From Calothrix sp. NIES-4105 (GTDB lineage Bacteria; Cyanobacteriota; Cyanobacteriia; Cyanobacteriales; Nostocaceae): a DNA stretch of 64,000 nt. The notes below the pieces were generated by a model. It was not told where the DNA came from. It did no database searches and worked only from the letters and a program-made list of their open reading frames with translations. A program made the translations under genes and the position numbers. Location of the stretch: assembly GCF_002368415.1 (NCBI RefSeq), contig NZ_AP018290.1, positions 2,865,614 to 2,929,613 on the forward strand, read 5' to 3'. Below, in pieces: positions 1-64,000 of this stretch. The first letter of the stretch is position 1; each line of letters starts with the position of its first letter.

Positions 1-15
1 CTCGCAAAAAGAACG

Positions 16-522
16 ATGAAAAAAATTTTACGTAGTATTCTCACCCTCATCACTATACTGAGTTTGGCTTGTTTACTAGTAATGTTCAATGCCAAGCCAG
101 GATATGCACAAATTAATACAATTAACTACAATAACGCCAGTTTAGAAAACCGCGATTTCTCGAATACCGATTTAGTAGGTGTAAACTTTGTAGCAGCGGA
201 GATGCGAGGCACTAATTTCAAAGGCGCCAACTTAACGAATGCGATGTTTACTAAAGGTGTAATGCTAAAAGCAAATTTAGAAGGAGCAAATCTGACAGGC
301 GCCTTGGTAGACCGTGCAACGCTCGATAACGCAAACCTCAAAAATGCCATATTTACCGATGCAACTTTGACTCGTAGTCGATTCTATGACGCTGATATTA
401 CAGGCGCCGACTTTAGTAATGCTCTCATCGACCGCTATCAAATTAGTTTGCTGTGCGAACGCGCGGACGGTGTAAACCCAGTTACAGGTGTTGCAACAAG
501 GGATAGTTTGGGATGTAGGTAA
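16..522 (+). CDS. secreted pentapeptide-repeat protein, thylakoid-lumen type
   Basis: A 168-residue protein. Residues 1-31 form a signal peptide: a basic start, a hydrophobic core and a GYAQ cleavage-like end. About residues 40-135 are pentapeptide repeats of the A(N/D)Lxx type, for example ANLTN, ANLEG and ANLTG, which fold into a right-handed quadrilateral beta-helix. The C-terminal part contains two Cys and a GVNPVTG stretch, as in lumenal pentapeptide proteins of cyanobacteria and plastids. The signal peptide implies export to the thylakoid lumen or periplasm. The molecular role of this family is not known. The start ATG is 15 bases from the window edge, behind an AAAAAGAACG leader, so upstream context is missing. 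Confidence 0.88.
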
Positions 523-624
523 AGTTATAGATAAATTTAATATGATTATTTTGTCAAAATTTACCTGACAGATTCACCCATTTCGTGTTAAATGTTCTGG
601 TGTTAAGCGCTATGTCCTGGTTGG

Positions 625-2268
625 TTGGTATCATTCGTGACAAAACAACAAGAAAATAAGTCTCGTTCGTTAGCGGGAATTGCGGGAATCATTGCCGCAG
701 CTACATTTATCAGTAAGATATTTGGATTAGTACGGCAGCAAGTGATTACAGCAGCTTTTGGTTTGGGGCCAGCTGCTGATGCTTTTAGTTATGCTTATAC
801 AATTCCTGGTTTCCTGTTAATTTTACTAGGTGGAATCAACGGCCCCTTTTATAGCGCTGTTGTAAGTGTCCTTTCCAAACGTAAAAAAGAAGAAGCGGCG
901 CCATTGGTGGAGACAATTACAACACTAGTTGGAGGAGTACTACTTTTTGTCACGATTGGTATAGTCCTTTTGGCGCCGATGCTAGTTGATATTTTTTCAC
1001 CAGGTTTAAAAGCACCAGGTAAAGAAGTAGTACGTTTGATTACTATAGACCAACTCCAAATCATGGCGCCGATGGCACTCCTAGCAGGGTTAATTGGTAT
1101 TGGGTTTGGAGTTCTGAATGCTGCAAATCAATATTGGCTACCTTCAGTTAGCCCTTTACTTTCTAGCGTTACTGTTATTGTTGGTATAAGTGCTTTATAC
1201 TTGGTAGTAGGCAATAATATCGGCAGCACAGAACCTGGATACGCAAAATTAGGTGGGATGGTTTTGGCTGGAAGCGTGCTAGCTGGAGCTATTTTACAAT
1301 GGTTATTACAAGTTATCGCGCAAGCAAAATCGGGTATGGGCAGATTTCGTCTGCGATTCGATTTTAAATCTGAAGGTGTGCGCGAAACTCTTAAAATCAT
1401 GCTCCCAGCAACTTTTTCTTCTGGGATGTTACAAATCAACCTCTACACAGATTTGTATTTTGCTTCTCAAATTCCAGTCATAGGTGTTGCAGCAGCTTTA
1501 TCGAATGCAGGATTACTTGTACAAACTCCTTTAGGAATTATTTCCAATGTAATTCTGGTTCCCTTGCTACCAATGTTTTCTCGTCTTGCTGCTCCAGAAA
1601 ATTGGTCAGAACTCAAATTACGTATTCGCCAAGGATTAATATTATCTGCCTTTACAATGTTGCCATTAGGCGCCTTGATGATAGCCTTATCAACACCAAT
1701 TGTCCGAATAGTTTATGAGCGCGGCGCTTTTAAATCTACTGATTCAGCCTTAGTAGCATCGCTGTTAATTGCTAATGGTGTTGGGATGTTCGCTTATTTG
1801 GGACGCGATGTTTTAGTTAGAGTATTTTATGCGTTGGGTGATGGCGCCACACCTTTCCGTATTAGTATGATAAATATAGTACTAAATGCTGTATTAGATT
1901 ATTTATTAATTAAACCGTTTGGCGCTCCTGGCTTGGTTTTGGCAACAGTAGGTGTAAATTGTAGTTCAGTATTAATGTTGTTATTTTTACTGAATGGCAG
2001 ATTAAATGGATTACCGATATTAGAGTGGAGCTTGCCAATTTTAGGATTAACTGCGGCAAGCTTTGCAGGTGGAATTTCAAGCTTTGCCACATTACAGCTA
2101 ATGGAACGGTTTTCAGTTGGTAAAGAAAATCTACTGCTTTTACTAATTGAACTTTCAATTGCTGGATTAGTAGGGTTAACTGTGTTTGGCACCATTGCTG
2201 CTGTAATGAGAATACCTGAAATCAATAGCTTCGTCGTAAAAATGCGACAACGAATATTAAAAAGATAG
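625..2268 (+). CDS. murJ: lipid II flippase MurJ (MviN)
   Basis: A 547-residue polytopic membrane protein with about 14 hydrophobic segments. It has the MviN/MurJ N-terminal pattern (SKIFGLVRQQVITAAFG) and the RVFYALGD segment late in the protein. MurJ flips undecaprenyl-linked peptidoglycan precursor across the cytoplasmic membrane. The length matches cyanobacterial MurJ. The start is uncertain: the frame opens at TTG 625, but GTG 637 gives MTKQQENKSR and is equally plausible; neither has a good ribosome binding site. The gene stands alone, followed by a GC-rich hairpin. Confidence 0.93.
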   Translation: MVSFVTKQQENKSRSLAGIAGIIAAATFISKIFGLVRQQVITAAFGLGPAADAFSYAYTIPGFLLILLGGINGPFYSAVVSVLSKRKKEEAAPLVETITTLVGGVLLFVTIGIVLLAPMLVDIFSPGLKAPGKEVVRLITIDQLQIMAPMALLAGLIGIGFGVLNAANQYWLPSVSPLLSSVTVIVGISALYLVVGNNIGSTEPGYAKLGGMVLAGSVLAGAILQWLLQVIAQAKSGMGRFRLRFDFKSEGVRETLKIMLPATFSSGMLQINLYTDLYFASQIPVIGVAAALSNAGLLVQTPLGIISNVILVPLLPMFSRLAAPENWSELKLRIRQGLILSAFTMLPLGALMIALSTPIVRIVYERGAFKSTDSALVASLLIANGVGMFAYLGRDVLVRVFYALGDGATPFRISMINIVLNAVLDYLLIKPFGAPGLVLATVGVNCSSVLMLLFLLNGRLNGLPILEWSLPILGLTAASFAGGISSFATLQLMERFSVGKENLLLLLIELSIAGLVGLTVFGTIAAVMRIPEINSFVVKMRQRILKR

Positions 2269-2320
2269 TTAGAGCTAATTTCTTATAGATAAACTTAATT
2301 TCCTGCCTTGTGGAACTTGT

Positions 2321-2343
2321 GGAACGGGCATCTTCGCCCGTCC
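2321..2343. repeat. hairpin repeat GGAACGGGC...GCCCGTCC downstream of murJ
   Basis: The arms GGAACGGGC and GCCCGTCC enclose a 6-base loop, with one unpaired base. A related hairpin with the same GGAACGGGCA arm lies at 14230-14253, so this is a dispersed intergenic repeat. It may act as a terminator for murJ, although no T-run follows. Confidence 0.6.
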
Positions 2344-2449
2344 TACTATTCCATGTCATTAATTTTAGTAGTAATAATTTTTACCTGATTAGACGCACAG
2401 AACACAGAGATAAGAGTAAGAGATTTCAAATTGGCGCCAGTTAAAAAGG

Positions 2450-3100
2450 TTATCGAAGATTCGCTATATGGATAAAGTAATATTTTAGGGCGCCTTGAAA
2501 AGGAGCATAATTCCAAACAAGTGAAATCGTATTACCATATTTTCCAATCTCTCCACTACAATAAGGCTTATTAGAGTATTTAAAAAAACCTATAGTATTG
2601 CGTTCAATTTTATAAATTCCTTTACCAATATATCCATGATGTTTATTAAACCATGTTGCAACATGCTCAATATCTGGTTTCCGATATAAAGTTATACTTA
2701 AAATTGTTCCATCTTCATAAAACCTTACAAACTCGTAATCACCAGGTTCCTTATAATTACAGTAAAAACCATCAAAACGAATACAACAATGTTTGATGTA
2801 TTCAGATAATGCAACTTGAACTTTTGTCTCTTTTCTATCTTTTAATAAATCATAAGCCGATTGATAAACTACCTCTTCTAGGTCATTTAATGCTTGTATA
2901 ACGAGCGACAAACCTTCTTCACCATAATTTAATGCTTCTGATAAAGCAGATACTCTATTCTCAACAACCTGACTTAATAATCGGTATTCAAGTTGTTTAA
3001 TTCCTTCTATTCGTCCTAATACCACAGCATTTATAGGAGGAGGATTATTACCCCCCAAAACAGCATCATAATTACCAGGATTATTTATATCGTTTGGCAT
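2450..3100 (-). CDS. HEAT-repeat-like hypothetical protein with a C-terminal uncharacterised domain
   Basis: A 216-residue soluble protein. Residues 1-75 carry a pattern I recognise from cyanobacterial HEAT-repeat proteins: an NPGNYDAVLGG motif, then NPPPINAVVLGRIEG, then a helical stretch with LSEALNYGEEGL and VIQALNDLEE. Residues 90-216 form a Tyr/Phe-rich domain I cannot name, with FYCNYKEPGDYEFVRFYEDG and a C-terminal beta-rich end. There is no signal peptide or membrane segment. The gene is isolated, with AT-rich DNA on both sides. The cellular role is unknown. Confidence 0.7.
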   Translation of the reverse strand: MPNDINNPGNYDAVLGGNNPPPINAVVLGRIEGIKQLEYRLLSQVVENRVSALSEALNYGEEGLSLVIQALNDLEEVVYQSAYDLLKDRKETKVQVALSEYIKHCCIRFDGFYCNYKEPGDYEFVRFYEDGTILSITLYRKPDIEHVATWFNKHHGYIGKGIYKIERNTIGFFKYSNKPYCSGEIGKYGNTISLVWNYAPFQGALKYYFIHIANLR

Positions 3101-3300
3101 GAGATTATAACAATTTATATAGCTTTACATATCTTTATATCTCAGCCGCCTTCATGTTATGCATTTATATGTTAATAATTGTAACGATTTGATATTATTT
3201 TACTTTTATAGTTTACAAAAGCGGGCACTGGATTGCAGTATTATATTTGGTGCCGAGTAACTCGATTCTTGCAAGTGCTATATAATGACTTCTCTAAAAC

Positions 3301-3453
3301 GGCGCCGAATCTGAAGTTGCTAAAAACACCGTTGTTTACGGTGATGCGAAGTGGGGTATTGATGCGTACAACAATAGTTCTGCTGATGCAGTCAGCTTAC
3401 AAGCTGGTGTTGGTTATCGCTTCAAAATAGTCTTTAATAATGCCTTGAATTAA
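3301..3453 (+). pseudogene. 3'-end fragment (copy 1) of the outer-membrane barrel gene at 5183-5713
   Basis: Bases 3301-3423 match the last 41 codons of the barrel gene, with about seven differences, nearly all silent (one K to N). Homology begins exactly at a GGCGCC, and an in-frame TAA lies two codons upstream, so there is no start. The ancestral stop TAA has become AAA, so the frame reads on for ten codons to TAA 3451. Downstream sequence including a terminator is shared with copy 2 (4668-4812). The fragment cannot encode a complete barrel. Confidence 0.85.
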
Positions 3454-3463
3454 TATTTTGAAA

Positions 3464-3493
3464 GAGAGTAGATATAAATATCTGCTCTTTTTT
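3464..3493 (+). terminator. Rho-independent terminator behind barrel fragment 1
   Basis: A 12-bp stem (GAGAGTAGATAT with ATATCTGCTCTT, two G-T pairs) with a minimal loop, followed by a run of six Ts. The same structure follows fragment 2 at 4850-4879 but is absent behind the intact gene at 5713. The fragments therefore seem to keep the ancestral 3' end. Confidence 0.8.
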
Positions 3494-3590
3494 ATTTCTT
3501 GTTTAATTTATTTTCACTATTTTAGCATCTTATTGATGAAAGCTATATAGCGACTTATGCTTGAGTGGCGCCACTTTATCATGCCTCAAA

Positions 3591-3926
3591 CTAACTAAAG
3601 ATATTATGTTTTAATAAGTTAGCAGCAACGGTTGCAACTTCTTCTCTTGCAGGCGCCTGTTTACTGATTTTTTCCCAGTTATATTGCCAGTGTGCTAAAG
3701 TACGACCCAACTCAACTAACTCGGTGGCTTGGTTTACATCAACTTGAACTAAAGATGGCGCCGTCCATTCGATGAAAAATAAACTTTCTCTAATTATCTT
3801 GCTTGCACAGTCAGGGTTGCTTACAACAACCTGATTAATGGTGCGAAGGTTTTTAGCTATATTGCTTAAACGAGTAGCAATATCATCCTGTGTAAAAATT
3901 TCTTGTCTCTGTATTAAATCTGTCAT
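3591..3926 (-). CDS. hypothetical protein, second gene of a two-gene unit
   Basis: A 111-residue soluble, mostly helical protein with no motif I recognise. Its ATG at 3926 overlaps the stop of the upstream gene (ending 3923) by four bases (ATGA). The two are therefore probably translationally coupled and act together. The compact pairing of two small proteins resembles a toxin-antitoxin layout, but neither sequence shows a known toxin motif, so I do not call it one. GGCGCC palindromes fall inside it at about 3651 and 3757. Confidence 0.6.
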   Translation of the reverse strand: MTDLIQRQEIFTQDDIATRLSNIAKNLRTINQVVVSNPDCASKIIRESLFFIEWTAPSLVQVDVNQATELVELGRTLAHWQYNWEKISKQAPAREEVATVAANLLKHNIFS

Positions 3927-4207
3927 ATTCCACCTAATAGTTCTATAATGATTTCTGCAACTCTTTGTTTTATGATAGGGTCTGTTATTTCCATCGAACG
4001 ATTTTGAGGAGCGCGAATATTTATCAAAGAGTCATAAGTAACTTTCTGTATATAAGGCTCAAAACCTGCTCCCCAAATATTTTTTTGCTTGCTACCGTCT
4101 GCAAGTAGGTCTTGCTCACAATAATAATGCATCTCTCCTCCACCTGCCAGTATACGACGCTCGATATCAACTGCTAACTTGATAAACATTCCAAACTCTA
4201 AAAGCAT
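3923..4207 (-). CDS. DUF5674-like protein, N-terminus probably truncated
   Basis: A 94-residue protein with a pattern I associate with DUF5674: IKLAVDIERRILAGGGEMHY, then a WGAG segment, then SLINIRAPQNRSMEI and a helical end. Codons 4208-4243, upstream of the ATG, are open in the same frame. They encode family-like residues (ATASELEE) but contain no usual start codon and are closed by TAA at 4244-4246. The natural N-terminus seems lost by a small frameshift. The function of this family is unknown. It is coupled to the downstream gene by an ATGA overlap. Confidence 0.65.
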   Translation of the reverse strand: MLLEFGMFIKLAVDIERRILAGGGEMHYYCEQDLLADGSKQKNIWGAGFEPYIQKVTYDSLINIRAPQNRSMEITDPIIKQRVAEIIIELLGGI

Positions 4208-4246
4208 TTCTTCCAGTTCGGATGCAGTCGCGCGGAGAGCGTATTA

Positions 4247-4535
4247 TCAAAATCAAGTTTCACACCCCTACAATTTATCCTATTCTTTATCAGTGTGACT
4301 ATAAAATACTATATATAACATGCTTACTACTCGGCTAGATATGACAGATATTTAACTGGTACGCAAAATATGTATTAATTTACACTAGTATGTTTCAACT
4401 TGATTTTAGTATTACTTCAGTATAGTTAGACCTATACAATAATTTACATTTGCTCAAACAGTATTTATGTTCTAATACGTAATGGAAGTGGATTATATAG
4501 ATATAATTTTACATCATGTTTATGAGAAGTAGACC
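4247..4535. other. AT-rich intergenic stretch
   Basis: Strongly AT-rich, with stop codons in all frames. No gene, hairpin with T-run or recognisable repeat was seen. Confidence 0.6.
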
Positions 4536-4667
4536 ATGACAGATATTAAGCAGCAAATAGCTACATAGCTTGAAGCTTATAATTCTTTAAATGCTCTAAA
4601 AACCGCTGTTCGAGAATGGGTTGACATATTAGATATGCGACTGACCATAAAACAAAGGTTCCGATAA
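4536..4667 (+). pseudogene. small ORF interrupted by an in-frame TAG
   Basis: ATG 4536 opens a 43-codon frame ending TAA 4665-4667. Codon 11 is TAG (4566-4568), after MTDIKQQIAT; the frame then continues with LEAYNSLNALKTAVREW and more. The amphipathic helical composition looks protein-like. The remnant abuts barrel fragment 2 directly, which suggests recombination joined two gene pieces here. The parent family is not recognised, and chance cannot be excluded. Confidence 0.35.
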
Positions 4668-4812
4668 TAATCCTGTTGTCACCCTTGACGCCGAATCTGA
4701 AGTTGCTAAAAACACCGTTGTTTACGGTGATGCCAAGTGGGGTATTGATGCGTACAAGAATAAGTCTGCTGATGCAGTAAGCTTACAAGCTGGTGTTGGT
4801 TATCGCTTCTAA
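4668..4812 (+). pseudogene. 3'-end fragment (copy 2) of the outer-membrane barrel gene at 5183-5713
   Basis: Homology to the intact barrel gene starts near 4668 (AATCCTGTTGTCACCC) and runs to the stop TAA at 4810-4812. It covers about the last 47 codons and keeps the GYRF terminus. Changes are few, including GGCGCC to GACGCC and one S to K. No start codon or signal peptide precedes it. Like copy 1 it retains the TCTAAATAG-type tail and the terminator, which the intact copy has lost. Confidence 0.85.
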
Positions 4813-4849
4813 ATAGTCAATAATAATGCCTTGAATTAATATTTTGAAA

Positions 4850-4879
4850 GAGGGTAGATATTTATATCTGCTCTTTTTT
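4850..4879 (+). terminator. Rho-independent terminator behind barrel fragment 2
   Basis: A 12-bp stem (GAGGGTAGATAT with ATATCTGCTCTT, G-T pairs tolerated) followed by a run of Ts. It is the homologue of the terminator at 3464-3493. A MITE-like element begins immediately after the T-run. Confidence 0.8.
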
Positions 4880-4880
4880 A

Positions 4881-5002
4881 TAGCAGTCCTAAATCATTCG
4901 TAAAATTTTAAACATGTATCTTCCTTTTCTTCCTTTGTGTCCTTTGTGTCTTTGTGGTTCGTCATAGAGATTTAATTTTTCACTTTGCAGTTAGGAATGC
5001 TA
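4881..5002. mobile_element. 122-bp MITE-like element with TA target duplication
   Basis: The ends are inverted: TAGCAGTCCTAA at the left and TTAGGAATGCTA at the right. The element is flanked by TA at 4879-4880 and 5003-5004. The homologous site behind barrel fragment 1 (3493-3494) has one TA and no insert: the T-run and TA continue straight into TTTCTTGTTTAAT. This is an empty/filled pair showing transposition. TA duplication suggests mobilisation by an IS630/Tc1-type transposase, which is inference. The interior holds the CTTTGTGTCCTTTGTG repeat. A solitary similar end lies at about 26082-26097. Confidence 0.82.
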
Positions 5003-5182
5003 TATTTCTTGTTTAATGTATTTTCATTATTTTAGCGAAAAGGCTTTATAGGCGCCACACCCAGTTGGGTGAATCTATTTTAACCTGCTTGAATGACCTA
5101 GGTGTGCGAGGTTAAGTTTCGTAAAAAAAGAGATTCTATATATATAAAGCATTAAGTGAATTCAAGCGTGAGGAAAATTTAT

Positions 5183-5713
5183 ATGAGACTTGCAAAATTA
5201 ACTGCTACTGCTGCTCTTGCAATTTCTTCTATTTTAGTTTCAGCAGGTATTGCATCTGCTCAACCAGTTCAAGTTGAACAAAAAGGAATGACTGGTAGTT
5301 ATCTAGGTGTCGGTGTTTCAGCTGGTGTTACCAATGGTGGTCAACAAGAGGACGCAGCTACGTTTGGTGGAAACGTACAAGGACGTTACGCGATTCCATC
5401 TTCACAAGTTTCAGTTCGTGGTGCAGCATTATTTGGCGGTAATTCAACAGCACTTATCCCGATGGTAACTCTTGATGCACCCGTTGCTAAAAATACTAAC
5501 GTTTATCTCGGCGGTGGTTACTCCTTCCAAACCAACGAAGGTTATGCCAGCCAATTAGGTAACAAAAATGCTCCTGTTGTAACCCTTGGCGCCGAATCTG
5601 AAGTTGCTAAAAACACCGTTGTTTATGGTGATGCCAAGTGGGGTATTGATGCGTACAAGAATAGCTCTGCTGATGCAGTAAGCTTGCAAGCTGGTGTAGG
5701 TTATCGCTTCTAA
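5183..5713 (+). CDS. outer-membrane beta-barrel protein
   Basis: A 176-residue protein. Residues 1-25 form a signal peptide ending SAGIASAQ. The rest is rich in alternating small/polar strands (GSYLGVGVSAG, NVYLGGGYSF) and ends GVGYRF, a C-terminal aromatic typical of proteins inserted by the BAM complex. I chose ATG 5183, behind GAGGAAAA, over the in-frame GTG 5156, because the shorter form gives a normal signal peptide. It is a small barrel, comparable to opacity-type proteins. Two truncated copies of its 3' end lie upstream on the same strand. Ligand and role are unknown. Confidence 0.83.
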   Translation: MRLAKLTATAALAISSILVSAGIASAQPVQVEQKGMTGSYLGVGVSAGVTNGGQQEDAATFGGNVQGRYAIPSSQVSVRGAALFGGNSTALIPMVTLDAPVAKNTNVYLGGGYSFQTNEGYASQLGNKNAPVVTLGAESEVAKNTVVYGDAKWGIDAYKNSSADAVSLQAGVGYRF

Positions 5714-5728
5714 TGTACTGAATGTACG

Positions 5729-5745
5729 GTGGGCACTGCCCACCC
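5729..5745. repeat. dispersed hairpin GGTGGGCACTGCCCACC
   Basis: A near-perfect palindrome 16 bases after the barrel stop. The same word occurs at 11349-11365 and in the long inverted repeat 26120-26178, and a variant at 48934-48957. It replaces the terminator found behind the two barrel fragments. Confidence 0.75.
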
Positions 5746-5795
5746 TACTCTCAAACGCTACAATTTGTAGTGGAATATTAATTTTTGAATTAACT

Positions 5796-6650
5796 GTGAA
5801 CTTTCTTTTAGGGTGCGCTGTTTGGGCATATAAGGGGTGGGTAGGGGAACTATTTCCTGAAGGTAGTCGTAATGCTGATTTTCTCAACTTATACAGCCAG
5901 CGTTTTACTACGGTAGAGGGTAACACGACTTTTTACGCAGTTCCAAGTGCAGAAACTGTTTCTCGCTGGGCAACACAAACACCACCTAGTTTTAAATTTT
6001 GCCCGAAGTTACCGCGCGATGTTACTCATAATGGATTATTACAACCTTATATAAATAAAGCTTTAGAGTTTGCAGAACGGATGCAACCGCTCTTGCCCCG
6101 TTTGGGGCCGATGTTTGCCCAGCTACCACCAAGCTATACACCAAAGTCAATTAATGATTTAGAAGTTTTCTTAGAAGCTTGGCAAGAAACAAAATTACCT
6201 TTAGCCGTCGAAGTTCGTCATCGCGACTGGTTTAAAGAAGTTTATCAGATAGAATTAAATACGCTTTTAGAAAGATTTGGTGTTGGTAGAGTATTATTAG
6301 ATACTCGCCCAATTTATACTGGGGATGATGACCCGCAGTTAGAGTCAGAACGACGTAAACCTCAATTACCAGTTCAGTTTTGCGTTACGGCGCCTTTTAG
6401 TTTAGTTCGGTTTATTTCACACCCTAAGCTGGAAAACAATCAGCAATTTATGGAAGAATGGGTGACGCAAGTCCAAGAATGGTTACAGCAGGGAAAACAA
6501 ATTTACTTTTTTGTTCACTGTCCTGTTGAAGAACACTCTCCAAGTAACGTGCGGTATTTTCAGAAATTGTTGGAAGAAAGTGGAGTGACAGTTCCAGCTT
6601 TGCCTTGGAATGAACTTGATAAGCAGCCTGGTCAATTAAATATGTGGTGA
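5796..6650 (+). CDS. DUF72 (YecE-like) protein
   Basis: A 284-residue protein with the DUF72 TIM-barrel-like pattern. The N-terminal GCAVWAYKGWVGELFPEG is followed by LYSQRFTTVEGNTTFYAVP, FKFCPKLPRDVTHN near residue 70, and VEVRHRDWF near residue 135. The family is widespread but has no firmly established activity. The start is GTG 5796; the gene reads into the family consensus from the first residues. It converges on glpK and shares a bidirectional hairpin with it. Confidence 0.88.
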   Translation: MNFLLGCAVWAYKGWVGELFPEGSRNADFLNLYSQRFTTVEGNTTFYAVPSAETVSRWATQTPPSFKFCPKLPRDVTHNGLLQPYINKALEFAERMQPLLPRLGPMFAQLPPSYTPKSINDLEVFLEAWQETKLPLAVEVRHRDWFKEVYQIELNTLLERFGVGRVLLDTRPIYTGDDDPQLESERRKPQLPVQFCVTAPFSLVRFISHPKLENNQQFMEEWVTQVQEWLQQGKQIYFFVHCPVEEHSPSNVRYFQKLLEESGVTVPALPWNELDKQPGQLNMW

Positions 6651-6654
6651 AGTT

Positions 6655-6723
6655 TGCAACGGATACAACGGATGTAACGGATATATGATGCGCTCATCCG
6701 TTACATCCGTTACATCTGTTGCC
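6655..6723. terminator. bidirectional hairpin between DUF72 gene and glpK
   Basis: A 28-base imperfect stem around a 13-base loop. The inner 16 pairs (AACGGATGTAACGGAT at 6667-6682 and its complement at 6696-6711) are perfect. Each arm is built from repeats of the word CGGATGTAA. It sits exactly between two convergent genes, so it probably ends both transcripts. The right arm runs into the last codons of glpK. Confidence 0.78.
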
Positions 6724-8188
6724 AATGTTTCGCGCGTTCGACAGCTTTTTGCCATATTGCAAAGTTGTTATGTGTATCTGTACCTGGTTCAAATACACGG
6801 TCAATTTGACGTTGGGCTAACACTTCATTGCTATCCCACAAACCTACAACGAACCCAGCAGCGATAGCAACACCTTGGACTGTTGTATCGCGAACAACCG
6901 GACGTTCTATTGGAATTCCTAATATATCCGCTTGAAATTGCATTAAGAAATTATTTTCACAGGCGCCGCCATCTACTGCTAATTTTTGTACAGGTGTAGT
7001 ACATGATGCGTTGATTGCTTCTACAACTTCTTTAACTTGGTAAGCTATTGCTTCAAGAACAGCACGCACCATATGTTCGGGTTTTGTAGCACCTGTTATT
7101 CCGAAGAATGCTCCCCGTGCGCTCATATCCCAGTGAGGCGCCCCTAACCCGCTTAATGCTGGGACAAAATATACACCAGAACTGTCTGTAACACTCATTG
7201 CCATTGTTTCTGTTTGGGCAGCATTATTAATGAGTTTGAGACTATCGCGTAGCCATTGAATACAGGCGCCGCTGGTAAACATGCTACCTTCCAATGCATA
7301 TCCGATTGTGTTTGAATTAGTTTGTGTCCAAGCTATTGTTGAGATAAGTTGCTGTGATGTGCGAATGATTTGTGAGCCTGTATGTGCTACTAAAAAGCTA
7401 CCTGTTCCATAAGTACATTTAACTAAACCTGGTTTTGAACAGCCATGACCAAATAATGACGCTTGTTGGTCGCCTAATATTGCTGTGATGGGAATTGAGA
7501 CTCCTAATATATTAGTATCGGTAACACCAAAGTGGCTTAAGCTAGGTTGGATGTTGGGTAATATATCTATAGGAATTTGAAATAAGTTCAATAACGTTTC
7601 ATCCCAGGCGCCTGTCTCTAAGTTCATTAACATGGTTCTACTGGCGTTACTGTGGTCTGTGGCGTGAATTCTATTAGTTAATTTCCATAGTATCCATGTA
7701 TCTATTGTGCCAGCTAAAGTATTATTGATATCAAGATTTTGAATATTATCTAGTAACCATTTGAGCTTGGTTGCAGAAAAATAGGCATCGATAACTAAAC
7801 CTGTACGGTCATAGATTTCTTGAGTATATCCCTGTGTTTGCAATTCGTAACAAAATGGCGCCGTGCGTCGGTCTTGCCAGACTATGGCGTTATGAAGCGG
7901 TTCTCCAGTAGTTTTATTCCACAGTAAGCAGGTTTCACGCTGGACGGTAAGTCCGATGGCAGCAATTTGTGCAGGAGTTATTTGAGAATTTGCAATAGCT
8001 GTTTGCATTACCCAGCAGGTATCATTCCAAATTTCTAAGGGGTTATGTTCTAACCATCCGGGTTGGGGGTAGTATTGCGTAAGTTCTTTATATGCACTAC
8101 CAACTATATTACCGTCAGCGTTGAATATGAACGCGCGGTTCCCTGTTGTACCTAAGTCTAATGCTAGTATGTATTTCGGCACCTGCAT
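6710..8188 (-). CDS. glpK: glycerol kinase
   Basis: A 492-residue FGGY-family kinase that phosphorylates glycerol to glycerol-3-phosphate in the cytoplasm. The N-terminal ATP-binding motif reads ALDLGTTGNRAFIFN. GlpK landmarks follow: QRETCLLWNKTTG, IVWQDRRT, DTWILWKLT, and in the C-terminal half GDQQASLFGHG, GTGSFLVAHTG and AVDGGACEN. The classical DQGTT is DLGTT here, and the usual SSR is GNR, so the Q to L change next to the phosphate loop is worth noting. Length is normal for the family. No glycerol uptake or dehydrogenase gene is adjacent. Confidence 0.93.
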   Translation of the reverse strand: MQVPKYILALDLGTTGNRAFIFNADGNIVGSAYKELTQYYPQPGWLEHNPLEIWNDTCWVMQTAIANSQITPAQIAAIGLTVQRETCLLWNKTTGEPLHNAIVWQDRRTAPFCYELQTQGYTQEIYDRTGLVIDAYFSATKLKWLLDNIQNLDINNTLAGTIDTWILWKLTNRIHATDHSNASRTMLMNLETGAWDETLLNLFQIPIDILPNIQPSLSHFGVTDTNILGVSIPITAILGDQQASLFGHGCSKPGLVKCTYGTGSFLVAHTGSQIIRTSQQLISTIAWTQTNSNTIGYALEGSMFTSGACIQWLRDSLKLINNAAQTETMAMSVTDSSGVYFVPALSGLGAPHWDMSARGAFFGITGATKPEHMVRAVLEAIAYQVKEVVEAINASCTTPVQKLAVDGGACENNFLMQFQADILGIPIERPVVRDTTVQGVAIAAGFVVGLWDSNEVLAQRQIDRVFEPGTDTHNNFAIWQKAVERAKHWQQM

Positions 8189-8282
8189 ATCCCTGTTTCC
8201 TCACAGCCATCTGTAATTTAATTATCCAGTAATTGGCGCCTAAATTAAACTTGGAAATCGAATCTATCTATAACAATTGAGA

Positions 8283-9491
8283 TTAAACATAACTCACTTC
8301 AAATTTTGACCCCATTGAAGAATAATCAAGTGATGTTATATTAACATGCAAATGCTTGCGTACCATATCCATAACTTGATCAGCTGCTACAGGTTTAGGA
8401 ATAAAATCATTTGAACCAGCCACTTGAGCGCGCATTCGGTTAAAAAGACCATTACTATCAGTTAAAATCACAACAGGTGTTTTGGCTAAACTAGAAATAC
8501 GTTGGATTTGAGAGCAAACTTGATAGCCATCAATAACTGGCATCGCTAAGTCTAAAAAAATTAAGTCTGGTTTACGCTCAGTTAGAGTGGGTAAAATTTT
8601 CAAAGGGTTGTGAATACCAACAAACTTCATGCCATAATGCGTGATAATATCTTCCAAAAGCCAACAATCTCGGAGACTATCATCGATGCAAGCAATTAAT
8701 GGTGTTTTTAATGATTGTGTTCGGATACAAATATTTTTAGTTTCTTTTGTAAATAAACGAAAATCTTCTACTTTAACTAATTCAACAAATCCTCGCAAAA
8801 TATAAGGAAGTAAAGAACGACCTATAGATAATACATCCTGCTTCGCTTTTGCTGCTATGTCACGCAGCGTATAGTTACCTTTCATTAACTTGACAAATTT
8901 ATCATATACTGCTGGATTAACTACGTGTTGAAGTTGTTCAGGTAATCGCAGCACAGGTGCTAAATTGGGGGAAAAGTTTGCTAAACCAGCTTCTGACCAA
9001 CAATGCCACGATTGAAATATATGTTCAAGTGACACCGCTGTGCTAGAAAGACTCATTGGCGCCTCTAAAATTACCTCTTTGTCGCGTTGACAGGCACTAA
9101 TATTACAGCTTGTCTGTTGCGTTAAATCAAATAGAAGTTCACCGATTGTGCTATAAATAATTTGAATTACTTGCTCGCGTTTAATTTTCTGGTTTTTATA
9201 CAAAGCTTCTAGAACTTGATAATCCCAATATTCTATATCTTGACTGTCCGCTTGCAATTTAATTGTATCAAGATTAATCTGCGGGCAATATTGCGCGATG
9301 TTTCTCTTCCAGCGTCGAAGTGGATGGGCGCCTCCGCTTGCCCACACAATGCGTCCTAAACGGTAATAAAAAGAAAACTTATAGCCTGTGCATAATTCAA
9401 TGTCAAGCTTGCCATTGTAATACAACCGAGTGCAAGTTTTAAATTCATTAAGTAAAGTATCCGGAATAATTGATTCAGAAAGAAGCGCCAT
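8283..9491 (-). CDS. PATAN-domain response regulator (PatA/PixG-like)
   Basis: A 402-residue protein. Residues 1-250 form a PATAN (DUF4388-like) region: FKTCTRLYYNGKLDIEL, a YRLGRIVWASGG segment and a helical core. Residues 265-390 are a receiver domain with the acidic pair in CIDDS, the phospho-acceptor Asp in FLDLAMP, the Thr in VILTDS and the Lys in IPKPV. Known relatives are PatA (heterocyst pattern) and PixG/TaxP1 (phototaxis). There are no CheW, CheA or methyl-accepting genes next to it, so it is an orphan and its exact role cannot be assigned. An internal GGCGCC lies in the coding DNA. Confidence 0.87.
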   Translation of the reverse strand: MALLSESIIPDTLLNEFKTCTRLYYNGKLDIELCTGYKFSFYYRLGRIVWASGGAHPLRRWKRNIAQYCPQINLDTIKLQADSQDIEYWDYQVLEALYKNQKIKREQVIQIIYSTIGELLFDLTQQTSCNISACQRDKEVILEAPMSLSSTAVSLEHIFQSWHCWSEAGLANFSPNLAPVLRLPEQLQHVVNPAVYDKFVKLMKGNYTLRDIAAKAKQDVLSIGRSLLPYILRGFVELVKVEDFRLFTKETKNICIRTQSLKTPLIACIDDSLRDCWLLEDIITHYGMKFVGIHNPLKILPTLTERKPDLIFLDLAMPVIDGYQVCSQIQRISSLAKTPVVILTDSNGLFNRMRAQVAGSNDFIPKPVAADQVMDMVRKHLHVNITSLDYSSMGSKFEVSYV

Positions 9492-9845
9492 TGATACGTT
9501 TCCTTGTCGGTTATACTATGCAGCATAACTATTAAATTGTGACAAAGTTGTGACAAAACCCTCGTAAATTCATAAAAAATTTACTTTGACTTGATAAAAA
9601 CTTAGAAAAGCTATAGCAATCCTATATGAGTTGTAAAAAATTATATCCACGTAGAGACGCGATTAATCGCGTCTCTACTAATTGTAAAAAAATGTTACGG
9701 ATAGATGGTTTTAAATAATTATAATTTATTTGTAACTAATAACTTATCCGTTACATCCGCTCCTAAGTTATTAATTTATGTAGTGAATTTTTGGTGTAAC
9801 AGCAGTCATAGGTAAAAATAAGTAAGCTTTAACAGGACGCATGAG
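9492..9845. other. intergenic region between divergent PATAN regulator and GH57 genes
   Basis: 354 bp holding the promoter regions of both divergent genes. It contains the perfect palindromic repeat at 9651-9678 and, at about 9738-9760, the word TCCGTTACATCCG, also found in the hairpin at 6655-6723. No small ORF with a credible start was seen. Confidence 0.55.
9651..9678. repeat. perfect palindrome GTAGAGACGCGATT / AATCGCGTCTCTAC
   Basis: A perfect 14-base inverted repeat with no loop. Related GAGACGC...GCGTCTC hairpins lie at 57696-57720 and, more distantly, at 33533-33548. This is a dispersed repeat type common in filamentous cyanobacteria. Confidence 0.8.
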
Positions 9846-11330
9846 ATGACTGCTACTATTTCATCCCCTCTCCCCAGACTTGATGATGTTCGCTTTGGCT
9901 TACCTAATATCAGCGGTTGGGAATCGGATATTTATTTAGTTACAAACCACAATGACCCAGTATCTTTAAATACAACAAATCTACGGCTAGAAAATATAAA
10001 TGCTGGGTTTGCCTGCGCGCTTCATATGCACCAACCCACTATTCCCGCAGGTTTTAATGGTGAATTAATCAGTAACCTTCAGCATATGTTTGAACACCCT
10101 CATGATGGGGACAACCATAACGCCGGTGTTTTTGCTTGGTGTTATAAACGCATGGCTGAGTTTATTCCGGAATTAGTTTCTCAAGGATGTAACCCGCGTA
10201 TCATGCTCGACTATTCGGGTAATTTACTTTGGGGTTTGCAACAGCAGCACACTGATATTATCGATAATCTTAAGCGTATTACTTGCGATGTGCAGTATCA
10301 ACCTCATGTAGAATGGTTGGGCACGATGTGGAGTCATGCAGTAATTCCTTCTACTCCTATTCCTGACATTAAGTTACATATTCAGGCTTGGCAACATTAT
10401 TTTGCTGCTTTATTTGGTTACGATGCTTTAAAGCGGGTAAAAGGATTTTCTCCTCCTGAAATGCATTTACCTAATCATCCAGATACTTTATATGAGTATG
10501 TCAAAGCTTTGAAGGAATGCGGTTATAAATGGGTAATGGTGCAAGAGCATTCAGTCGAACGTCTTGATGGCGCCTCACTATATCACGACCAAAAGTATAT
10601 TCCTAATAAATTAATCGCGCGTAATTCTCAGGGTGAAACAGTTAGTATTATTGCACTAATCAAAACTCAAGGTTCAGATACAAAGTTAGTTGCTCAAATG
10701 CAACCTTACTTTGAAGCAAAAGGACGTGGTAAGCAGCAAATTGGTAATATTAGTATTCCTTCAAATGTGACGCAAATTGCTGATGGGGAAAATGGGGGTG
10801 TAATGATGAATGAATATCCCCGTGATTTATTCAGAATTTATCACGAAATCCGCGACGGCGGTAATAATCATGCAGGAACTGTGGCGATGAATGGTACTGA
10901 GTATCTAGAATTAATTGAAAGAGCAGGCGCCGACCCTAATAATTATCCAGAGATTCAAGCTGTACAGCAACATAAAATATGGAGAAGCGTAAGTAATGTA
11001 ACACCGGAAACGGTAGCAAATGCAATTCAAGAATTAAAAGCAAATGACCATCAGTTTCATATTGACGGCGCCTCGTGGACAAATGATTTAAGTTGGGTTA
11101 AGGGGTATGAGAATGTACTCGAACCGATGAATAGACTTAGCGCGTTGTTTCATCAAAAGTATGACAAGTTGGTTGAACAAGATGCATTGGTGACACAAAG
11201 GGAAGATTATCAAAAAGCGTTACTTTATAACTTGCTTGTGCAAACTAGCTGTTTTCGATATTGGGGGCAGGGTACTTGGACAGACTACGCGCGGGAGCTT
11301 TATCGACGCGGTGAGGAGTTATTAAAATAG
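9846..11330 (+). CDS. glycoside hydrolase family 57-like protein
   Basis: A 494-residue cytoplasmic protein. The N-terminal half carries the GH57 signature ALHMHQP (residues 57-63) near the first barrel strand, then a YSGNLLWGL segment. GFSPPEMHLPNHPD follows near residue 200, whose Glu sits where the family nucleophile is expected. GH57 enzymes act on alpha-glucans (amylase, amylopullulanase, branching or 4-alpha-glucanotransferase activities). The exact reaction cannot be told from sequence alone. The start is ATG 9846 behind AACAGGACGC; an overlapping ATG at 9841 is out of frame. Confidence 0.82.
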   Translation: MTATISSPLPRLDDVRFGLPNISGWESDIYLVTNHNDPVSLNTTNLRLENINAGFACALHMHQPTIPAGFNGELISNLQHMFEHPHDGDNHNAGVFAWCYKRMAEFIPELVSQGCNPRIMLDYSGNLLWGLQQQHTDIIDNLKRITCDVQYQPHVEWLGTMWSHAVIPSTPIPDIKLHIQAWQHYFAALFGYDALKRVKGFSPPEMHLPNHPDTLYEYVKALKECGYKWVMVQEHSVERLDGASLYHDQKYIPNKLIARNSQGETVSIIALIKTQGSDTKLVAQMQPYFEAKGRGKQQIGNISIPSNVTQIADGENGGVMMNEYPRDLFRIYHEIRDGGNNHAGTVAMNGTEYLELIERAGADPNNYPEIQAVQQHKIWRSVSNVTPETVANAIQELKANDHQFHIDGASWTNDLSWVKGYENVLEPMNRLSALFHQKYDKLVEQDALVTQREDYQKALLYNLLVQTSCFRYWGQGTWTDYARELYRRGEELLK

Positions 11331-11348
11331 AGCTTTTATTGATAGTAG

Positions 11349-11401
11349 GGTGGGCACTGCCCACCTTACTTACTTACTTACTTACTTACCTACTTACTTA
11401 A
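11349..11401. repeat. hairpin GGTGGGCACTGCCCACC plus (TTAC)n microsatellite
   Basis: The dispersed hairpin at 11349-11365 is followed by about nine copies of the tetranucleotide TTAC/ACTT up to 11401, with one TACC variant. It lies between two convergent genes and may serve as a terminator. The tetranucleotide tract is a candidate length-variable locus. Confidence 0.8.
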
Positions 11402-11406
11402 TTGTA

Positions 11407-11682
11407 TTATGCCCTAATACAAGGTATCTGAGAAACTAACTGATCTGTATAAGCATCAATTACATAATCTACTATTTCTTGCACAAATTCAGACTTAGGG
11501 AGAAAATTTATCTTTTGTGAGTGGCTCTCAACTAAGTATACAAGGCGCCAAAGCTTTTTATTCTCATCAGAATAGTAGTAAAGAGTTGCTTTAATATCGG
11601 TGTCTCTCAAGTCATGTTTTGTTTGCTTGTGAATTAAATCTAAGTACAAACTAATTTTAGTAAGCTTTAGCAAATATAACAC
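11407..11682 (-). CDS. hypothetical protein downstream of proS
   Basis: 91 residues, of no family I recognise, with an acidic C-terminal half (EFVQEIVDYVIDAYTDQL). The frame overlaps the last 26 bases of proS. Internal TTG codons further in could be the true start, which would remove the overlap. It lies on the same strand directly behind proS, so it is probably co-transcribed with it. No transmembrane segment or signal peptide was seen. Confidence 0.5.
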   Translation of the reverse strand: MLYLLKLTKISLYLDLIHKQTKHDLRDTDIKATLYYYSDENKKLWRLVYLVESHSQKINFLPKSEFVQEIVDYVIDAYTDQLVSQIPCIRA

Positions 11683-13162
11683 GTTGAGATGTTTCTTTAC
11701 CTGTGTAGAAGCATTTACCGATAGTATCTTCTTGCAAACTAAAAGCTATTACACGACTAGTCGCTTTGGTTTCCTCTTTAATTTTTTCCTCATCTTCAGG
11801 TGTGCCAGCAAAATAGGCTACGTAAAAACCAGGCTTTTGCTCAATAGAATTTTTAAATGATTCATACGTATCGACAAAGTAAGTATGCTGCCGCTGAAAT
11901 TCTTGAGCTTTTCTAAACAAACTTTTTTGAATCGAATCTAAAATTTCAGGAATCTCTTCTTCTAATTTGTCAAGTGGTACATTTATCTTTTCTCCTGTAT
12001 CACGTCTCGCGAGGATACAGCTTCCATTTGCCAAATCCTTTGGTCCAATTTCTAGACGAAGCGGAATGCCTTTTAATTCCCAGTCATTAAACTTGAAGCC
12101 AGGGCTTAAATTTTCGCGCGCATCAACTCGGAATGAAAATTTATCAATTAATCTAAATCTCTGTTGCAAATCCTGAAATGCAGATAAAACAGTTTGTTTA
12201 TCATCATCTGTTTTATAAATTGGGACACCAACAACTTGCAATGGAGCAACACGAGGAGGACAAACAAATCCTTTGTCATCAGAGTGAGCCATTATCATGG
12301 CGCCAATAAGACGGGTTGTTATACCCCAACTGGTAGCAAATGGATATTCCAAAGTACCTTGTGCTGATAAATACTTGACGTCAAAAGCTTGTGAGAAAGT
12401 TGTTCCAAGGTGATGGCTAGTACCTACTTGAATCGCACGACGATCTTGTGTCATTGTCTCAATTGTATAAGTATGGTCGGCGCCTGGAAACTTCTCATTT
12501 TCAGTTTTCAACCCATCAAATACAGGAACAGCTAAATAGTCTTCGACAAAAGTTTTATAGATTTGTAATATTTGACGTGTTTCACTTTCAGCTTCCTCAT
12601 ATGTTATATGAGCGGTATGTCCTTCTTGCCATAAAAATTCAGCAGTACGTAAAAAGGGACGAGTTCTAAGTTCCCATCGACAGATATTTGCCCACTGATT
12701 TACGAGTATAGGGAGATCTCTATAGCTTTGAATCCAATTTTTATATGCAGACCAAATAATGGTTTCGCTGGTCGGTCTTACTACTAATGGCTCTGCCAAT
12801 TCGGCTTCTGTATCTACACCAATCGTTCCATCTTCTGTCAATTTTAAACGGTGGTGAGTAACCACAGCACACTCTTTAGCAAAACCAGAAACATGTTCAG
12901 CTTCTTTGGAGAAATAGCTCACAGGAATAAATATTGGAAAATATGCATTGACATGACCAGTTTCCTTAAACATCTTATCTAAGGTTTGCTGTATCTTTTC
13001 CCAGATGGCATAACCTTCTGGTCGAATAATCATGCATCCTCTAACTCCTGAATCTTCTGCAAGCTTTGCTCTATCGATGATGTCAAGATACCAGCGTGAG
13101 TAATCTTCATCACGCTTGGTAATTTTTAGGGAATTAGCTTTTTCTGTCTTTTGACCAGCCAT
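11657..13162 (-). CDS. proS: prolyl-tRNA synthetase, archaeal/eukaryote-like short type
   Basis: A 501-residue class II synthetase that charges tRNA-Pro. Visible are the N-terminal KRDEDYSRWYLDII and RGCMIIRPEGYAIWE, motif 2 region RWELRTRPFLRTAEFLWQEG near residue 165, and HSDDKG, followed by an anticodon-binding domain. The protein ends in AKAY with a C-terminal Tyr. Length, the absence of the large editing insertion and the C-terminal Tyr mark the archaeal/eukaryote-like form rather than the roughly 600-residue bacterial form usual in cyanobacteria. It may be a horizontally acquired replacement or a second copy; the window cannot tell. Confidence 0.92.
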   Translation of the reverse strand: MAGQKTEKANSLKITKRDEDYSRWYLDIIDRAKLAEDSGVRGCMIIRPEGYAIWEKIQQTLDKMFKETGHVNAYFPIFIPVSYFSKEAEHVSGFAKECAVVTHHRLKLTEDGTIGVDTEAELAEPLVVRPTSETIIWSAYKNWIQSYRDLPILVNQWANICRWELRTRPFLRTAEFLWQEGHTAHITYEEAESETRQILQIYKTFVEDYLAVPVFDGLKTENEKFPGADHTYTIETMTQDRRAIQVGTSHHLGTTFSQAFDVKYLSAQGTLEYPFATSWGITTRLIGAMIMAHSDDKGFVCPPRVAPLQVVGVPIYKTDDDKQTVLSAFQDLQQRFRLIDKFSFRVDARENLSPGFKFNDWELKGIPLRLEIGPKDLANGSCILARRDTGEKINVPLDKLEEEIPEILDSIQKSLFRKAQEFQRQHTYFVDTYESFKNSIEQKPGFYVAYFAGTPEDEEKIKEETKATSRVIAFSLQEDTIGKCFYTGKETSQRVIFAKAY

Positions 13163-13485
13163 ATCTTATTCTTCGATTCTCTGTAAATCAGTAAAACTGT
13201 AATCCTTCCAGCTTTAAATAGTCAACCTCCAATCCTCTCATTCATTACAGGGAGTTGGCGCCGGTTAAAAACTTCTCGTATTCTTTCCTCTGTGTCCTAA
13301 TAGCCTCTGTGGTAAAAATATCTTAATAATTCTTTCTTTGTGTCCTTTGTGACGAGCGTGGTTTATTTTATCAGCTCACAGAATTTATAGCACAGAAAAA
13401 AATATATTTATTTCACAAATTATGAGGGGTAGGTCAGGCGAGACGCCGTGAGCCTACAGGTTATTGATATGACAAGTTTGATGTT
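13163..13485. other. intergenic region with dispersed repeats
   Basis: 323 bp upstream of proS and downstream of the RNase T2 gene. It contains two degenerate copies of the CTTTGTGTCCTTTGTG/CCTCTGTGGTAAAAA repeat type (about 13285-13360). A GTCAGGCGAGACGCCGTGAG stretch lies near 13432. No ORF with credible features was seen. Confidence 0.6.
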
Positions 13486-14163
13486 TTACCTGACGCTACG
13501 TACTAAGAAATCTGGTTGACCGCAACTTCTTTGTGAGCGTCTTATAACTTCTGCGCTGCATGAGGCTGGTTTACCGTCTTTGGTAAAGCATACAAAGATT
13601 TCTTGTAGGAAGCGTCCGGAACCTGAGCAGTAAGGAGCTATACTTTGACTTGTGAATGCTGGGTTGGCGCCTACAAAGTCGTATTGTAGTTTATTTATGG
13701 TGGTGCGGAAGGGTTTATTTGGTTTGATGTAGTTTGTAGGAATTGTTACGGAGTCTTTTTTTTGTTTTGATAATGTTAAGTACTGTGTGGGGGTTAAGCC
13801 GGTGCAAGTACCGTGTTTTTCCCATTCGTGGTTGTAGAGTTTGTCACTAGGGAATAGATTTGGAAATTGCTGTTTGACTGTGGAGGGTAATTTCTCAGTG
13901 GTGCAGTTTGCGGGATATCCTTTTTCGTATTGAGGCCATAGTCCGTGTAAAACAAAATCTAGTTTTTTACCTTTACATTGAGATGGGTCACTGTCTCCTT
14001 TGGCTGCACAGTAGTCGGGGGACCATGATAAGGCTAATACATAAAAGTCAAATTTACCTGGGGCGCCTTTGCTTTGAGCAGAAGCGATGTTTGATACTGA
14101 GGCTGTAGTTAGTAGCACCGAGGCTGTTATTATAAGTCGTTTGAGAGACATTTGTCCGCGCAT
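13486..14163 (-). CDS. secreted ribonuclease T2 family protein
   Basis: A 225-residue protein. After a basic start and hydrophobic core, the signal peptide ends near SNIASAQ (about residue 30). Both catalytic segments of the RNase T2 family are intact: CAS I reads FVLHGLWPQ and CAS II reads HEWEKHGTC. Several Cys suggest disulphides. The enzyme would cleave RNA in the periplasm or outside the cell. The start could be ATG 14163 or ATG 14151; the second leaves MSLKRL as a cleaner signal-peptide start. Confidence 0.9.
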   Translation of the reverse strand: MRGQMSLKRLIITASVLLTTASVSNIASAQSKGAPGKFDFYVLALSWSPDYCAAKGDSDPSQCKGKKLDFVLHGLWPQYEKGYPANCTTEKLPSTVKQQFPNLFPSDKLYNHEWEKHGTCTGLTPTQYLTLSKQKKDSVTIPTNYIKPNKPFRTTINKLQYDFVGANPAFTSQSIAPYCSGSGRFLQEIFVCFTKDGKPASCSAEVIRRSQRSCGQPDFLVRSVR

Positions 14164-14229
14164 TTGTTTAACATGCGCTAGTTTAATCTATGTTTATGAA
14201 ATACTGTAAAATTTTCTTGTGGGTTGTAT

Positions 14230-14284
14230 GGAACGGGCAAGGATGCCCATTCCACAAGACATTCCACAAGACATTCCACAAGAC
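14230..14284. repeat. hairpin GGAACGGGCA...TGCCCATTCC followed by three 12-bp repeats
   Basis: Ten-base arms at 14230-14239 and 14244-14253 are followed by three exact tandem copies of ATTCCACAAGAC (14249-14284). The repeat re-uses the right arm of the hairpin, suggesting slippage of the dispersed repeat also seen at 2321-2343. It lies just behind the SagB-like gene stop. Confidence 0.8.
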
Positions 14285-14293
14285 AAATGGTGT

Positions 14294-15853
14294 TTACATT
14301 GGGCGCCCTATTGTGGTTATGTATAACACTGCTTCATCTTGGGGAATACCTAATACTTCGTTGACTTTATCGTCGAAGAATCCACCAATACCGCTAACTC
14401 CTATGCTGAGACGGACTGCTGCAAGATTTAGTTTTTGTCCTAAGTGTCCTGCGTCCATGTGTAGGTAACGGTAGACTCTATCACCATATTGGGAGACGGA
14501 AGCTTTTAAGTCGGCTGTATGGAAAATGACAGCCGATGCGTCGCGACCGAGGTCTTGTCCAAGGCAAAGAAAGTGTAATTCTCTACGGAAGTTTTTAAAG
14601 CGAATTTGTCGTAATTCTTGCGAGGCTGGTGCGTAATAGTAACACCCAGCTTCGAGTCCTTCTACTCCAGATGTCGCAATAAAGGTTTGTATTAAATTCA
14701 GGTCGAAGTAATCTGGTGAGATATCTAATTCTTGATCTATATAGTGTTGGGGCTGGTATGTAAAGTCTAGTAATGATTTTAGTTCATCTAATGTTAAATC
14801 TTCTCCGCTGTATGCTCTGGTGGAACGACGTTTGAGGATTGTTGATTCGAGTTTATCTAGTTTATCCCCCCAGTCGATTTGAGTTGTGAGGGTTGATATT
14901 TTTTGACAAAAGGGAAAGTTATATTTATCTTCGATTGATTTATTTTGCTTGATTTCAGGCAAGTTTAGTTTACCTGTTGTACCTGGTAAAATTTGCGTTA
15001 CTGTATGTACATACTTGAGAAGTTCACCGTCAGGAATTTTTGGATAGTCGGTTTCGGTGGCTGAGGGTAAGGCTGTACGTCCAATAGGCAAATTTTGCTT
15101 TATATCTAGTAGGTCAGCGATGGGAAGGACTGCGGTGGCGCCTTCTTGTTCTGGGTCGATATAAAGCATTTCGTTGACGGTTTGGTCGATGAAACCACCG
15201 ATAAGATGGGGTCGAAAGTCTGTCAACGCTCCAGATAGTTCGATATTTCCCAATAAATGCCCGGTGTCTAGGAAAATTCGACGGTATGCTCTGTCTTCAT
15301 AACGCCAAGCTGAACGGTAAAATACTGCTGTGATGACGATGGCAAGTTGAGTACTTTCTAAGGCTGGATGCCAAAAACATGCTTCTTGCAATGTTTGCCA
15401 AACATTATTTTCCCAAAATTGCAGCAGCGAATGAGTTTGTGATTGGTAGTTATATAAACCAGGTGGTAATAGTGGTGTTCCTCGTGAAACTATATATATT
15501 TCCGCTGGGTATAAACCACCTGCACTTGGCGCCGACCGTAAGAAAACAGCACTGCCCATTGATGGCATTCTGGCTGTTAAACCATAGCTGCAAAACAGCA
15601 ACCGCGATAATCGGTGCCACCATTTTGCGTCAGGGTTGTCGCTATGATCTGGGGAGGGTTCCTGGATATATGGCTTGAGGTCAAAAACCGTACCAATTTT
15701 ATATTCTTTAAACGGTACGGGTTGTTTCGACCAATCCAAAGCATGGTTTTTGGACGCTATAGTATCGGGGTCGTACTTAGTTCGTTCGTGGTAGTGATGA
15801 GCAATCGAATGGCGTAGTTCTGGCATGTCTCGGTTAAATACGCTTCTCATCAT
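14294..15853 (-). CDS. SagB-type oxidoreductase with two nitroreductase-like domains
   Basis: A 519-residue protein with a duplicated flavin-dependent nitroreductase fold. The N-terminal half has SAPSAGGLYPAEIYIV near residue 110 and IGGFIDQTVNEML near 240. The C-terminal half has KRRSTRAYSGEDLTLDEL near 340 and GISG-like SGIGGFFDDKVNEVLG near 495. SagB-type enzymes oxidise azolines to azoles in peptide natural products, but many cyanobacterial homologues stand alone. No YcaO cyclodehydratase or precursor peptide was seen nearby, so substrate and role are open. RNase T2 lies downstream on the same strand, with a repeat between. Confidence 0.82.
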   Translation of the reverse strand: MMRSVFNRDMPELRHSIAHHYHERTKYDPDTIASKNHALDWSKQPVPFKEYKIGTVFDLKPYIQEPSPDHSDNPDAKWWHRLSRLLFCSYGLTARMPSMGSAVFLRSAPSAGGLYPAEIYIVSRGTPLLPPGLYNYQSQTHSLLQFWENNVWQTLQEACFWHPALESTQLAIVITAVFYRSAWRYEDRAYRRIFLDTGHLLGNIELSGALTDFRPHLIGGFIDQTVNEMLYIDPEQEGATAVLPIADLLDIKQNLPIGRTALPSATETDYPKIPDGELLKYVHTVTQILPGTTGKLNLPEIKQNKSIEDKYNFPFCQKISTLTTQIDWGDKLDKLESTILKRRSTRAYSGEDLTLDELKSLLDFTYQPQHYIDQELDISPDYFDLNLIQTFIATSGVEGLEAGCYYYAPASQELRQIRFKNFRRELHFLCLGQDLGRDASAVIFHTADLKASVSQYGDRVYRYLHMDAGHLGQKLNLAAVRLSIGVSGIGGFFDDKVNEVLGIPQDEAVLYITTIGRPM

Positions 15854-15941
15854 ATCTTGGCATCCCTCTGCACCAAGATTTCGTCACCCCCAGTACAAAA
15901 TTTGGAATCTACATAATTGAAGTGCCTAAAAGTTCATGGCT

Positions 15942-17651
15942 TTACGGTTTTATCAAGCGTTTTTCTGACTTTAGATACTTGGCAACGAGTCGGCGCCTTC
16001 TAATTGGCAGATAAATCAAAATACCGTACAGTCCAGAACTAGTTAACGCAATTGTCAATACTCCCCAGAAGTTCATAACTCCGGTTTTTAATACTAAAGC
16101 AGCAGAAGAAGCTAATAGAGTGGTAAGTAAAACAATTACAAAGCCAGTTGCTTGATTAAATCCTTTATTAAGATTTGTTGTTAAAGTCATTTGATTGACA
16201 TTATTGGCGTTACTGACACCAGCTTTAATTACACACCAAATCTCAATTGCTACCATTACAGATATAACAGCACCGAAAACTGGGCCAAGTATAGCTCCTA
16301 GAAATGATGCTACCAAAGCTGCAACTGCTGACCCAAATACGATATCATCAACTACAACAACACCTGCACCAATCACCGTCATTAACACAGCCGCTATAAC
16401 TGCTGCAACTGCAGCACCAGTCCCGGTTCCGGTCATAGTGACTGAGGTCACTAACAACAATAATACCGATGCGTATGGTTGTTTTTCTATAGCAATTGGT
16501 AAAGGCGCCGTTTTAATTTTAATTTCAATAGTTTGAATTTCAACTGCTGAATTTGTGTGTAATAATAATTGACGGTGATAAGTTTTGTCTGCAATTAAAT
16601 AACTTGTATCTATATGTACTTTACATATTATTTTATCTCCATAAAAGTGTTTGATTGAAAAATCAATCCAGTCATGCTTATGGGGAGTGTGGGGAGCATC
16701 ATTTATATTCGGCGCCACTTCACACCAAGCAATTAACGTAGTTTTTGGATTATCATTAAGTATAGTAATTGTTTGCGTAAGTTTTTCACCAATTTGCCGA
16801 GCCGTAAATTCGAGCTTATTTTTATCAATTTTTGCTATACATAAAGGGACAATATCAAGTGGCTGTAATGTGAAAAGAGCGGTAGAAGCGTCTTTATAGC
16901 GATTTTTAGGTTTTTGTTCAACCATCGTTGAAAGCCATTCGAGAAAGCCTAAACTTAACTGAGGTTCTAGGTCTTTAAAAGTAATACACCCGTCTTCATT
17001 AATTAAAGTATGTATTGCCGTTGATTTTGTGCCCGTTAATAAACAAACTAATGTTACCCCCAAGCTATATAAATCTGTTGATTTTGTTAATTGATGGTTG
17101 TATATTTGCTCCGGTGCCATAAAACCTAGCGTTCCCGAAGCAACACTACTCATTGCGACATCATTATTGCCAATTCGAGCAAAGCCAAAATCAACTAGAT
17201 AAACATTGATTGACTCATCAATTAAAATATTTTCTGGCTTAATATCGCGATGAAAAATAGGTGGTATACGGTTTTGTAAATATACAAGAATTGATAGTAT
17301 AGAAACAGCTATTTGCTTAATTTCATTAAAAGCAAAACTGCGCGGCACAGACAAAGACTGAGCGTGTTTGTATTCTTGCACCATACAAAAGCCTGATGGA
17401 GTCTCGAAAGAGTCTAGGTAACGTGGGATACCTGGATGGTTTAACCCTTGTAAAACCTCTATCTCGCGTTCATATGCTTTAAAACCAGACCAGCTTTGAA
17501 GCAGCGAACGTGCGAATTGAAACTCCTTAATTACGACTTTTTCATCAGTATTTATACGCTGCGCTAAGTATGTTACACGACCTCCATTGAAGTTACAACC
17601 GAGTTCGTGTATGACCCGATATCCTTGGTTAGCAAATGGTATCGTACTCAT
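15942..17651 (-). CDS. Ser/Thr protein kinase with C-terminal membrane region
   Basis: A 569-residue protein. Residues 10-265 are a eukaryotic-like kinase with Lys in VVIKEF, catalytic HRDIKPEN, LVDFGFAR and the APE-like MAPEQ, all intact. Residues 290-385 form a soluble linker. From about residue 395 to 555 there are several long hydrophobic, Val/Ala/Gly-rich segments, so the kinase is membrane-anchored at its C-terminal side with the catalytic part cytoplasmic. Domain order fits cyanobacterial Pkn2-type kinases. The substrate is unknown. It lies 36 bases downstream of the DUF4349 lipoprotein gene on the same strand. Confidence 0.9.
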   Translation of the reverse strand: MSTIPFANQGYRVIHELGCNFNGGRVTYLAQRINTDEKVVIKEFQFARSLLQSWSGFKAYEREIEVLQGLNHPGIPRYLDSFETPSGFCMVQEYKHAQSLSVPRSFAFNEIKQIAVSILSILVYLQNRIPPIFHRDIKPENILIDESINVYLVDFGFARIGNNDVAMSSVASGTLGFMAPEQIYNHQLTKSTDLYSLGVTLVCLLTGTKSTAIHTLINEDGCITFKDLEPQLSLGFLEWLSTMVEQKPKNRYKDASTALFTLQPLDIVPLCIAKIDKNKLEFTARQIGEKLTQTITILNDNPKTTLIAWCEVAPNINDAPHTPHKHDWIDFSIKHFYGDKIICKVHIDTSYLIADKTYHRQLLLHTNSAVEIQTIEIKIKTAPLPIAIEKQPYASVLLLLVTSVTMTGTGTGAAVAAVIAAVLMTVIGAGVVVVDDIVFGSAVAALVASFLGAILGPVFGAVISVMVAIEIWCVIKAGVSNANNVNQMTLTTNLNKGFNQATGFVIVLLTTLLASSAALVLKTGVMNFWGVLTIALTSSGLYGILIYLPIRRRRLVAKYLKSEKRLIKP

Positions 17652-17687
17652 GGAGGGGAAATGGCAAAAATTATATATATACTACGT

Positions 17688-18581
17688 CTAATCTAACCTA
17701 GCGCCAGTTTTTGCTGACCGCCACCGATTAAACCCGTAAATACCAAAAGCAAGAATAAATACATATGGACTATAAGCCATTAGCCAAATAGCTAGTTTTA
17801 ACAGTCCCATGCTAAATTTGCCGACAGAGTTAGTTGATTTATTCCAAGTATCTTGAACTTGTAGCCCAAAACCACGCTGAGGATTCTTAGTTGAGACTGC
17901 TGCTTCTAAATTTAAGGAAATAGTTGAATAATTAACTTGATTCTGTAAATTCTTAAGCTGGGCATCTATACGCTCGATAGAATCACGGACATTGCTTAAT
18001 TCCCGCGACACACTCAATGTATCGCGCACCGAACCAGCTTTATCCATGATTTTTTGAAGATTTGTTTCAGTTCTTCTTAGGTTGACTAACTGTGCTTGAA
18101 AATCAACAATTCGATCTCCAACGTCTTCTGCGGTGATACTGCGATTTTTTACTATCCCTAGTTTTGCCAGTTGGTTAAGCGTATTATCTAACGAATTTTG
18201 CGGGACTCTCAACTGTATTGATGCACTTGAACGCACGAACTCATCTAAGGGCTGATTTTGAGCTAGTTTGATTAAATCACCTTGCTGTTTGTCAATGATT
18301 TGCGTCACTTCACTGATGCTTTTGTCTATTGACTCTACAACCAAGCTCATGGTTGCTTTTTTAATTAGTTGGGATTTTGCCTTTACAGGCGCCTTGGTTG
18401 ATGCAATCGTATTAGCTGTATCATTTGTTTCTGCTGGTATTGTAGCTGCCAATTGTTTAAGTGCCGCTGATTGTGGCATTGACACTGACCGACCAGCCGC
18501 ATCACCACCTGTCGCAGCACAACTGCTCAAAACGATTCCACTCAAGACAGTGGTTAAAACTAGATTACTCTTCATGCTCAA
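17688..18581 (-). CDS. DUF4349 lipoprotein
   Basis: A 297-residue protein. The lipobox LSSC near residue 20 predicts lipid modification and export. Residues 75-235 match the DUF4349 pattern: KKATMSLVVESIDKS, then IQLRVPQNSLDNTLNQLAKLG, then a long coiled coil with RELSNVRDSIERIDAQLKNL. A single membrane segment lies near 262-285, followed by a basic tail. DUF4349 proteins are envelope proteins of unknown function. Initiation could be at M1 or M3. It is upstream of the Ser/Thr kinase on the same strand and could be co-transcribed, and divergent from the HEAT-repeat gene. Confidence 0.85.
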   Translation of the reverse strand: MSMKSNLVLTTVLSGIVLSSCAATGGDAAGRSVSMPQSAALKQLAATIPAETNDTANTIASTKAPVKAKSQLIKKATMSLVVESIDKSISEVTQIIDKQQGDLIKLAQNQPLDEFVRSSASIQLRVPQNSLDNTLNQLAKLGIVKNRSITAEDVGDRIVDFQAQLVNLRRTETNLQKIMDKAGSVRDTLSVSRELSNVRDSIERIDAQLKNLQNQVNYSTISLNLEAAVSTKNPQRGFGLQVQDTWNKSTNSVGKFSMGLLKLAIWLMAYSPYVFILAFGIYGFNRWRSAKTGARLD

Positions 18582-18775
18582 ACCTCACATAAATAAGCTT
18601 AATGCTAGTATGTATGTTTATCTGTCTTTAGATAGTTGTCGTTACGGTTTGGGTAACAAAGAAGCTTGATATTAACCACTTCAAGAATTGTCACAACACT
18701 CCATAATTAACTTGAAAGTCAGTAGGTATAATAATTAGACTAAAAAATTCAAATAAAGCTAAAAATAAATCAAAT

Positions 18776-19555
18776 ATGTCATCATCTTATCCGTCTCCTG
18801 TAAACAAATTGCTGACTTACGGAGATTGCAGCCAAATCAAGGGTATGCCTGATTATGTAGGGGAACTAGGTTTTACTTCATCGCATATTCCCGACTTGAT
18901 ACGCATGGCTAGTGATGAGGAGTTATTAATTGGTGCTTCGGATACAGACCTGCAAGCTTGGGCGCCAGTTCATGCAATGCGAGTTTTAGGTCAACTGCGC
19001 GCGGTTGAAGCTATTGAACCATTAATTAATTTATTTGGTGCATTTGAAGAAGATGACCGGATGAGTTCAGAGTTACCTAGTGCTATAGCTGCGATTGGCA
19101 CTACTGCAATTGAGCCACTTCAAGCATATATGTTAGACTCGTCACACGATACTTACCAGCGCGCGGATGCAGCCTGTGCGTTGACTCGTATTGCTCAAAT
19201 TCATCCTGATGCTCGTTCTAGATGTGTTGAAATTATAACTAATTTATTAAATAACTTTGCTGATAATGACCCAGACGTTAATGCTTTTTTAGTTGGCGAA
19301 CTAATTGATTTAAAAGCAGTAGAAGCGGCACCTGTTATTGAGAAAGCTTTTGCAGATGATTGTGTACCAACTTTCTTGGTTGGAGATTGGGAGGAGGTGC
19401 AAATTGCGCTGGGGATCAAAGCGCGCTCAGACTCATCTAATCGTTTTCCACTAGAACAAGTAATAGATCACTATACAAGTACACTACCAGAATTTATAGA
19501 TTCTGATCACGTGCCAAATCAAAGCTCAGAAGATTTCGATACGAACAAACCATAA
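18776..19555 (+). CDS. HEAT-like repeat protein
   Basis: A 259-residue soluble acidic protein. The middle, about residues 60-200, has repeated helical pairs of HEAT/PBS-lyase type (WAPVHAMRVLGQLRAVEAI, LPSAIAAIGTTAIEPLQAYM, RADAACALTRIAQIHPD). The first 55 residues and the low-complexity end are unlike anything I recognise. Such proteins are usually scaffolds. No enzymatic motif is visible. The gene reads into the repeat-element array that starts at 19655. Confidence 0.75.
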   Translation: MSSSYPSPVNKLLTYGDCSQIKGMPDYVGELGFTSSHIPDLIRMASDEELLIGASDTDLQAWAPVHAMRVLGQLRAVEAIEPLINLFGAFEEDDRMSSELPSAIAAIGTTAIEPLQAYMLDSSHDTYQRADAACALTRIAQIHPDARSRCVEIITNLLNNFADNDPDVNAFLVGELIDLKAVEAAPVIEKAFADDCVPTFLVGDWEEVQIALGIKARSDSSNRFPLEQVIDHYTSTLPEFIDSDHVPNQSSEDFDTNKP

Positions 19556-19654
19556 TATTTTAATCAGTTGTAGCATGGGCTTATAGCCTGTGCAGTACAG
19601 TTTATTATTTTTACCACAGAGACTTCTAGGGCACAGAGGGGAGAGAAATGAATC

Positions 19655-19775
19655 ACTAGTAGTTTGTGTCATTAATTTTGGGAAGTTGGAGGAATGAACC
19701 ACAAAGACACAAAGGACACAAAGAAAGAATTTTTAAGAAGTCAACATCCCAAGACTTATGACATGGAGTACTAGT
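19655..19775. mobile_element. 121-bp ACTAGT-bounded MITE-like element (copy A)
   Basis: The element is bounded by ACTAGT at each end (19655-19660, 19770-19775). Terminal inverted repeats of about 27 bases contain GTCATTAATTTTGG on the left and CCAAGACTTATGAC on the right. The core between the GTC...GAC ends is exactly 95 bp (19668-19762). It holds the AACCACAAAGACACAAAG repeat, reading on the plus strand. Confidence 0.78.
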
Positions 19776-20000
19776 AGTTCATGTCATTAATTTTGATAGG
19801 TTGGTAGGGTGTGGAGGGCGCCATTACAATCTTCGTTTGAAACGAAAAATTAAAAAGCTTTGACGCACCATCGAAAATGCCGGTGCTATCAGGCTACAAG
19901 TCTTTTCATGAAGAGTGGAGTTTTTTTGTAGCGTCACACACCCTACCATACCGTAACGACAGGCACCAACTCACCAAATTTTATGACACAGACTACTAGT
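19770..20000. mobile_element. ACTAGT-bounded element with a different, longer core (copy B)
   Basis: It shares its left ACTAGT with copy A and its right ACTAGT (19995-20000) with copy C. The GTCATTAATTTTG end at 19783 and ATTTTATGAC end at 19987 are as in A, but the interior is about 205 bp. That interior carries its own nested inverted repeat, GGTAGGGTGTG near 19803 and CACACCCTACC near 19937. No protein is encoded. Confidence 0.68.
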
Positions 20001-20115
20001 AGTTCATGTCATTAATTTTGGTAGGTTAATCTCTTAAAAATTCTTCCTTTGTGCCCTTTGTGTCTTTGTGGTTCATTCCTCCTACCTTCCAAAACTTATG
20101 ACATGGAGTACTAGT
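19995..20115. mobile_element. 121-bp ACTAGT-bounded element (copy C, inverted core)
   Basis: Same size and ends as copy A (core 20008-20102, 95 bp), but the interior is in the opposite orientation: it reads CCTTTGTGCCCTTTGTG and then GGTTCATTCCTCC. It shares ACTAGT 19995-20000 with copy B and ends at ACTAGT 20110-20115. Bases 20116-20282 after it are plain AT-rich DNA. Confidence 0.78.
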
Positions 20116-20321
20116 TTTGCTTACCTGTGTCTGTAGTCAAAAAAATGTTTACTATCAGCAAAAAATAAAGGCGCCACAAATTTATCTTTTCTTTATATAA
20201 ATCGACAAAATCTCTTGCATAAAAACTGAACTACAAACATATAGCTTACTAGTCATAGTCAAGTTGACTTATTGACTTTAGCTTGAATTGTAGATTTACT
20301 TTTGTAAGAAAATTAATCAAG

Positions 20322-20930
20322 ATGAAAATTAAGCTTTATAATCAAGTTTCAAGTTTACTAATCGCAGGATTGGTATTATCGAATTTTGGAACTGTGTCCG
20401 CCTCTATCAAGAATCAAACATTACAGCAACTTAACGGTTCCAGCGAACTATTACTCACACAAAAACAAGCATCAAAAGAAGACTGTATTGCCTTCAACCC
20501 CAATAATATCGCCGTCAAGCAAGTTAACGGTAGCTGGAAAATAGTTGAGAATGGAAATCACTGGATGTTTGACTTTGGCGCCAATAAAGACGAAGCAACA
20601 CGCGCGTTCCAAGTTATCAAACAATACAGCATGAGCAAATCCTGCTTCGTTGGGCGCCCACAACCATCGTTCAAATATCTACTTACAAATAATAATGCCC
20701 CATCTGGCGCCATTCCAGGGGAAGATTGCGTAGCATTTAACCCAGCAACAACAGCTTTAAGTAAAATCAACAACCGTTGGAAAATTGTAGACGGTAATCA
20801 TTGGATGTTTGACTTTAATACTAATAAAGCAGAAGCGGAACAATCCTTAGAGATTATCAAAAAATATAACTTCACCCGTTCCTGCTTCGTTGGTAGACCT
20901 GACCCCAGTTTTACCTACTTACGTAAATAA
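20322..20930 (+). CDS. secreted protein with two tandem EDC-FNP/HWMFDF/CFVGRP repeats
   Basis: 202 residues from ATG 20322, chosen over TTG 20283 because it gives a normal signal peptide (KIKLYNQVSS plus hydrophobic core, cleavage near VSAS). Two repeats of about 60 residues follow. Each has EDC(I/V)AFNP, then W-KIV with a conserved (D/N)GNHWMFDF, then a helix with Glu/Ala, and ends SCFVGRP-PSF-YL. Two Cys per repeat suggest an intra-repeat disulphide. I know this module as recurrent in secreted cyanobacterial proteins but cannot assign a ligand. Repeat 2 differs mainly at surface positions. Confidence 0.78.
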   Translation: MKIKLYNQVSSLLIAGLVLSNFGTVSASIKNQTLQQLNGSSELLLTQKQASKEDCIAFNPNNIAVKQVNGSWKIVENGNHWMFDFGANKDEATRAFQVIKQYSMSKSCFVGRPQPSFKYLLTNNNAPSGAIPGEDCVAFNPATTALSKINNRWKIVDGNHWMFDFNTNKAEAEQSLEIIKKYNFTRSCFVGRPDPSFTYLRK

Positions 20931-20941
20931 CGCAGCATAAA

Positions 20942-21022
20942 TCAATTATAAATAAAGTAACCGCTACTCGCGCCAGGGATTGCAGTAAGTTGGTCAATAA
21001 AATCAACAAAATTTTCTAACAT
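20942..21022 (-). pseudogene. 5' remnant of a DUF6745 gene
   Basis: On the minus strand, ATG 21022 starts MLENFVDFIDQLT, nearly identical to the start of the DUF6745 gene at 22901-23983 (MLENPIDFIDQLT). It then runs into unrelated codons to TGA 20942-20944. The DNA upstream of the ATG (to about 21100) also matches the upstream DNA of the intact gene (23984-24062), at roughly 70% identity by eye. The remnant therefore includes the promoter region. It marks an old duplication followed by deletion. Confidence 0.78.
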
Positions 21023-21200
21023 AAAGCATCACTTACTACGTATAAAAATTAGGTAGCTATATTTACATTGTTACCATCGCATATAAGTAATGCTCAAGCT
21101 TGAACCAAAAATATCTTTGTGATAAAGTGTAGGTATATATTTACAATAACCAACGTTTTGTCAATAAGATGCAAATTCAACCAGGTAGTGAGGCACGAAT

Positions 21201-21797
21201 ATGTCTAAGATGCAGCAAGTGCTGGAACTCGCCCATGATATGGGAGTAATCCGCGCCAAAGACGCGGAAGCAAAAGGAATTCATCGCTCATATCTGAAAC
21301 GTCTTGAGCAGCAAGGACTGCTTATTCGTTCAGCCCGTGGGATTTATACCTTCACAGAAGCAGAAATTACAGAAAGTCATAGCTTGGTGGAAGCTGTTAA
21401 AAGGGTTCCTCATGGAATAATCTGCTTGCTCTCTGCCCTTAGCTTTTATGAACTTACAACCCAGGCTCCTTTTGAAGTATGGCTATCTATAGCTCAGAAA
21501 GCACGGGCGCCTAAAGAAGATATGCTTCCACTACGGATTGTTTATATGTCTGGTCAAGCTTTGGAATCTGGGATTGAGGAGCATGAAATTGAAGGAGTGC
21601 GCGTAAGAGTTTATTCTGTCGCCAAAACAGTTGTAGATTGTTTCAAATTCCGTAACAAAATTGGTCTTGATGTCGCGTTAGAAGCACTACGTTCTGGCGT
21701 GCGCTCTAGAAGCTGCACCATTGACGAGATTTGGCATTATGCAAAAATTTGCCGAATGCAAAATGTAATGCGTCCTTATCTGGAGTCGCTTAAATGA
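21201..21797 (+). CDS. abiEi: AbiEi-family antitoxin / transcriptional regulator
   Basis: A 198-residue protein. The N-terminal winged-helix (residues 1-55) has VIRAKDAEAKGIHRSYLKRLEQQGLL and RSARGIYTF. The C-terminal domain has the AbiEi-type CLLSALSFYELTTQ, a WLSIAQKARAP segment and VRVYSVAKTVVDCFKFRNKIGLDVALEALR. AbiEi binds its own promoter and neutralises the AbiEii nucleotidyltransferase (type IV toxin-antitoxin, phage defence). Its stop TGA 21795-21797 overlaps the ATG of the toxin frame by four bases. The frame is intact. Confidence 0.9.
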   Translation: MSKMQQVLELAHDMGVIRAKDAEAKGIHRSYLKRLEQQGLLIRSARGIYTFTEAEITESHSLVEAVKRVPHGIICLLSALSFYELTTQAPFEVWLSIAQKARAPKEDMLPLRIVYMSGQALESGIEEHEIEGVRVRVYSVAKTVVDCFKFRNKIGLDVALEALRSGVRSRSCTIDEIWHYAKICRMQNVMRPYLESLK

Positions 21798-22718
21798 CTA
21801 AAAAACCACTTCGTAACATCCCAGCTTCGGTTAAAGGACGGTTGCTGCAACTCTCACGCACAGCGACGCGAGGATTTTAATTACCTGCTAACTCGTTATG
21901 CCGCTGACCGTCTTTTGTACAGGTTAAGCCAATCTCCATACAAGCAGCAGTTTATCCTGAAAGGAGCAAGTCTTTTTAGGGTATGGCATGGTGAGCCGCA
22001 TAGAGCCACTAAAGATTTGGACTTGTTAGGTTATGGAGAAAATGAAATTTCATATCTGGAAAAAGTTTTTGCAGAAATTTGCTGCATAGCCTTTAACGAT
22101 GATGGCATTGTCTTTGAGCAAGAAAGTGTGAAGGGTGAAAAAATCAAAGAAGAACAAGAATATGAAGGCGTGCGAATTAAGCTAACGGCTAAACTGGATT
22201 CGATTAGTATCCAGGTTCAAGTAGATGTTGGATTTGGTGATGCAGTTACACCCAAAGCAGAAGAAGCAGAATTTCCTGCTATCTTGGATATGCCTGCTCC
22301 CTGTTTACTTGTCTATCCTCGTGAAACAGTCGTTGCTGAAAAATTTCAGGCAATGGTTGACCTTGGCATCACAAACAGCCGATTAAAAGATTTTTATGAT
22401 ATCTGGTTTCTCTGTCAAAAATTTCAATTCCAGGGAGAAATACTTTGCGAAGCGTTTAAGAATACCTTTAGCCGACGCAAAACAGCATTGCCTATAACCT
22501 TACCCTTCGCTTTAACTTCAGAATTTGCTCTTGATAATGCTAAACAGAAACAATGGAAATCTTTTGTTAATAAGGGACAACTTAAGACAGAAGAGGTTTC
22601 CTTAACTGAAGTTATTACTGTTCTTGGAGAATTTTTAATGCCACCAAGCATTGCAGTAGCGCAAGAACAGAATTTTAGCAAAATATGGATTCCTTCAACA
22701 TACTGGTCTGATAGTTGA
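21794..22718 (+). pseudogene. abiEii: AbiEii/AbiGii-type nucleotidyltransferase toxin, frameshifted near its start
   Basis: ATG 21794 starts MTKKPLRNIPASVKGRLLQL and hits TAA at 21878-21880. Shifting the frame by one base near 21860-21868 restores EDFNYLLTRYAADRLLYRLS and the rest of a nucleotidyltransferase domain: ILKGASLFRVW, TKDLDLLGYG, YPRETVVAEKFQAMVD and LKDFYDIWFL. A TTG at 21915 could still start a 267-residue product that includes the catalytic LKGAS and DLDL motifs. The toxin is therefore broken, or expressed only from an internal start. A sequencing error is the alternative. Confidence 0.85.
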
Positions 22719-22900
22719 AGCTCCTAAATGACGAATGCAATGGTGGCAGCAAAAAAAACATAGCAGGCATGAAAGTATAGTTTTGATAAGTTTTTGTAGC
22801 GCAGGTGCCGTACTTGTGCTGTATTCTCACTCCTAGGCGCCATCAACCATCAACTAACATATCTTATAAACAGCCAAAAGCTTATATTTACGCAAATACA
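22719..22900. other. short intergenic stretch between convergent genes
   Basis: Contains a degenerate GTAGCGCAGGTGCCGTAC word related to the GTAGCACAGGCATCCTG hairpin at 25213, and one GGCGCC. No gene was seen. Confidence 0.5.
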
Positions 22901-23983
22901 TCAACTTTGTACTGCAAAATCTTTTGGCTCAACACCCCAATTTACCCAGCCAATAGCCTCACGAGCAGAACTCATATCAGGTGGAACACGCAACATATGA
23001 ACATGACCTGTACTAGGACAAACCATTTTTAACAAACACATAGGCTCTTGCAACGAAGAACCGTCATCATCTAGCTCAACATAATTATCAACTTTTAACA
23101 AAGTATACTCTTGCCAAGTATCTAACTCAATGGCGCCTAACTCGCGATAAATACGTTCATACCCAATACCTTGAATTAAAACTCGTCGTAGTTCCGCATT
23201 TCGTTCTTCAACTAACCATTGTGCCTTCCACTCATCCGTAAAAACTTCCCCATATTTATTCGGCAGTATAACACCCTGATAAGCATAAACTTTAAAACCA
23301 TCAGCAAACTTTATAGCAGCTTCACCCTCTGCATGGAGGCGATTTTCGCTATCAAATAATAATTTTATTGGACGTTCACATATAAAGCAAATATTTTTAT
23401 AATACATAATCCAGCCACAATACTGCACCAAATCTTTCAGAAGCTGCCATTGCTTTTCTTTATAAGGTAAATGTAGAACAGAAATACAAAAATCATAAAA
23501 GCAACATTCAGGAGTTAAAAAATCAATATTATAAGCGCCCTCCGAATATTCATCAGGGATAGACATATCATCTTCGTCTAACAAATCTTCAAGAACTGAA
23601 TATAAATTAGATATTTGTAAAATCATTTGTAATAACTCTCGTTCCAGAAACGTTCTTTCTTGGATTATTGTTGAATTATGTCTTCGTTCTTCATCATAGT
23701 TAACTAATGGATGCCGTAAATCAGACCTTAACGAAAATTGTAAGTATTGTTTTTCATAATCATATAACTCTTTTAAAGCCTCATACGGGCTATCAACGAA
23801 AATAATTTCCGGCGCCTCAGTGTCGAACCACTGGTAAGCAGCAACTACTGCATCATAAGCTTTTTGTCTATCGAGTCGCTCTGTTGAAAGTGCGATTTTC
23901 TTCCACTTCTCTATGTAAACAGGAATCAAAGCTTCCTGCTCAGGTGTAAGTTGATCAATAAAGTCGATAGGGTTTTCTAGCAT
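22901..23983 (-). CDS. DUF6745-domain protein
   Basis: A 360-residue soluble acidic protein. The start MLENPIDFIDQLTPEQE is followed by a helical region. The conserved C-terminal domain begins near residue 205, with HAEGEAAIKFADGFKVYAYQGV, then QWLVEERNAELRRVLIQGIGYERI, LDTWQEYTLLKVD and HMLRVPPDMSSAREAIGWVNWG. I associate this block with DUF6745; such proteins are often multi-copy in cyanobacteria and have no known function. A decayed copy of its 5' end and promoter lies at 20942-21100. Confidence 0.82.
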   Translation of the reverse strand: MLENPIDFIDQLTPEQEALIPVYIEKWKKIALSTERLDRQKAYDAVVAAYQWFDTEAPEIIFVDSPYEALKELYDYEKQYLQFSLRSDLRHPLVNYDEERRHNSTIIQERTFLERELLQMILQISNLYSVLEDLLDEDDMSIPDEYSEGAYNIDFLTPECCFYDFCISVLHLPYKEKQWQLLKDLVQYCGWIMYYKNICFICERPIKLLFDSENRLHAEGEAAIKFADGFKVYAYQGVILPNKYGEVFTDEWKAQWLVEERNAELRRVLIQGIGYERIYRELGAIELDTWQEYTLLKVDNYVELDDDGSSLQEPMCLLKMVCPSTGHVHMLRVPPDMSSAREAIGWVNWGVEPKDFAVQS

Positions 23984-24113
23984 AACGCATTACTTACTAT
24001 GTATACCGAGAGAGTAGTTATATTTAAATTATTCCCGTTATATTCGAGTAACGCTCAAACTTTTAAAATTTTCAATTGAATTCAACTAAAATCTTGAGTT
24101 GACTATATTTTGT

Positions 24114-24334
24114 TTATTCTCCTAACCATTCTTCGCGAGAAACACGGTTCTTGCCGTAATAACCTTGATAATAAACCTGTGCTAATATCACCCTCGTGGG
24201 GATTAGGAATAATTACAGTCACATCATCACGTCGCATTTGTGGATGCTTGCCGCCTGAGAAAGGACCCTCAAATCCGCTCTTCCTGCAAGCGCCTTACAA
24301 ACTCGCGCCAAGATACAGGTGTTAATCTAGACAT
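24114..24334 (-). pseudogene. hicA: HicA-type mRNA interferase toxin with two frameshifts
   Basis: ATG 24334 starts MSRLTPVSWREFVRRLQE and meets TGA at 24269-24271. A one-base shift near 24277-24285 restores SGFEGPFSGGKHPQM, RRDDVTVIIPNPHEGDI and STGLLSRLLRQ. A second shift near 24141-24153 is needed for the terminal VSREEWLGE and TAA 24114. HicA proteins are about 70-80 residues and carry a catalytic His in GGKH, still present here. The two lesions make a functional product unlikely. The start overlaps the end of hicB by eight bases. Confidence 0.85.
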
Positions 24335-24584
24335 CGTTAGACACAAGCTTGGTTATTTCATTCAGGTTCACACCAGCTATTACAGGAATCATAAGCCCTA
24401 AAAGCAAACGCAGTGCGATCCAATCGCTTAAAGCCTCTCTAAGTTCACGTCTACAGCCTTCAAGGGTTCGATGGCTAGCCCAAACTCCTTGTAAACCGGG
24501 TATTTCACCCCAGTAGGCACCATCATCTTCTATAATTTCATAAACAGCTATTTCCATTGCTTGGTCAATATAGCTTGCCAGCAT
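24327..24584 (-). CDS. hicB: HicB-type antitoxin
   Basis: An intact 85-residue frame. It shows the partial RNase H-like HicB fold: YEIIEDDGAYWGEIPGLQGVW, then ASHRTLEGCRRELREALSDWI and a C-terminal tail ending in SNDV. HicB sequesters the HicA RNase and usually represses the operon. The gene lies upstream of, and overlaps, the disrupted hicA. Order antitoxin then toxin is a known arrangement in cyanobacterial hicBA loci. Confidence 0.87.
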   Translation of the reverse strand: MLASYIDQAMEIAVYEIIEDDGAYWGEIPGLQGVWASHRTLEGCRRELREALSDWIALRLLLGLMIPVIAGVNLNEITKLVSNDV

Positions 24585-24678
24585 GTTAGATTTCTATAAA
24601 CTCCTTAATTAAATAATACCTTAGAATGCGTTTGTACTTGACATATAGCTTACAAATTCTGAAAGTACCTTGCATACA

Positions 24679-24750
24679 GCATTGACGAAATTTGACACTA
24701 TACAAAAATCTGTCGAATGCAGAATGTGATACGTCCTTACCTAGAGCGCT
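24679..24750 (+). pseudogene. 3' fragment of an AbiEi antitoxin gene
   Basis: The DNA matches the end of the abiEi gene (about 21717-21791) at roughly 80% by eye: ATTGACGA-ATTTG, then CAAAAAT-TG-CGAATGCA, then CGTCCTTA-CT-GAG. The fragment has an early in-frame stop and no start. It shows that the AbiE locus, or part of it, was once duplicated across this region. Confidence 0.75.
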
Positions 24751-24827
24751 CTATCTTCTGTATGAAGCCTGTTTGAGCTATCAAAATATAGAATTGAAGT
24801 TGAAATAATATATTTAGGTAGCAAACA

Positions 24828-25193
24828 ATGCCAGCACAGTTTAAGTACGTAATGTTGATGGTCAAGGATGTTCCCTCAGCAGTTAAATTCTACAGCGAAG
24901 GATTAGGGTTAAGTGTAAAAGTTTCTACACCTGGATGGGCTGAAATCGATGCTGGTGGTACTACCATTGCTTTTCATGGTGCAGAGTCAGATGCAGAAAC
25001 TGGTGACTCGCCAATTTTAAGCTTCAATGTCGATGATATTCACGAAGTTATCGCTACACTCGAAAATCTGGGAGGAACACTAGAAGGACGAGTTCGCGAA
25101 CCGTCGTTCGGCAAAGTTGCCGCTGTACGTACACCCGATAAACATTTATTAAGTTTATTGCAACCAGCTACAGTTGGCGCCACTGCCGCTTAG
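24828..25193 (+). CDS. VOC (glyoxalase/bleomycin-resistance fold) family protein
   Basis: 121 residues. It shows the paired beta-alpha-beta-beta-beta modules of the VOC superfamily: YVMLMVKDVPSAVKFYSEGLGL at the start, WAEIDAGGTTIAFHG in module 1, and FNVDDIHEVIATLENLGG, then VRTPDKHLLSLLQP in module 2. Candidate metal ligands are His near residue 45 and acidic residues, but the set is incomplete, so the activity is unclear. ATG 24828 has an AGGTAGC upstream. A hairpin terminator follows at 25213. Confidence 0.87.
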   Translation: MPAQFKYVMLMVKDVPSAVKFYSEGLGLSVKVSTPGWAEIDAGGTTIAFHGAESDAETGDSPILSFNVDDIHEVIATLENLGGTLEGRVREPSFGKVAAVRTPDKHLLSLLQPATVGATAA

Positions 25194-25212
25194 TTTTGAT
25201 AAATTCTTGTAG

Positions 25213-25231
25213 CACAGGCATCCTGCCTGTG
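25213..25231 (+). terminator. hairpin CACAGGCA TCC TGCCTGTG
   Basis: A perfect 8-base stem with a 3-base loop 20 bases after the VOC gene stop, followed by a weak T-rich tract (GTAGTATTTT). The word belongs to a dispersed family also seen, degenerate, near 19575 and 22795. Confidence 0.65.
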
Positions 25232-25427
25232 TAGTATTTTAACCAGAGGCATCATCAAATTACATATCTTATAAATACTCAATTGACTGAACAGCACCAT
25301 TCAAGGGCAAGCCCGAAGGAAACTAGGCTACTGTACAATAAATTAAGGTTTTAAATACATAAGTTAAAAGGTTATATATACCTAATATCTCAGCGTGAGC
25401 AATCTACAAACACTAGGAGCATAGAAT

Positions 25428-25706
25428 ATGAAAATTAAAGGAATAAAGCGAGGTAAAAATATAGAATTGCTTGAGGAAATAGCTATTCCCGATAACCAAG
25501 AAATTATATTAGAAATTTCTAATACAGAAGTTTTAGCAACTTATAAGCTTGAAGTATTAGAACAATCGGCTAGACAGCAAGATAAATTAGATGATTCAGA
25601 AGATATTATCATACAAGACTTTATGAAGATAAGTGAATCCGCATTAGATGAGTACTGGCTTAATGAAGAGGAGGATGAAGCTTGTAAAAATCTCTATAAT
25701 ATTTAA
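25428..25706 (+). CDS. antitoxin of a MazF/PemK-type module
   Basis: A 92-residue intact frame. The N-terminus MKIKGIKRGKNIELLEEIAIPDNQEI resembles the short beta-hairpin DNA-binding start of small cyanobacterial antitoxins. The C-terminus is acidic (ALDEYWLNEEEDEA), as in toxin-wrapping tails. The identification rests mainly on the disrupted MazF-like gene that overlaps its end. Confidence 0.7.
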   Translation: MKIKGIKRGKNIELLEEIAIPDNQEIILEISNTEVLATYKLEVLEQSARQQDKLDDSEDIIIQDFMKISESALDEYWLNEEEDEACKNLYNI

Positions 25707-26080
25707 CCAAGGGCAATGTAATCGTAATTAATTACCCTTTTTCAGATGGTTTAAATAGCAAGAAAAGACCTGCTGTAGTTGCTATATTTGGCAGCAATAT
25801 AATCGTCTGTGTTATTACCAGTAAATCTGGTAGATAAAAAGAAATTAAATTAGAAGATGAAGATTTTTTAATTGGCAAATTAGATTTAATTTCTTATGTA
25901 CACCCTACTGCTATTTATACTGCTAAAAAAAGCACGGCGATACGTAAACTAGGTAGTCTTAAAGATGGAAAAGTAAACGAAGTGACTACAGCAATTATAG
26001 AAATTTTACAACAGGCGCCAAGTTCTATACCTCCAGCATCTAGAGCTTTAGAACGCGGTAGACCTCCTAAAACTGAGTAA
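25684..26080 (+). pseudogene. MazF/PemK-family endoribonuclease toxin, disrupted
   Basis: In the frame starting near 25684 the DNA reads KISIIFNQG, then needs a one-base shift at a GGG (about 25711-25713) to continue with NVIVINYPFSDGLNSKKRPAVV and VCVITSKSGR. Codon 25835-25837 is TAA in frame, and the frame then continues with KEIKLEDEDF, SYVHPTAIYT and GKVNEVTTAIIEIL to TAA 26078. NYPFSDG and KKRPAVV are typical of MazF/PemK. No ATG/GTG start remains (GTA at the expected place). It has a frameshift, a nonsense codon and start loss, so it is a pseudogene. Confidence 0.83.
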
Positions 26081-26119
26081 TATAGCAGTCCTAAATTGTT
26101 TTTGAATAAATCTAAGTAT

Positions 26120-26178
26120 ATGTAAGGTGGGCACCGCCCATTATATCAAGGTTTTGGTGGGCAGTGCCCACCTTACAT
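26120..26178. repeat. long inverted repeat of the GGTGGGCACTGCCCACC family
   Basis: 21-base arms at 26120-26140 and 26158-26178 with one mismatch; each arm is itself a near-palindrome. It sits between the convergent mazF remnant and glcF. At 26082-26097 the sequence TATAGCAGTCCTAAAT equals the left end of the MITE at 4881. Confidence 0.78.
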
Positions 26179-26198
26179 GGTACTTCAAGTTGGGGGGA

Positions 26199-27551
26199 TC
26201 AACTTAATTTTTCACCGCGAATTGCATAATCTAATAATTCTATTGGATGCATTACTTCAACATTTTTACCTTGCGCTTTTAGATGTTTGGTAATTTGCAG
26301 CGTGCATCCTGGGTTTGCTGATGCTATTAGCTCGGCGCCTGTATTTAATAAGTTTTGCACTTTTTGCTCTCCCAGTTCTTCTGCTACTTCTGGTTGCAGC
26401 ATGTTATATACACCAGCACTTCCACAGCATAATGCCGCATCCAATGGTTCTTTTAATTTGATGTTTGGTATTTGACGTAGTAGTTGACGCGGTTGGATGC
26501 TGATTTTTTGACCGTGTAATAGGTGACATGCATCTTGATACACTAATGTCAAGGGTTTTTCTGTAATTGGTGATAGTTTTGTTGTTAAACCGATGGTTGC
26601 TAAAAATTCTTGGGCATCTCTGACTTTTGCGGCAAATTGTTTGGCTTTTTCGCTGTATTCCGGGTCGTTTTCTAAAATGTGACCGTATTCTTTTAAGGTA
26701 TGACCGCAACCTGCTGCATTAATAATTACATAATCAACGTTGGTATCGGCGAAGCTGTCTATCATTTGCCTTGCTAACGCTTGCGCTTGTTGGGTTTGTC
26801 CTTGGTGTTCGGGTAGTGCAGCGCAACATCCTTGTGTTTTGGGTATTACTACTTCACATCCATTTGCTGTTAATACTCGTACTGTTGCTTCGTTAACTGG
26901 TGAGAAGAATAAGCGTTGTACACAGCCTAAGATTACACCAACACGGTAACGTTTTTCTCCTTGGGCTGGAATGATTGTTGGTAAATTGCTTTGAAATGAT
27001 TTTAAGGTAATTTCTGGTAATATCGAATCCATTGCCGCTAGGCGAGGTGATATTAGTTTGAGTAAACCTGTCGCGCGCACTAATTTTTGTAATCCTAGTT
27101 TTTGGTAGATAAATAATGGAACTAGGAAAACACGTAATAGGTTTGGGTAAGGAAATAGGGTGAAGATTATTTTACGTATTAAGGTGTCAAACCAGTTGCG
27201 AGGGTAGTTACGTTCGACTTGATGACGAGTTGCGGATATTAATTTATCGTACTGAACTCCTGAAGGACAAGTAGTTACACAGGCAAGACATCCTAAACAT
27301 GAGTCAAAGTGTTGTGCGGATGCTTCGTTTAGTGCTATTTCTCCAGTATTTATTGCGTCCATTAAATAGATACGTCCGCGCGGGGAGTCCATTTCTTTGC
27401 CTAGAACTCTATAGCTTGGACATGTTGACAGACAAAACCCACAGTGGACACAACTGTCTATAAGTTTGGGGTCGGGTGGGTGGTTTGCGTCAAACCCTTT
27501 GAGGTTTTTTATATTGGCAGTTTCGTTAGTAGAATTTTCTGAAGTTTGCAT
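26199..27551 (-). CDS. glcF: glycolate dehydrogenase iron-sulfur subunit GlcF
   Basis: 450 residues. Two 4Fe-4S motifs lie near the N-terminus: CVHCGFCLSTCP (about residue 35) and CLGCLACVTTCP (about residue 85). The C-terminal half has two Cys-rich modules with GCCAALPEHQG and CCGSAGVYN, as in GlcF/heterodisulfide-reductase-like subunits. The complex oxidises the photorespiratory product glycolate to glyoxylate, passing electrons to the membrane quinone pool. The catalytic GlcD subunit is not in the window. It is transcribed behind glcE, separated by a 22-bp tandem repeat that occupies its leader. Confidence 0.92.
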   Translation of the reverse strand: MQTSENSTNETANIKNLKGFDANHPPDPKLIDSCVHCGFCLSTCPSYRVLGKEMDSPRGRIYLMDAINTGEIALNEASAQHFDSCLGCLACVTTCPSGVQYDKLISATRHQVERNYPRNWFDTLIRKIIFTLFPYPNLLRVFLVPLFIYQKLGLQKLVRATGLLKLISPRLAAMDSILPEITLKSFQSNLPTIIPAQGEKRYRVGVILGCVQRLFFSPVNEATVRVLTANGCEVVIPKTQGCCAALPEHQGQTQQAQALARQMIDSFADTNVDYVIINAAGCGHTLKEYGHILENDPEYSEKAKQFAAKVRDAQEFLATIGLTTKLSPITEKPLTLVYQDACHLLHGQKISIQPRQLLRQIPNIKLKEPLDAALCCGSAGVYNMLQPEVAEELGEQKVQNLLNTGAELIASANPGCTLQITKHLKAQGKNVEVMHPIELLDYAIRGEKLS

Positions 27552-27725
27552 AGGGTCAGGAGGGAGGAGAATAGGGGTCAGGAGAAAGGAGAATAGGGGT
27601 CAGGAGAAAGGAGAATAGGGGTCAGGAGAAAGGAGAATAGGGGTCAGGAGAAAGGAGAATAGGGGTCAGGAGAAAGGAGAATAGGGGTCAGGAGAAAGGA
27701 GAATAGGGGTCAGGAGGGAGGGGAG
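27552..27725. repeat. 22-bp tandem repeat (VNTR) between glcE and glcF
   Basis: Seven copies of GGGGTCAGGAGAAAGGAGAATA start at 27574, 27596, 27618, 27640, 27662, 27684 and 27706. Degenerate half-units flank them. The period is exactly 22 and the copies are nearly identical, so recent slippage is likely. In the mRNA the tract is CU-rich and lies directly upstream of the glcF start. Confidence 0.93.
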
Positions 27726-27732
27726 GAGGGGA

Positions 27733-29022
27733 TTAAGCAATGAATTTTCCGGGGTTTAAAATATTTTCTGGGTCAAACTGCTGTTTTATCTTTTTCATTA
27801 ATGAAAGCCCATTTCCAGTGTAACCCCATACATCTGTTTTCTGCTTGACTGATGCCGGCGCCTCTAATATGGTTAAATATCCACTGTGCTTCTCACATAA
27901 AGAGCGCGCTTCTAATACTTTATCTATATTAGTAAACTCCACTATTCCTAAACCGCTACCTATATGCACTATTCCCATCTCCCCTAAACTCAACACTTCA
28001 ACTGCTGCTGTTGGTAATATTCCTATTTTCGCCTTGATTTCACCCGTATGCTTGTGAGAATGAATTTGTTGTTGTAATCTATGCCATAAACTTGTGTCAT
28101 CTTCGCTGTTGTATAAATTTCCTTGTAAACCTAATTTTTGTCCAATCTCTAAAAGTCTATCCGCTTGTTCCTTAACGCTTTCGGCTATACTTTGAAAGCG
28201 AACTATCATACCTAGTCCTTTCCCCAACTCTAAAGTTGATACTAATTGACTTGATAGTAAATCTGAAGAAGTTGGAGTTAATGCAGAACCACGTAAAATG
28301 TCTGCTGCTTGCTGTAATGCTTGACTTTCACCCGTTAGTACGACGGTAGAGGATGCTGACTGCATAGGATATAACCTAAATGTCGCTTGAGTTATGATTC
28401 CTAAACTGCCATACGAACCTGTAAATAATTTCATTAAGTCGTACCCAGCAACATTTTTTACAACTCTTCCCCCTGCTTTCGCTATTTGTCCATCCGCGCG
28501 CACGAACGTAATACCAAGCAGTTGGTCGCGAACGCTACCGTAACGCTGTCGTAGTGAACCAGTATCCCCTGTAGCAATAACACCACCAATTGTTGATAAT
28601 GGATTGGGGTCGAGAGCAAGAAATTGTTTAGAAATTCCTAACATTTGCTGTAAAGAAGCAAACTTCATGCCAGAATACACTGTCACCGTCAAGTCACCAA
28701 CTGCATGTTCGATAACTTGATTCATACGCTCGGTACTAATGACTATATTTATATCACTTATCAAATTACCCCAACCTAGCTTGCTTGCATTTCCGCAACT
28801 TAAAACTCGCCATTTGTTACTATATGCTACATAGACTAGTTCAGCTAATTGTGCTTCATTAGAAGGATAAACGATGCACAAAGGAGGTGTAATGTCTGGC
28901 AAAAACGCGCGACTTATACGGGAAACACGACTAGTTTCTACCGAATCCCATGCACAAACCGCATCTTCTCCAATTATTGCTGCAAGCTGTGGTATGTGTT
29001 TTTCTGATGACATCGTTTTCAT
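27733..29022 (-). CDS. glcE: glycolate dehydrogenase FAD-binding subunit GlcE
   Basis: A 429-residue FAD_binding_4-type protein. Residues 45-85 hold PPLCIVYPSNEAQLAELVYVAY and the SCGNASKLGWGN nucleotide loop. FLALDPNPLSTIGGVIATGDTGSLRQRYG follows near residue 135, and AKAGGRVVKNVAGYDLMKLFTGSYGSLGI near 180. The C-terminus FDPENILNPGKF is family-typical. It is shorter than GlcD and pairs with glcF downstream. ATG 29022 has GAGAGGTGAG just upstream. The gene is divergent from the histidine kinase at 29234. Confidence 0.9.
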   Translation of the reverse strand: MKTMSSEKHIPQLAAIIGEDAVCAWDSVETSRVSRISRAFLPDITPPLCIVYPSNEAQLAELVYVAYSNKWRVLSCGNASKLGWGNLISDINIVISTERMNQVIEHAVGDLTVTVYSGMKFASLQQMLGISKQFLALDPNPLSTIGGVIATGDTGSLRQRYGSVRDQLLGITFVRADGQIAKAGGRVVKNVAGYDLMKLFTGSYGSLGIITQATFRLYPMQSASSTVVLTGESQALQQAADILRGSALTPTSSDLLSSQLVSTLELGKGLGMIVRFQSIAESVKEQADRLLEIGQKLGLQGNLYNSEDDTSLWHRLQQQIHSHKHTGEIKAKIGILPTAAVEVLSLGEMGIVHIGSGLGIVEFTNIDKVLEARSLCEKHSGYLTILEAPASVKQKTDVWGYTGNGLSLMKKIKQQFDPENILNPGKFIA

Positions 29023-29233
29023 TCACTCACCTCTCCCGACTTCACTATTTTATGCCTTTAATCCCAGTAAGGCAGCTACATATCGAGTGAAAATACAGAT
29101 TTTTGTTTCTAATCTACCTTTAATCATTAATATAGTTTTATCTAAAAAATAAGTTAACTAAACAATTGTTATGAATACAAGACTTAATATAGTCATAATG
29201 ATTCAAGTTTTGCATCTATGAGAAAGCGCCCTT

Positions 29234-31201
29234 ATGCAACTAGTAAAAAGTACTGTTCATTTAATACAAACGTTTGCTCCCGATACTCCATTAACAGATG
29301 TGATTAATTTTATGGGTACGCGCTCTGAATTGATGTATGAAGCGGCGCCTATCTCGTATTCAAATTGCAGTTGGGTTCCAAATGATTGTATTTATATTAC
29401 TGAAAAATCGCGTTTACTGGGTATATTTACTGCTGCTAACTTAGTACAACTGCTTATTTCTCAGGTAGATTATAGTACTGCTATAGTTGGTGAATTTATG
29501 CAGGCGCCTACTTCAGTTAACAAAGATGTTGACGTTAGTACAGTTCTATCACTTTTTAAGCAACATCATTATAAATCTTTGCCAATTATCGATGAAGATG
29601 GTTGTTTCTTAGGAATTGTGACACCAGAGGCAATCGCAGCGCAATTAGAAGAGGAATTGCAACGCAATCAAATAGAGTTGACTAAAGAGAGCAAATATGC
29701 TCTGCGCGCGCAAGAGTTAGAGAGAAAGAATCAACAGCTACAACAAAAAATTTGTTTTTCAGTTAAAACCGAAGCGCAGTTACTGCAAACAACATGCGAG
29801 TTACAAGAAATATTTCAAGCATTCCCCGATATTTACTTTCGTATCGCTGCGAATGGGACGATACTTAGTTACCAAACTCAAGACACATCAGGACTATATT
29901 TACCACCAGAAGAATTTTTAGGTAAAACAATTCAAGATGTTCTGCCATCTGAGGTTAGCAAAAAGTTTATGGCAGCAGTCATTGAGCTTCAACAGACAAA
30001 TTCCGTTGTGATTATCGAGTATTCGTTACTAATGCGTGATGGAGAAAGAAGTTATGAAGCACGTTTGCTACCCTCAATTCAAGAGCAAATTATTGTAATC
30101 ATTCGTGATATTACGCAGCGTAAACAAGCAGAAATTGCTCTGAAAGCAGCTAAGGAACAACTTGAGCAGAGAGTTGAAGCTAGAACTTATGAACTAAAAA
30201 AGACTGAAGATCGGTATACACGCGCGATTTGTGCAGGCAAGGTAGGAATATGGGAATGGAATATTCAAAAGTCAGAAATTTATATTGACCCGAACTTAAA
30301 AGCGATGCTTGGTTATGCAGATTACGAATTGTCAAGTTCTTTTAAAGATTGGTTAAGTTTAATTCACCCTTCGGACATAAACGCACTAAAAGTTGAGATA
30401 AACGCTTATATTGAAGGGTTGATCCCCAAGTATGAGATAGAACATCGAATGCAGCACCGAGACGGTCATTATATCTGGTTTTTAGCGCGCGGTACTATGT
30501 TATGCGACATTAACGAGAAAATATGCTTTATTGCAGGCTCAAATACAGATATTACCGTCAGTAAGTATACCGAAACTCGTCTCAAAGCGTCTTTGAAGGA
30601 AAAAGAAGTACTACTTAAAGAGATTCATCATCGCGTTAAAAATAATTTACAGGTAATATCTAGCTTATTAAGACTACAAACGCGGTATATTAAAGATGAA
30701 GAGGCGTTGGATATTTTACGTGATAGCCAAAATCGTGTACGCGCGATGGCAATGATTCACGAAAGCTTATATCAATCGAGTGATTTAGGCAAGATTAAGT
30801 TTTCTGAATATATTCGCAACTTAAGTAATAATCTGGCACGTGGGTACTTACTTAATAAAAACATAAAAATTAATTTACAAATACATCAAGTTCAGTTGAG
30901 AATAGATACAGCGATTCCTTGCGGTCTAATTATTAATGAGCTTGTTTCAAATGCACTCAAACATGCATTCATTAATACTGATTGTGGAATGATTTATATA
31001 GAGTTTTTAGATTTAGGAAATAGTAAATACTCTTTTAGTGTCAGTGATAATGGAATTGGGGTTCCTAATGATATAGAATTACGTAGGAACCAATCTTTAG
31101 GGTTACAATTGGTTTGGAGTTTAGTTGAACAATTAGAAGGTTCGATTGTTTTTAATAATCAACTCGGTACTTCATTTACAATCACATTCGTCGAACAATA
31201 A
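29234..31201 (+). CDS. CBS-PAS-PAS sensor histidine kinase (HisKA_2 type)
   Basis: A 655-residue soluble kinase. Residues 1-150 form a CBS pair (YITEKSRLLGIFTAANLVQLL; KSLPIIDEDGCFLGIVTPEA). A coiled coil, a PAS domain near 190-300, another coiled coil and a second PAS with PAC near 330-445 follow. The HisKA_2 motif is KEIHHRVKNNLQVISSLL near 460. The ATPase part has NELVSNALKHAF and DNGIGVP. There is no membrane segment, so it senses a cytoplasmic signal; CBS pairs often bind adenylates. It is followed after 15 bases by a REC-kinase gene, which is the likely partner. Confidence 0.92.
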   Translation: MQLVKSTVHLIQTFAPDTPLTDVINFMGTRSELMYEAAPISYSNCSWVPNDCIYITEKSRLLGIFTAANLVQLLISQVDYSTAIVGEFMQAPTSVNKDVDVSTVLSLFKQHHYKSLPIIDEDGCFLGIVTPEAIAAQLEEELQRNQIELTKESKYALRAQELERKNQQLQQKICFSVKTEAQLLQTTCELQEIFQAFPDIYFRIAANGTILSYQTQDTSGLYLPPEEFLGKTIQDVLPSEVSKKFMAAVIELQQTNSVVIIEYSLLMRDGERSYEARLLPSIQEQIIVIIRDITQRKQAEIALKAAKEQLEQRVEARTYELKKTEDRYTRAICAGKVGIWEWNIQKSEIYIDPNLKAMLGYADYELSSSFKDWLSLIHPSDINALKVEINAYIEGLIPKYEIEHRMQHRDGHYIWFLARGTMLCDINEKICFIAGSNTDITVSKYTETRLKASLKEKEVLLKEIHHRVKNNLQVISSLLRLQTRYIKDEEALDILRDSQNRVRAMAMIHESLYQSSDLGKIKFSEYIRNLSNNLARGYLLNKNIKINLQIHQVQLRIDTAIPCGLIINELVSNALKHAFINTDCGMIYIEFLDLGNSKYSFSVSDNGIGVPNDIELRRNQSLGLQLVWSLVEQLEGSIVFNNQLGTSFTITFVEQ

Positions 31202-31216
31202 TGAGGAACTAATTTT

Positions 31217-32416
31217 ATGAAAAATATCTTAGTTGTAGAAGACGAGCGCATTATTGCTTGCGATATTAGAAACTTTCTAGAACGTTCTGGTTATAATGTA
31301 CCCGCAATTGTTGCATATGGAGAACAGGCAATTGAAAAAGCAGAAGCATTAGTTCCAGATTTGATTTTAATGGACGTGATGCTCAAAGGTGAGATGAGCG
31401 GTATTGAAGCAGCAGAGGAAATTTACTCCCGTTGTAACATCCCTGTAGTTTATTTAACAGCTTATTCCGATGATAGTACACTAACTAAAGCAAGACATAC
31501 TCAGCCATTTGGGTATGTTTTGAAACCATTCGATGAAGCTCAATTAATTGCAACTATTGAAATTGCACTTTCTCGACATCGAAATGAAGTTGTCATGCAA
31601 GAAGCATTGGCAAAAGAGAAAACACTGCGTCAACTAAAATCGCAGTTCGTCTCAAAAGTTAGCCACGAGTTTCGTAATCCTTTAAGTTCGATAATTACTT
31701 CGACTGAATTACTTGTAGTTCATGGCAACAAAATAGGCGAGAGTAAAAAAAGTGAATACCTCAATCATATCAAAAAAGCTGCAACACAGATGACGGATCT
31801 ATTAAGTGATGTTTTACTAGTTGGTCAAGCTGAATGCAGCAAAGTTAATTTTAACCCGGCGCCTTTAAATTTGGAAAAATTCTGCATTGAACTAACCGAA
31901 GAAATTGAACATTGCACAAGAAATACCAATCAAATTATTTTTGCCGTCCAAGGAAGATGCGCGCGGCAAGATAACACATCTACAGCAGATGTACAATGTT
32001 TAGAACATGATTCTAAAAATATACATACCACAAATCAACTTACTTCTATAAAAGAAGCAACCACCCAGCTACCTCTTCTCGACGAAAAGCTGCTGCGACA
32101 TATTCTAACGAACTTGCTAACGAACGCTATAAAATACTCTCCAAATGGTGAAGCTGTAAAATTTGATTTATTTTGTCTCCAAGAAGAAGCTATCTTCCGT
32201 ATTCAAGATAAAGGTATTGGTATTCCTTATATAGACCAAGAAGAATTATTTAACGAATTCCACCGCTGCCGCAATGTTGGTAACATCCCTGGTAACGGTT
32301 TGGGACTGTCGATAGTCAAGCAGTACGTCGAAATGCACGGTGGAGATATAACCTTTGTTAGTAAAGAAGGTGTTGGCACGACTTTCATTGTTTCTATTCC
32401 ACTCAAAAATTCTTAG
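31217..32416 (+). CDS. response regulator/histidine kinase hybrid (REC-HisKA-HATPase)
   Basis: 399 residues. The receiver at 1-120 has VVEDER, the phospho-acceptor Asp in LMDVMLKG, Thr in YLTAY and Lys in VLKPFD. HisKA follows with SKVSHEFRNPLSS near residue 150. The ATPase domain has LTNAIKYSP and DKGIGIP, and GNGLGLSIV near the end. Between them is a poorly conserved insertion of about 45 residues (240-285). An N-terminal receiver on a kinase suggests a phosphorelay fed by the kinase encoded 15 bases upstream. Confidence 0.92.
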   Translation: MKNILVVEDERIIACDIRNFLERSGYNVPAIVAYGEQAIEKAEALVPDLILMDVMLKGEMSGIEAAEEIYSRCNIPVVYLTAYSDDSTLTKARHTQPFGYVLKPFDEAQLIATIEIALSRHRNEVVMQEALAKEKTLRQLKSQFVSKVSHEFRNPLSSIITSTELLVVHGNKIGESKKSEYLNHIKKAATQMTDLLSDVLLVGQAECSKVNFNPAPLNLEKFCIELTEEIEHCTRNTNQIIFAVQGRCARQDNTSTADVQCLEHDSKNIHTTNQLTSIKEATTQLPLLDEKLLRHILTNLLTNAIKYSPNGEAVKFDLFCLQEEAIFRIQDKGIGIPYIDQEELFNEFHRCRNVGNIPGNGLGLSIVKQYVEMHGGDITFVSKEGVGTTFIVSIPLKNS

Positions 32417-32485
32417 CATATGGTATATTTACTATACGGTATCCCTACCCAGTAACCGTAGATTACAATTAAAGGTGGTTAGTCA

Positions 32486-33502
32486 GTGGGCATAGTAGTT
32501 GAAAGCGTATCCAAACAGTTTGGAAGTTTTAAGGCAGTTGATAACGTTAGTCTAGAAATCAAAAGCGGTTCGTTAGTAGCTTTGTTAGGGCCCTCCGGTT
32601 CTGGCAAATCTACGTTGCTGCGCTTGATTTCAGGTTTAGAACTGCCCGATACAGGTAGAATATTATTGACAGGCAAAGACGCAACTTATCAAAGTGTTCA
32701 AGAACGAAACATCGGATTTGTGTTTCAGCACTATGCTTTATTTAAGCATTTGACAGTGCGGCAGAATATTGCTTTTGGGCTGGAAATTCGTAAAGCATCG
32801 AAAAATAAGATTAAAAATCGAGTCTCAGAACTACTAGAGTTAGTTCAATTGAGTGGTCTTGGAGATAGATATCCATCACAGCTTTCGGGAGGACAAAGGC
32901 AGCGTGTAGCTTTAGCGAGAGCGTTAGCTGTTGAACCAGAGGTGTTATTATTAGATGAACCATTCGGCGCCCTTGATGCAAAAGTTCGTAAAGATTTACG
33001 CGCGTGGTTACGTCGTTTGCATGATGAAGTGCATGTAACAACAGTATTTGTAACGCACGACCAAGAAGAAGCAATGGAAGTTTCTGATGAGGTTGTAGTC
33101 ATGAATAAAGGTAGTGTCGAGCAAATTGGAACTCCTGCCGAAATTTATGACCACCCAGCATCAGCGTTTGTAATGAGCTTTATTGGCCCTGTAAACGTTT
33201 TACCCAGCACATCAGGTTTGTTCCAGAGTAATGGGTTTGACTCAGCACATCCAGAAATGTTCTTACGACCTCAAGACGTAATTATAGAAACATCTCCTAA
33301 CGGTACGACAGTACCAGCAAGAGTAAGTAGATTAATTAACTTGGGTTGGGAAATACAAGCAGAGTTAACTTTAGAAGATGGGCAAGTAATGACAGCTCAC
33401 TTATCGCGCGAACGCTTTGACGAATTGAACATTGAACCACAGCAAAAAGTTTACGTTAAACCAAAAGACGCTAAATCATTCCCGCTTTACTATTCGATTT
33501 AA
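32486..33502 (+). CDS. cysA: sulfate/thiosulfate ABC transporter ATP-binding protein
   Basis: A 338-residue ATPase with Walker [11 protein letters not shown]-loop FVFQHYALF, signature [15 protein letters not shown], Walker [13 protein letters not shown] and switch His [11 protein letters not shown]. The C-terminal TOBE-like region (residues 240-338, with FLRPQDVII) fits CysA. The start is GTG 32486. The permease genes and sulfate-binding protein are not adjacent, so assignment to sulfate rather than another anion rests on overall similarity. A terminator follows at 33533. Confidence 0.85.
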
Positions 33503-33532
33503 ACAATATTAAAACTGTAATATCAATCTGTT

Positions 33533-33556
33533 GAGACGTGTACGTCTCTATTTTTT
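33533..33556 (+). terminator. Rho-independent terminator after cysA
   Basis: Arms GAGACGT and ACGTCTC (33533-33548) with a two-base centre, followed by TATTTTTTT. The arm resembles the GAGACGC repeat at 9651 and 57696. Confidence 0.82.
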
Positions 33557-33827
33557 TATAATTTTGGCGCCTATCTATAATTTTTAGTTATAGTGTTGCA
33601 GCGCATATGAACAATTTGTGTACTATGTTTTATTCCTTTTGATGTAGTGAGTTTATGTCTTGGGTGGAAGTGAAATAAAGTCAAACCATTTATATTCTAA
33701 TTAAGTAATTTAAAAGTTAGTTTGAAATCTAAAAAAATTGGCGCTTATATTAGCAAGCTGATTTTAATCTTTCTGCATAGTTTTAGACTAAACCATCTAC
33801 ATGAAAAATCTCGGAGCAACTAAAACA

Positions 33828-34829
33828 ATGAAGCCTTCTAAAATATCCAAATTAGTGTTGACTAGTGCTTGCGTTTTTGGTTTAGCAACCTTACCTATAT
33901 ATTTACCCGCTTCAGCACAGACAGGTAGTTCGGGTTCTGGAGGCGCCTCTTCTGGTGGTACAACTGGTACTAGTGGCACTGGTACAACTGGTACAAATAG
34001 TAGTGGTTCAGGCTTTGGTACTGGTACAACTGGTACAACTGGTACTAGTGGCACTGGTACAACTGGTACAAATAGTAGTGGTTCAGGCTTTGGTACTGGT
34101 ACAACTGGTACTGGTACAACTGGAACTAGTGGAATAAACTCAACTACTGGTACAACCGGTACTGGTACAACTGGAACTAGTGGAATAAACTCAACCACTG
34201 GTACAACTGGTACTGGTACAACTGGAACTAGTGGAATAAACTCAACCACTGGTACAACGGGTACTAGCACTGGTACAGGTATAGAAGGTGGTCGTAACTC
34301 TGGTACAGATGCAACTACTGGCACTGGTACTAGCACTGGTACAGGTATAGAAGGTGGTCGTAATTCTGGTACAGATGCAACTACTGGCACTGGTACTAGC
34401 ACTGGTACAGGTACAGTAGGTGGTCGTAATTCTGGTACAGATGCAACTACTGGAACAGGTACTAGCACTGGTACTACAGGTTTTGGAACGGGTACAGGTA
34501 CCACTACTGATGGAACAACAACTGGTACCGGAACTGGTGCTGGAACAACTGGTACAACTGGAACAAGTGGTATAACAACCGATGGTACTACAACTGGAGG
34601 AGCTACAACAGGCACTAGTACTGATGGTACTACTAGTGGTACTACAACAACTGGAACAGGTACAACAACTGATACTACTACTACGCAAACAACAACCGGA
34701 GTACGAGAAAATCGTGGTACAAGCTGGGGATGGCTTGGTTGGTTGGGATTACTTGGTTTAGCAGGTTTTCTGCGACGTGATGAAAAACCTCGCGCGTATC
34801 GTGACCCAAATGAAGTAGGTACAAGATAG
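33828..34829 (+). CDS. secreted Thr/Gly-repeat protein with WGxxG-type C-terminal anchor
   Basis: 333 residues from ATG 33828, which has GGAG at 33813-33816; ATG 33801 is the alternative. A signal peptide (to about residue 32) precedes some 230 residues made almost only of T, G, S and N in TGTTGTSG-like repeats. The C-terminal part has [19 protein letters not shown], matching the WGxxGxxG C-terminal sorting/anchor type. The repeat lies in the DNA too (GGTACAACTGG words), so length variation by slippage is likely. Long minus-strand frames over this DNA are composition artefacts. It is probably a surface or matrix protein. Confidence 0.85.
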
Positions 34830-34970
34830 TAATACTTCATTGCCATTTATTTTGGTAGTAAAAATAATTACGTGTAGGTTAGGCATCTTGCCTGACCTTT
34901 GCATAGGTGTCCTAACCAAGGCACAGGCGAGATGCGGTACACCAAAGAATCAAAATTAATGAAAAATTCT

Positions 34971-36677
34971 TCAAAATCTCAAGGTAGTTCGCACTGTTCC
35001 AACATAGATTGAATCGTTATTGCTGTTATGCTCTGGATTTGTAATCATTAATATACCAAAGGTAACTCCAACATTTTTTAAGGCTTGCAGTCGATAAAAA
35101 GCTTCAAAATGCAATGAAGTATCTGAATCTTGATATTTATTATTTGCAACTGTAAAATCGTTACTTGTTACTTTGGGTGGTTGACCAATTACAAAACCCG
35201 CTACGCTACCTTCGGAACCTAAGTCTGGCAAAGCGAGAGTTAATGCCCAGTTGAAAATATTAGCTGTCGGATTGCCTGGTAAGTCGAGAGCTTCTGCGTG
35301 TGTGTACCCAACCCAACCTCCAATGGTGATATTAGGGTTGATTTTAATCGTAGACTGAAGCCCGAAGGAGTTTGCAACGATTGCTTCGCTTTCATCATCA
35401 AATGGGTCATTTGCACGCGCGCTTCCTGTTCCGGTGCTGATACTATTGTATGAGTGGATGTAAGTTAAACCAAATTCAATGTCTTGTGCTGGTTCTAGTG
35501 TTAGTTGTGCAATGGCGCCATAATCAGCTTTACTAAATCCTACTTCTGGGTCGTTGACATCGCTGGCAACGAAACCCACTTCAAACTCGAAAGCATTACT
35601 AATTTCATAACTTATTCCTAAACCACTGCCTCCTCCAGTACGATAAATAGGGTTACGTTGACCAAAACGGGAAATGGCGCCTCTCGAACTTCCACTATGA
35701 TAAGGATTGAGAGGGTCAGTAAAGTCTGCTAGATCACCACCGATAAAAGGTATAATAACTTTGACATCCTTACTAATTAGAAAAGAATAATTTATACCAT
35801 TAAGACGAATTTGATTATCGTTGTTACCTTGAATAGCCAAACGAGCCATGTTAGTTCCAGTCACTCTATCAAGTCTAGGGAAATTAGTAGTTTGCAAACG
35901 AATTCTTAGGTTGTCTTTACCTGTAAAACTAGTGTTAAAGTTGATGCGAGCGCGCGAACCGAAAGTAATATTATTATTATCGTTATCATTTTCTTCATCT
36001 TCATTGTTTACATTTGCTTCATTCCCAACACCAGTCACGGCAAATACTGCCTCTCCACTCAACTTAGTCGTTGTGGAAAATTGATTAATTTCTGCTGCTG
36101 GTAAGCGTTGCTCTAAAAGTTCTACTCTTCTTTGTAAATTTTTTATTTCTGTTGCAAATTCACTTTGTAAGCGTTGCAAAACTTTCAAATCTTCCTGCGT
36201 CACGTTTTTAGGATTCAATGCAATTTGCTTATTAATAGAGTCAATTGCAGTATTTACGATTGTAGCAAACTCATAGCGAGTTAACGAACGATTTCCATCA
36301 AATCTTTTGTCAGCAGGCTGCCCGTAGCGGTCTAATAATAATTGTAGAGCTGTATAAACCCAGTCTGTATGATGTATATCTGACAACTCAGTAATAGAAG
36401 TAATTTCTTTTACACAACTTAGCTCGCACTTTGCGTCATTTTCAATAGAAGTAACTAAATTAGGTTTTTGAGGAAAAGAGGTTTTATCTTGTTTCGTCTC
36501 CGAAGTCAGTTGAGAAGAGGGATGTAACGTATAAGCTTGCGGTGGTAATGTTTCCAAATAAGGTTGAGGTTGCATTTGATTAGATGGCTGCTTAGGTCTA
36601 TCATCAAAAAATCTCTGTGTTTTCTGCGTCTGGAGTGGTAATATATTATTTTTTACCACGCCCGTCACAGAGTTCAC
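34971..36677 (-). CDS. SLH-domain iron-uptake-type porin, without a recognisable signal peptide
   Basis: A 568-residue frame. Residues 95-150 form an SLH domain (LSDIHHTDWVYTALQLLLDRYG, GNRSLTRYEFATIV). Residues 160-195 form a coiled coil (LQRRVELLEQRLP). Then the FSTTTKLSGEAVFAV start of the OprB-like barrel runs to the terminal TLRF. Cyanobacterial porins of this type move iron or small solutes through the outer membrane. The first 22 codons lie inside an inserted palindrome (36612-36682), and the next 70 residues are Gln/Pro-rich with no hydrophobic core. Export is doubtful, or the true start is elsewhere. Confidence 0.83.
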   Translation of the reverse strand: MNSVTGVVKNNILPLQTQKTQRFFDDRPKQPSNQMQPQPYLETLPPQAYTLHPSSQLTSETKQDKTSFPQKPNLVTSIENDAKCELSCVKEITSITELSDIHHTDWVYTALQLLLDRYGQPADKRFDGNRSLTRYEFATIVNTAIDSINKQIALNPKNVTQEDLKVLQRLQSEFATEIKNLQRRVELLEQRLPAAEINQFSTTTKLSGEAVFAVTGVGNEANVNNEDEENDNDNNNITFGSRARINFNTSFTGKDNLRIRLQTTNFPRLDRVTGTNMARLAIQGNNDNQIRLNGINYSFLISKDVKVIIPFIGGDLADFTDPLNPYHSGSSRGAISRFGQRNPIYRTGGGSGLGISYEISNAFEFEVGFVASDVNDPEVGFSKADYGAIAQLTLEPAQDIEFGLTYIHSYNSISTGTGSARANDPFDDESEAIVANSFGLQSTIKINPNITIGGWVGYTHAEALDLPGNPTANIFNWALTLALPDLGSEGSVAGFVIGQPPKVTSNDFTVANNKYQDSDTSLHFEAFYRLQALKNVGVTFGILMITNPEHNSNNDSIYVGTVRTTLRF

Positions 36678-36682
36678 AGAGA
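36612..36682. repeat. 71-bp palindromic repeat forming the 5' end of the porin frame
   Basis: The arms begin TCTCTGTG (36612) and end CACAGAGA (36682). They share TCTCTGTG, CTG-G and GTGGTAA blocks around an AT-rich centre. The words belong to the CTCTGTG/GTGGTAAAAA intergenic repeat type also found near 13285, 19600, 62270 and 62530. Confidence 0.75.
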
Positions 36683-36698
36683 ATAGCAGATTGAAGAG

Positions 36699-37742
36699 TT
36701 ATACTTTGGATAATTCTTTGACAGGTGCCTTTTGGCCTAAAATATCAGGAAGTTGGATTTTATGTTTAGCTAGCATGGTCGCATAACGGTCTGTGAGATA
36801 GCGGTTAAGTTTTCTGTCGAGCTTTTTGAGAAATCTTTTTAAGGGTTTATTTTCTTGTCCGAAACTGACAAAGCGTACAATGGGTTTGATAATTGTTGCG
36901 ATTCGTCTAATACCCAATTTTTTGTATTTGGTTTTGAAATAACCATCTTCGCATAAATCCCATTTTTCGCGGATGCGCTCTAAGCTTGCTAATGTCCAAG
37001 CGTCACTCCAACGCAACATGTAATAATGTAAATCTGTCCACTCTAGAGGTGGTCCTGGTACGTAGGTTATTAAACTATCTGGCTCAAAGTAGACTTTGCC
37101 TCCTGAAGAGGCAACATTCATGCAAAAATCAAGGTGTTCTTTGGTATTGAGCATCGCTTCATCTAGATAACCAATGCGTTCAAATATATCAGTGCGAACT
37201 AAGGTACAATGAAATTCCGCTAATTCTGTTTCGGTGCGCTGAAGTTGGGGACGCAATTCTACTGCATTATGACCTTGTTTGTACATTTTTTCGCGTAGAT
37301 GGCGCCGACCTTTAACATCAACAACTATATGACTTTCCCCACCTGCGAAGTGTACTCTTTGGTGAATAGGTTTCTTTTCGCACATTAATGGACCAACTAC
37401 GGTAGCTTCTGTTTCCTCTGCACAGTCAACTAAAGCTTTTAACCAACCTGGAGAAACCACTACATCGTTATCAACGAAAACTAAGTATTTTGTATCAACG
37501 TGACTTAAACCAATGTTACGCGCGTGGTTGGGAGAGAGGTAGTAATCTGTACGAATGAGTTTAAAATTCTTTTCTCGTGCTTTTGTTTCGAGATAGCGAC
37601 GAACTTTAGCTGGTGAGTTTCCATCAACGTAAATTAATTTGAACGGAAAATCTGTATGCTCATAAATGCTTAAGAGCGATTCTTGTGTACAGCTAAAACG
37701 TTCGCGCGGTACGATAACTAGTGTAACAATTGGTTCTGTCAT
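36699..37742 (-). CDS. family 2 glycosyltransferase
   Basis: 347 residues from ATG 37742. I chose this start because GGAG lies eight bases upstream and it removes a 38-base overlap with the previous gene. The GT-A fold is visible: VTLVIVPRERFSCTQESL, KLIYVDGNSP, then NHARNIGLSHVDTKYLVFVDNDVVVSPGWL with the metal-binding DND near residue 95. A C-terminal basic region follows. It transfers a sugar from a nucleotide donor, probably at the cytoplasmic face. It is the last gene of the minus-strand glycan cluster. Confidence 0.9.
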   Translation of the reverse strand: MTEPIVTLVIVPRERFSCTQESLLSIYEHTDFPFKLIYVDGNSPAKVRRYLETKAREKNFKLIRTDYYLSPNHARNIGLSHVDTKYLVFVDNDVVVSPGWLKALVDCAEETEATVVGPLMCEKKPIHQRVHFAGGESHIVVDVKGRRHLREKMYKQGHNAVELRPQLQRTETELAEFHCTLVRTDIFERIGYLDEAMLNTKEHLDFCMNVASSGGKVYFEPDSLITYVPGPPLEWTDLHYYMLRWSDAWTLASLERIREKWDLCEDGYFKTKYKKLGIRRIATIIKPIVRFVSFGQENKPLKRFLKKLDRKLNRYLTDRYATMLAKHKIQLPDILGQKAPVKELSKV

Positions 37743-37758
37743 TGTTAATAACTCCATG

Positions 37759-39060
37759 TTATTTGTGTTGTAGTTGTATGGTGGCTTTTGCCGCACTTAC
37801 GTTGTATTTGTGTTGAAGCAATTTACCATTCAATATTTGCTGATATATTTCAATTAGTTCATCATTAAGTTTGGTCATATCGTAGTTTTGTTCGACGCGC
37901 GTTCGACCAGCTTTACCCATTTTCACCCAGTCTTGTGAATGCTCAATTAAATAAATTATTTTTTCAGCTATTGCATCCGCGTCATGTTCTGGTACTAAGA
38001 ACCCAGAAATTCCATCTTCGACTAATTCGGGAATTCCACCATGCAATGTACTAATTACAGGTAAACCCATTGCCATTGCTTCTTTGAGGGTATTAACTGG
38101 TGCGTCTTGGTTTCCGTCTTTACCAGTTACGCTAGGAGCAACAAATATGTGGCAAGTGTCAAGAATTTCTACTATTTCTTTTTGGTGTTTCCATCCTAAT
38201 AATTTGACAATGTGACTGATATTTAGTTCTGCGCTTAATCTTTCAAACTTTTCTTTGAGTTCACCGTCGCCAATTATATTATATTCAAGGTTTGGGTAAA
38301 CTTTAGCTACTTGGGCGATAGCTTTGATTACATATTCTATACCTTTTTTTTCAACGAGGCGCCCTGTAGTGGCTATTCTAATTATTCCATCATCTGGTTT
38401 AAGACGCTCTTTGAAGAAGAACTTACTACAATCAATTCCTGAACCATGAACATGAATCATATCTGGGTAACAACCCAAGGCAACGGCTTTATTTTTAAAA
38501 AATTCACAGTTAGCTAGGAAAAAATCTGTTTCTCTAAATAATTCTTGATAAACTTTTTCTCCCCATTTTGGTAAAAATTTACTAATATCTGAACCGCGAA
38601 AGGTTGAAATTATTTTACCCTCGATTAAACCAAGTTGACGAAACCACACGCCAAATACACCTAAAGTACTAAATTGACAGTGGATAATGTCGTATGATTT
38701 TTTTTCTAAAAGTGGTATTGCTCGATAGAATATTTTTAATGATTTAGCTTGGCTAACATATCGAGAGGTGTTGAGTAACTGTAAACAGACTGAAGGATTT
38801 TTATGGAAGTTGATTAATAGTAAACCTAAACCTTTAATCCATCTCCATAATTCATTTTCGGGTCGAGTGGGTGCGTAAATAGTACGTTCTAGTAGGTTAT
38901 ATTGCTCTACTAATGGATGCACTTTTGATATATCTTCTGGTAGTCCATCAAGTGAGTAGATATCTACTTCGTGTCCACGTTCGATTGCTCCTGCAATTTG
39001 GTTTAATATAAATGGTTCTGATAGCACTGGAAAATGTGCTACTAAGTATGCTACTTTCAT
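37759..39060 (-). CDS. family 4 glycosyltransferase (paralogue 1)
   Basis: A 433-residue GT-B enzyme. The N-terminal domain begins MKVAYLVAHFPVLSEPFILNQI with HCQFSTLGVFG near residue 120. The C-terminal domain has TTGRLVEKKGIEYVIKA, VKLLGWKHQKEIVEIL and the donor-binding NTLKEAMAMGLPVISTLHGGIPELV with its E-x7-E-like pattern. It is closely related to the next gene upstream (39165-40460), so the pair arose by duplication. It probably adds successive sugars to the same glycan. The gap to its neighbour contains the CACAAAGG repeat. Confidence 0.92.
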   Translation of the reverse strand: MKVAYLVAHFPVLSEPFILNQIAGAIERGHEVDIYSLDGLPEDISKVHPLVEQYNLLERTIYAPTRPENELWRWIKGLGLLLINFHKNPSVCLQLLNTSRYVSQAKSLKIFYRAIPLLEKKSYDIIHCQFSTLGVFGVWFRQLGLIEGKIISTFRGSDISKFLPKWGEKVYQELFRETDFFLANCEFFKNKAVALGCYPDMIHVHGSGIDCSKFFFKERLKPDDGIIRIATTGRLVEKKGIEYVIKAIAQVAKVYPNLEYNIIGDGELKEKFERLSAELNISHIVKLLGWKHQKEIVEILDTCHIFVAPSVTGKDGNQDAPVNTLKEAMAMGLPVISTLHGGIPELVEDGISGFLVPEHDADAIAEKIIYLIEHSQDWVKMGKAGRTRVEQNYDMTKLNDELIEIYQQILNGKLLQHKYNVSAAKATIQLQHK

Positions 39061-39164
39061 GCTTTTCAGTATAATTGATTAAAAGATGGTGTTGAAGAAA
39101 AAACCACAAAGGCACAAAGGGCACAAAGGAAGAAAAGAAAGAGAAGGTAGGTTTGACAAAAGGT

Positions 39165-40460
39165 TTAAGATTGGCATATTAATTCCTGCGTATTTTGTGC
39201 GGGTGTTTGTTTAGGTTTAGGAGATGTCAACATTTGCTGATAAATTGTGACTAGTTCATCATTAAGCTTGTTCATGTCATATTTTTCTTCAACGCGCGCG
39301 CGTCCTGAAGTACCCATTTGTTCCCAAAGTTGGGGATGTGAGATGAGGTAAGTTAATTTCTGGGCAATAGCATCTGAGTCACGTTCGGGGACTAAAAACC
39401 CAGAAATATTATCTTGAACTAATTCGGGAATTCCACCATGTATTGTGCTTATTACTGGTAAACCCATTGCCATCGCTTCTTTGAGGGTATTTACGGGTGC
39501 ATCTTGGTTGCCATCAGATGCTGTAACGCTGGGAGCAATGAAAATATGAGAGTTATCAAGGATGTGAACGATTTCTTTTTGCTGTTTCCACCCTAATAAT
39601 TTCACGATATGACCAATATTTAATTCTGTTATTAGCTGCTCAAAATGGTTTTTTAATTCACCGTCACCGATAATGTTATATTCGATATTTGGATGTGATT
39701 GGGCTATTTTGGCAACCGCGCGGATAGCATACTCGATACCTTTTTTTTCTACTAGGCGCCCTGTAGTGGCAATTTTCACTTTACCATCAACCGGGTAATA
39801 GCGAGGTTTAAACAAGAATTTACTACAATCTAATCCTGAACCGTGAATAACAAGTCTTTGTGGGTCGCAACCTAAATTAATCGCGCGGTTGCCAAAGTAT
39901 TCACAGTTAGCAAGAAAAAACTCACCTTCTCTAAAAAGTTGATTATAAACGTTTATGCCATTTTCTTGGACATATTTACTAATATCAATACCACGAAATG
40001 TAGTAATTAGTTTGCCTTTAATTATACCAGCATCACGGTAAGCGAGAGCAATAGGCGCCAAAGTTCCAAATTGACAGTGAATTATATCATACGAACCATC
40101 TTGAAGTAGTGATACAGTACGATAGAAAGTCTTTAAATTATTTACTTCAGAGCCATATTTATTATAATCAAAAAGCTGTAAAGTTTTTATAGAACCTTTG
40201 TGTAGATTCTTCAACATTAAACCTACACCTTGAAAAAATCGTACATACCAATTTTCGGGAACAGTTGGAGGAAAATAAGTACGCTCAAGTAGTTTATATT
40301 CTTCCACAACAGGATGAACTTTACCCGTATAGTTCTTTGGCAAACCATTAACAGGATGAATGTGAACATCATGCCCACGTTCAATTAAACCTGTAATCTG
40401 ATTAAGAATGAAAGCTTCTGATAATACTGGAAAACGCCAAACTATAAATGCTATCTTCAT
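39165..40460 (-). CDS. family 4 glycosyltransferase (paralogue 2)
   Basis: 431 residues from ATG 40460, which has GAGGAG six bases upstream. The open frame extends to 40511, but those 17 codons (MNHKGHKEHKGRKE) simply translate the dispersed CACAAAG repeat and are not protein. Motifs match paralogue 1 almost line by line: PVLSEAFILNQI, HCQFGTLAPIA, TTGRLVEKKGIEYAI, NTLKEAMAMGLPVIST. Many GT4 enzymes of this subgroup build exopolysaccharide or lipopolysaccharide side chains. Confidence 0.92.
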   Translation of the reverse strand: MKIAFIVWRFPVLSEAFILNQITGLIERGHDVHIHPVNGLPKNYTGKVHPVVEEYKLLERTYFPPTVPENWYVRFFQGVGLMLKNLHKGSIKTLQLFDYNKYGSEVNNLKTFYRTVSLLQDGSYDIIHCQFGTLAPIALAYRDAGIIKGKLITTFRGIDISKYVQENGINVYNQLFREGEFFLANCEYFGNRAINLGCDPQRLVIHGSGLDCSKFLFKPRYYPVDGKVKIATTGRLVEKKGIEYAIRAVAKIAQSHPNIEYNIIGDGELKNHFEQLITELNIGHIVKLLGWKQQKEIVHILDNSHIFIAPSVTASDGNQDAPVNTLKEAMAMGLPVISTIHGGIPELVQDNISGFLVPERDSDAIAQKLTYLISHPQLWEQMGTSGRARVEEKYDMNKLNDELVTIYQQMLTSPKPKQTPAQNTQELICQS

Positions 40461-40522
40461 TTTATTCTCCTCTTTTCTTCCTTTGTGTTCTTTGTGCCCT
40501 TTGTGGTTCATTACTTAAATAA

Positions 40523-41674
40523 TCATCTTATGTTGGGTTGCACTGCGTTTACCCAACCTACATTCATTGCTTGTAATATTGGAGGATGATACTCATCGGG
40601 GTACTGAATACTGCTAATAGTTCCTTGTTGAATTTGCAAGCGGTTTTTCCCATCTAAATTTAAGCCGATAGCTTGACAAATCAATGTTTGAATCGTCTCT
40701 TCTTTTGCTACTGCTAAACCAGTCACTAAGTTATTTGAATCTATAGTTTGATTATGAATCGTTCTTAGCCATTCAGATAAATCTTGTACAACTTTCAAAT
40801 CCGCTGTTTCTGGATGGTATTTTATTACTTCTTCTGCTAAGGTTTGTGAATCATCAAAAGAATCACTCAAACACAACAGAATATTAATTTCCTTAAGTTG
40901 TTTTACTAAACTATTAATTTGTTCAGCACTGGCGCCTGTAGGTATAAGCAGAAGACGTAAACCTTTACCACCTTCTTGAGTAGAAAGATTTTCCCCAACG
41001 TGGGAAGCCAAATTCATTATTTCCAGGCACCCTGATTCTAAAGTACCATCAGGAAAATTCAATATACTAATACCGCAGTTTGATTGCTGGATACAGTGGT
41101 AGCGGTCGGGAGTAATGCCAAGGGCTGTACTAATTAAAGCACGGTTTGTACCACCGTGAACAACTAGTAAGAGAGTTTTACCAATATTATTAGGTAAGAC
41201 TTGTTGCCAAAATTTATTTATTCGGTCGTAAAGGTCAATAGCTGGGTAAAACCTCTCCCCTACAAGGAGAGGAGAACTGTTCATGTAAAATTGATCAGGG
41301 TGCCGTTTCCAATTACTATATTCTTGAGGAAAATTTTTTTTTACATATTGGAATGCTTTTCCTTGCCATGCTGGTAAATCAGTTTCTCTCAATAATTCAG
41401 AAACTATTATTGTTTCTGGCTCTAATGAAGGCGCCACTACCTGTAAAATTTCTCTAGCAGTTTGTTGCGCGCGCTTTAAAGAACTGGTATATACTGCATC
41501 AAATGTTAAACCTTTAAGATAATTTCCAGTTTTGCGCGCGTCTTTGTATCCAACTTCGGTAAGTACTGATTCGTCACTACAACCTTGATATAATCCAAGA
41601 GCGTTATAACTGCTTTGTCCGTGTCGCACTAAAATAACGCGGGTTGCTTTGCATTTCTCAAGCTTCGAGTGCAT
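40523..41674 (-). CDS. histidine phosphatase family protein (phosphoglycerate-mutase-like)
   Basis: 383 residues from ATG 41674, preceded by GGGAGAT; the longer frame to 41758 lies inside the ABC transporter gene. The N-terminal domain has the catalytic VILVRHGQSSYN and the second His in LVVHGGTNRALI, with ELLRETDLPAWQGK between. The C-terminal 170 residues (RLLLIPTGASAEQINSL...) form an additional domain I cannot name. A palindromic repeat unit appears inserted in the coding DNA at 41248-41275. The gene overlaps the transporter by 17 bases, so it probably serves the same pathway, perhaps dephosphorylating a sugar or nucleotide intermediate. Confidence 0.85.
   Translation of the reverse strand: MHSKLEKCKATRVILVRHGQSSYNALGLYQGCSDESVLTEVGYKDARKTGNYLKGLTFDAVYTSSLKRAQQTAREILQVVAPSLEPETIIVSELLRETDLPAWQGKAFQYVKKNFPQEYSNWKRHPDQFYMNSSPLLVGERFYPAIDLYDRINKFWQQVLPNNIGKTLLLVVHGGTNRALISTALGITPDRYHCIQQSNCGISILNFPDGTLESGCLEIMNLASHVGENLSTQEGGKGLRLLLIPTGASAEQINSLVKQLKEINILLCLSDSFDDSQTLAEEVIKYHPETADLKVVQDLSEWLRTIHNQTIDSNNLVTGLAVAKEETIQTLICQAIGLNLDGKNRLQIQQGTISSIQYPDEYHPPILQAMNVGWVNAVQPNIR
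41248..41275. repeat. CTCTCC/GGAGAG palindromic repeat within the phosphatase gene
   Basis: Arms CTCTCC (41253-41258) and GGAGAG (41266-41271) flanked by AAAAC. The related intergenic repeat at 48207-48299 shares the AAACCTCTCCCC word. In the protein it encodes SSPLLVGERF, an in-frame stretch typical of translated cyanobacterial repeats. Confidence 0.65.
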
Positions 41675-43511
41675 AAGTATCTCCCTTTGAGTCGCTATCA
41701 ATAATAGTTTGCATACGGTATAGAGTTGCATAACGTTCACCTTGACGCATAAGTTCACGGTGAGTACCTTGCTCTAAAACACGTCCACTCTCTATATAAA
41801 AGATAATGTCAGCGTTTTCTACTGCTCTCAGGTTATGAGAAATAACAAATGTTGTTCTACCTTCGCTAAGTTTTTCGAGTGCAGCGTTGACGGTGCGCTC
41901 GCTGGCGTTATCTAAACCTGTAGTTGGTTCATCTAAAATGATAATCGGCGCCTGACGAATCGCAGCACGGGCAATTGCGATGCGTTGCCTTTGTCCCCCG
42001 GAAAGTGTACCACCCCGTTCGCTTAAAATTGTGTCGTAACCTTGGGGTAGTTTGATTATAAAGTCGTGGGCATTAGCTAGACGCGCGGCTTTTTCGACTT
42101 CCTTATCGGTGGCGCCAAGTCTTCCGTGAGCTATATTCTCTTTAACACTAGCAGCAAATAATACGCTGTCTTGTAAAACTACACTGATTTGTTGTCGTAG
42201 TGAATCAAGCGTATACTCTCTAATATCTTGACCATCGATTAAAACGCGACCCGCTTCGGGGTCATATAAACGTAGAATAAGACTGAGTAAAGTTGATTTG
42301 CCACCTCCCGATGGTCCGACGATGGCGACTTGTTGCCCTGGTTGAACTACAAAGTTTACATCTTTTAATATTTCTGTACCTGTATCGTAACCAAAAGAAA
42401 CATTTTCAAACCTTACCGTACCAAAGAAGGGATGTGCTTTCTTAGCGCTAGGGTTATCGCGTACATTTGGTTCATAGTCTAAAATTTCTACTACTCGTTC
42501 TCCAGAAGCTGTTGCTTTAGCTATTTGCCCGACTTGGTTAGAGAGTTTACGCATCGGTTCAAAAGCATTTCTGAGGTAAGTCATAAATACTAGTAGTTCC
42601 CCAGGACTTAGTTGCTTGTCTAAAACTACATGTGAACCGCGCCATAATACTACAGCAATAATAATTGCCATTAATATCTGTACAATTCTTTCTAGTGCGG
42701 CTGATAGTCTGAGAGATTCGATAGCTTCGTCTAGACTTTTTTGGTTTTGCTTGGCAAAAATGCCGTGTAACATTTCTTGGAGCGATAGAACTTGCACAAC
42801 TTTAATGGCGCCAATTGTTTCACCTGTCGTAGCAGCTAAAACTCCTTCGGAGTCACGATGCTGTTTAGCAAATTTACGAATGCGACTAATCATGTTTTTG
42901 GTCAACAAGGTGAGTAGAGGGAAAATAGTCAGTGCTACTAACGCTAATTCCCAGTTAAGAAAAAACATGATTACTAGCATCCCCACCAGAGATAAAATGT
43001 TAGTAATTAAAGGCAAGGCAGTTTTGACGGTGACAGTCCGCATCTTTTCAATATCTGCCGTGACACGGGTAATTAAGTCACCACTTTTAGATTTTTGGTG
43101 GAAAGAGAGGGAGAGACGTTGTAAGTGGTTGAATACATTACCTCGTACAACTGACAAAACCCGAATGACAGCAAGGGACATCCCGTAAGTACTTAAGTAT
43201 GCAGCCATGCTACCTACCCCAGTAATAACTACAATTGCTACAGCTGATAGAGTCAGTAACGCAATTGGACTAAGACCGAAATGATTTGCGGCGCCTGCGG
43301 TGTTGTTGTGAGCAGGTATGAGAATATAGTCAAAGACAAACTTTAAGGGCCAAGGCTCTAGTAAACGTAAACCAGTTTCAAGTAATAGTGCAAAGAAAGA
43401 ACCAATAATTAAAAGTCTTTCCTTACGGATATATGGGGAAAACTTCCGCAAAATCCTTACTATTGCTGGTATAACTCCTTTTAAATCTTTTTCTTTGGAG
43501 CGCTTGCCCAT
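41658..43511 (-). CDS. MsbA/HepA-type ABC exporter (fused membrane and ATPase domains)
   Basis: 617 residues. Residues 35-330 contain six membrane helices and the conserved VFNHLQRLSLSFHQKSKSGDLITRV. Residues 365-600 form the ATPase: Walker A VGPSGGGKST, Q-loop VLQDSVLF, signature [15 protein letters not shown], Walker B PIIILDEPTTGLD and H-loop VISHNL. Half-transporters of this type dimerise to flip lipids, glycolipids or polysaccharide intermediates; HepA acts in heterocyst envelope formation. Flanked by glycosyltransferases, it likely exports the product of this cluster. Confidence 0.92.
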   Translation of the reverse strand: MGKRSKEKDLKGVIPAIVRILRKFSPYIRKERLLIIGSFFALLLETGLRLLEPWPLKFVFDYILIPAHNNTAGAANHFGLSPIALLTLSAVAIVVITGVGSMAAYLSTYGMSLAVIRVLSVVRGNVFNHLQRLSLSFHQKSKSGDLITRVTADIEKMRTVTVKTALPLITNILSLVGMLVIMFFLNWELALVALTIFPLLTLLTKNMISRIRKFAKQHRDSEGVLAATTGETIGAIKVVQVLSLQEMLHGIFAKQNQKSLDEAIESLRLSAALERIVQILMAIIIAVVLWRGSHVVLDKQLSPGELLVFMTYLRNAFEPMRKLSNQVGQIAKATASGERVVEILDYEPNVRDNPSAKKAHPFFGTVRFENVSFGYDTGTEILKDVNFVVQPGQQVAIVGPSGGGKSTLLSLILRLYDPEAGRVLIDGQDIREYTLDSLRQQISVVLQDSVLFAASVKENIAHGRLGATDKEVEKAARLANAHDFIIKLPQGYDTILSERGGTLSGGQRQRIAIARAAIRQAPIIILDEPTTGLDNASERTVNAALEKLSEGRTTFVISHNLRAVENADIIFYIESGRVLEQGTHRELMRQGERYATLYRMQTIIDSDSKGDTYALEA

Positions 43512-43836
43512 TTGACTATCTCTCCCTGGTGTTTGAATTTGTTGATCCCCCTAACCCCCCCTTAATAACCTACGGTGTACACATAAGTCTTAAAAAGCGG
43601 GGGTGGCAGGGGTGGCAGGGGTGACAGGGGTGGCAAAAAGGCATGGTTTTAAAGGTTTTTCAGTCCCGCATATATTTACAAGCAGGCGCCGAAGCAAAAT
43701 TGATTTTTTAATCCCCCAACTCTCCAATTGCTTGATTTTCCGTACCCCCCCTGCCTCCCTTCTCCCCTGCCCCCCATGCCAAAGGAGTTGTGTGTACACG
43801 GTAGCCTTAATAACGGGGGGACAAGAAAGGAAGGGG
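43512..43836. repeat. repeat-filled gap with long inverted repeats (43544-43900)
   Basis: Left arm 43544-43566 (GATCCCCC...TTAAT) is complementary to 43879-43900 (ATTAAGGGGGG...GATC). The right arm encodes the last residues of the upstream transferase. Nested arms CTACGGTGTACACA (43570) and TGTGTACACGGTAG (about 43791) form a second pair. At 43596-43637 a GGGGTGGCAG unit is repeated four times. No protein-coding signal is seen; the apparent frames are repeat translations. Confidence 0.75.
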
Positions 43837-45072
43837 TTAATTTCGATTAATTGGTATAAAATTACTCTGAAAGCCCTCATTAAGGGGGGTTGGGGGGATC
43901 GATGTAAGATACTGTTTCAAAAAATTCTTAGTATTTTCGGTGCCATTCATATCAAAAGCTAGTTCCTTTGTGGATACTTTTTTACCAAGACAGTTAAGAA
44001 TTTTCTCAATAAGATGTAATGGTTCCAAATCTTTAGGATGAATAAAATCAACGGCGCCCATTTTTTCCAGCTTTTGAGTGCGAATTAATTGTTCTTTGTC
44101 TTGGTTCTCGTGACCAATTGGAACAACAATAGCATTTACACCTGTACTAAGGATATTCATTGTTGTGTTATACCCACTTAAACTGATAGATACATCAGCA
44201 GTTTTCATATAAGCAAGTAGCTGTGGAGTATATCTCTCGATTCTAATTTGATTTTGATTATAAGTAGCTTGTTTCCATTTTTCAATCTTGTCTTCTGGCA
44301 TGAATGGGCCAGTAAAAATTCTAATAGTGTAAGGTATATTTTTGTCAAAAATAGAGCTAGCTTCTAAAACAGTCTCTATAAGTTCATATCCAATTCTACC
44401 ACCGCCAAGACTAACTAGTATTTTTACTTCCTTAGAACTATTGGCGCCCCAAAATTGGTTAATATCAATATCATCGTAGAGAATAGGCGCCTGTGTTACA
44501 AAGCCAGTATGCATAATATCGCTCTTAATGTCCTGATGTTTGGAGAAACTTTGTGTAAACGATTGGAAATTTGGGTCAGAATGGAACAGTAATAAATCAA
44601 AGTAACTATTCATTAAGTTACAAATTGTTTGTTCTTCTTCTGTGTCACTGTCCTTGCCGATAACATCCCGTAAGCTACAAGCGATTTTAGTATTAGGACT
44701 TGTCGCTTTAATATGCTCGACAAAAGGAATTAACTCAAAGAATAACTTATGTCTACCGAAAGGGAAAAATTCAGTAATTAAACAATCAGGCTGAATTCTA
44801 TCAAACTCGGATATTAAGAGTTTTTTTCTGAACTCTTTAACTTCCTCTACACTTAAAGAGCTATTATCAACTGTGAATTGACCATTTTCTAACCAGAGTG
44901 CAGGTAATCTAATAATTTCTACTTCAGGTGGCATTTCAAACCCTTCAATTACAGGGCCACCATTGATGAAGTAAACTTTAAAATCCTTAACTAGACTGCG
45001 TACAATTTCTGTGCTTCTGACTAAATGCCCTATACCACTCAGGTATTGGCAGTAAAACATTATTTTTTTCAT
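43837..45072 (-). CDS. MurG-like (GT28-type) glycosyltransferase, paralogue 1
   Basis: 411 residues. The N-terminus MKKIMFYCQYLSGIGHLVRSTEIV has the GxGH loop of GT-B/MurG-like enzymes. The C-terminal half has KILVSLGGGRIGYEL and SLSGYNTTMNILSTGVNAIVVP with Asn-Thr-Thr in the donor site, followed by E-Q pairs (HENQDKEQLIR). The last 23 residues (SIPPTPLNEGFQSNF...) translate the GATCCCCC/TTAAT repeat, so the repeat has displaced the original 3' end. It is likely cytoplasmic or peripheral, using a nucleotide sugar. A second MurG-like gene lies upstream. Confidence 0.88.
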   Translation of the reverse strand: MKKIMFYCQYLSGIGHLVRSTEIVRSLVKDFKVYFINGGPVIEGFEMPPEVEIIRLPALWLENGQFTVDNSSLSVEEVKEFRKKLLISEFDRIQPDCLITEFFPFGRHKLFFELIPFVEHIKATSPNTKIACSLRDVIGKDSDTEEEQTICNLMNSYFDLLLFHSDPNFQSFTQSFSKHQDIKSDIMHTGFVTQAPILYDDIDINQFWGANSSKEVKILVSLGGGRIGYELIETVLEASSIFDKNIPYTIRIFTGPFMPEDKIEKWKQATYNQNQIRIERYTPQLLAYMKTADVSISLSGYNTTMNILSTGVNAIVVPIGHENQDKEQLIRTQKLEKMGAVDFIHPKDLEPLHLIEKILNCLGKKVSTKELAFDMNGTENTKNFLKQYLTSIPPTPLNEGFQSNFIPINRN

Positions 45073-45152
45073 TTTTTATTTTATTTAGTTATTAATTTGG
45101 GTGAATTAGATGTATGTTGGGTTACGCAAAGCCTTCACCCAACCAACGCAAT

Positions 45153-46397
45153 TTAATGGCTAAGAACTAAAGTTGGTGTAGAAGCAGATTTTTGATATAT
45201 TTTTTTGACTTGACGTTCGTAAACAGTTTGAGACATCAACATGAGAATATAATCATTAATCCGTGGTAAAGCGTTCATATCCAATTGATAACCGGAATTT
45301 ACCTCAGCTTGTAACTGATTTAAAATAGCATCACGCAAAATTATAGGGTCAGTGTTGTCTGGGTCTACTACTTTAAATAAACCTAAATTACCCATCTTTT
45401 TGGCTCTAATTAATTGTTCTTGAGATGGTTTATCGCGCGGTATAATTACAGCAGGTTTACGAGCAGATAAAATTTCACAAACTGTATTGTAACCTGCCAT
45501 TGAGACAATTGCGTCTGCTGCTTGCATATAGCTCATTAAATCATCTGTAAATTCTCCAATTTGAACTTGAGGATTATTTTCTGCTGCCTGAAACACTAGT
45601 TGTTTTTGTTCAGCAGGCATTTCTGGTCCACAAATAATTAAACTTGTGATGTGATTTTGTGCTGGTAGCAGTGTTAAGGCTGAAAGATATGAGTCTACTA
45701 ATTGATAACCATCTTCACCACCACCTGGAGTTACCAAAATTAATTTCTCTTCTTTAGATACTTCCAATTTCTTCCTGATGAAACTTGGATGTATTAAACC
45801 TGGTTGACGACCGATGTAACCGCAGTAGCGAGTTTTTTGAGTAAGTTCAGGTGGAAATTGATACTCTTTGGCTGTATCAAAAACTTTTGATGCTCCAACT
45901 ACTAATATTTGGTGGTAAAACTTTTCGATAGCTTCGTAATAGTGGTTTTTGTGCCACTCGGTTACAGTTTTTTCTGGACTATCAAGAATATCTCTTAGTA
46001 GCAAAACAAGTTTGGTGTCTGGAAGTTTATCTTGGAAGTGTTCTAGAGTATTCGTTAATTCGTTCTTTAAACCGTAAGGTTTTTTGTCAACTAAAAATAA
46101 ATGCGGCTTAAAGTTAATTGCTGCTGATAAGATTAGCTCGGAACGCAGTTGAACAGTTTCGTCAACACCCATACCCAAATACTTAACAGCTACTTCGCCT
46201 GTTTCACCTCGGTTTAAGCAAGGAAGTTTAATGTAATCTAAACCTTTGGGTAAGCGAAAACCTTGAAGCATAGGTGAACCAGACAGCAACAAAATCGAAA
46301 GTTCTGGAATTTCACTGAGTAGGTGTTCGCAAATAGCTAACATTCTGCGGATGTTACCAAGTCCGTATGCATCGTGAGAGTATACCAGGAGTCGCAT
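45153..46397 (-). CDS. MurG-like (GT28-type) glycosyltransferase, paralogue 2
   Basis: A 414-residue GT-B enzyme beginning MRLLVYSHDAYGLGNIRRM (GLGN loop in place of GxGH). The C-terminal half has LILVTPGGGEDGYQLV and IVSMAGYNTVCEILSARKPAVIIPRDKPSQEQLIRA. It is a more distant relative of the gene at 43837. Sixteen bases separate it from ugd, so the two are surely in one transcript. UDP-glucuronate from Ugd is a reasonable donor, but this is inference. Confidence 0.9.
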   Translation of the reverse strand: MRLLVYSHDAYGLGNIRRMLAICEHLLSEIPELSILLLSGSPMLQGFRLPKGLDYIKLPCLNRGETGEVAVKYLGMGVDETVQLRSELILSAAINFKPHLFLVDKKPYGLKNELTNTLEHFQDKLPDTKLVLLLRDILDSPEKTVTEWHKNHYYEAIEKFYHQILVVGASKVFDTAKEYQFPPELTQKTRYCGYIGRQPGLIHPSFIRKKLEVSKEEKLILVTPGGGEDGYQLVDSYLSALTLLPAQNHITSLIICGPEMPAEQKQLVFQAAENNPQVQIGEFTDDLMSYMQAADAIVSMAGYNTVCEILSARKPAVIIPRDKPSQEQLIRAKKMGNLGLFKVVDPDNTDPIILRDAILNQLQAEVNSGYQLDMNALPRINDYILMLMSQTVYERQVKKIYQKSASTPTLVLSH

Positions 46398-46413
46398 TGT
46401 TGTTGTCCTTTTA

Positions 46414-47826
46414 TTAGTAATTGTTGTGATTAGTAACTAATTCGGCGCCAACTGATGATACAGATGGTATAGATTGTGGTGTGGGACGACCAATACCTAC
46501 GTAGTGAAAACCTGAAGCTGTTAGAACTTCTCGGTTTAGGAAATTGCGTCCATCAATAATAATTCTCGTTGTCATTTTTTCACCGAGTTTGGCGTAATCT
46601 AATTTCAGGAATGACTGCCACTCAGTAACAACTACCAACGCATCACAGCCATCAGCAAGTTGCATAGCATCGCTTTCAACTTTGACTCCTGAAAGACCAT
46701 GTGCCATCCGAGTTTGAGAAATTATTGGGTCGTATGCTTTAACTTTGGCGCCTAATCGATTTAACTGTTCGATTAAAATCAAAGCAGGAGCATCGCGCAT
46801 ATCATCGGTATCTGGTTTGAAAGTTAAACCTAGTAACCCGATAGTTTTACCTTTGAGGATTTTCAAAACTTGTTGGAGTTTTTCTAATGCAATTAACTTT
46901 TGGCGTTCGTTAACAGCTACTGCCTTTCTTAATAACTGAGCATCATAACCATAGTCAATGGCTGTATGAACTAATGCTGACACATCTTTCGGGAAACACG
47001 AACCACCCCAGCCAATACCTGCTTGGAGAAACTTTTTACCAATACGCGAGTCTAAACCGATACCTTGTGCTACTTGAGTAACATCGGCGCCTACTCGGTC
47101 GCAAATATTCGCAACTTCGTTAATAAAGCTAATTTTTGTTGCTAAGAAAGCATTCGCCGCATATTTTATCATTTCTGCGGATGTTAAATCTGTCTTCACC
47201 ACTGGAACAGGAGGTAAAAATTTATCTGTTGCGAACCTGCGCGCGATAATTGGTGCATATAGTTTTTGCATCATCGCAATTGCTTTTGTGCTGTTACTGC
47301 CCAAAACAATACGGTCAGGGTTAAAGGTATCGAAAACCGCAGAACCTTCACGCAAAAATTCAGGGTTACTAACTACATCAAACCCAGCAATTTCTTGTTG
47401 ACGTTCGGCAACTCCATCTAACACAATTCTTTTTACCCAGTCACCTGAACCGATGGGTACTGTTGATTTGTTAACGATTACTTTGTAACCACCGTTGAGA
47501 TGCGACCCAATACCGTGCGCTACTGCTTCAACATATCGTGTATTGCTTTCACCTGTAGGTAATGCAGGAGTGCCAACTGCAATAAATAATATTTCACCAT
47601 GCGCGACACCAGCGCCTAGGTTAGTGGTAAATTCTAAGTGTCCGGCTTGCATCGCCGCTTGCATGATTTCAGATAATCCAGGCTCAAATATAGGAGATTG
47701 ACCAGATTGCATGAGGGCGACTTTTTCGGCGTTGTTATCAACACAAATAACATGGTGCCCAATTTGTGCTAAACATGCTCCTGTGACTAAACCAACGTAT
47801 CCTGTGCCAATAACGCAAACACGCAT
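46414..47826 (-). CDS. ugd: UDP-glucose 6-dehydrogenase
   Basis: 470 residues from ATG 47826 (AGAGGG ten bases upstream), which puts the NAD-binding MRVCVIGTGYVGLVTG at the very start; the frame to 47850 is longer but lacks support. Catalytic segments are intact: NPEFLREGSAV, AEMIKYAANAFLATKISFINE, and GIGWGGSCFPKDVSAL containing the nucleophile Cys. It oxidises UDP-glucose to UDP-glucuronate, a precursor for acidic exopolysaccharides. It is the first gene of the cluster reaching down to 36699 and has the ATGAGAA operator about 100 bases upstream. Confidence 0.95.
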   Translation of the reverse strand: MRVCVIGTGYVGLVTGACLAQIGHHVICVDNNAEKVALMQSGQSPIFEPGLSEIMQAAMQAGHLEFTTNLGAGVAHGEILFIAVGTPALPTGESNTRYVEAVAHGIGSHLNGGYKVIVNKSTVPIGSGDWVKRIVLDGVAERQQEIAGFDVVSNPEFLREGSAVFDTFNPDRIVLGSNSTKAIAMMQKLYAPIIARRFATDKFLPPVPVVKTDLTSAEMIKYAANAFLATKISFINEVANICDRVGADVTQVAQGIGLDSRIGKKFLQAGIGWGGSCFPKDVSALVHTAIDYGYDAQLLRKAVAVNERQKLIALEKLQQVLKILKGKTIGLLGLTFKPDTDDMRDAPALILIEQLNRLGAKVKAYDPIISQTRMAHGLSGVKVESDAMQLADGCDALVVVTEWQSFLKLDYAKLGEKMTTRIIIDGRNFLNREVLTASGFHYVGIGRPTPQSIPSVSSVGAELVTNHNNY

Positions 47827-47915
47827 TGCTATAACCCTCTTTATATGCATATCACAGACATTGATTAAATGTCTTCTTGCTTATACATATAGTCGCCGTT
47901 GTTAGTGAATTCTTT

Positions 47916-47942
47916 ATGAAATTTTTATGAGAAGTTTCTCAT
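47916..47942. promoter_or_regulatory. candidate operator upstream of ugd: ATGAAAT-N4-ATGAGAA-N2-TTCTCAT
   Basis: ATGAAAT (47916) and ATGAGAA (47927) are spaced by exactly 11 bases and followed by inverted TTCTCAT (47936-47942). The same boxes, period and inverted end occur at 51107-51144 in the two-component locus. Direct repeats with an 11-base period are typical of OmpR/PhoB-type binding sites. The site lies 90-116 bases upstream of the ugd ATG. Confidence 0.6.
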
Positions 47943-48400
47943 CAAGAAAATTTAGAATAATAAGGTTTTACCAATAGTATCAACATATACGAAGTCATTA
48001 CTAACATTGTGTTCTGAATTGAAAACTACAAAGAAAATAAGAGTAATGTATAAATTATAAATTAGGCGATACTGATAAAATATCTCAATATGTAAACCTA
48101 TATCCGGGTCTTTACGTGCAGTACTATCATTTGTTTATCCTCAAGGAAGATCTAACACTATTACTCTAGGTGGAGGTAGAATACTCTGACAATTCATTTG
48201 CATATTAAAAACCTCTCCCCCAACCCCTCTCCTGCAAGGGTCGGTACGTATATTTTTCCCCTTTCCTTCTAAGGAAAGTGGGTTAGGGGGATAGGTTTTA
48301 CATTGGTTTTCCCACATAACGTGAAAAGTCAGGTAGAATACTAACTACTTCGATTCGTAACCCTGAGTAATATTATTATTAAGTTAAATTGAATATAATA
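47943..48400. other. intergenic region upstream of the glycan cluster
   Basis: AT-rich. It holds an inverted repeat with arms at 48207-48232 (AAAACCTCTCCCCC type) and 48273-48299, a known kind of dispersed cyanobacterial repeat. Around 48130-48190 one frame reads PQGRSNTITLGGGRIL before a stop, possibly a gene scrap, but it is too short to assign. No complete gene was seen. Confidence 0.55.
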
Positions 48401-48862
48401 TCAATCCTCGTGTAAATCAGCAGCAAGATTACCTTTCTCATCAAAATATAATTCATCTTCGATTTCGCCGTCGGTAATATCTACTTCGTAAAATAAGCCT
48501 CTGGGTGTAATTTCTATCTCATATTTTGTGATTAGAAACTTAGGATATTTTTTTTGAATTTTCTGCAATACAATAGAAGGATACTCTGCTTTTGATACCA
48601 AATATTCGGTTTCTAACCATTTACCATCAGATGAAAATTCTGCATTATATTTAATATTATTTTGAGTAAAAATTGCCTCATAGCCATCGTAGTGCCTTTG
48701 CCAAGTACGAGGAGTATTGGCAGAATATTTAGAGTTAAAACCTTTTTCTACAACCGCAGGTACTACAATTTGATTTTGAGATTCTCCGAATATGCTGCAA
48801 GCATTTAAAAATGTAACTAATAGCACATTAATAAGCCAAAGCGAAATTACTTTTTTTAACAT
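48401..48862 (-). CDS. small lipoprotein with PepSY-like domain
   Basis: 153 residues from ATG 48862: MLKKVISLWLINVLLVTFLNAC gives a lipoprotein signal with lipobox LNAC. The upstream 37 codons of the open frame translate the GGTGGGC repeat and are discarded. The mature part has KGFNSKYSANTPRTWQRHYDGYEAIF and YNAEFSSDGKWLETEYLV, then KIQKKYPKFLITKYEIE and FYEVDITDGEIEDELYFDEKG. This is a PepSY-like (periplasmic inhibitor-type) fold. It is downstream of the histidine kinase and may be its accessory periplasmic sensor. Confidence 0.78.
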   Translation of the reverse strand: MLKKVISLWLINVLLVTFLNACSIFGESQNQIVVPAVVEKGFNSKYSANTPRTWQRHYDGYEAIFTQNNIKYNAEFSSDGKWLETEYLVSKAEYPSIVLQKIQKKYPKFLITKYEIEITPRGLFYEVDITDGEIEDELYFDEKGNLAADLHED

Positions 48863-48933
48863 AACTTCAATAATTAAAAATATTTTTATTTTATATAGCG
48901 TGAATATTTGATTTTTTAAATATACGTAATACA

Positions 48934-48957
48934 TAAGGTGGGCTTCGGCCCACCTTA
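48934..48957. terminator. TAAGGTGGGC-TTCG-GCCCACCTTA hairpin
   Basis: A perfect 10-base stem with a stable TTCG tetraloop, between the kinase stop (49010) and the lipoprotein start (48862). It could end or attenuate the upstream transcript. It is a variant of the GGTGGGCACTGCCCACC repeat family. Confidence 0.7.
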
Positions 48958-49009
48958 CGGTCTGAAAATTCAAAATATTTTTATTTTATAGTTAGAATTC
49001 GCAAAGGAG

Positions 49010-50560
49010 CTAATTATTTTTTTCTTGGGGTGGTTCTAAGGGTAACACTATAGTAAATTTGGCACCTACACCGAGTTGGCTTTCAAGGTTGACTTTTCCA
49101 CCGTGAGCTTCTGCAATTGCCTGGACAATTGATAATCCTAACCCGGCGCCTTCAGAACGACGACGACTGTTAGCAGCACGCGCAAAGCGCTCAAATATTC
49201 TTTGTTGGTCAGCAGGAGCAATGCCAGCACCTGTGTCACGTACCCAAAAGTAGGCTTTACCTCTAGTAATAACCGAACCAATAGCAATTGTATCTGTATT
49301 TTTTGTATATTGAGTAGCATTTTGCGCCAAATTCATTACAGCTTGCGTCAAACGCTGACGGTCGGCAACAATCCGACAATTAGCGGCGCCTTCGAGTAAC
49401 CAGTTCCGTTCGGCTAAAGCTTTGACTTTGGTAAATATTTCTTCTGTTAAACTACGTAAGTCAACTGTTTCTAGCTGTAAAAAATCAGGACGCTCGGCTT
49501 TTGCGAGTAAAATTAAGTCACTAACAAATCGGTTCATCCGGTCGAGTTCATCCATAACTAGCGTCAGAGTTTCCCAAATTTCCTGGGGGTCATCATCAGC
49601 CATCAGCTCTAAATGTCCGCGAATTATGGTGATAGGAGTCCGCAATTCATGTCCAGCATCGTTAATAAAATTTCGCTGGCTAACAAAGGCGCCTTGCAAC
49701 CTATCCATCATCTCGTTAAATGTTGTTGCAAGTTCCGCTAGTTCTCCTCGACCTTGTACAGAAATACGTTGATTTAAATCTGATTCTTTAATATTGCGAG
49801 CAGTCTTTGTCAACGCACGTAAAGGAGCAAGAATTTTTCCAGAAGCAAACCAAGCTAGTATTAACGCCACCAACAAAATAAACAAACTTACTGTAATTAC
49901 CACCGATACAGCTTCTAAAACTTCTCCACGTTCTCCAGCAGTAGTGTGAGCTACAACAAATACACCTGTGACTTTGCCATTAATTTTGACTGGCTTTGCG
50001 ATATAGAGTATGTCACCCACATTACTATCTGGAATTTTTATTTCTCCGTGGCTGGGTTGAGTTAATCGTGCCCAGCGTCGGATTATTCTTGAATCTCTAT
50101 CCAGAATTTCAGGTCTAGCTCTTGGACTAGACTTATGAAATTTTTCGTCTATTAGTGTAATCAAAAATGTATCGTCTTGAGGAAGTTGATTACCCAAATA
50201 TGCGTCAAAAAACTCTCTTAACTCTGATTTATTAGACGGAAGTTCCGTTAGACGCTGGTCTGATTCTCGAAGTAAGTTAGCTGCTTCTATCTCTTCTTCA
50301 GTTATCATATTCTCAGCAGTTATAGATTTATCAGTAATCAATTGCTCAAATATTGCCATCTTTTCTGTTAGTTCCCCACGAACGCGAGTATTCACGCGAG
50401 CGAACAAAGCTTGGCGAAAAGCTGGGATCGAAACTACAAAAATGAAACTTAGAATTAAGGCATACGAAAAGAGAATACGGGTACGAGCAGCCCATAAAAA
50501 TCCTTTTCCTTTTATTAAATGGTTCTTTTCTGCTTGCAGTTTGCTCGTTTTTTTTGACAT
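49010..50560 (-). CDS. membrane sensor histidine kinase
   Basis: 516 residues. Membrane segment 1 is at about 30-50; a periplasmic domain of about 160 residues follows; segment 2 is at about 213-238 (VVITVSLFILLVALILAWF). HAMP, then HisKA with NDAGHELRTPITI near 300, and ATPase with NLAQNATQY, DTGAGIAP and GAGLGLSIV follow. All catalytic motifs are intact. It is the third gene of a minus-strand unit with an OmpR-type regulator and a stand-alone receiver, its likely partners. The input signal is unknown. Confidence 0.93.
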   Translation of the reverse strand: MSKKTSKLQAEKNHLIKGKGFLWAARTRILFSYALILSFIFVVSIPAFRQALFARVNTRVRGELTEKMAIFEQLITDKSITAENMITEEEIEAANLLRESDQRLTELPSNKSELREFFDAYLGNQLPQDDTFLITLIDEKFHKSSPRARPEILDRDSRIIRRWARLTQPSHGEIKIPDSNVGDILYIAKPVKINGKVTGVFVVAHTTAGERGEVLEAVSVVITVSLFILLVALILAWFASGKILAPLRALTKTARNIKESDLNQRISVQGRGELAELATTFNEMMDRLQGAFVSQRNFINDAGHELRTPITIIRGHLELMADDDPQEIWETLTLVMDELDRMNRFVSDLILLAKAERPDFLQLETVDLRSLTEEIFTKVKALAERNWLLEGAANCRIVADRQRLTQAVMNLAQNATQYTKNTDTIAIGSVITRGKAYFWVRDTGAGIAPADQQRIFERFARAANSRRRSEGAGLGLSIVQAIAEAHGGKVNLESQLGVGAKFTIVLPLEPPQEKNN

Positions 50561-50639
50561 TATTAGTATTATTCGATTAGTATTAGCTTATTTCTGTAAA
50601 GAGTGTAAACTCAATACTGATAGCTTCTTTAAACATTAT

Positions 50640-50993
50640 TTATCCACTGAAATGCGACTTGACTTTTTGTAATAAATCACTAAATCGGAATGGTTTCGTC
50701 ACGTAACCATTGGCGCCTAAATTAAATGCAGAATTCAGGTTATCATCATCATTAAAAGCAGTGACAATAATAATTGGTAAACGTTTACCTTGGCTACGAA
50801 GTTCTTTTAAAACCACCCATCCATCCTTGATAGGTAAACCTAAATCAAGCAACAGTAATTCAAATTGTTCTGCCATTTGTAATGCCTGCTCTCCATCGGG
50901 TACAACTGCTGTTACAAATCCATTTCTCCGCAAGCCTTTCTCTATAAAAGCCGCTAGACGTTCTTCGTCTTCAGCGATTAATATACGATTCAT
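50640..50993 (-). CDS. stand-alone receiver domain protein (CheY-like)
   Basis: 117 residues: a receiver only. It has AEDEE, phospho-acceptor Asp in LLLDLGLP, Thr in IVTAF and Lys in VTKPF. It is strikingly similar to the first 120 residues of the OmpR-type regulator just upstream (MNRILIAEDE-R-AAFIEKGLR-GF), so it probably arose by partial duplication. Without an output domain it could act as a phosphate sink or competitor for the kinase. An ATGAGAA operator cluster lies 114-151 bases upstream. Confidence 0.9.
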   Translation of the reverse strand: MNRILIAEDEERLAAFIEKGLRRNGFVTAVVPDGEQALQMAEQFELLLLDLGLPIKDGWVVLKELRSQGKRLPIIIVTAFNDDDNLNSAFNLGANGYVTKPFRFSDLLQKVKSHFSG

Positions 50994-51106
50994 TATTAAA
51001 ATTTATACCGTTTGACCACATATTAATATTTAACTCTATATTCACTATTACTGCAAGCAATTGCAACCCGCTCTTACCTAAGCTTAGGATATTAATAATT
51101 ATCAAC

Positions 51107-51144
51107 ATGAAAATATCATGAGAAATTGATGAGAAAATTCTCAT
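51107..51144. promoter_or_regulatory. candidate operator: three ATGARAA boxes at 11-bp period plus inverted TTCTCAT
   Basis: ATGAAAA (51107), ATGAGAA (51118) and ATGAGAA (51129) are each 11 bases apart. TTCTCAT at 51138-51144 makes a perfect 16-base palindrome, ATGAGAAAATTCTCAT, with the last box. It lies between the OmpR-type regulator gene (whose stop it overlaps) and the stand-alone receiver gene. Confidence 0.65.
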
Positions 51145-51809
51145 GTTCGCAAGCGATAACCCATTCCTCTGACAGTTTCAATTAAGTTGCTACCAAGTTT
51201 TTTCCGTAAATAGCCGACGTAGACATCTACAATATTGGAACCTGGGTCATAGTCATAACCCCATACCCTATCTAAAAGTTGCTCACGGCTTAATACTTGT
51301 CCGGGATGGCGGAAGAAGGTTTCAGTAAGGGTAAATTCGCGTGCTGGTAGTTCGATTGTTTGTTCGCCAACTTTGACTTGACGCGCGCGCAGATCTAAAA
51401 CGATATTTCTAATCTTGATAACCATCTCCGAAGCGTCTTGGTTGTTTAAGTTGTTGCGTAGTCTTGCTTTTACCCGCACTAGTAACTCTTCAAAGCGGAA
51501 AGGTTTAGTTATGTAATCATCGGCGCCTGCTTCAAAGCCTGCAACCTTATCCTGAATGTCATCGCGCGCAGTTAAAATAATTACTGGTAATTTTTCACCT
51601 TGTCCGCGTAACTCTTCTAAAACCTTTAGTCCATCTTTACCTGGAAGCCCTAAATCTAGAATTAATAAGTCAAAAGCGCTACCATTAGCCATATCAGCAG
51701 CAGATTGAGCGTCAGTTGCCACAGATGTTGTAAATCCGTGAGAACGGAGACCTTTTTCAATGAAAGCTGCAATGCGCGGTTCATCTTCAGCAATAAGAAT
51801 TCTATTCAT
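51141..51809 (-). CDS. OmpR/PhoB-family response regulator
   Basis: 222 residues from ATG 51809, which has AAGGA upstream; ATG 51818 is the alternative. The receiver has AEDEP, LLILDLGLPGKDG with the acceptor Asp, LTARD and TKPFRFEELLVRV. The winged-helix output domain ends VDVYVGYLRKKLG and TVRGMGYRLRT. It probably receives phosphate from the kinase at 49010 and binds direct-repeat DNA. The repeats at 51107 and 47916 are candidate sites. It heads the unit regulator, receiver, kinase. Confidence 0.93.
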   Translation of the reverse strand: MNRILIAEDEPRIAAFIEKGLRSHGFTTSVATDAQSAADMANGSAFDLLILDLGLPGKDGLKVLEELRGQGEKLPVIILTARDDIQDKVAGFEAGADDYITKPFRFEELLVRVKARLRNNLNNQDASEMVIKIRNIVLDLRARQVKVGEQTIELPAREFTLTETFFRHPGQVLSREQLLDRVWGYDYDPGSNIVDVYVGYLRKKLGSNLIETVRGMGYRLRT

Positions 51810-51818
51810 CGAATGCAT

Positions 51819-52129
51819 CCTTTTTTAGGGGTTTTAAGGCACCCTGTTCTTAATTTACTTTTTAGAAATATTTTTCCGCAATCAACTAGAATTGTAACTC
51901 TTACTATAGATAAACTTACTTTTAGAAATTGTGGAACTGAGAAAAATATTATCATCCCGCGTGTTTACTATGTAGCATTTTGTGAATTTTCGCCAATTTA
52001 GCAATAATCTTTCGACATTGACGCAATACATATATACTATTTTAAATTGATATGGGTCGAACATGTTGTTAGAGCTTTTCTATTCAAAGCATTGAATGTA
52101 AATGATATTTTATAGCGAAATGTTAAAGT
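51819..52129. other. intergenic region between the divergent regulator and chlP
   Basis: 311 bp of AT-rich DNA with no ORF, hairpin or repeat that I can support. It must hold the promoters of both genes. Confidence 0.5.
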
Positions 52130-52231
52130 ATGTTTCAAATAGGTCGAATATTGGCGCCTAAGAGAAAAAACGAGGGCGCATTCCGTGATACGATGCGAAG
52201 CGATGATATAAAAAAGTATGGGAGAAGAGCT

Positions 52232-53452
52232 TTGGCATTACGGGTTGCTGTTGTTGGCTCAGGTCCAGCTGGTTCATCTGCCGCCGAAATTTTGGCAAAA
52301 GCTGGCATCGAAACTTACTTGTTTGAGCGGAAACTAGATAATGCTAAACCTTGCGGAGGCGCTATTCCCTTATGCATGGTTAGCGAGTTTGATTTACCTA
52401 GTAACATCATTGACCGTCAGGTACGGAAGATGAAAATGATTTCGCCCTCGAACCGCGAGGTTGATATCAATCTAATAAAAGAAGATGAATATATTGGTAT
52501 GTGCCGTCGCGAAGTGCTAGATGGTTACTTGCGTGACCGCGCGGCTAAACTAGGTGCCCATTTAATTAATGCGACAGTTCATAAATTAGATATTCCCACA
52601 AATAATACTGACCCTTATACCATTCATTATGTAGACCATACCGAAGGTGGAGTTACGGGTGTTACGAAAACGCTTAAAGTTGATTTGATTATTGGGGCTG
52701 ATGGCGCCAATTCTCGCATCGCCAAAGAAATCGATGCTGGGGATTATAATTATGCTATTGCTTTCCAAGAGCGGATTCGCATCCCCGACCATAAAATGGC
52801 GTACTACGAAGATTTAGCGGAAATGTACGTTGGTGATGATGTTTCGACAGACTTTTACGCTTGGGTATTCCCCAAATATGACCACGTTGCTGTCGGTACT
52901 GGCACGATGCATATTAATAAAGCCAGCATTAAACAGCTTCAAGCTGGTATTCGTGCGCGCGCTGCTAGAAAACTCGAAGGTGGTAAGATTATTAAAGTTG
53001 AAGCACACCCAATTCCTGAACACCCTCGTCCACGTCGTGTTGTCGGTCGTGTCGCGTTGGTTGGTGATGCTGCTGGTTATGTTACCAAGTCATCGGGTGA
53101 AGGTATTTACTTTGCCGCAAAATCTGGACGCATGTGCGCTGAAACTATTGTTGAATTATCTAATGGTGGCGCCACTATTCCAACTGAAGCTGATTTAAAA
53201 GTTTATATCAAGCGCTGGGATAGAAAGTACGGATTGACTTATAAAGTACTCGATATTTTACAAAACGTTTTCTACCGTTCTGATGCAACGCGCGAAGCTT
53301 TTGTAGAAATGTGTGCTGACCTTGATGTACAAAAACTCACGTTTGACAGCTATTTGTACAAAACAGTTGTGCCGGCAAACCCTATTACTCAACTTAAGAT
53401 TACCGCTAAGACTATTGGTAGTTTGCTTCGCGGCAATGCTCTTGCACCTTAA
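52232..53452 (+). CDS. chlP: geranylgeranyl diphosphate/chlorophyllide reductase
   Basis: 406 residues from TTG 52232, which puts the FAD-binding LRVAVVGSGPAGSSAAEILA at the start as in known ChlP and has GGGAGA upstream. The frame reaches ATG 52130, so ATG 52130 or 52193 is possible. Conserved blocks: KPCGGAIPLCMVSEFDLP, GMCRREVLDGYLRDRA, GADGANSRIAKE, and RVALVGDAAGYVTKSSGEGIYFA. The enzyme reduces the geranylgeranyl chain to phytyl for chlorophyll a and tocopherol. This is a core photosynthetic gene and the strongest marker of a cyanobacterium. Confidence 0.95.
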   Translation: MALRVAVVGSGPAGSSAAEILAKAGIETYLFERKLDNAKPCGGAIPLCMVSEFDLPSNIIDRQVRKMKMISPSNREVDINLIKEDEYIGMCRREVLDGYLRDRAAKLGAHLINATVHKLDIPTNNTDPYTIHYVDHTEGGVTGVTKTLKVDLIIGADGANSRIAKEIDAGDYNYAIAFQERIRIPDHKMAYYEDLAEMYVGDDVSTDFYAWVFPKYDHVAVGTGTMHINKASIKQLQAGIRARAARKLEGGKIIKVEAHPIPEHPRPRRVVGRVALVGDAAGYVTKSSGEGIYFAAKSGRMCAETIVELSNGGATIPTEADLKVYIKRWDRKYGLTYKVLDILQNVFYRSDATREAFVEMCADLDVQKLTFDSYLYKTVVPANPITQLKITAKTIGSLLRGNALAP

Positions 53453-53954
53453 TTATAATTTCGTGGGTTAGGCATTTTGCTTGACTACTGCACAGGCGCT
53501 TAAGCCTATGCTACAAGAATATAAATTTTATCGCAGTGGCGCCAACGACGTTTAAACAGAGCTTTGGCATCACTGCAATTTTTTTACGTGTATTGATCTG
53601 ATACAGTATTTTCACCCGTCATCAGTTGGTTAATTATCAAAATACAGATTATTGTATATATAGCTATTTTTTTAATTAGTTATTTAGTAGTGATTTAATT
53701 ACCCGTTTAGGCTATTTAAATAGACGAAAGTACAGTTAGTTCAAAGATAATTGTGTATTTGCAGTATGTTTAGACTGTTTAAGACAGATAAATTGCTCTA
53801 TTTGTTTCTGTGAAAAGAATTAACAAATTTAGTATAAAGATTTTATGAAAAGGGCACTTACGTGTTGGCAACGCTTCAGTATATTCACTAACATAAGCTT
53901 GTTACTTCCTTCTATAGAAAAAGTTTAAAATCGCAATTTTATAGCTCAAGCACG
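53453..53954. other. 502-bp intergenic region
   Basis: Begins with a GTTAGGCATTTTGCTTGAC-type dispersed repeat (about 53463-53510; cf. 34875), then AT-rich DNA with a GGCGCC near 53539. No ORF with a credible start, RNA gene or terminator was identified. Confidence 0.55.
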
Positions 53955-54707
53955 ATGAAACTAAGTTCGCTCATTCAAAAAGCTGTGTCTGTGGTTGCAA
54001 TTTCTACCGTTGCCGCACTTAGCTTCTGTGAACAGTCAAAAGCTGTTGTATTTTCTGGTAATTCCAACGGATTTTGGGGAGAACCTTACCGAGGTATTAA
54101 TATAGACGCTCACTATAAGGGTGTTGGCACTAATGCTTTTACTTGGGGGTTGGCATTTCCTAATAATGATAGGTTTGGAACTCCAGCCAATAGTCTAACT
54201 TTTAAAGGTACGCAATTGAACAGCAGCCTTAACTCTTTATTTAAACTTGGCGATTTGACGTATTTTAATGGTACTGTACCTTTGTATACAAGTGTCGAGC
54301 AAGTTCCATTACAATTACAAGTTTCATTTCAAAGTCCGGTTGCAATTAAAGAAAACTTTAATTTTGACCTTCAATTGTTAAATGTACTTAATGACCCCGA
54401 TAAACCTTTAAATAGTGTTGATAATGCGGATTTTGTGTTAATTAGCCCATCAAAGACAAACCGCAGTTTCACGTATAATGGCGCCGAGTATAGTTTAGAG
54501 TTGACAGGATTTAGTAAAGATGGGGGTTTAACAAGTACTTCGGTATTTAGTGCAATTGAAGGGGATACAACGACAGCAGAAATTTACGGCAGGATAACTT
54601 ACGTTCCACCTGCCGAAAAAGTCCCCGAACCGGGGATAGTTATTGGTTTGTCATCATTAGGATTTTACATGCTTGTTCGTAAGAAACGCGGCTCAACAAA
54701 AGCTTAA
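53955..54707 (+). CDS. PEP-CTERM exported protein, choice-of-anchor type
   Basis: 250 residues. A signal peptide covers residues 1-30. The body, with NAFTWGLAFPNNDRFGTPANSLTF and FNFDLQLLNVLNDPD, resembles choice-of-anchor domains of exported cyanobacterial proteins. The C-terminus has VPEPG, a hydrophobic stretch (LSSLGFYML) and a basic end VRKKRG: a complete PEP-CTERM sorting signal for exosortase processing. It is probably a surface or matrix glycoprotein. It converges on rpaA with only 13 bases between stops. Confidence 0.87.
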   Translation: MKLSSLIQKAVSVVAISTVAALSFCEQSKAVVFSGNSNGFWGEPYRGINIDAHYKGVGTNAFTWGLAFPNNDRFGTPANSLTFKGTQLNSSLNSLFKLGDLTYFNGTVPLYTSVEQVPLQLQVSFQSPVAIKENFNFDLQLLNVLNDPDKPLNSVDNADFVLISPSKTNRSFTYNGAEYSLELTGFSKDGGLTSTSVFSAIEGDTTTAEIYGRITYVPPAEKVPEPGIVIGLSSLGFYMLVRKKRGSTKA

Positions 54708-54720
54708 TGATTATAGGGTT

Positions 54721-55464
54721 TTATTCAACTCCGGTTGCGGATACATTTTCACCTGCTGGAGCTGTACTAGGCATTTCCAAGCAATAACCGGCGCCGTATA
54801 CAGTTTTAATGTAACGGGGATGGCGAGGGTCTGGCTCAAGTTTAGTCCGCAAGTGACGAATATGGACACGAATCGTTTCGATATCGTCGTCAGGGTCGTA
54901 GCCCCAGACCTCCCGAAGAATTTCACTAGGAGAAACAGTTTGACCGTGGCGTTGTAATAAGCAGTGGAGCAATTCAAACTCTAGATGAGTAAGTTTAACT
55001 GTTTCAGCGAACCAAATTGCCTCGAAGCGTTCCGGGACTAGGGTTAAGGGGCCGTAGTTAAGAATTTCGCTATGTTTTGCGGCTTGAGGTATGCGGTCTG
55101 TACGTCGCAGCAGCGCGCGTACTCGTGCTAGCATTTCCTCGACTTCAAACGGTTTAGTTAGATAGTCATCGGCGCCAGCATTGAATCCCTCGACTTTATC
55201 TTGGGTTTGGCTTAAAGCTGTGAGCATTAGTACCGGAATTTCAGAAGTACGTTCATCCCGACGCAAGCGTTGACAAACGGTAAAGCCATCGACTTTGGGC
55301 AGCATCAAGTCGAGCATAATTAAATCTGGCTGTAGCTGGAGAGCTAAAGCCTGACCTTTGATGCCGTCTTCAGCTTGGCTGACATCGTAGCCAGCCATTT
55401 CTAGGTTGACGGCAACGAGTTCTGAAATTGCGGGGTCGTCATCGATGACAAGAATCCTTGGCAT
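54721..55464 (-). CDS. rpaA: RpaA-type OmpR-family response regulator
   Basis: 247 residues. The receiver starts [28 protein letters not shown], with the acceptor Asp in LIMLDLMLP and [16 protein letters not shown]. The linker [16 protein letters not shown] and the output domain ([50 protein letters not shown]) match RpaA closely. RpaA is the master output regulator of the Kai clock and also affects phycobilisome coupling; its kinase SasA is not here. It is distinguished from RpaB by the linker and the [10 protein letters not shown] block. Confidence 0.9.
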
Positions 55465-55617
55465 TAGGTAATCTTATTACTTGTTTTTAAGGATAAATAA
55501 GAATCTTTGAGTGGTGCAAAGATTGCTGTATTGATTATAAAAAAGTTTTTAAATCTTACATAAATATTAAGATGAAATATTTATAAATCTCATCTAAAAC
55601 TGTAAACCTTATATATC

Positions 55618-56667
55618 ATGCATTATCCTGCATACCATCCATCATGGTTTTTACACAATGGTTTCCTCATGACTCTGTACGTGGGTTTACGGATAAGTCC
55701 GAATTGGAAAAATTATGTTGTAGACGCTGAACCCCCTTACCAGCAACATATATTTACAGGCGCCCAACGGGTACCTTTGTTTGGTTTATTTGCGATTCCT
55801 CCTAAACCTCGCGGTACTATAGTGGCGACTTATGGAGTGACGGGGAGACTGGAAAACCAATATTCTCTACAAATTTTTGCTCGTAAGGCATACGCAAGTT
55901 CTTATGCAGTAGTTATATTTGATTGGCGCGCGCATGGTAAGTCTATGGAATTATCCCCAACTTTAACCTCAGATGGGTTGTACGAGGGTGAGGATTTTGT
56001 CAGGATAGCTCAACAGGCAGCAGCATTAGGATGTCCAAGTAAGTTTTGGTTCGTTGGATTTTCATTGGGAGGACAACTTGCGCTTTGGGGAGGTTCATTG
56101 GCGCCGGAGATATTAGGGGAAGATATGAGTTCTATAAAGGATTCAGATATAGGAGGTGTGGCAGTAGTTTGTCCTTGTTTAGATTCAAACCGTTCGTTGA
56201 ATTACTTAATGAAGCATCGTACAGGTAGATACATCGAAAAAGGTATAGCAATGCGGTTGAAAGAATTAGCGATGGAACTACACGATTTGCATCCAGGAGC
56301 TATTGATGAAGAAGCTATAAGAAGAATCGATAGTATTTGGGCATTTGATAACGAGTTAGTAATTGAGAAACTGGGTTTCCCTTCAGTTGAAGCATATTAT
56401 GATGCAACAAGTGGTTTAAGCGTACTACCTCACCTTCGTAAACCAACTTTAATTATTTACGCTGAAGATGACCCATTCTTCGACCCAGGAATAGTATCGG
56501 ATTTAAAAATTGCTTGCGCGCGGAACCCAGTAATTGACTTATTACTGACTCGTCATGGTGGTCACGTTTTTTACTTCAACAGCAAAAAAGGTCAGGAGCA
56601 AGCAAAAGACCCTGACCGTTGGTGGGCATGGAATCGAGTTCTACAATGGATTGGCGCCAATCAATAA
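55618..56667 (+). CDS. alpha/beta hydrolase (YheT-like)
   Basis: 349 residues, no signal peptide. The nucleophile elbow is GFSLGG near residue 145, the acid is in AEDDPFFDP near 290, and the His is in RHGGHV near 322, so the catalytic triad is complete. The N-terminal IVATYGVTGR and FDWRAHGKS correspond to the oxyanion-strand region. Close relatives are often annotated as predicted esterases, with substrates unknown. It is divergent from rpaA, with 153 bases between. Confidence 0.85.
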   Translation: MHYPAYHPSWFLHNGFLMTLYVGLRISPNWKNYVVDAEPPYQQHIFTGAQRVPLFGLFAIPPKPRGTIVATYGVTGRLENQYSLQIFARKAYASSYAVVIFDWRAHGKSMELSPTLTSDGLYEGEDFVRIAQQAAALGCPSKFWFVGFSLGGQLALWGGSLAPEILGEDMSSIKDSDIGGVAVVCPCLDSNRSLNYLMKHRTGRYIEKGIAMRLKELAMELHDLHPGAIDEEAIRRIDSIWAFDNELVIEKLGFPSVEAYYDATSGLSVLPHLRKPTLIIYAEDDPFFDPGIVSDLKIACARNPVIDLLLTRHGGHVFYFNSKKGQEQAKDPDRWWAWNRVLQWIGANQ

Positions 56668-56848
56668 GAAGTAATGCTAACTCGTTACTCATTTAAAAAG
56701 GTTGTATTTGTAGGATTTTATCATGAAATCATCCTACAACATGAATATCTTTAAAACAATCAACCTGTCCGTTTATCAGCGGATGTTTCCTTGCCTAGCA
56801 ATTGTGAGAGTTGATTATGAACCTGCCTAAGAGACTCGTTCTCTTCTC

Positions 56849-57097
56849 TTAGGCTCTCAATTCCCCCACCAGTTTAGACTTTTCCATCCCTACAAATTTT
56901 TCAAGAGCTTCTAGGCGCCGAAGTATCTCAGCATTATCTATTTTCTCAGATTCATCAATATAGCTATCGACAAACTGCATAAGCACATCAGTGATTGTCG
57001 TACCGTTTTCTTCGAGTTTAGCAACAAACTTCTGCTTTTTCTCAGGTTCTATCAAGAACTGTAGAAAGGTTCTTTTTGATTTTTTTGCTGACTCCAT
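56849..57097 (-). CDS. small ribbon-helix-helix-like protein
   Basis: 82 residues from ATG 57097; the open frame to TTG 57112 adds five residues. KKSKRTFLQFLIEPEKKQKFVAKLEENGTTITDVLMQFVDSYI has the strand-helix-helix pattern and hydrophobic spacing of small DNA-binding or antitoxin proteins. An acidic coiled-coil tail follows. It is divergent from two tiny genes starting at 57276 and could regulate them. There is no toxin partner next to it on its own strand. Confidence 0.65.
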   Translation of the reverse strand: MESAKKSKRTFLQFLIEPEKKQKFVAKLEENGTTITDVLMQFVDSYIDESEKIDNAEILRRLEALEKFVGMEKSKLVGELRA

Positions 57098-57172
57098 AAG
57101 GCTTTGACTCAATTACTTCTATCCACAGCATAGCGATTCATCGGCCGTAATGACAATTATCTTGATTATGTC

Positions 57173-57202
57173 TTGACATTATCGCGATTTTCTCTTTATA
57201 TT
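57173..57202 (+). promoter_or_regulatory. candidate sigma-70 type promoter for the 57276-57658 operon
   Basis: TTGACA (57173-57178), an 18-base spacer, then TATATT (57197-57202), 74 bases upstream of the GTG at 57276. It is one of the few near-consensus promoters readable in the window. Confidence 0.55.
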
Positions 57203-57275
57203 TGTAGGATAATCAATGAGATTCCCACTACAGCCATGACAATCTTGTACACAAAATCAGTAAAAGGTTAGGCTT

Positions 57276-57476
57276 GTGAAACAAAGTACCATTGCAGTAT
57301 TGCAAGAAGCTTACGACCGATTGCAGGATTTAGCATCATTTCTTTATAACGAGGTGCAAAAAGCCTTGGATAATAAAGATTACGTAGACGCTAGTCTGTT
57401 AGAAGCAAGAGCGGACAAAATATATGAAGAGATCGAATCAATCGACGTTATTTTAATTGAGATGGAGGAAATATGA
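57276..57476 (+). CDS. small helical hypothetical protein
   Basis: 66 residues, GTG start with AAAAGG ten bases upstream. An acidic, fully helical protein (LQEAYDRLQDLASFLYNEVQKAL...) with no family I recognise. Its stop overlaps the next ATG by four bases (57473-57476), so the two are translationally coupled. Confidence 0.65.
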   Translation: MKQSTIAVLQEAYDRLQDLASFLYNEVQKALDNKDYVDASLLEARADKIYEEIESIDVILIEMEEI

Positions 57477-57658
57477 AAACAGCAGAACAATTAGAAGCCC
57501 AAATTCAAGAGCTTGGTCGGCAAATGGCTGATTATAGTCGCCAAGCAGTTGAGATTCGACGACAAGACCGACAGCAAAGTCGTTTGTTGATGCGGCAAGC
57601 TTATGAAGCTAGTAAGCGCTGTCAGGTTCTAATAGCTGAGTTATTGCGAAACCAATAG
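57473..57658 (+). CDS. small helical hypothetical protein, coupled to the previous gene
   Basis: 61 residues, Gln/Arg-rich and helical (EAQIQELGRQMADYSRQAVEIRRQDRQQSR). Unknown family. Basic where its upstream partner is acidic, which would suit a heterodimer; that is inference. An inverted-repeat terminator follows at 57696. Confidence 0.65.
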   Translation: MKTAEQLEAQIQELGRQMADYSRQAVEIRRQDRQQSRLLMRQAYEASKRCQVLIAELLRNQ

Positions 57659-57695
57659 TAATTTCATCACGTAATTGGCAAAGAAGTAATTAATA

Positions 57696-57720
57696 AGAGA
57701 CGCTTGGGTATCGCGTCTCT
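57696..57720. terminator. hairpin AGAGACGC...GCGTCTCT between convergent genes
   Basis: An 8-base perfect stem with a 9-base loop, between the small-gene operon and the large minus-strand gene. It is a dispersed repeat shared with 9651-9678, probably a bidirectional terminator. Confidence 0.7.
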
Positions 57721-57733
57721 ACATGCGTTATTT

Positions 57734-60700
57734 TTACTTGTTTTGCTCGAAGTGCATGTGGATGGTTTTTGCCTTTTCACCGTTTTTAGCGACTGCGGTC
57801 ATTACGTAGTCGATTAAGTCGTCGGTGAAGGGTATCCGTAGGTGGAAGGTACCATCGGGTTTTAGTTTGACTGATTGACCACCAATTGTTACTGAGGAAC
57901 CTGGTTCGGTTGCACCGTGGATGATTAACTCGGCATCTGCTTCAAACCAAAATTCTTGGTGAGGACGGCTGAAAACGCGGACTGTATTTGAACGTGCAAT
58001 TGATAACCATTGGTTATCATTTGTAAGGTAGCCTATTTCTGCCATGTAGTCGCGGTCGCTGGCTGGTATTGCTACGAAGCGGTCATCGATTGTTTCTTCA
58101 CATTCGTATTGCTGTACTAGTTGAGGGTCTTGGTAACTTAAGTCGGTGTCATGAGTATCGTACAATCGCAGTGCTAGTTGTACGGCGCCATTTGAGCGTT
58201 TGATTTGCTTGTCTCGTTCGTCAATGTGCCAAGCTACGTATGCCCACTTTGGTGTACGCGCGGTAAATGTTATGTAACTCGCTGTACTTGGTGAGCTTGT
58301 TGTGGAAGTTACATCGTTAATAGGTGGTTGAGGTGCAACCGTTGCGTCTGTTTCGTTTTCTTGGTTATAATCTGCCACTGCTGCACCAATTCCTGCTACG
58401 GCGGCACCACTTGCTAATACATTTGGATTAATGTTTAATTCAGGCGTTGAGGATGGTGTATTTACAAGTGAGGTATCGGTTATATCAGTAGCTTCTGCTT
58501 GGGTTGTTTCAGTATCGCTGTCGCTAGGCGCCCACCACTGCCGATTTTCAACATCACCCGTTAAAATTCCACTACTGGTATCTGTGTCATTTGTTAAGGC
58601 GGTATCAAATTGTTGTGTGTCGCTGCTTGGATTGTCAGTGTCTACAACCTCGGCGACGTTGAATGTTTCTGGTTCGTTGTCATTTTGATGCGACGATAAC
58701 CATCCTGTTCCAAGGGCTGCGGCGCCGACTGCAACAGCACCAGTTGCAATTCCAAGCAAATTTGAGTCACTTTCAGGTGTTGCTACATCCTCAACCTCAA
58801 CTGAGGGTTCAGTTGTATTTGCCTCTAATATTGGTTGAGGTTCAGGAACATCAATATTAATTGGTGGCACTAAATCTTGTTCGTCATTATCAACGACTAT
58901 TTCGTTGACTAAAGGTTCATTTGTACTTGATTCTAATATTGGTTGGGGTTCAGGAACATCAATATTAGTTGGTGGTACTAAATCCTGTTCGTCGCTATCA
59001 ACTACTATTTCGTTTGTAAGGGACGGAGATTCATTGTTAAGTACTGCACTACCAACTTCTTCGCTTTGAGGTGCTGCTTGAACATTATCTAACCAACTTG
59101 AGCGTGTTTGTTCTAGGGAGTTATCTTGCAATACTTCAGGTTCTTGGTAAAGAGGAGTACCTAACGATGGGGTAGTCGGTTCTATAGATATAGTCTCAAT
59201 TATTTCAGAAGTGTCTACAGGTTGAGTTGGTGTTACTTCTGATTCTTGATTATCATTATCGTCGAATGAAGACGCGGCGCCACCTGTCGTTATACTTTGA
59301 AATGCTTCTCGAATATTGTCTAACCAATTTGAGCCTGTTTGTTCTTGGGAATTATTTTCCAATACTTCAGGTTCTTGATGAAGAGGAGTATATGACGTGG
59401 GAGATACTTCTGTGGAATCTGTTTGTAAATTAGTTTCTACAGGTTGGGTTGGTGGTACTGTTTCTTGATTATCATTATAATCGTCGAATGCTAATGCGGC
59501 GGCGCCAGTCGTAACACTTTGAGATGGTTCTCGAATACTGTCTAACCAATATGAGCCTGTTTGTTGTTGGGAATTATCTTCCCATACTTCAGGTTCTTGG
59601 TGAAGAGGAGTATATGACGTGGGAGATACTTCTATAGAATCTGTTTGTAAATTAGTTTCTACAGGTTGGGTTGGTGGTACTTCTGATTCTTGATTATCAT
59701 TATTCTTGTCACGGTTAGCAAGTTGTGACCATAATCCAGCGCCTGCCGCTGCTGCACCAGATGCTAGTGCGGCACCACCTGCGATAGCACCAGTACCAGA
59801 TTGCGAAATATTTTCAAACCAATTTGAGCCAGTCTGTGTAGGTTCTGTATCTTCCCATACATCGGGTAATGGCTGTTGATTTGCAACGGATAAATCTAGA
59901 TTTGGTTGAGTTTGTTCAATAGAGGGCGTATTTGGTATCTCTGTAAAATCATTGTTTGCAACGTATGTTGTTTCTTGTGGTTGATTATTGTCAGGGTTGG
60001 TAAGTTGTGACCATAATCCGGGGCCTGTAGCTGCAGCACCAGCTGCATTTAAATTATCTAACTGGTTTGAACCGCCTTGGGGTAACTGTTGTTGATTAGA
60101 AGGAACAACATCAATTATAGGTTCTGAAGTAGGCGCCTGGTGTGATGCTGTTGGCTCTAAATCTACTTGTGGTATGTTAGATTCTGAATGTGTTGGCATT
60201 ACAACATCAGCAGGTGTACTATCTACGGAAATTTCATCACTGCTCGGAGCATGTGCTACTTGGACATCAGTATTTTCATTTTCTAGATTGTGTGAAGGTT
60301 CGTCAATATTGCCGTTTGACAAGCGAGGCCATAGCCCAATACCTGTTGCTCCTGTGCTTGCTAGTGCTGCTCCACCTATTGCGGCGCCTGTAGGTAGATT
60401 AGTTGCTGTATTATTTGTGCTGTCAACCAAATTTGTTGATTCTAGCGAGTTAGGTTGCGGTAAGTTAATGCTAGCACCAGAAGCGCCTGCGATTGAGGAT
60501 GCAGAAGCACCTTCTAATGCTTGTTCGCGTTTGTTGCCTTTACCTAGCAGCCACCATAAAATACCACCAGCAAGCGCGGCAAGTGGAAGTAATAACCACC
60601 AAGGAAAACCTCCAGTTTGGGTATTCTCAGAAGCTAATGCCTGTTGATTATTGCCAGTAGAAGTTGTGCCTGCCTGTAACGCTGTACCCGTTGCGTCAGT

Positions 60701-61723
60701 TGTTGCTTCTGGTGATGGAGATGTTGTAGCTACTACGTTTGTCGAAGCTTGGGTTGTAGCTTCGGCGCCAGGGGTTAGAGTCGCGGTTGGTGTTGCGGTT
60801 GTTCCAGATGCTACACTTTGTGCGACTGCGGCAGCTTCTGCACTTCTTGCTGCTTCAACGGCTGTAGTTCCAGGTTCAGCGGTAGCAAAGCCTAAAAATC
60901 CTGCTACACCAGGATTTGGATTTTTCTTGTAGGCGAAAACTAAAGGTTGTGAGAATGGATACCTAGCGTCATCGGGTAGAGTTTGGTGTAACCTAAGTAC
61001 GCGCAAACCAGGTACTTTTGAAACTTGATTCGCAATTACATAGCCAATGCCATCGTTACCTAATTGCTTAACCAACTCTGCGGTATCATCTGCACTGAGT
61101 TGTGTAGCATTCGCACCTGTAGCAAACTTTCCAGCTTTAAATGCAGGATAGTTGCGAAGCGCTTCGCGAGTATCGCTCTGATTTGGGCGGTCGATAAATC
61201 TAATTTTACCTGGTTTTCCGCCAACCTCCGACCAATTAGTAATTTCTCCCCGGAACATCCGAGCAAACTGTTGGTTTGTGATGTTGCCTTTGAAGGGATT
61301 ATTTTCACCAACAACAATTGCTATTTTCTCGCGTCGCAAGCGTTTTTGTTCTAAACCTTGTGCTTCTTCTGTTGGTGTCAATTCACGACTGATAGCTGCT
61401 AAATCGATGTTGCCATCAACTAAAGATTTTAGCGCTGCATCGGTTCCATTCGTTGCAAGTTCAACTTTGGCGCCTGAATACTTCTGCTCAAAGCTTTGCT
61501 TAAGGCTTTCGTTAATTCGAGCCATACTACTCGAACCATCTATTTTGACTGTAGTATTGTTAGCAATAGTAGTCGGTAAGGGAAAAGAGGGTTCTTTGGT
61601 TGCTTCGGTTTGAGCTAAGGCGAGTTGAGACACCAAAAAAGTTGCTGCTACCGGGGTTCCGGCAAGTGCCAGCAACAAAGCCAAACATACTATAGGACTA
61701 TACTTTTTTTGTTTTTGCCACAT
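57734..61723 (-). CDS. giant phosphate-binding-protein-like/DUF4912 membrane protein
   Basis: 1329 residues from ATG 61723; the open frame to 61783 adds an unlikely 20-residue N-region. A signal peptide or anchor at 1-37 precedes a PstS-like substrate-binding domain at about 45-290 (VKIDGSSSMARINESL, NGTDAALKSLVDG, RGEITNW, NDGIGYVI). A membrane helix near 370-395 (PWWLLLPLAALAGGILWWLL) follows. Then about 750 residues of acidic, Pro/Gln/Asn-rich repeats include three near copies of a segment with SPTSYTPLHQEPEV, two copies of EIVVD-DEQDLVPP-NIDVPE, and hydrophobic AAALA-G patches. The C-terminal DUF4912 domain at about 1145-1329 has TPKWAYVAWHI. Function is unknown. Confidence 0.85.
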   Translation of the reverse strand: MWQKQKKYSPIVCLALLLALAGTPVAATFLVSQLALAQTEATKEPSFPLPTTIANNTTVKIDGSSSMARINESLKQSFEQKYSGAKVELATNGTDAALKSLVDGNIDLAAISRELTPTEEAQGLEQKRLRREKIAIVVGENNPFKGNITNQQFARMFRGEITNWSEVGGKPGKIRFIDRPNQSDTREALRNYPAFKAGKFATGANATQLSADDTAELVKQLGNDGIGYVIANQVSKVPGLRVLRLHQTLPDDARYPFSQPLVFAYKKNPNPGVAGFLGFATAEPGTTAVEAARSAEAAAVAQSVASGTTATPTATLTPGAEATTQASTNVVATTSPSPEATTDATGTALQAGTTSTGNNQQALASENTQTGGFPWWLLLPLAALAGGILWWLLGKGNKREQALEGASASSIAGASGASINLPQPNSLESTNLVDSTNNTATNLPTGAAIGGAALASTGATGIGLWPRLSNGNIDEPSHNLENENTDVQVAHAPSSDEISVDSTPADVVMPTHSESNIPQVDLEPTASHQAPTSEPIIDVVPSNQQQLPQGGSNQLDNLNAAGAAATGPGLWSQLTNPDNNQPQETTYVANNDFTEIPNTPSIEQTQPNLDLSVANQQPLPDVWEDTEPTQTGSNWFENISQSGTGAIAGGAALASGAAAAGAGLWSQLANRDKNNDNQESEVPPTQPVETNLQTDSIEVSPTSYTPLHQEPEVWEDNSQQQTGSYWLDSIREPSQSVTTGAAALAFDDYNDNQETVPPTQPVETNLQTDSTEVSPTSYTPLHQEPEVLENNSQEQTGSNWLDNIREAFQSITTGGAASSFDDNDNQESEVTPTQPVDTSEIIETISIEPTTPSLGTPLYQEPEVLQDNSLEQTRSSWLDNVQAAPQSEEVGSAVLNNESPSLTNEIVVDSDEQDLVPPTNIDVPEPQPILESSTNEPLVNEIVVDNDEQDLVPPINIDVPEPQPILEANTTEPSVEVEDVATPESDSNLLGIATGAVAVGAAALGTGWLSSHQNDNEPETFNVAEVVDTDNPSSDTQQFDTALTNDTDTSSGILTGDVENRQWWAPSDSDTETTQAEATDITDTSLVNTPSSTPELNINPNVLASGAAVAGIGAAVADYNQENETDATVAPQPPINDVTSTTSSPSTASYITFTARTPKWAYVAWHIDERDKQIKRSNGAVQLALRLYDTHDTDLSYQDPQLVQQYECEETIDDRFVAIPASDRDYMAEIGYLTNDNQWLSIARSNTVRVFSRPHQEFWFEADAELIIHGATEPGSSVTIGGQSVKLKPDGTFHLRIPFTDDLIDYVMTAVAKNGEKAKTIHMHFEQNK

Positions 61724-61783
61724 ATGCCGCTTATAATGATAAAGGTTGTAAAAAGCAGGGCAGTTATAATCGCGCTTTGACAT

Positions 61784-62676
61784 GTGCTGTTCTTGAGACG
61801 CGCTAATTATACATCGTTATTATGTTGCTCTTAAGTTCCAGTAGATACTTATGGCAGCTTATACTTCGTCTTAACTTTACCTCTTTTTAAAGAGATATAA
61901 ACCCAAGTCTTTATCTTTTTTTACTATTGACCAAAGCTTTATCAATCAACCAATTCGACGCATTTATACTCTAAGCTATTCTCTATATCTAAATAAAATT
62001 TTTACTATCCTCGCATATATATGCGCTTTCTTATGGCTGTATTTTAGATGCAGGCGCCTAGAGTAGCTCTAGGCACGGAGAAGAAAATGGTGCTTTATAA
62101 TGCAATTAATACAAGTTCATGAATCTTTTTTGATACTCAATAGCTTCACCAATTCTGTAGAGAAATATTTTTTTATTGGTGTTTTCAACAAGTTGCGAAT
62201 TTCTCAACCTGATAGTCAGTCACATCTAATTACAATTCGCTAACTCAAAAGTTTTGGAGATATATATTTACCACAGAGACTTCTAGTACACAGAGAGGTT
62301 TAGAAGTGGCGCCAAACTTTCCAGAATTAATGACATAGACCAAAGCGTGGTTCATGTCATTAAATTTGGGGTGTTGGAGGAATGAACCACAAAGACACAA
62401 AGGACACAAAGAAAGAATTTTTAATAAGTGAACCTACCAAAACTATTGACATAGACTACTAGTTCAAAAAGTTTTGGGAAGTTCTCTCTTCTTACCTCTT
62501 GCTTTATGGTTCATCCCTCTTTACTCTGCGTACTCTGTGTCTCTGTGGTAAAAAAACTACATCCTGAAATCGGTCTTTCCTGACAGAGCGTGTGAAAAGG
62601 GCAGGGAAGCAAGAAATTATTAAGAAGCTCTAAATAACTTAAAATATGATTCTCATAAATTTAAGGTGTTAGCTTT
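61784..62676. other. 893-bp repeat-rich intergenic region
   Basis: The first 250 bases are AT-rich. The hairpin GCCTAGAG-TAG-CTCTAGGC (62056-62074) is followed by more AT-rich DNA. From 62265 on, dispersed repeats dominate: a CACAGAGACTTCTAG word, the ACTAGT-type element at 62356-62463, and a CTCTGTGTCTCTGTGGTAAA word near 62530. No gene was identified. Confidence 0.65.
62356..62463. mobile_element. fourth copy of the 95-bp core element
   Basis: The core from GTCATTAAATTTGG to AAACTATTGAC is again 95 bp (62356-62450), oriented like copy A at 19668. The right border ACTAGT (62458-62463) is kept; the left border has decayed to CAAAGCGTGG. It is over 40 kb from the other copies, so the element is dispersed. 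Confidence 0.75.
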
Positions 62677-63132
62677 TTACCCAAGAAAAAATTCTTCAAA
62701 CAATGTGTAAAACTTCGGCGCCAGAAACTCAAATTTATCTCCAATACAATCAGGAGTAGTGATTTTATAGCCTTTCCCATTGAACCAATTCCAAGTCTTG
62801 TATGGCGTGTGAATGAGATGAGCCATTCCTTGAGAATAGTAACCGGATAAAGTTACAGCCTTAATTTTTGGGAAGAAGCAGACACTGAAATTAATGTTTT
62901 TGCCTATGTGTTTTTCTTTTTTGAAAGTTATAGACAAGTTGTTACAACCAATTTCTGGAGCTAGAAACTCATACTCGTTTGAAGGAAATATAAAAGCTAT
63001 ATCGGAACAGGTTGCTTGTCGATACAATAATTTGAACTCTGTTTCCGGGAACACTAAAGCCGCAATGTTAGCAGCTTCTACCTGCAAATCTGCTTGTATA
63101 CTATAAATTACTTTGATGGCATCACAAGACAT
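62677..63132 (-). CDS. hypothetical protein
   Basis: 151 residues, soluble, mixed alpha/beta, no recognised family. An internal near-repeat is visible: EYEFLAPEIGC near residue 55 and KFEFLAPKFYT near 138. ATG 63132 starts MSCDAIKVIYSIQADLQVEAANIAALVFPE. Flanking DNA is AT-rich and shows no operon partner; the vMAP-like gene beyond is divergent. Confidence 0.55.
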   Translation of the reverse strand: MSCDAIKVIYSIQADLQVEAANIAALVFPETEFKLLYRQATCSDIAFIFPSNEYEFLAPEIGCNNLSITFKKEKHIGKNINFSVCFFPKIKAVTLSGYYSQGMAHLIHTPYKTWNWFNGKGYKITTPDCIGDKFEFLAPKFYTLFEEFFLG

Positions 63133-63398
63133 TTTTTTATCCTTAAATTACTGTGGTATATATCATTTTCTTCCTTTTGCCGTTATTTTAACAACTGCTT
63201 AATAAATTAATTTCATATCAACTTCATATAAATCTCATATAAATTTTTGTCGCATCATAACATTTTGTATAAAAAAATACTTTTATTTTATGCGTGATAG
63301 TGGCAAAACAATACTTTCATCAAGTTAATTTATAACCAAGCATAGTCAGCGCTCTGAATTTGGAAAACATCTAAAAAATGTTCAAATTTGTGTTCTGT

Positions 63399-63447
63399 AG
63401 CTACGGTATATTTAAAAACATGAAGTTCAACCACAGGAACCGTAGCT
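63399..63447 (+). promoter_or_regulatory. inverted repeat AGCTACGGT...ACCGTAGCT directly before the last gene
   Basis: Nine-base perfect arms at 63399-63407 and 63439-63447, ending three bases before ATG 63451. The right arm covers the expected ribosome-binding position. It could sequester initiation, or be a dimeric operator. Confidence 0.5.
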
Positions 63448-63450
63448 TCT

Positions 63451-64000
63451 ATGAACCTCGATTCTCTGCTTGAAATTGTTAATAGCAAGCTGCTGACCAT
63501 GCAAAGCCGCCCTCTAAGCTGGGCAGAACGTTTGATTTTGCGGGGAATCTGGGACGATTGTACTTATAACCAAATGGCTCAAGAAGGTGGTTATAGTCCT
63601 GGATATCTTTCTAATGTCGTGGCGCCGGAGTTGTGCCAAAGACTGTCTATGCTAATTGACAGGCGTGTTAACAAAAGAAATTGTCGTGGGCTGCTAGAGC
63701 AATATGCTGCTTGTTTGAATACAGAAAAATTGCCTTCTGAGCAATTTCCTGCTAATTTCTATTCCAATGTCAGCTATTCTCATGTCAGCCAAGATATGTT
63801 GCCTTGCTTCCCTAGTGGCTCGGTTCCTCTCGGCTCTCCTTTTTATATTGAAGACTCTGCCCTAAAAGCTATTATTCGTGAAGAGATTACTAAAGGAGGC
63901 GCCTTAGTCAGAATTAGAGCTCCTAGGGAAAATGGGAAAACGTCACTATTGCTGAGAATTTTAGATTATGCCAATTCGATCAATTACCGCACAGCTAGCT
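63451..64000 (+). CDS. vMAP-type HTH plus AAA-like ATPase protein (5' part only)
   Basis: The open frame from ATG 63451 runs off the window after 183 codons. Residues 1-85 have the N-terminal helix-turn-helix of vWA-MoxR-associated proteins: SWAERLILRGIWDDCTYNQMA, then GYSPGYLSNVVAPELCQRLS. After a linker, SPFYIEDSALKAIIREEITKGGALVRIRAPRENGKTSLLLRI begins an AAA-like (AAA_35-type) P-loop, with RENGKTS as Walker A. Such proteins sit in predicted NTPase-based conflict systems of cyanobacteria. Neighbouring effector genes would lie beyond the window. Confidence 0.8.
   Translation, partial: MNLDSLLEIVNSKLLTMQSRPLSWAERLILRGIWDDCTYNQMAQEGGYSPGYLSNVVAPELCQRLSMLIDRRVNKRNCRGLLEQYAACLNTEKLPSEQFPANFYSNVSYSHVSQDMLPCFPSGSVPLGSPFYIEDSALKAIIREEITKGGALVRIRAPRENGKTSLLLRILDYANSINYRTAS

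Follow-up and report, generated by a model that had tools for sequence, protein, structure and literature searches.

One-sided damage to toxin genes in toxin-antitoxin pairs at a 5-kb site and across the genome of Calothrix sp. NIES-4105

Results

Genes at the site

The window analysed here is a stretch of 64,000 nucleotides from Calothrix sp. NIES-4105 and harbors three toxin-antitoxin pairs, namely AbiE (21201-22718), HicBA on the minus strand (24114-24584) and a MazF-like pair (25428-26080). The presence of three such modules in 5 kb, claimed in a preliminary description of the sequence, was confirmed by domain profile matches and by comparison with relatives. The remaining genes of the site are listed in Table 1. 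Sequence related to the DUF6745 gene, which lies between the modules, is present at the site in relatives and is fused to a truncated HicA in the genome G006. The glyoxalase-superfamily neighbour is common to G002, G003 and G006, with dN/dS values of 0.04-0.05 against these three. An Rfam scan at gathering threshold and a tRNA scan of the window gave no match.

Table 1. Features of the 5-kb site (window coordinates)
Feature	Position	Strand	Evidence
AbiEi antitoxin, open, 198 aa	21201..21797	+	PF13338 44.1 bits, above cut-off
AbiEii toxin gene, frame change in first ~30 codons	21794..22718	+	PF08843 167.4 bits, above cut-off
DUF6745 protein gene	22901..23983	-	PF20530 90.7 bits
HicA toxin gene, two frame changes	24114..24334	-	frames, profile pieces
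HicB antitoxin (UPF0150-like), open, 85 aa	24327..24584	-	PF21748 99.4 bits, above cut-off
AbiEi 3' remnant, broken antitoxin	24677..24750	+	82.7% to 21716-21790, E 4e-15 (window self-alignment)
Glyoxalase-superfamily gene, open	24828..25193	+	PF00903 44.9 bits
Antitoxin of MazF-like gene, open, 92 aa	25428..25706	+	86% identity to G003 copy
MazF/PemK-like toxin gene	25682..26080	+	PF02452 30.2 bits, one TAA inside match

In the AbiE pair, the order is that of AbiE loci and the ATG of AbiEii overlaps the stop of AbiEi. AbiEi, described as intact, is indeed so and shows 92% identity to the copies in G002 and G004. AbiEii is continuous in G004, G028 and G043 and split over two frames in the window. 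The frameshift claimed for it exists, but the damage is confined to the stretch upstream of the domain; the remainder is open from a TTG at 21915 and covers positions 3-223 of 238 of PF08843. Since the domain frame stays open, a shortened AbiEii product is conceivable. Such a protein, made from this TTG or via frameshifting, would leave one of the three pairs functional, a reading which we regard as unlikely. It is in line with the low dN/dS of AbiEii (0.15 and 0.18 against G002 and G004) and with the lesion in G002, which likewise lies in the N-terminal stretch. An argument against it is that each of the 21 cyanobacterial loci examined, out of 58 found, encodes the N-terminal segment, with L205, a record matching G002, as the only one in which it is interrupted.

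HicB is open, and the term intact is slightly generous, as its frame runs four codons longer than in each of the four relatives used for comparison. For HicA, the two frameshifts reported earlier are reflected in pieces distributed over three frames. One piece matches PF07927 with 15.3 bits, below the cut-off, and the genome search gave 25 bits, below its cut-off of 27; judged by eye, the pieces look like the intact HicA of G033, G024 and G055. In G006, HicA is damaged by a different lesion.

At E 0.1, neither Pfam nor NCBIfam gave a match for the antitoxin of the MazF-like gene. This antitoxin shows an altered tryptophan near the C-terminus and stops three codons beyond most relatives seen, and so it too is open rather than intact in the strict sense. 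In the toxin gene, the PF02452 match lies above cut-off over 2-109 and is interrupted by an in-frame TAA (25835-25837), which the preliminary description had noted. The frameshift also postulated there was discarded because the alignment to G003, the closest relative found, shows a lost codon and stops instead. Nor is the start missing: in relatives the start codon, TTG or ATG, overlaps the antitoxin end, and the window retains the TTG at 25682-25684, though in-frame TAAs follow at 25685-25687 and 25697-25699.

The statement that every antitoxin is intact and every toxin broken holds for the three pairs if intact is read as open, but the same 5 kb contain a broken AbiEi remnant, which has one internal TGA and no adjoining AbiEii. 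Most of this remnant falls inside the match to G006, and L057 matches window positions 24701-25245. If either partner were equally likely to be broken, damage to the toxin in three of three pairs would have a probability of 1 in 8, which is weak alone; the pattern becomes significant through the genome-wide count.

Survey of toxin-antitoxin loci in the genome

The genome was surveyed with toxins as anchors, the PIN family being represented by its best-scoring 30 of 51 matches. The survey comprised 98 loci, of which 93 were kept. The five dropped were L047 and L048 (under the cut-off for HicA and, by eye, unlike it), L193 (a 369-aa PIN protein without partner) and L050 and L051 (AbiEii family without AbiEi). 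L097 and L103 represent a single gene. Position and length served to identify partners, supplemented by visual inspection outside PIN, and other small genes may have been taken for "antitoxins" in some cases. Scores from the script were corrected by hand, by eye and unblinded, at L045 and L049 (the broken toxins of the window itself), L096 (upstream antitoxin overlooked by the script), L041 and L158 (downstream ORFs not antitoxins), L174 (antitoxin with an N-terminal stop), L037 (HicB located downstream) and L172 (script partner an unrelated 351-aa ORF, no antitoxin recognised). L094 and L100 were counted as intact despite doubtful C-termini, and L066, where a HicB may have a HicA remnant beside it, was left out of the count.

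Both partners are intact at 64 of the 93 loci. By automatic scoring with hand checks, the toxin is broken at 28: in 23 the antitoxin is open, and in five it is broken or not found. The remaining locus, L172, is an intact toxin-like gene without recognised antitoxin. A recognisably broken antitoxin adjoining an intact toxin occurred at none of the 93 loci. With lesions taken as proportional to coding length and toxin lengths partly approximated, the probability of 23 one-sided cases out of 23 is about 1e-6. L172 is an open ParE-like gene with 22.4 bits in its own match against a cut-off of 23. Counted as an antitoxin loss, it changes the ratio to 23/24 (probability 1.5e-5); with L050 and L051 also counted, the ratio is 23/26 (4e-4). 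These three toxin-like genes without a recognised antitoxin weigh against the toxin-first order. As a control, a same-strand upstream ORF of at least 50 aa was found at 397 of 1920 random anchors, which means that chance ORFs do not account for most of the open antitoxins next to dead toxins. The toxin-broken, antitoxin-open pattern extends beyond this 5 kb and across the genome.

Among the 28 broken toxins, 15 have an in-frame stop inside the matched stretch, and in 13 of these 15 it is the only one, which suggests recent inactivation. Together with the large share of broken toxins, this would suit a cost of the toxins in the lineage or in culture, with toxin-null mutants sweeping. We assign this explanation a small probability; neutral loss of useless toxins gives the same prediction. 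Sequencing or assembly can also produce small frame changes and single stops as artefacts. Such errors should affect antitoxins too, but every broken one observed had a broken toxin, or none, at its side; the lesions include truncations, relatives carry independent ones, and two adjoining genes, the glyoxalase gene and a glcF-like gene of 450 codons, are open. In the four lesion stretches checked, the longest homopolymer has 3-5 bases. Sequencing error was therefore set aside as highly improbable, as the earlier description had already judged from the lesions of the site.

Stages of decay in related genomes

Several loci could be followed through genomes of the same genus. The AbiE pair is intact in G004, has a toxin stop in G002 and the toxin frame change in the window. 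For the MazF-like gene, the frame is open in G003, carries stops in the window and is reduced to a 3' tail in G004. At L097, the pair is intact in G005 and the toxin is frameshifted in the present genome; in G003 and G002 the antitoxin is open and the match contains no toxin. At L042, G003 has an intact pair, the present genome a truncated toxin, G004 an antitoxin without toxin and G002 only a HicB antitoxin fragment. In four other genera, an open antitoxin adjoins a MazF stub of 27-43 codons, which could indicate long antitoxin retention. A common breakpoint of these stubs was considered and rejected, because, past codons 27-43, the four no longer match the intact genes and continue into sequences that differ.

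Pairwise dN/dS of the antitoxins against relatives is low, at 0.11-0.20 (0.13 for HicB between the window and G006, where HicA is broken in both). The measured toxin regions are equally low, at 0.15 for MazF (against G003) and the values given above for AbiEii. Thus, the lesions look recent, both sets of values reflect the time before them, and low dN/dS was set aside as proof of antitoxin retention. Polarisation of AbiE substitutions with G028 as outgroup left few counts and many unassigned, and was likewise set aside.

One reading proposed earlier is that selection keeps the antitoxins, either because they counteract addiction by plasmids or phages that enter the cell or because they regulate other loci. 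The dN/dS values of HicB, the antitoxins beside MazF stubs, the solitary L097 antitoxins and a cyanobacterial plasmid carrying a 70% identical AbiEii are compatible with this. Antitoxins decay too, however, as seen in the AbiEi remnant, the HicB copies at L041 and L071, the antitoxin of L174 and the L042 fragment of G002. At E 1e-5, plasmid relatives among 72,556 records numbered two for the window HicB and one for its MazF, and all toxin-family matches in this genome lie on contig C1. Nothing in the data requires selection to keep the antitoxins, and we consider such retention quite improbable. Even less probable is that the lineage disarms incoming pairs fast and keeps a bank of solitary antitoxins as immunity against plasmids or phages with the same toxins.

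Discussion

The observations are probably best explained by ordinary toxin-first decay of chromosomal toxin-antitoxin pairs in an intergenic site of high turnover. Pairs would arrive, give little or no lasting benefit and become inactivated. Were the antitoxin hit first, the toxin would stay active and selection would eliminate the lesion, and the first fixed lesion would therefore nearly always lie in the toxin; after toxin loss, the antitoxin would be free to decay later. An expectation of random decay in both partners ignores this selection against antitoxin loss while the toxin works, and the other option raised at the outset, that the toxin must go first, is supported by the survey. Directly observed are the genome-wide one-sidedness, independent toxin lesions at the same loci in relatives, and later-stage remnants; the toxins were presumably active on acquisition, and the antitoxins may now be near neutral. 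Active selection against toxins, or retention of antitoxins in some other role, would be expected to produce the same asymmetry.

Loss of the toxin and then of the antitoxin is the expected, already described order of decay and not a new mechanism. Usually argued from single loci, it can now be given in numbers for one genome, with 23 toxin-only lesions versus no recognisable case of the reverse. Furthermore, the same-genus genomes form a staged series in which it could be dated and tested what becomes of an antitoxin once its toxin is lost. The persistence of an open antitoxin next to a dead toxin does not by itself indicate that the antitoxin serves a function.

According to reviews (PMC2654758, PMC7167474), the chromosomal ccdO157 of E. 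coli has lost its addictive property by degenerative mutation (Mine et al. 2009). The loci described here resemble it in their inactivation by such mutations, and differ from that account in being counted as pairs from several families of one cyanobacterial genome. The same reviews relate that a chromosomal antitoxin could neutralise a plasmid toxin in anti-addiction (Saavedra De Bast et al. 2008). Here too antitoxins are left on the chromosome and might act likewise, but few relatives occur on plasmids for two of the three pairs. Antitoxins without working toxin are reported as common in a Klebsiella survey (PMC7192599), which proposes degraded pairs as one source, and in a survey of 950 E. 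coli genomes (PMC10790755), and our genome shares this feature. As outlined there, these surveys use ORF rules, whereas toxin remnants next to the antitoxin were traced here. Orphan toxins are described as abundant in the E. coli survey and in a marine survey (PMC12654330); in contrast to the many in E. coli, the present genome has at most L172, L050 and L051.

Organization of the region and its site in related genomes

The genome comprises 12.04 Mb in eight contigs, and the window lies on the 11.06-Mb one. Three toxin-antitoxin pairs share 5 kb with a DUF6745 gene and a glyoxalase gene. The glycolate-oxidase-like gene that follows, which we take to be glcF, is present in all five of the same-genus genomes from which the region was retrieved (G002-G006); the subset of AbiE, HicBA, MazF, DUF6745 and glyoxalase sequence found at this site varies among them. 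The inverted-repeat element has related copies elsewhere in this and other searched genomes and looks like a dispersed miniature repeat.

Features of the 5-kb region and its borders, in window coordinates
Feature	Position	Strand	Remarks
ORF with two similar halves	20283-20930		DNA repeats 20535-20653 and 20778-20893 (70.6%)
Likely remnant, by sequence, of a second DUF6745 copy	20985-21101		5' of AbiEi; 73.5% similar to 23946-24062 (DUF6745 gene 5' end and upstream region)
AbiEi/AbiEii	21201-22718	+	first in the 5 kb
DUF6745 gene		-	3' of AbiE in window order
HicB/HicA	24114-24584	-	3' of AbiE in window order
AbiEi 3' fragment	24677-24750		82.7% identical to intact AbiEi; TGA inside
Glyoxalase gene		+	after HicBA in window order
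MazF-like gene with antitoxin	25428-26080	+	after HicBA in window order; antitoxin 25428-25706
Inverted-repeat element	26120-26178		just 3' of the MazF remnant
Glycolate-oxidase-like gene	26199		directly after the MazF-like gene

Lesions in the three pairs

The preliminary description of AbiEi as intact and AbiEii as frameshifted was confirmed: AbiEi is open, and AbiEii changes frame inside its first ~30 codons and is open thereafter to its end, spanning positions 3-223 of 238 of PF08843. From 58 related loci, all 21 cyanobacterial ones were inspected. Each has an AbiEi ORF of 198-217 aa; one of them (L205, the record matching G002) has an interruption in the N-terminal part of AbiEii, and in another (L225) AbiEii stops at 224 aa. 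Since a broken AbiEi fragment lies in the same 5 kb, antitoxins of this island break too; of the 74 bases of this fragment, 50 fall within a match to G006 (L057). Elsewhere in the genome, two similar AbiE-like pairs (L052 and L053) are preceded by genes for proteins of 372 and 362 aa, and the AbiEii-like toxin of L053 contains one TAA.

HicA, thought to be frameshifted twice beside an intact HicB, is indeed spread in pieces over three frames; HicB is open, but ends four codons later than in four relatives. The HicA of G006 is truncated and continues into DUF6745 sequence.

For the MazF-like gene, an internal TAA, a frameshift and a missing start had been proposed. Only the TAA stands as such: the gene is in frame with that of G003 throughout and one codon shorter. 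Relatives start at a TTG or ATG within the antitoxin's end, and this TTG is retained, with TAAs in frame behind it at 25685 and 25697. A tryptophan common to the relatives seen is missing from the antitoxin, and the loss of its stop has added three codons to it.

Among the 19 inspected loci matching this antitoxin family, intact pairs occur in G003 and G004 (L115). In four genomes from other genera (G009, G018, G024, G033) the antitoxin is open and accompanied by a MazF stub of 27-43 codons; in G028 (L106) and at a second own copy (L132) it is open with no toxin detected. Two loci (L118, L120) offer no usable ORFs; in the remainder the match is confined to the antitoxin's N-terminal part, mostly adjoining other kinds of genes. 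At the glcF-like site of G004, only the MazF 3' tail, and not the antitoxin, is matched. The N-terminal third of the window's antitoxin resembles small genes that in several genomes lie 5' of other gene kinds (PIN-like by eye), and its C-terminal part resembles other MazF antitoxins; judged from sequence, it may be a chimera.

Genome-wide survey of toxin-antitoxin loci

Family searches of the whole genome matched HicA 16, AbiEii 5, PemK 26 (25 genes), ParE 22 and PIN 51 times, and the best-scoring 30 of the 51 PIN matches were entered. Of 98 loci, five were dropped (L047, L048, L193, L050, L051) and 93 were scored by script and then amended by eye, a step that was not blind. Both partners are intact in 64 loci (HicA 6, PemK 19, ParE 14, PIN 24, AbiE 1). 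A broken toxin accompanies an open antitoxin in 23 (HicA 5, PemK 6, ParE 5, PIN 5, AbiE 2) and an antitoxin broken or not found in five (HicA 3, ParE 2). An open toxin beside a recognisably broken antitoxin occurs in none of the 93, an arrangement that would have been detectable because the survey was anchored on toxins. The one remaining locus, L172, holds an open ParE-like gene (1492-1779, minus-strand orientation; 22.4 bits, the cut-off being 23) with no recognisable antitoxin adjoining.

If lesions fell in proportion to length, toxin lengths being partly approximate, the probability of 23 out of 23 would be ~1e-6; it rises to 1.5e-5 with L172 counted as contrary and to 4e-4 with L050 and L051 added. 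A comparable upstream ORF occurs at 397 of 1920 random anchors. In-frame stops lie within the matched stretch of 15 broken toxins, 13 of which have exactly one. All 135 family matches fall on the contig carrying the window; the other seven, ~8% of the genome, would be expected to hold ~11 by length.

Stages and probable causes of loss

Two loci were traced through seven genomes each, the own one included. L097 is an intact pair in G005, has a frameshifted toxin in the own genome and is represented in G003 and G002 by a match with an open antitoxin and no toxin; G001, G004 and G006 gave no match. L042 is intact in G003, has a truncated toxin in the own genome and is reduced to an antitoxin fragment in G002; its match in G004 contains no toxin, and the antitoxin there has a small internal deletion. 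G001, G005 and G006 gave no match to it.

A working toxin without its antitoxin would damage its own cell, and therefore the toxin would have to fail first, after which the antitoxin would drift. Such toxin-first decay requires no special function of the antitoxins. Active selection against toxins would look similar, as would selection for keeping antitoxins. Pairwise dN/dS of the window's genes against G002 and G004 is 0.13 and 0.11 for AbiEi, and 0.15 and 0.18 for AbiEii 3' of its lesion; HicB gives 0.13 against G006, the MazF antitoxin and MazF 0.20 and 0.15 against G003, and the glcF-like gene 0.03-0.04 against five genomes. Bootstrap ranges of toxins and antitoxins overlap, and the ratios therefore reflect the time before the lesions and tell little on what comes after. 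Plasmid relatives among 72,556 plasmid records number 638 for AbiEii (one, cyanobacterial, above 60% identity) and hardly any for HicB (2) or MazF (1).

Comparison with known systems

In titles and abstract openings, we found no count of broken toxins versus broken antitoxins for one cyanobacterial genome, and one may exist. As far as the consulted parts of the papers go, surveys of Klebsiella and E. coli call orphan antitoxins common and propose degraded pairs (Klebsiella), anti-addiction and regulation as reasons (PMC7192599, PMC10790755); orphan toxins are reported to be numerous too, in E. coli (PMC10790755) and in a marine survey (PMC12654330). Reviews, in the sections seen, put forward chromosomal antitoxins as anti-addiction agents and describe the decay of ccdO157 in E. 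coli (PMC2654758, PMC7167474).
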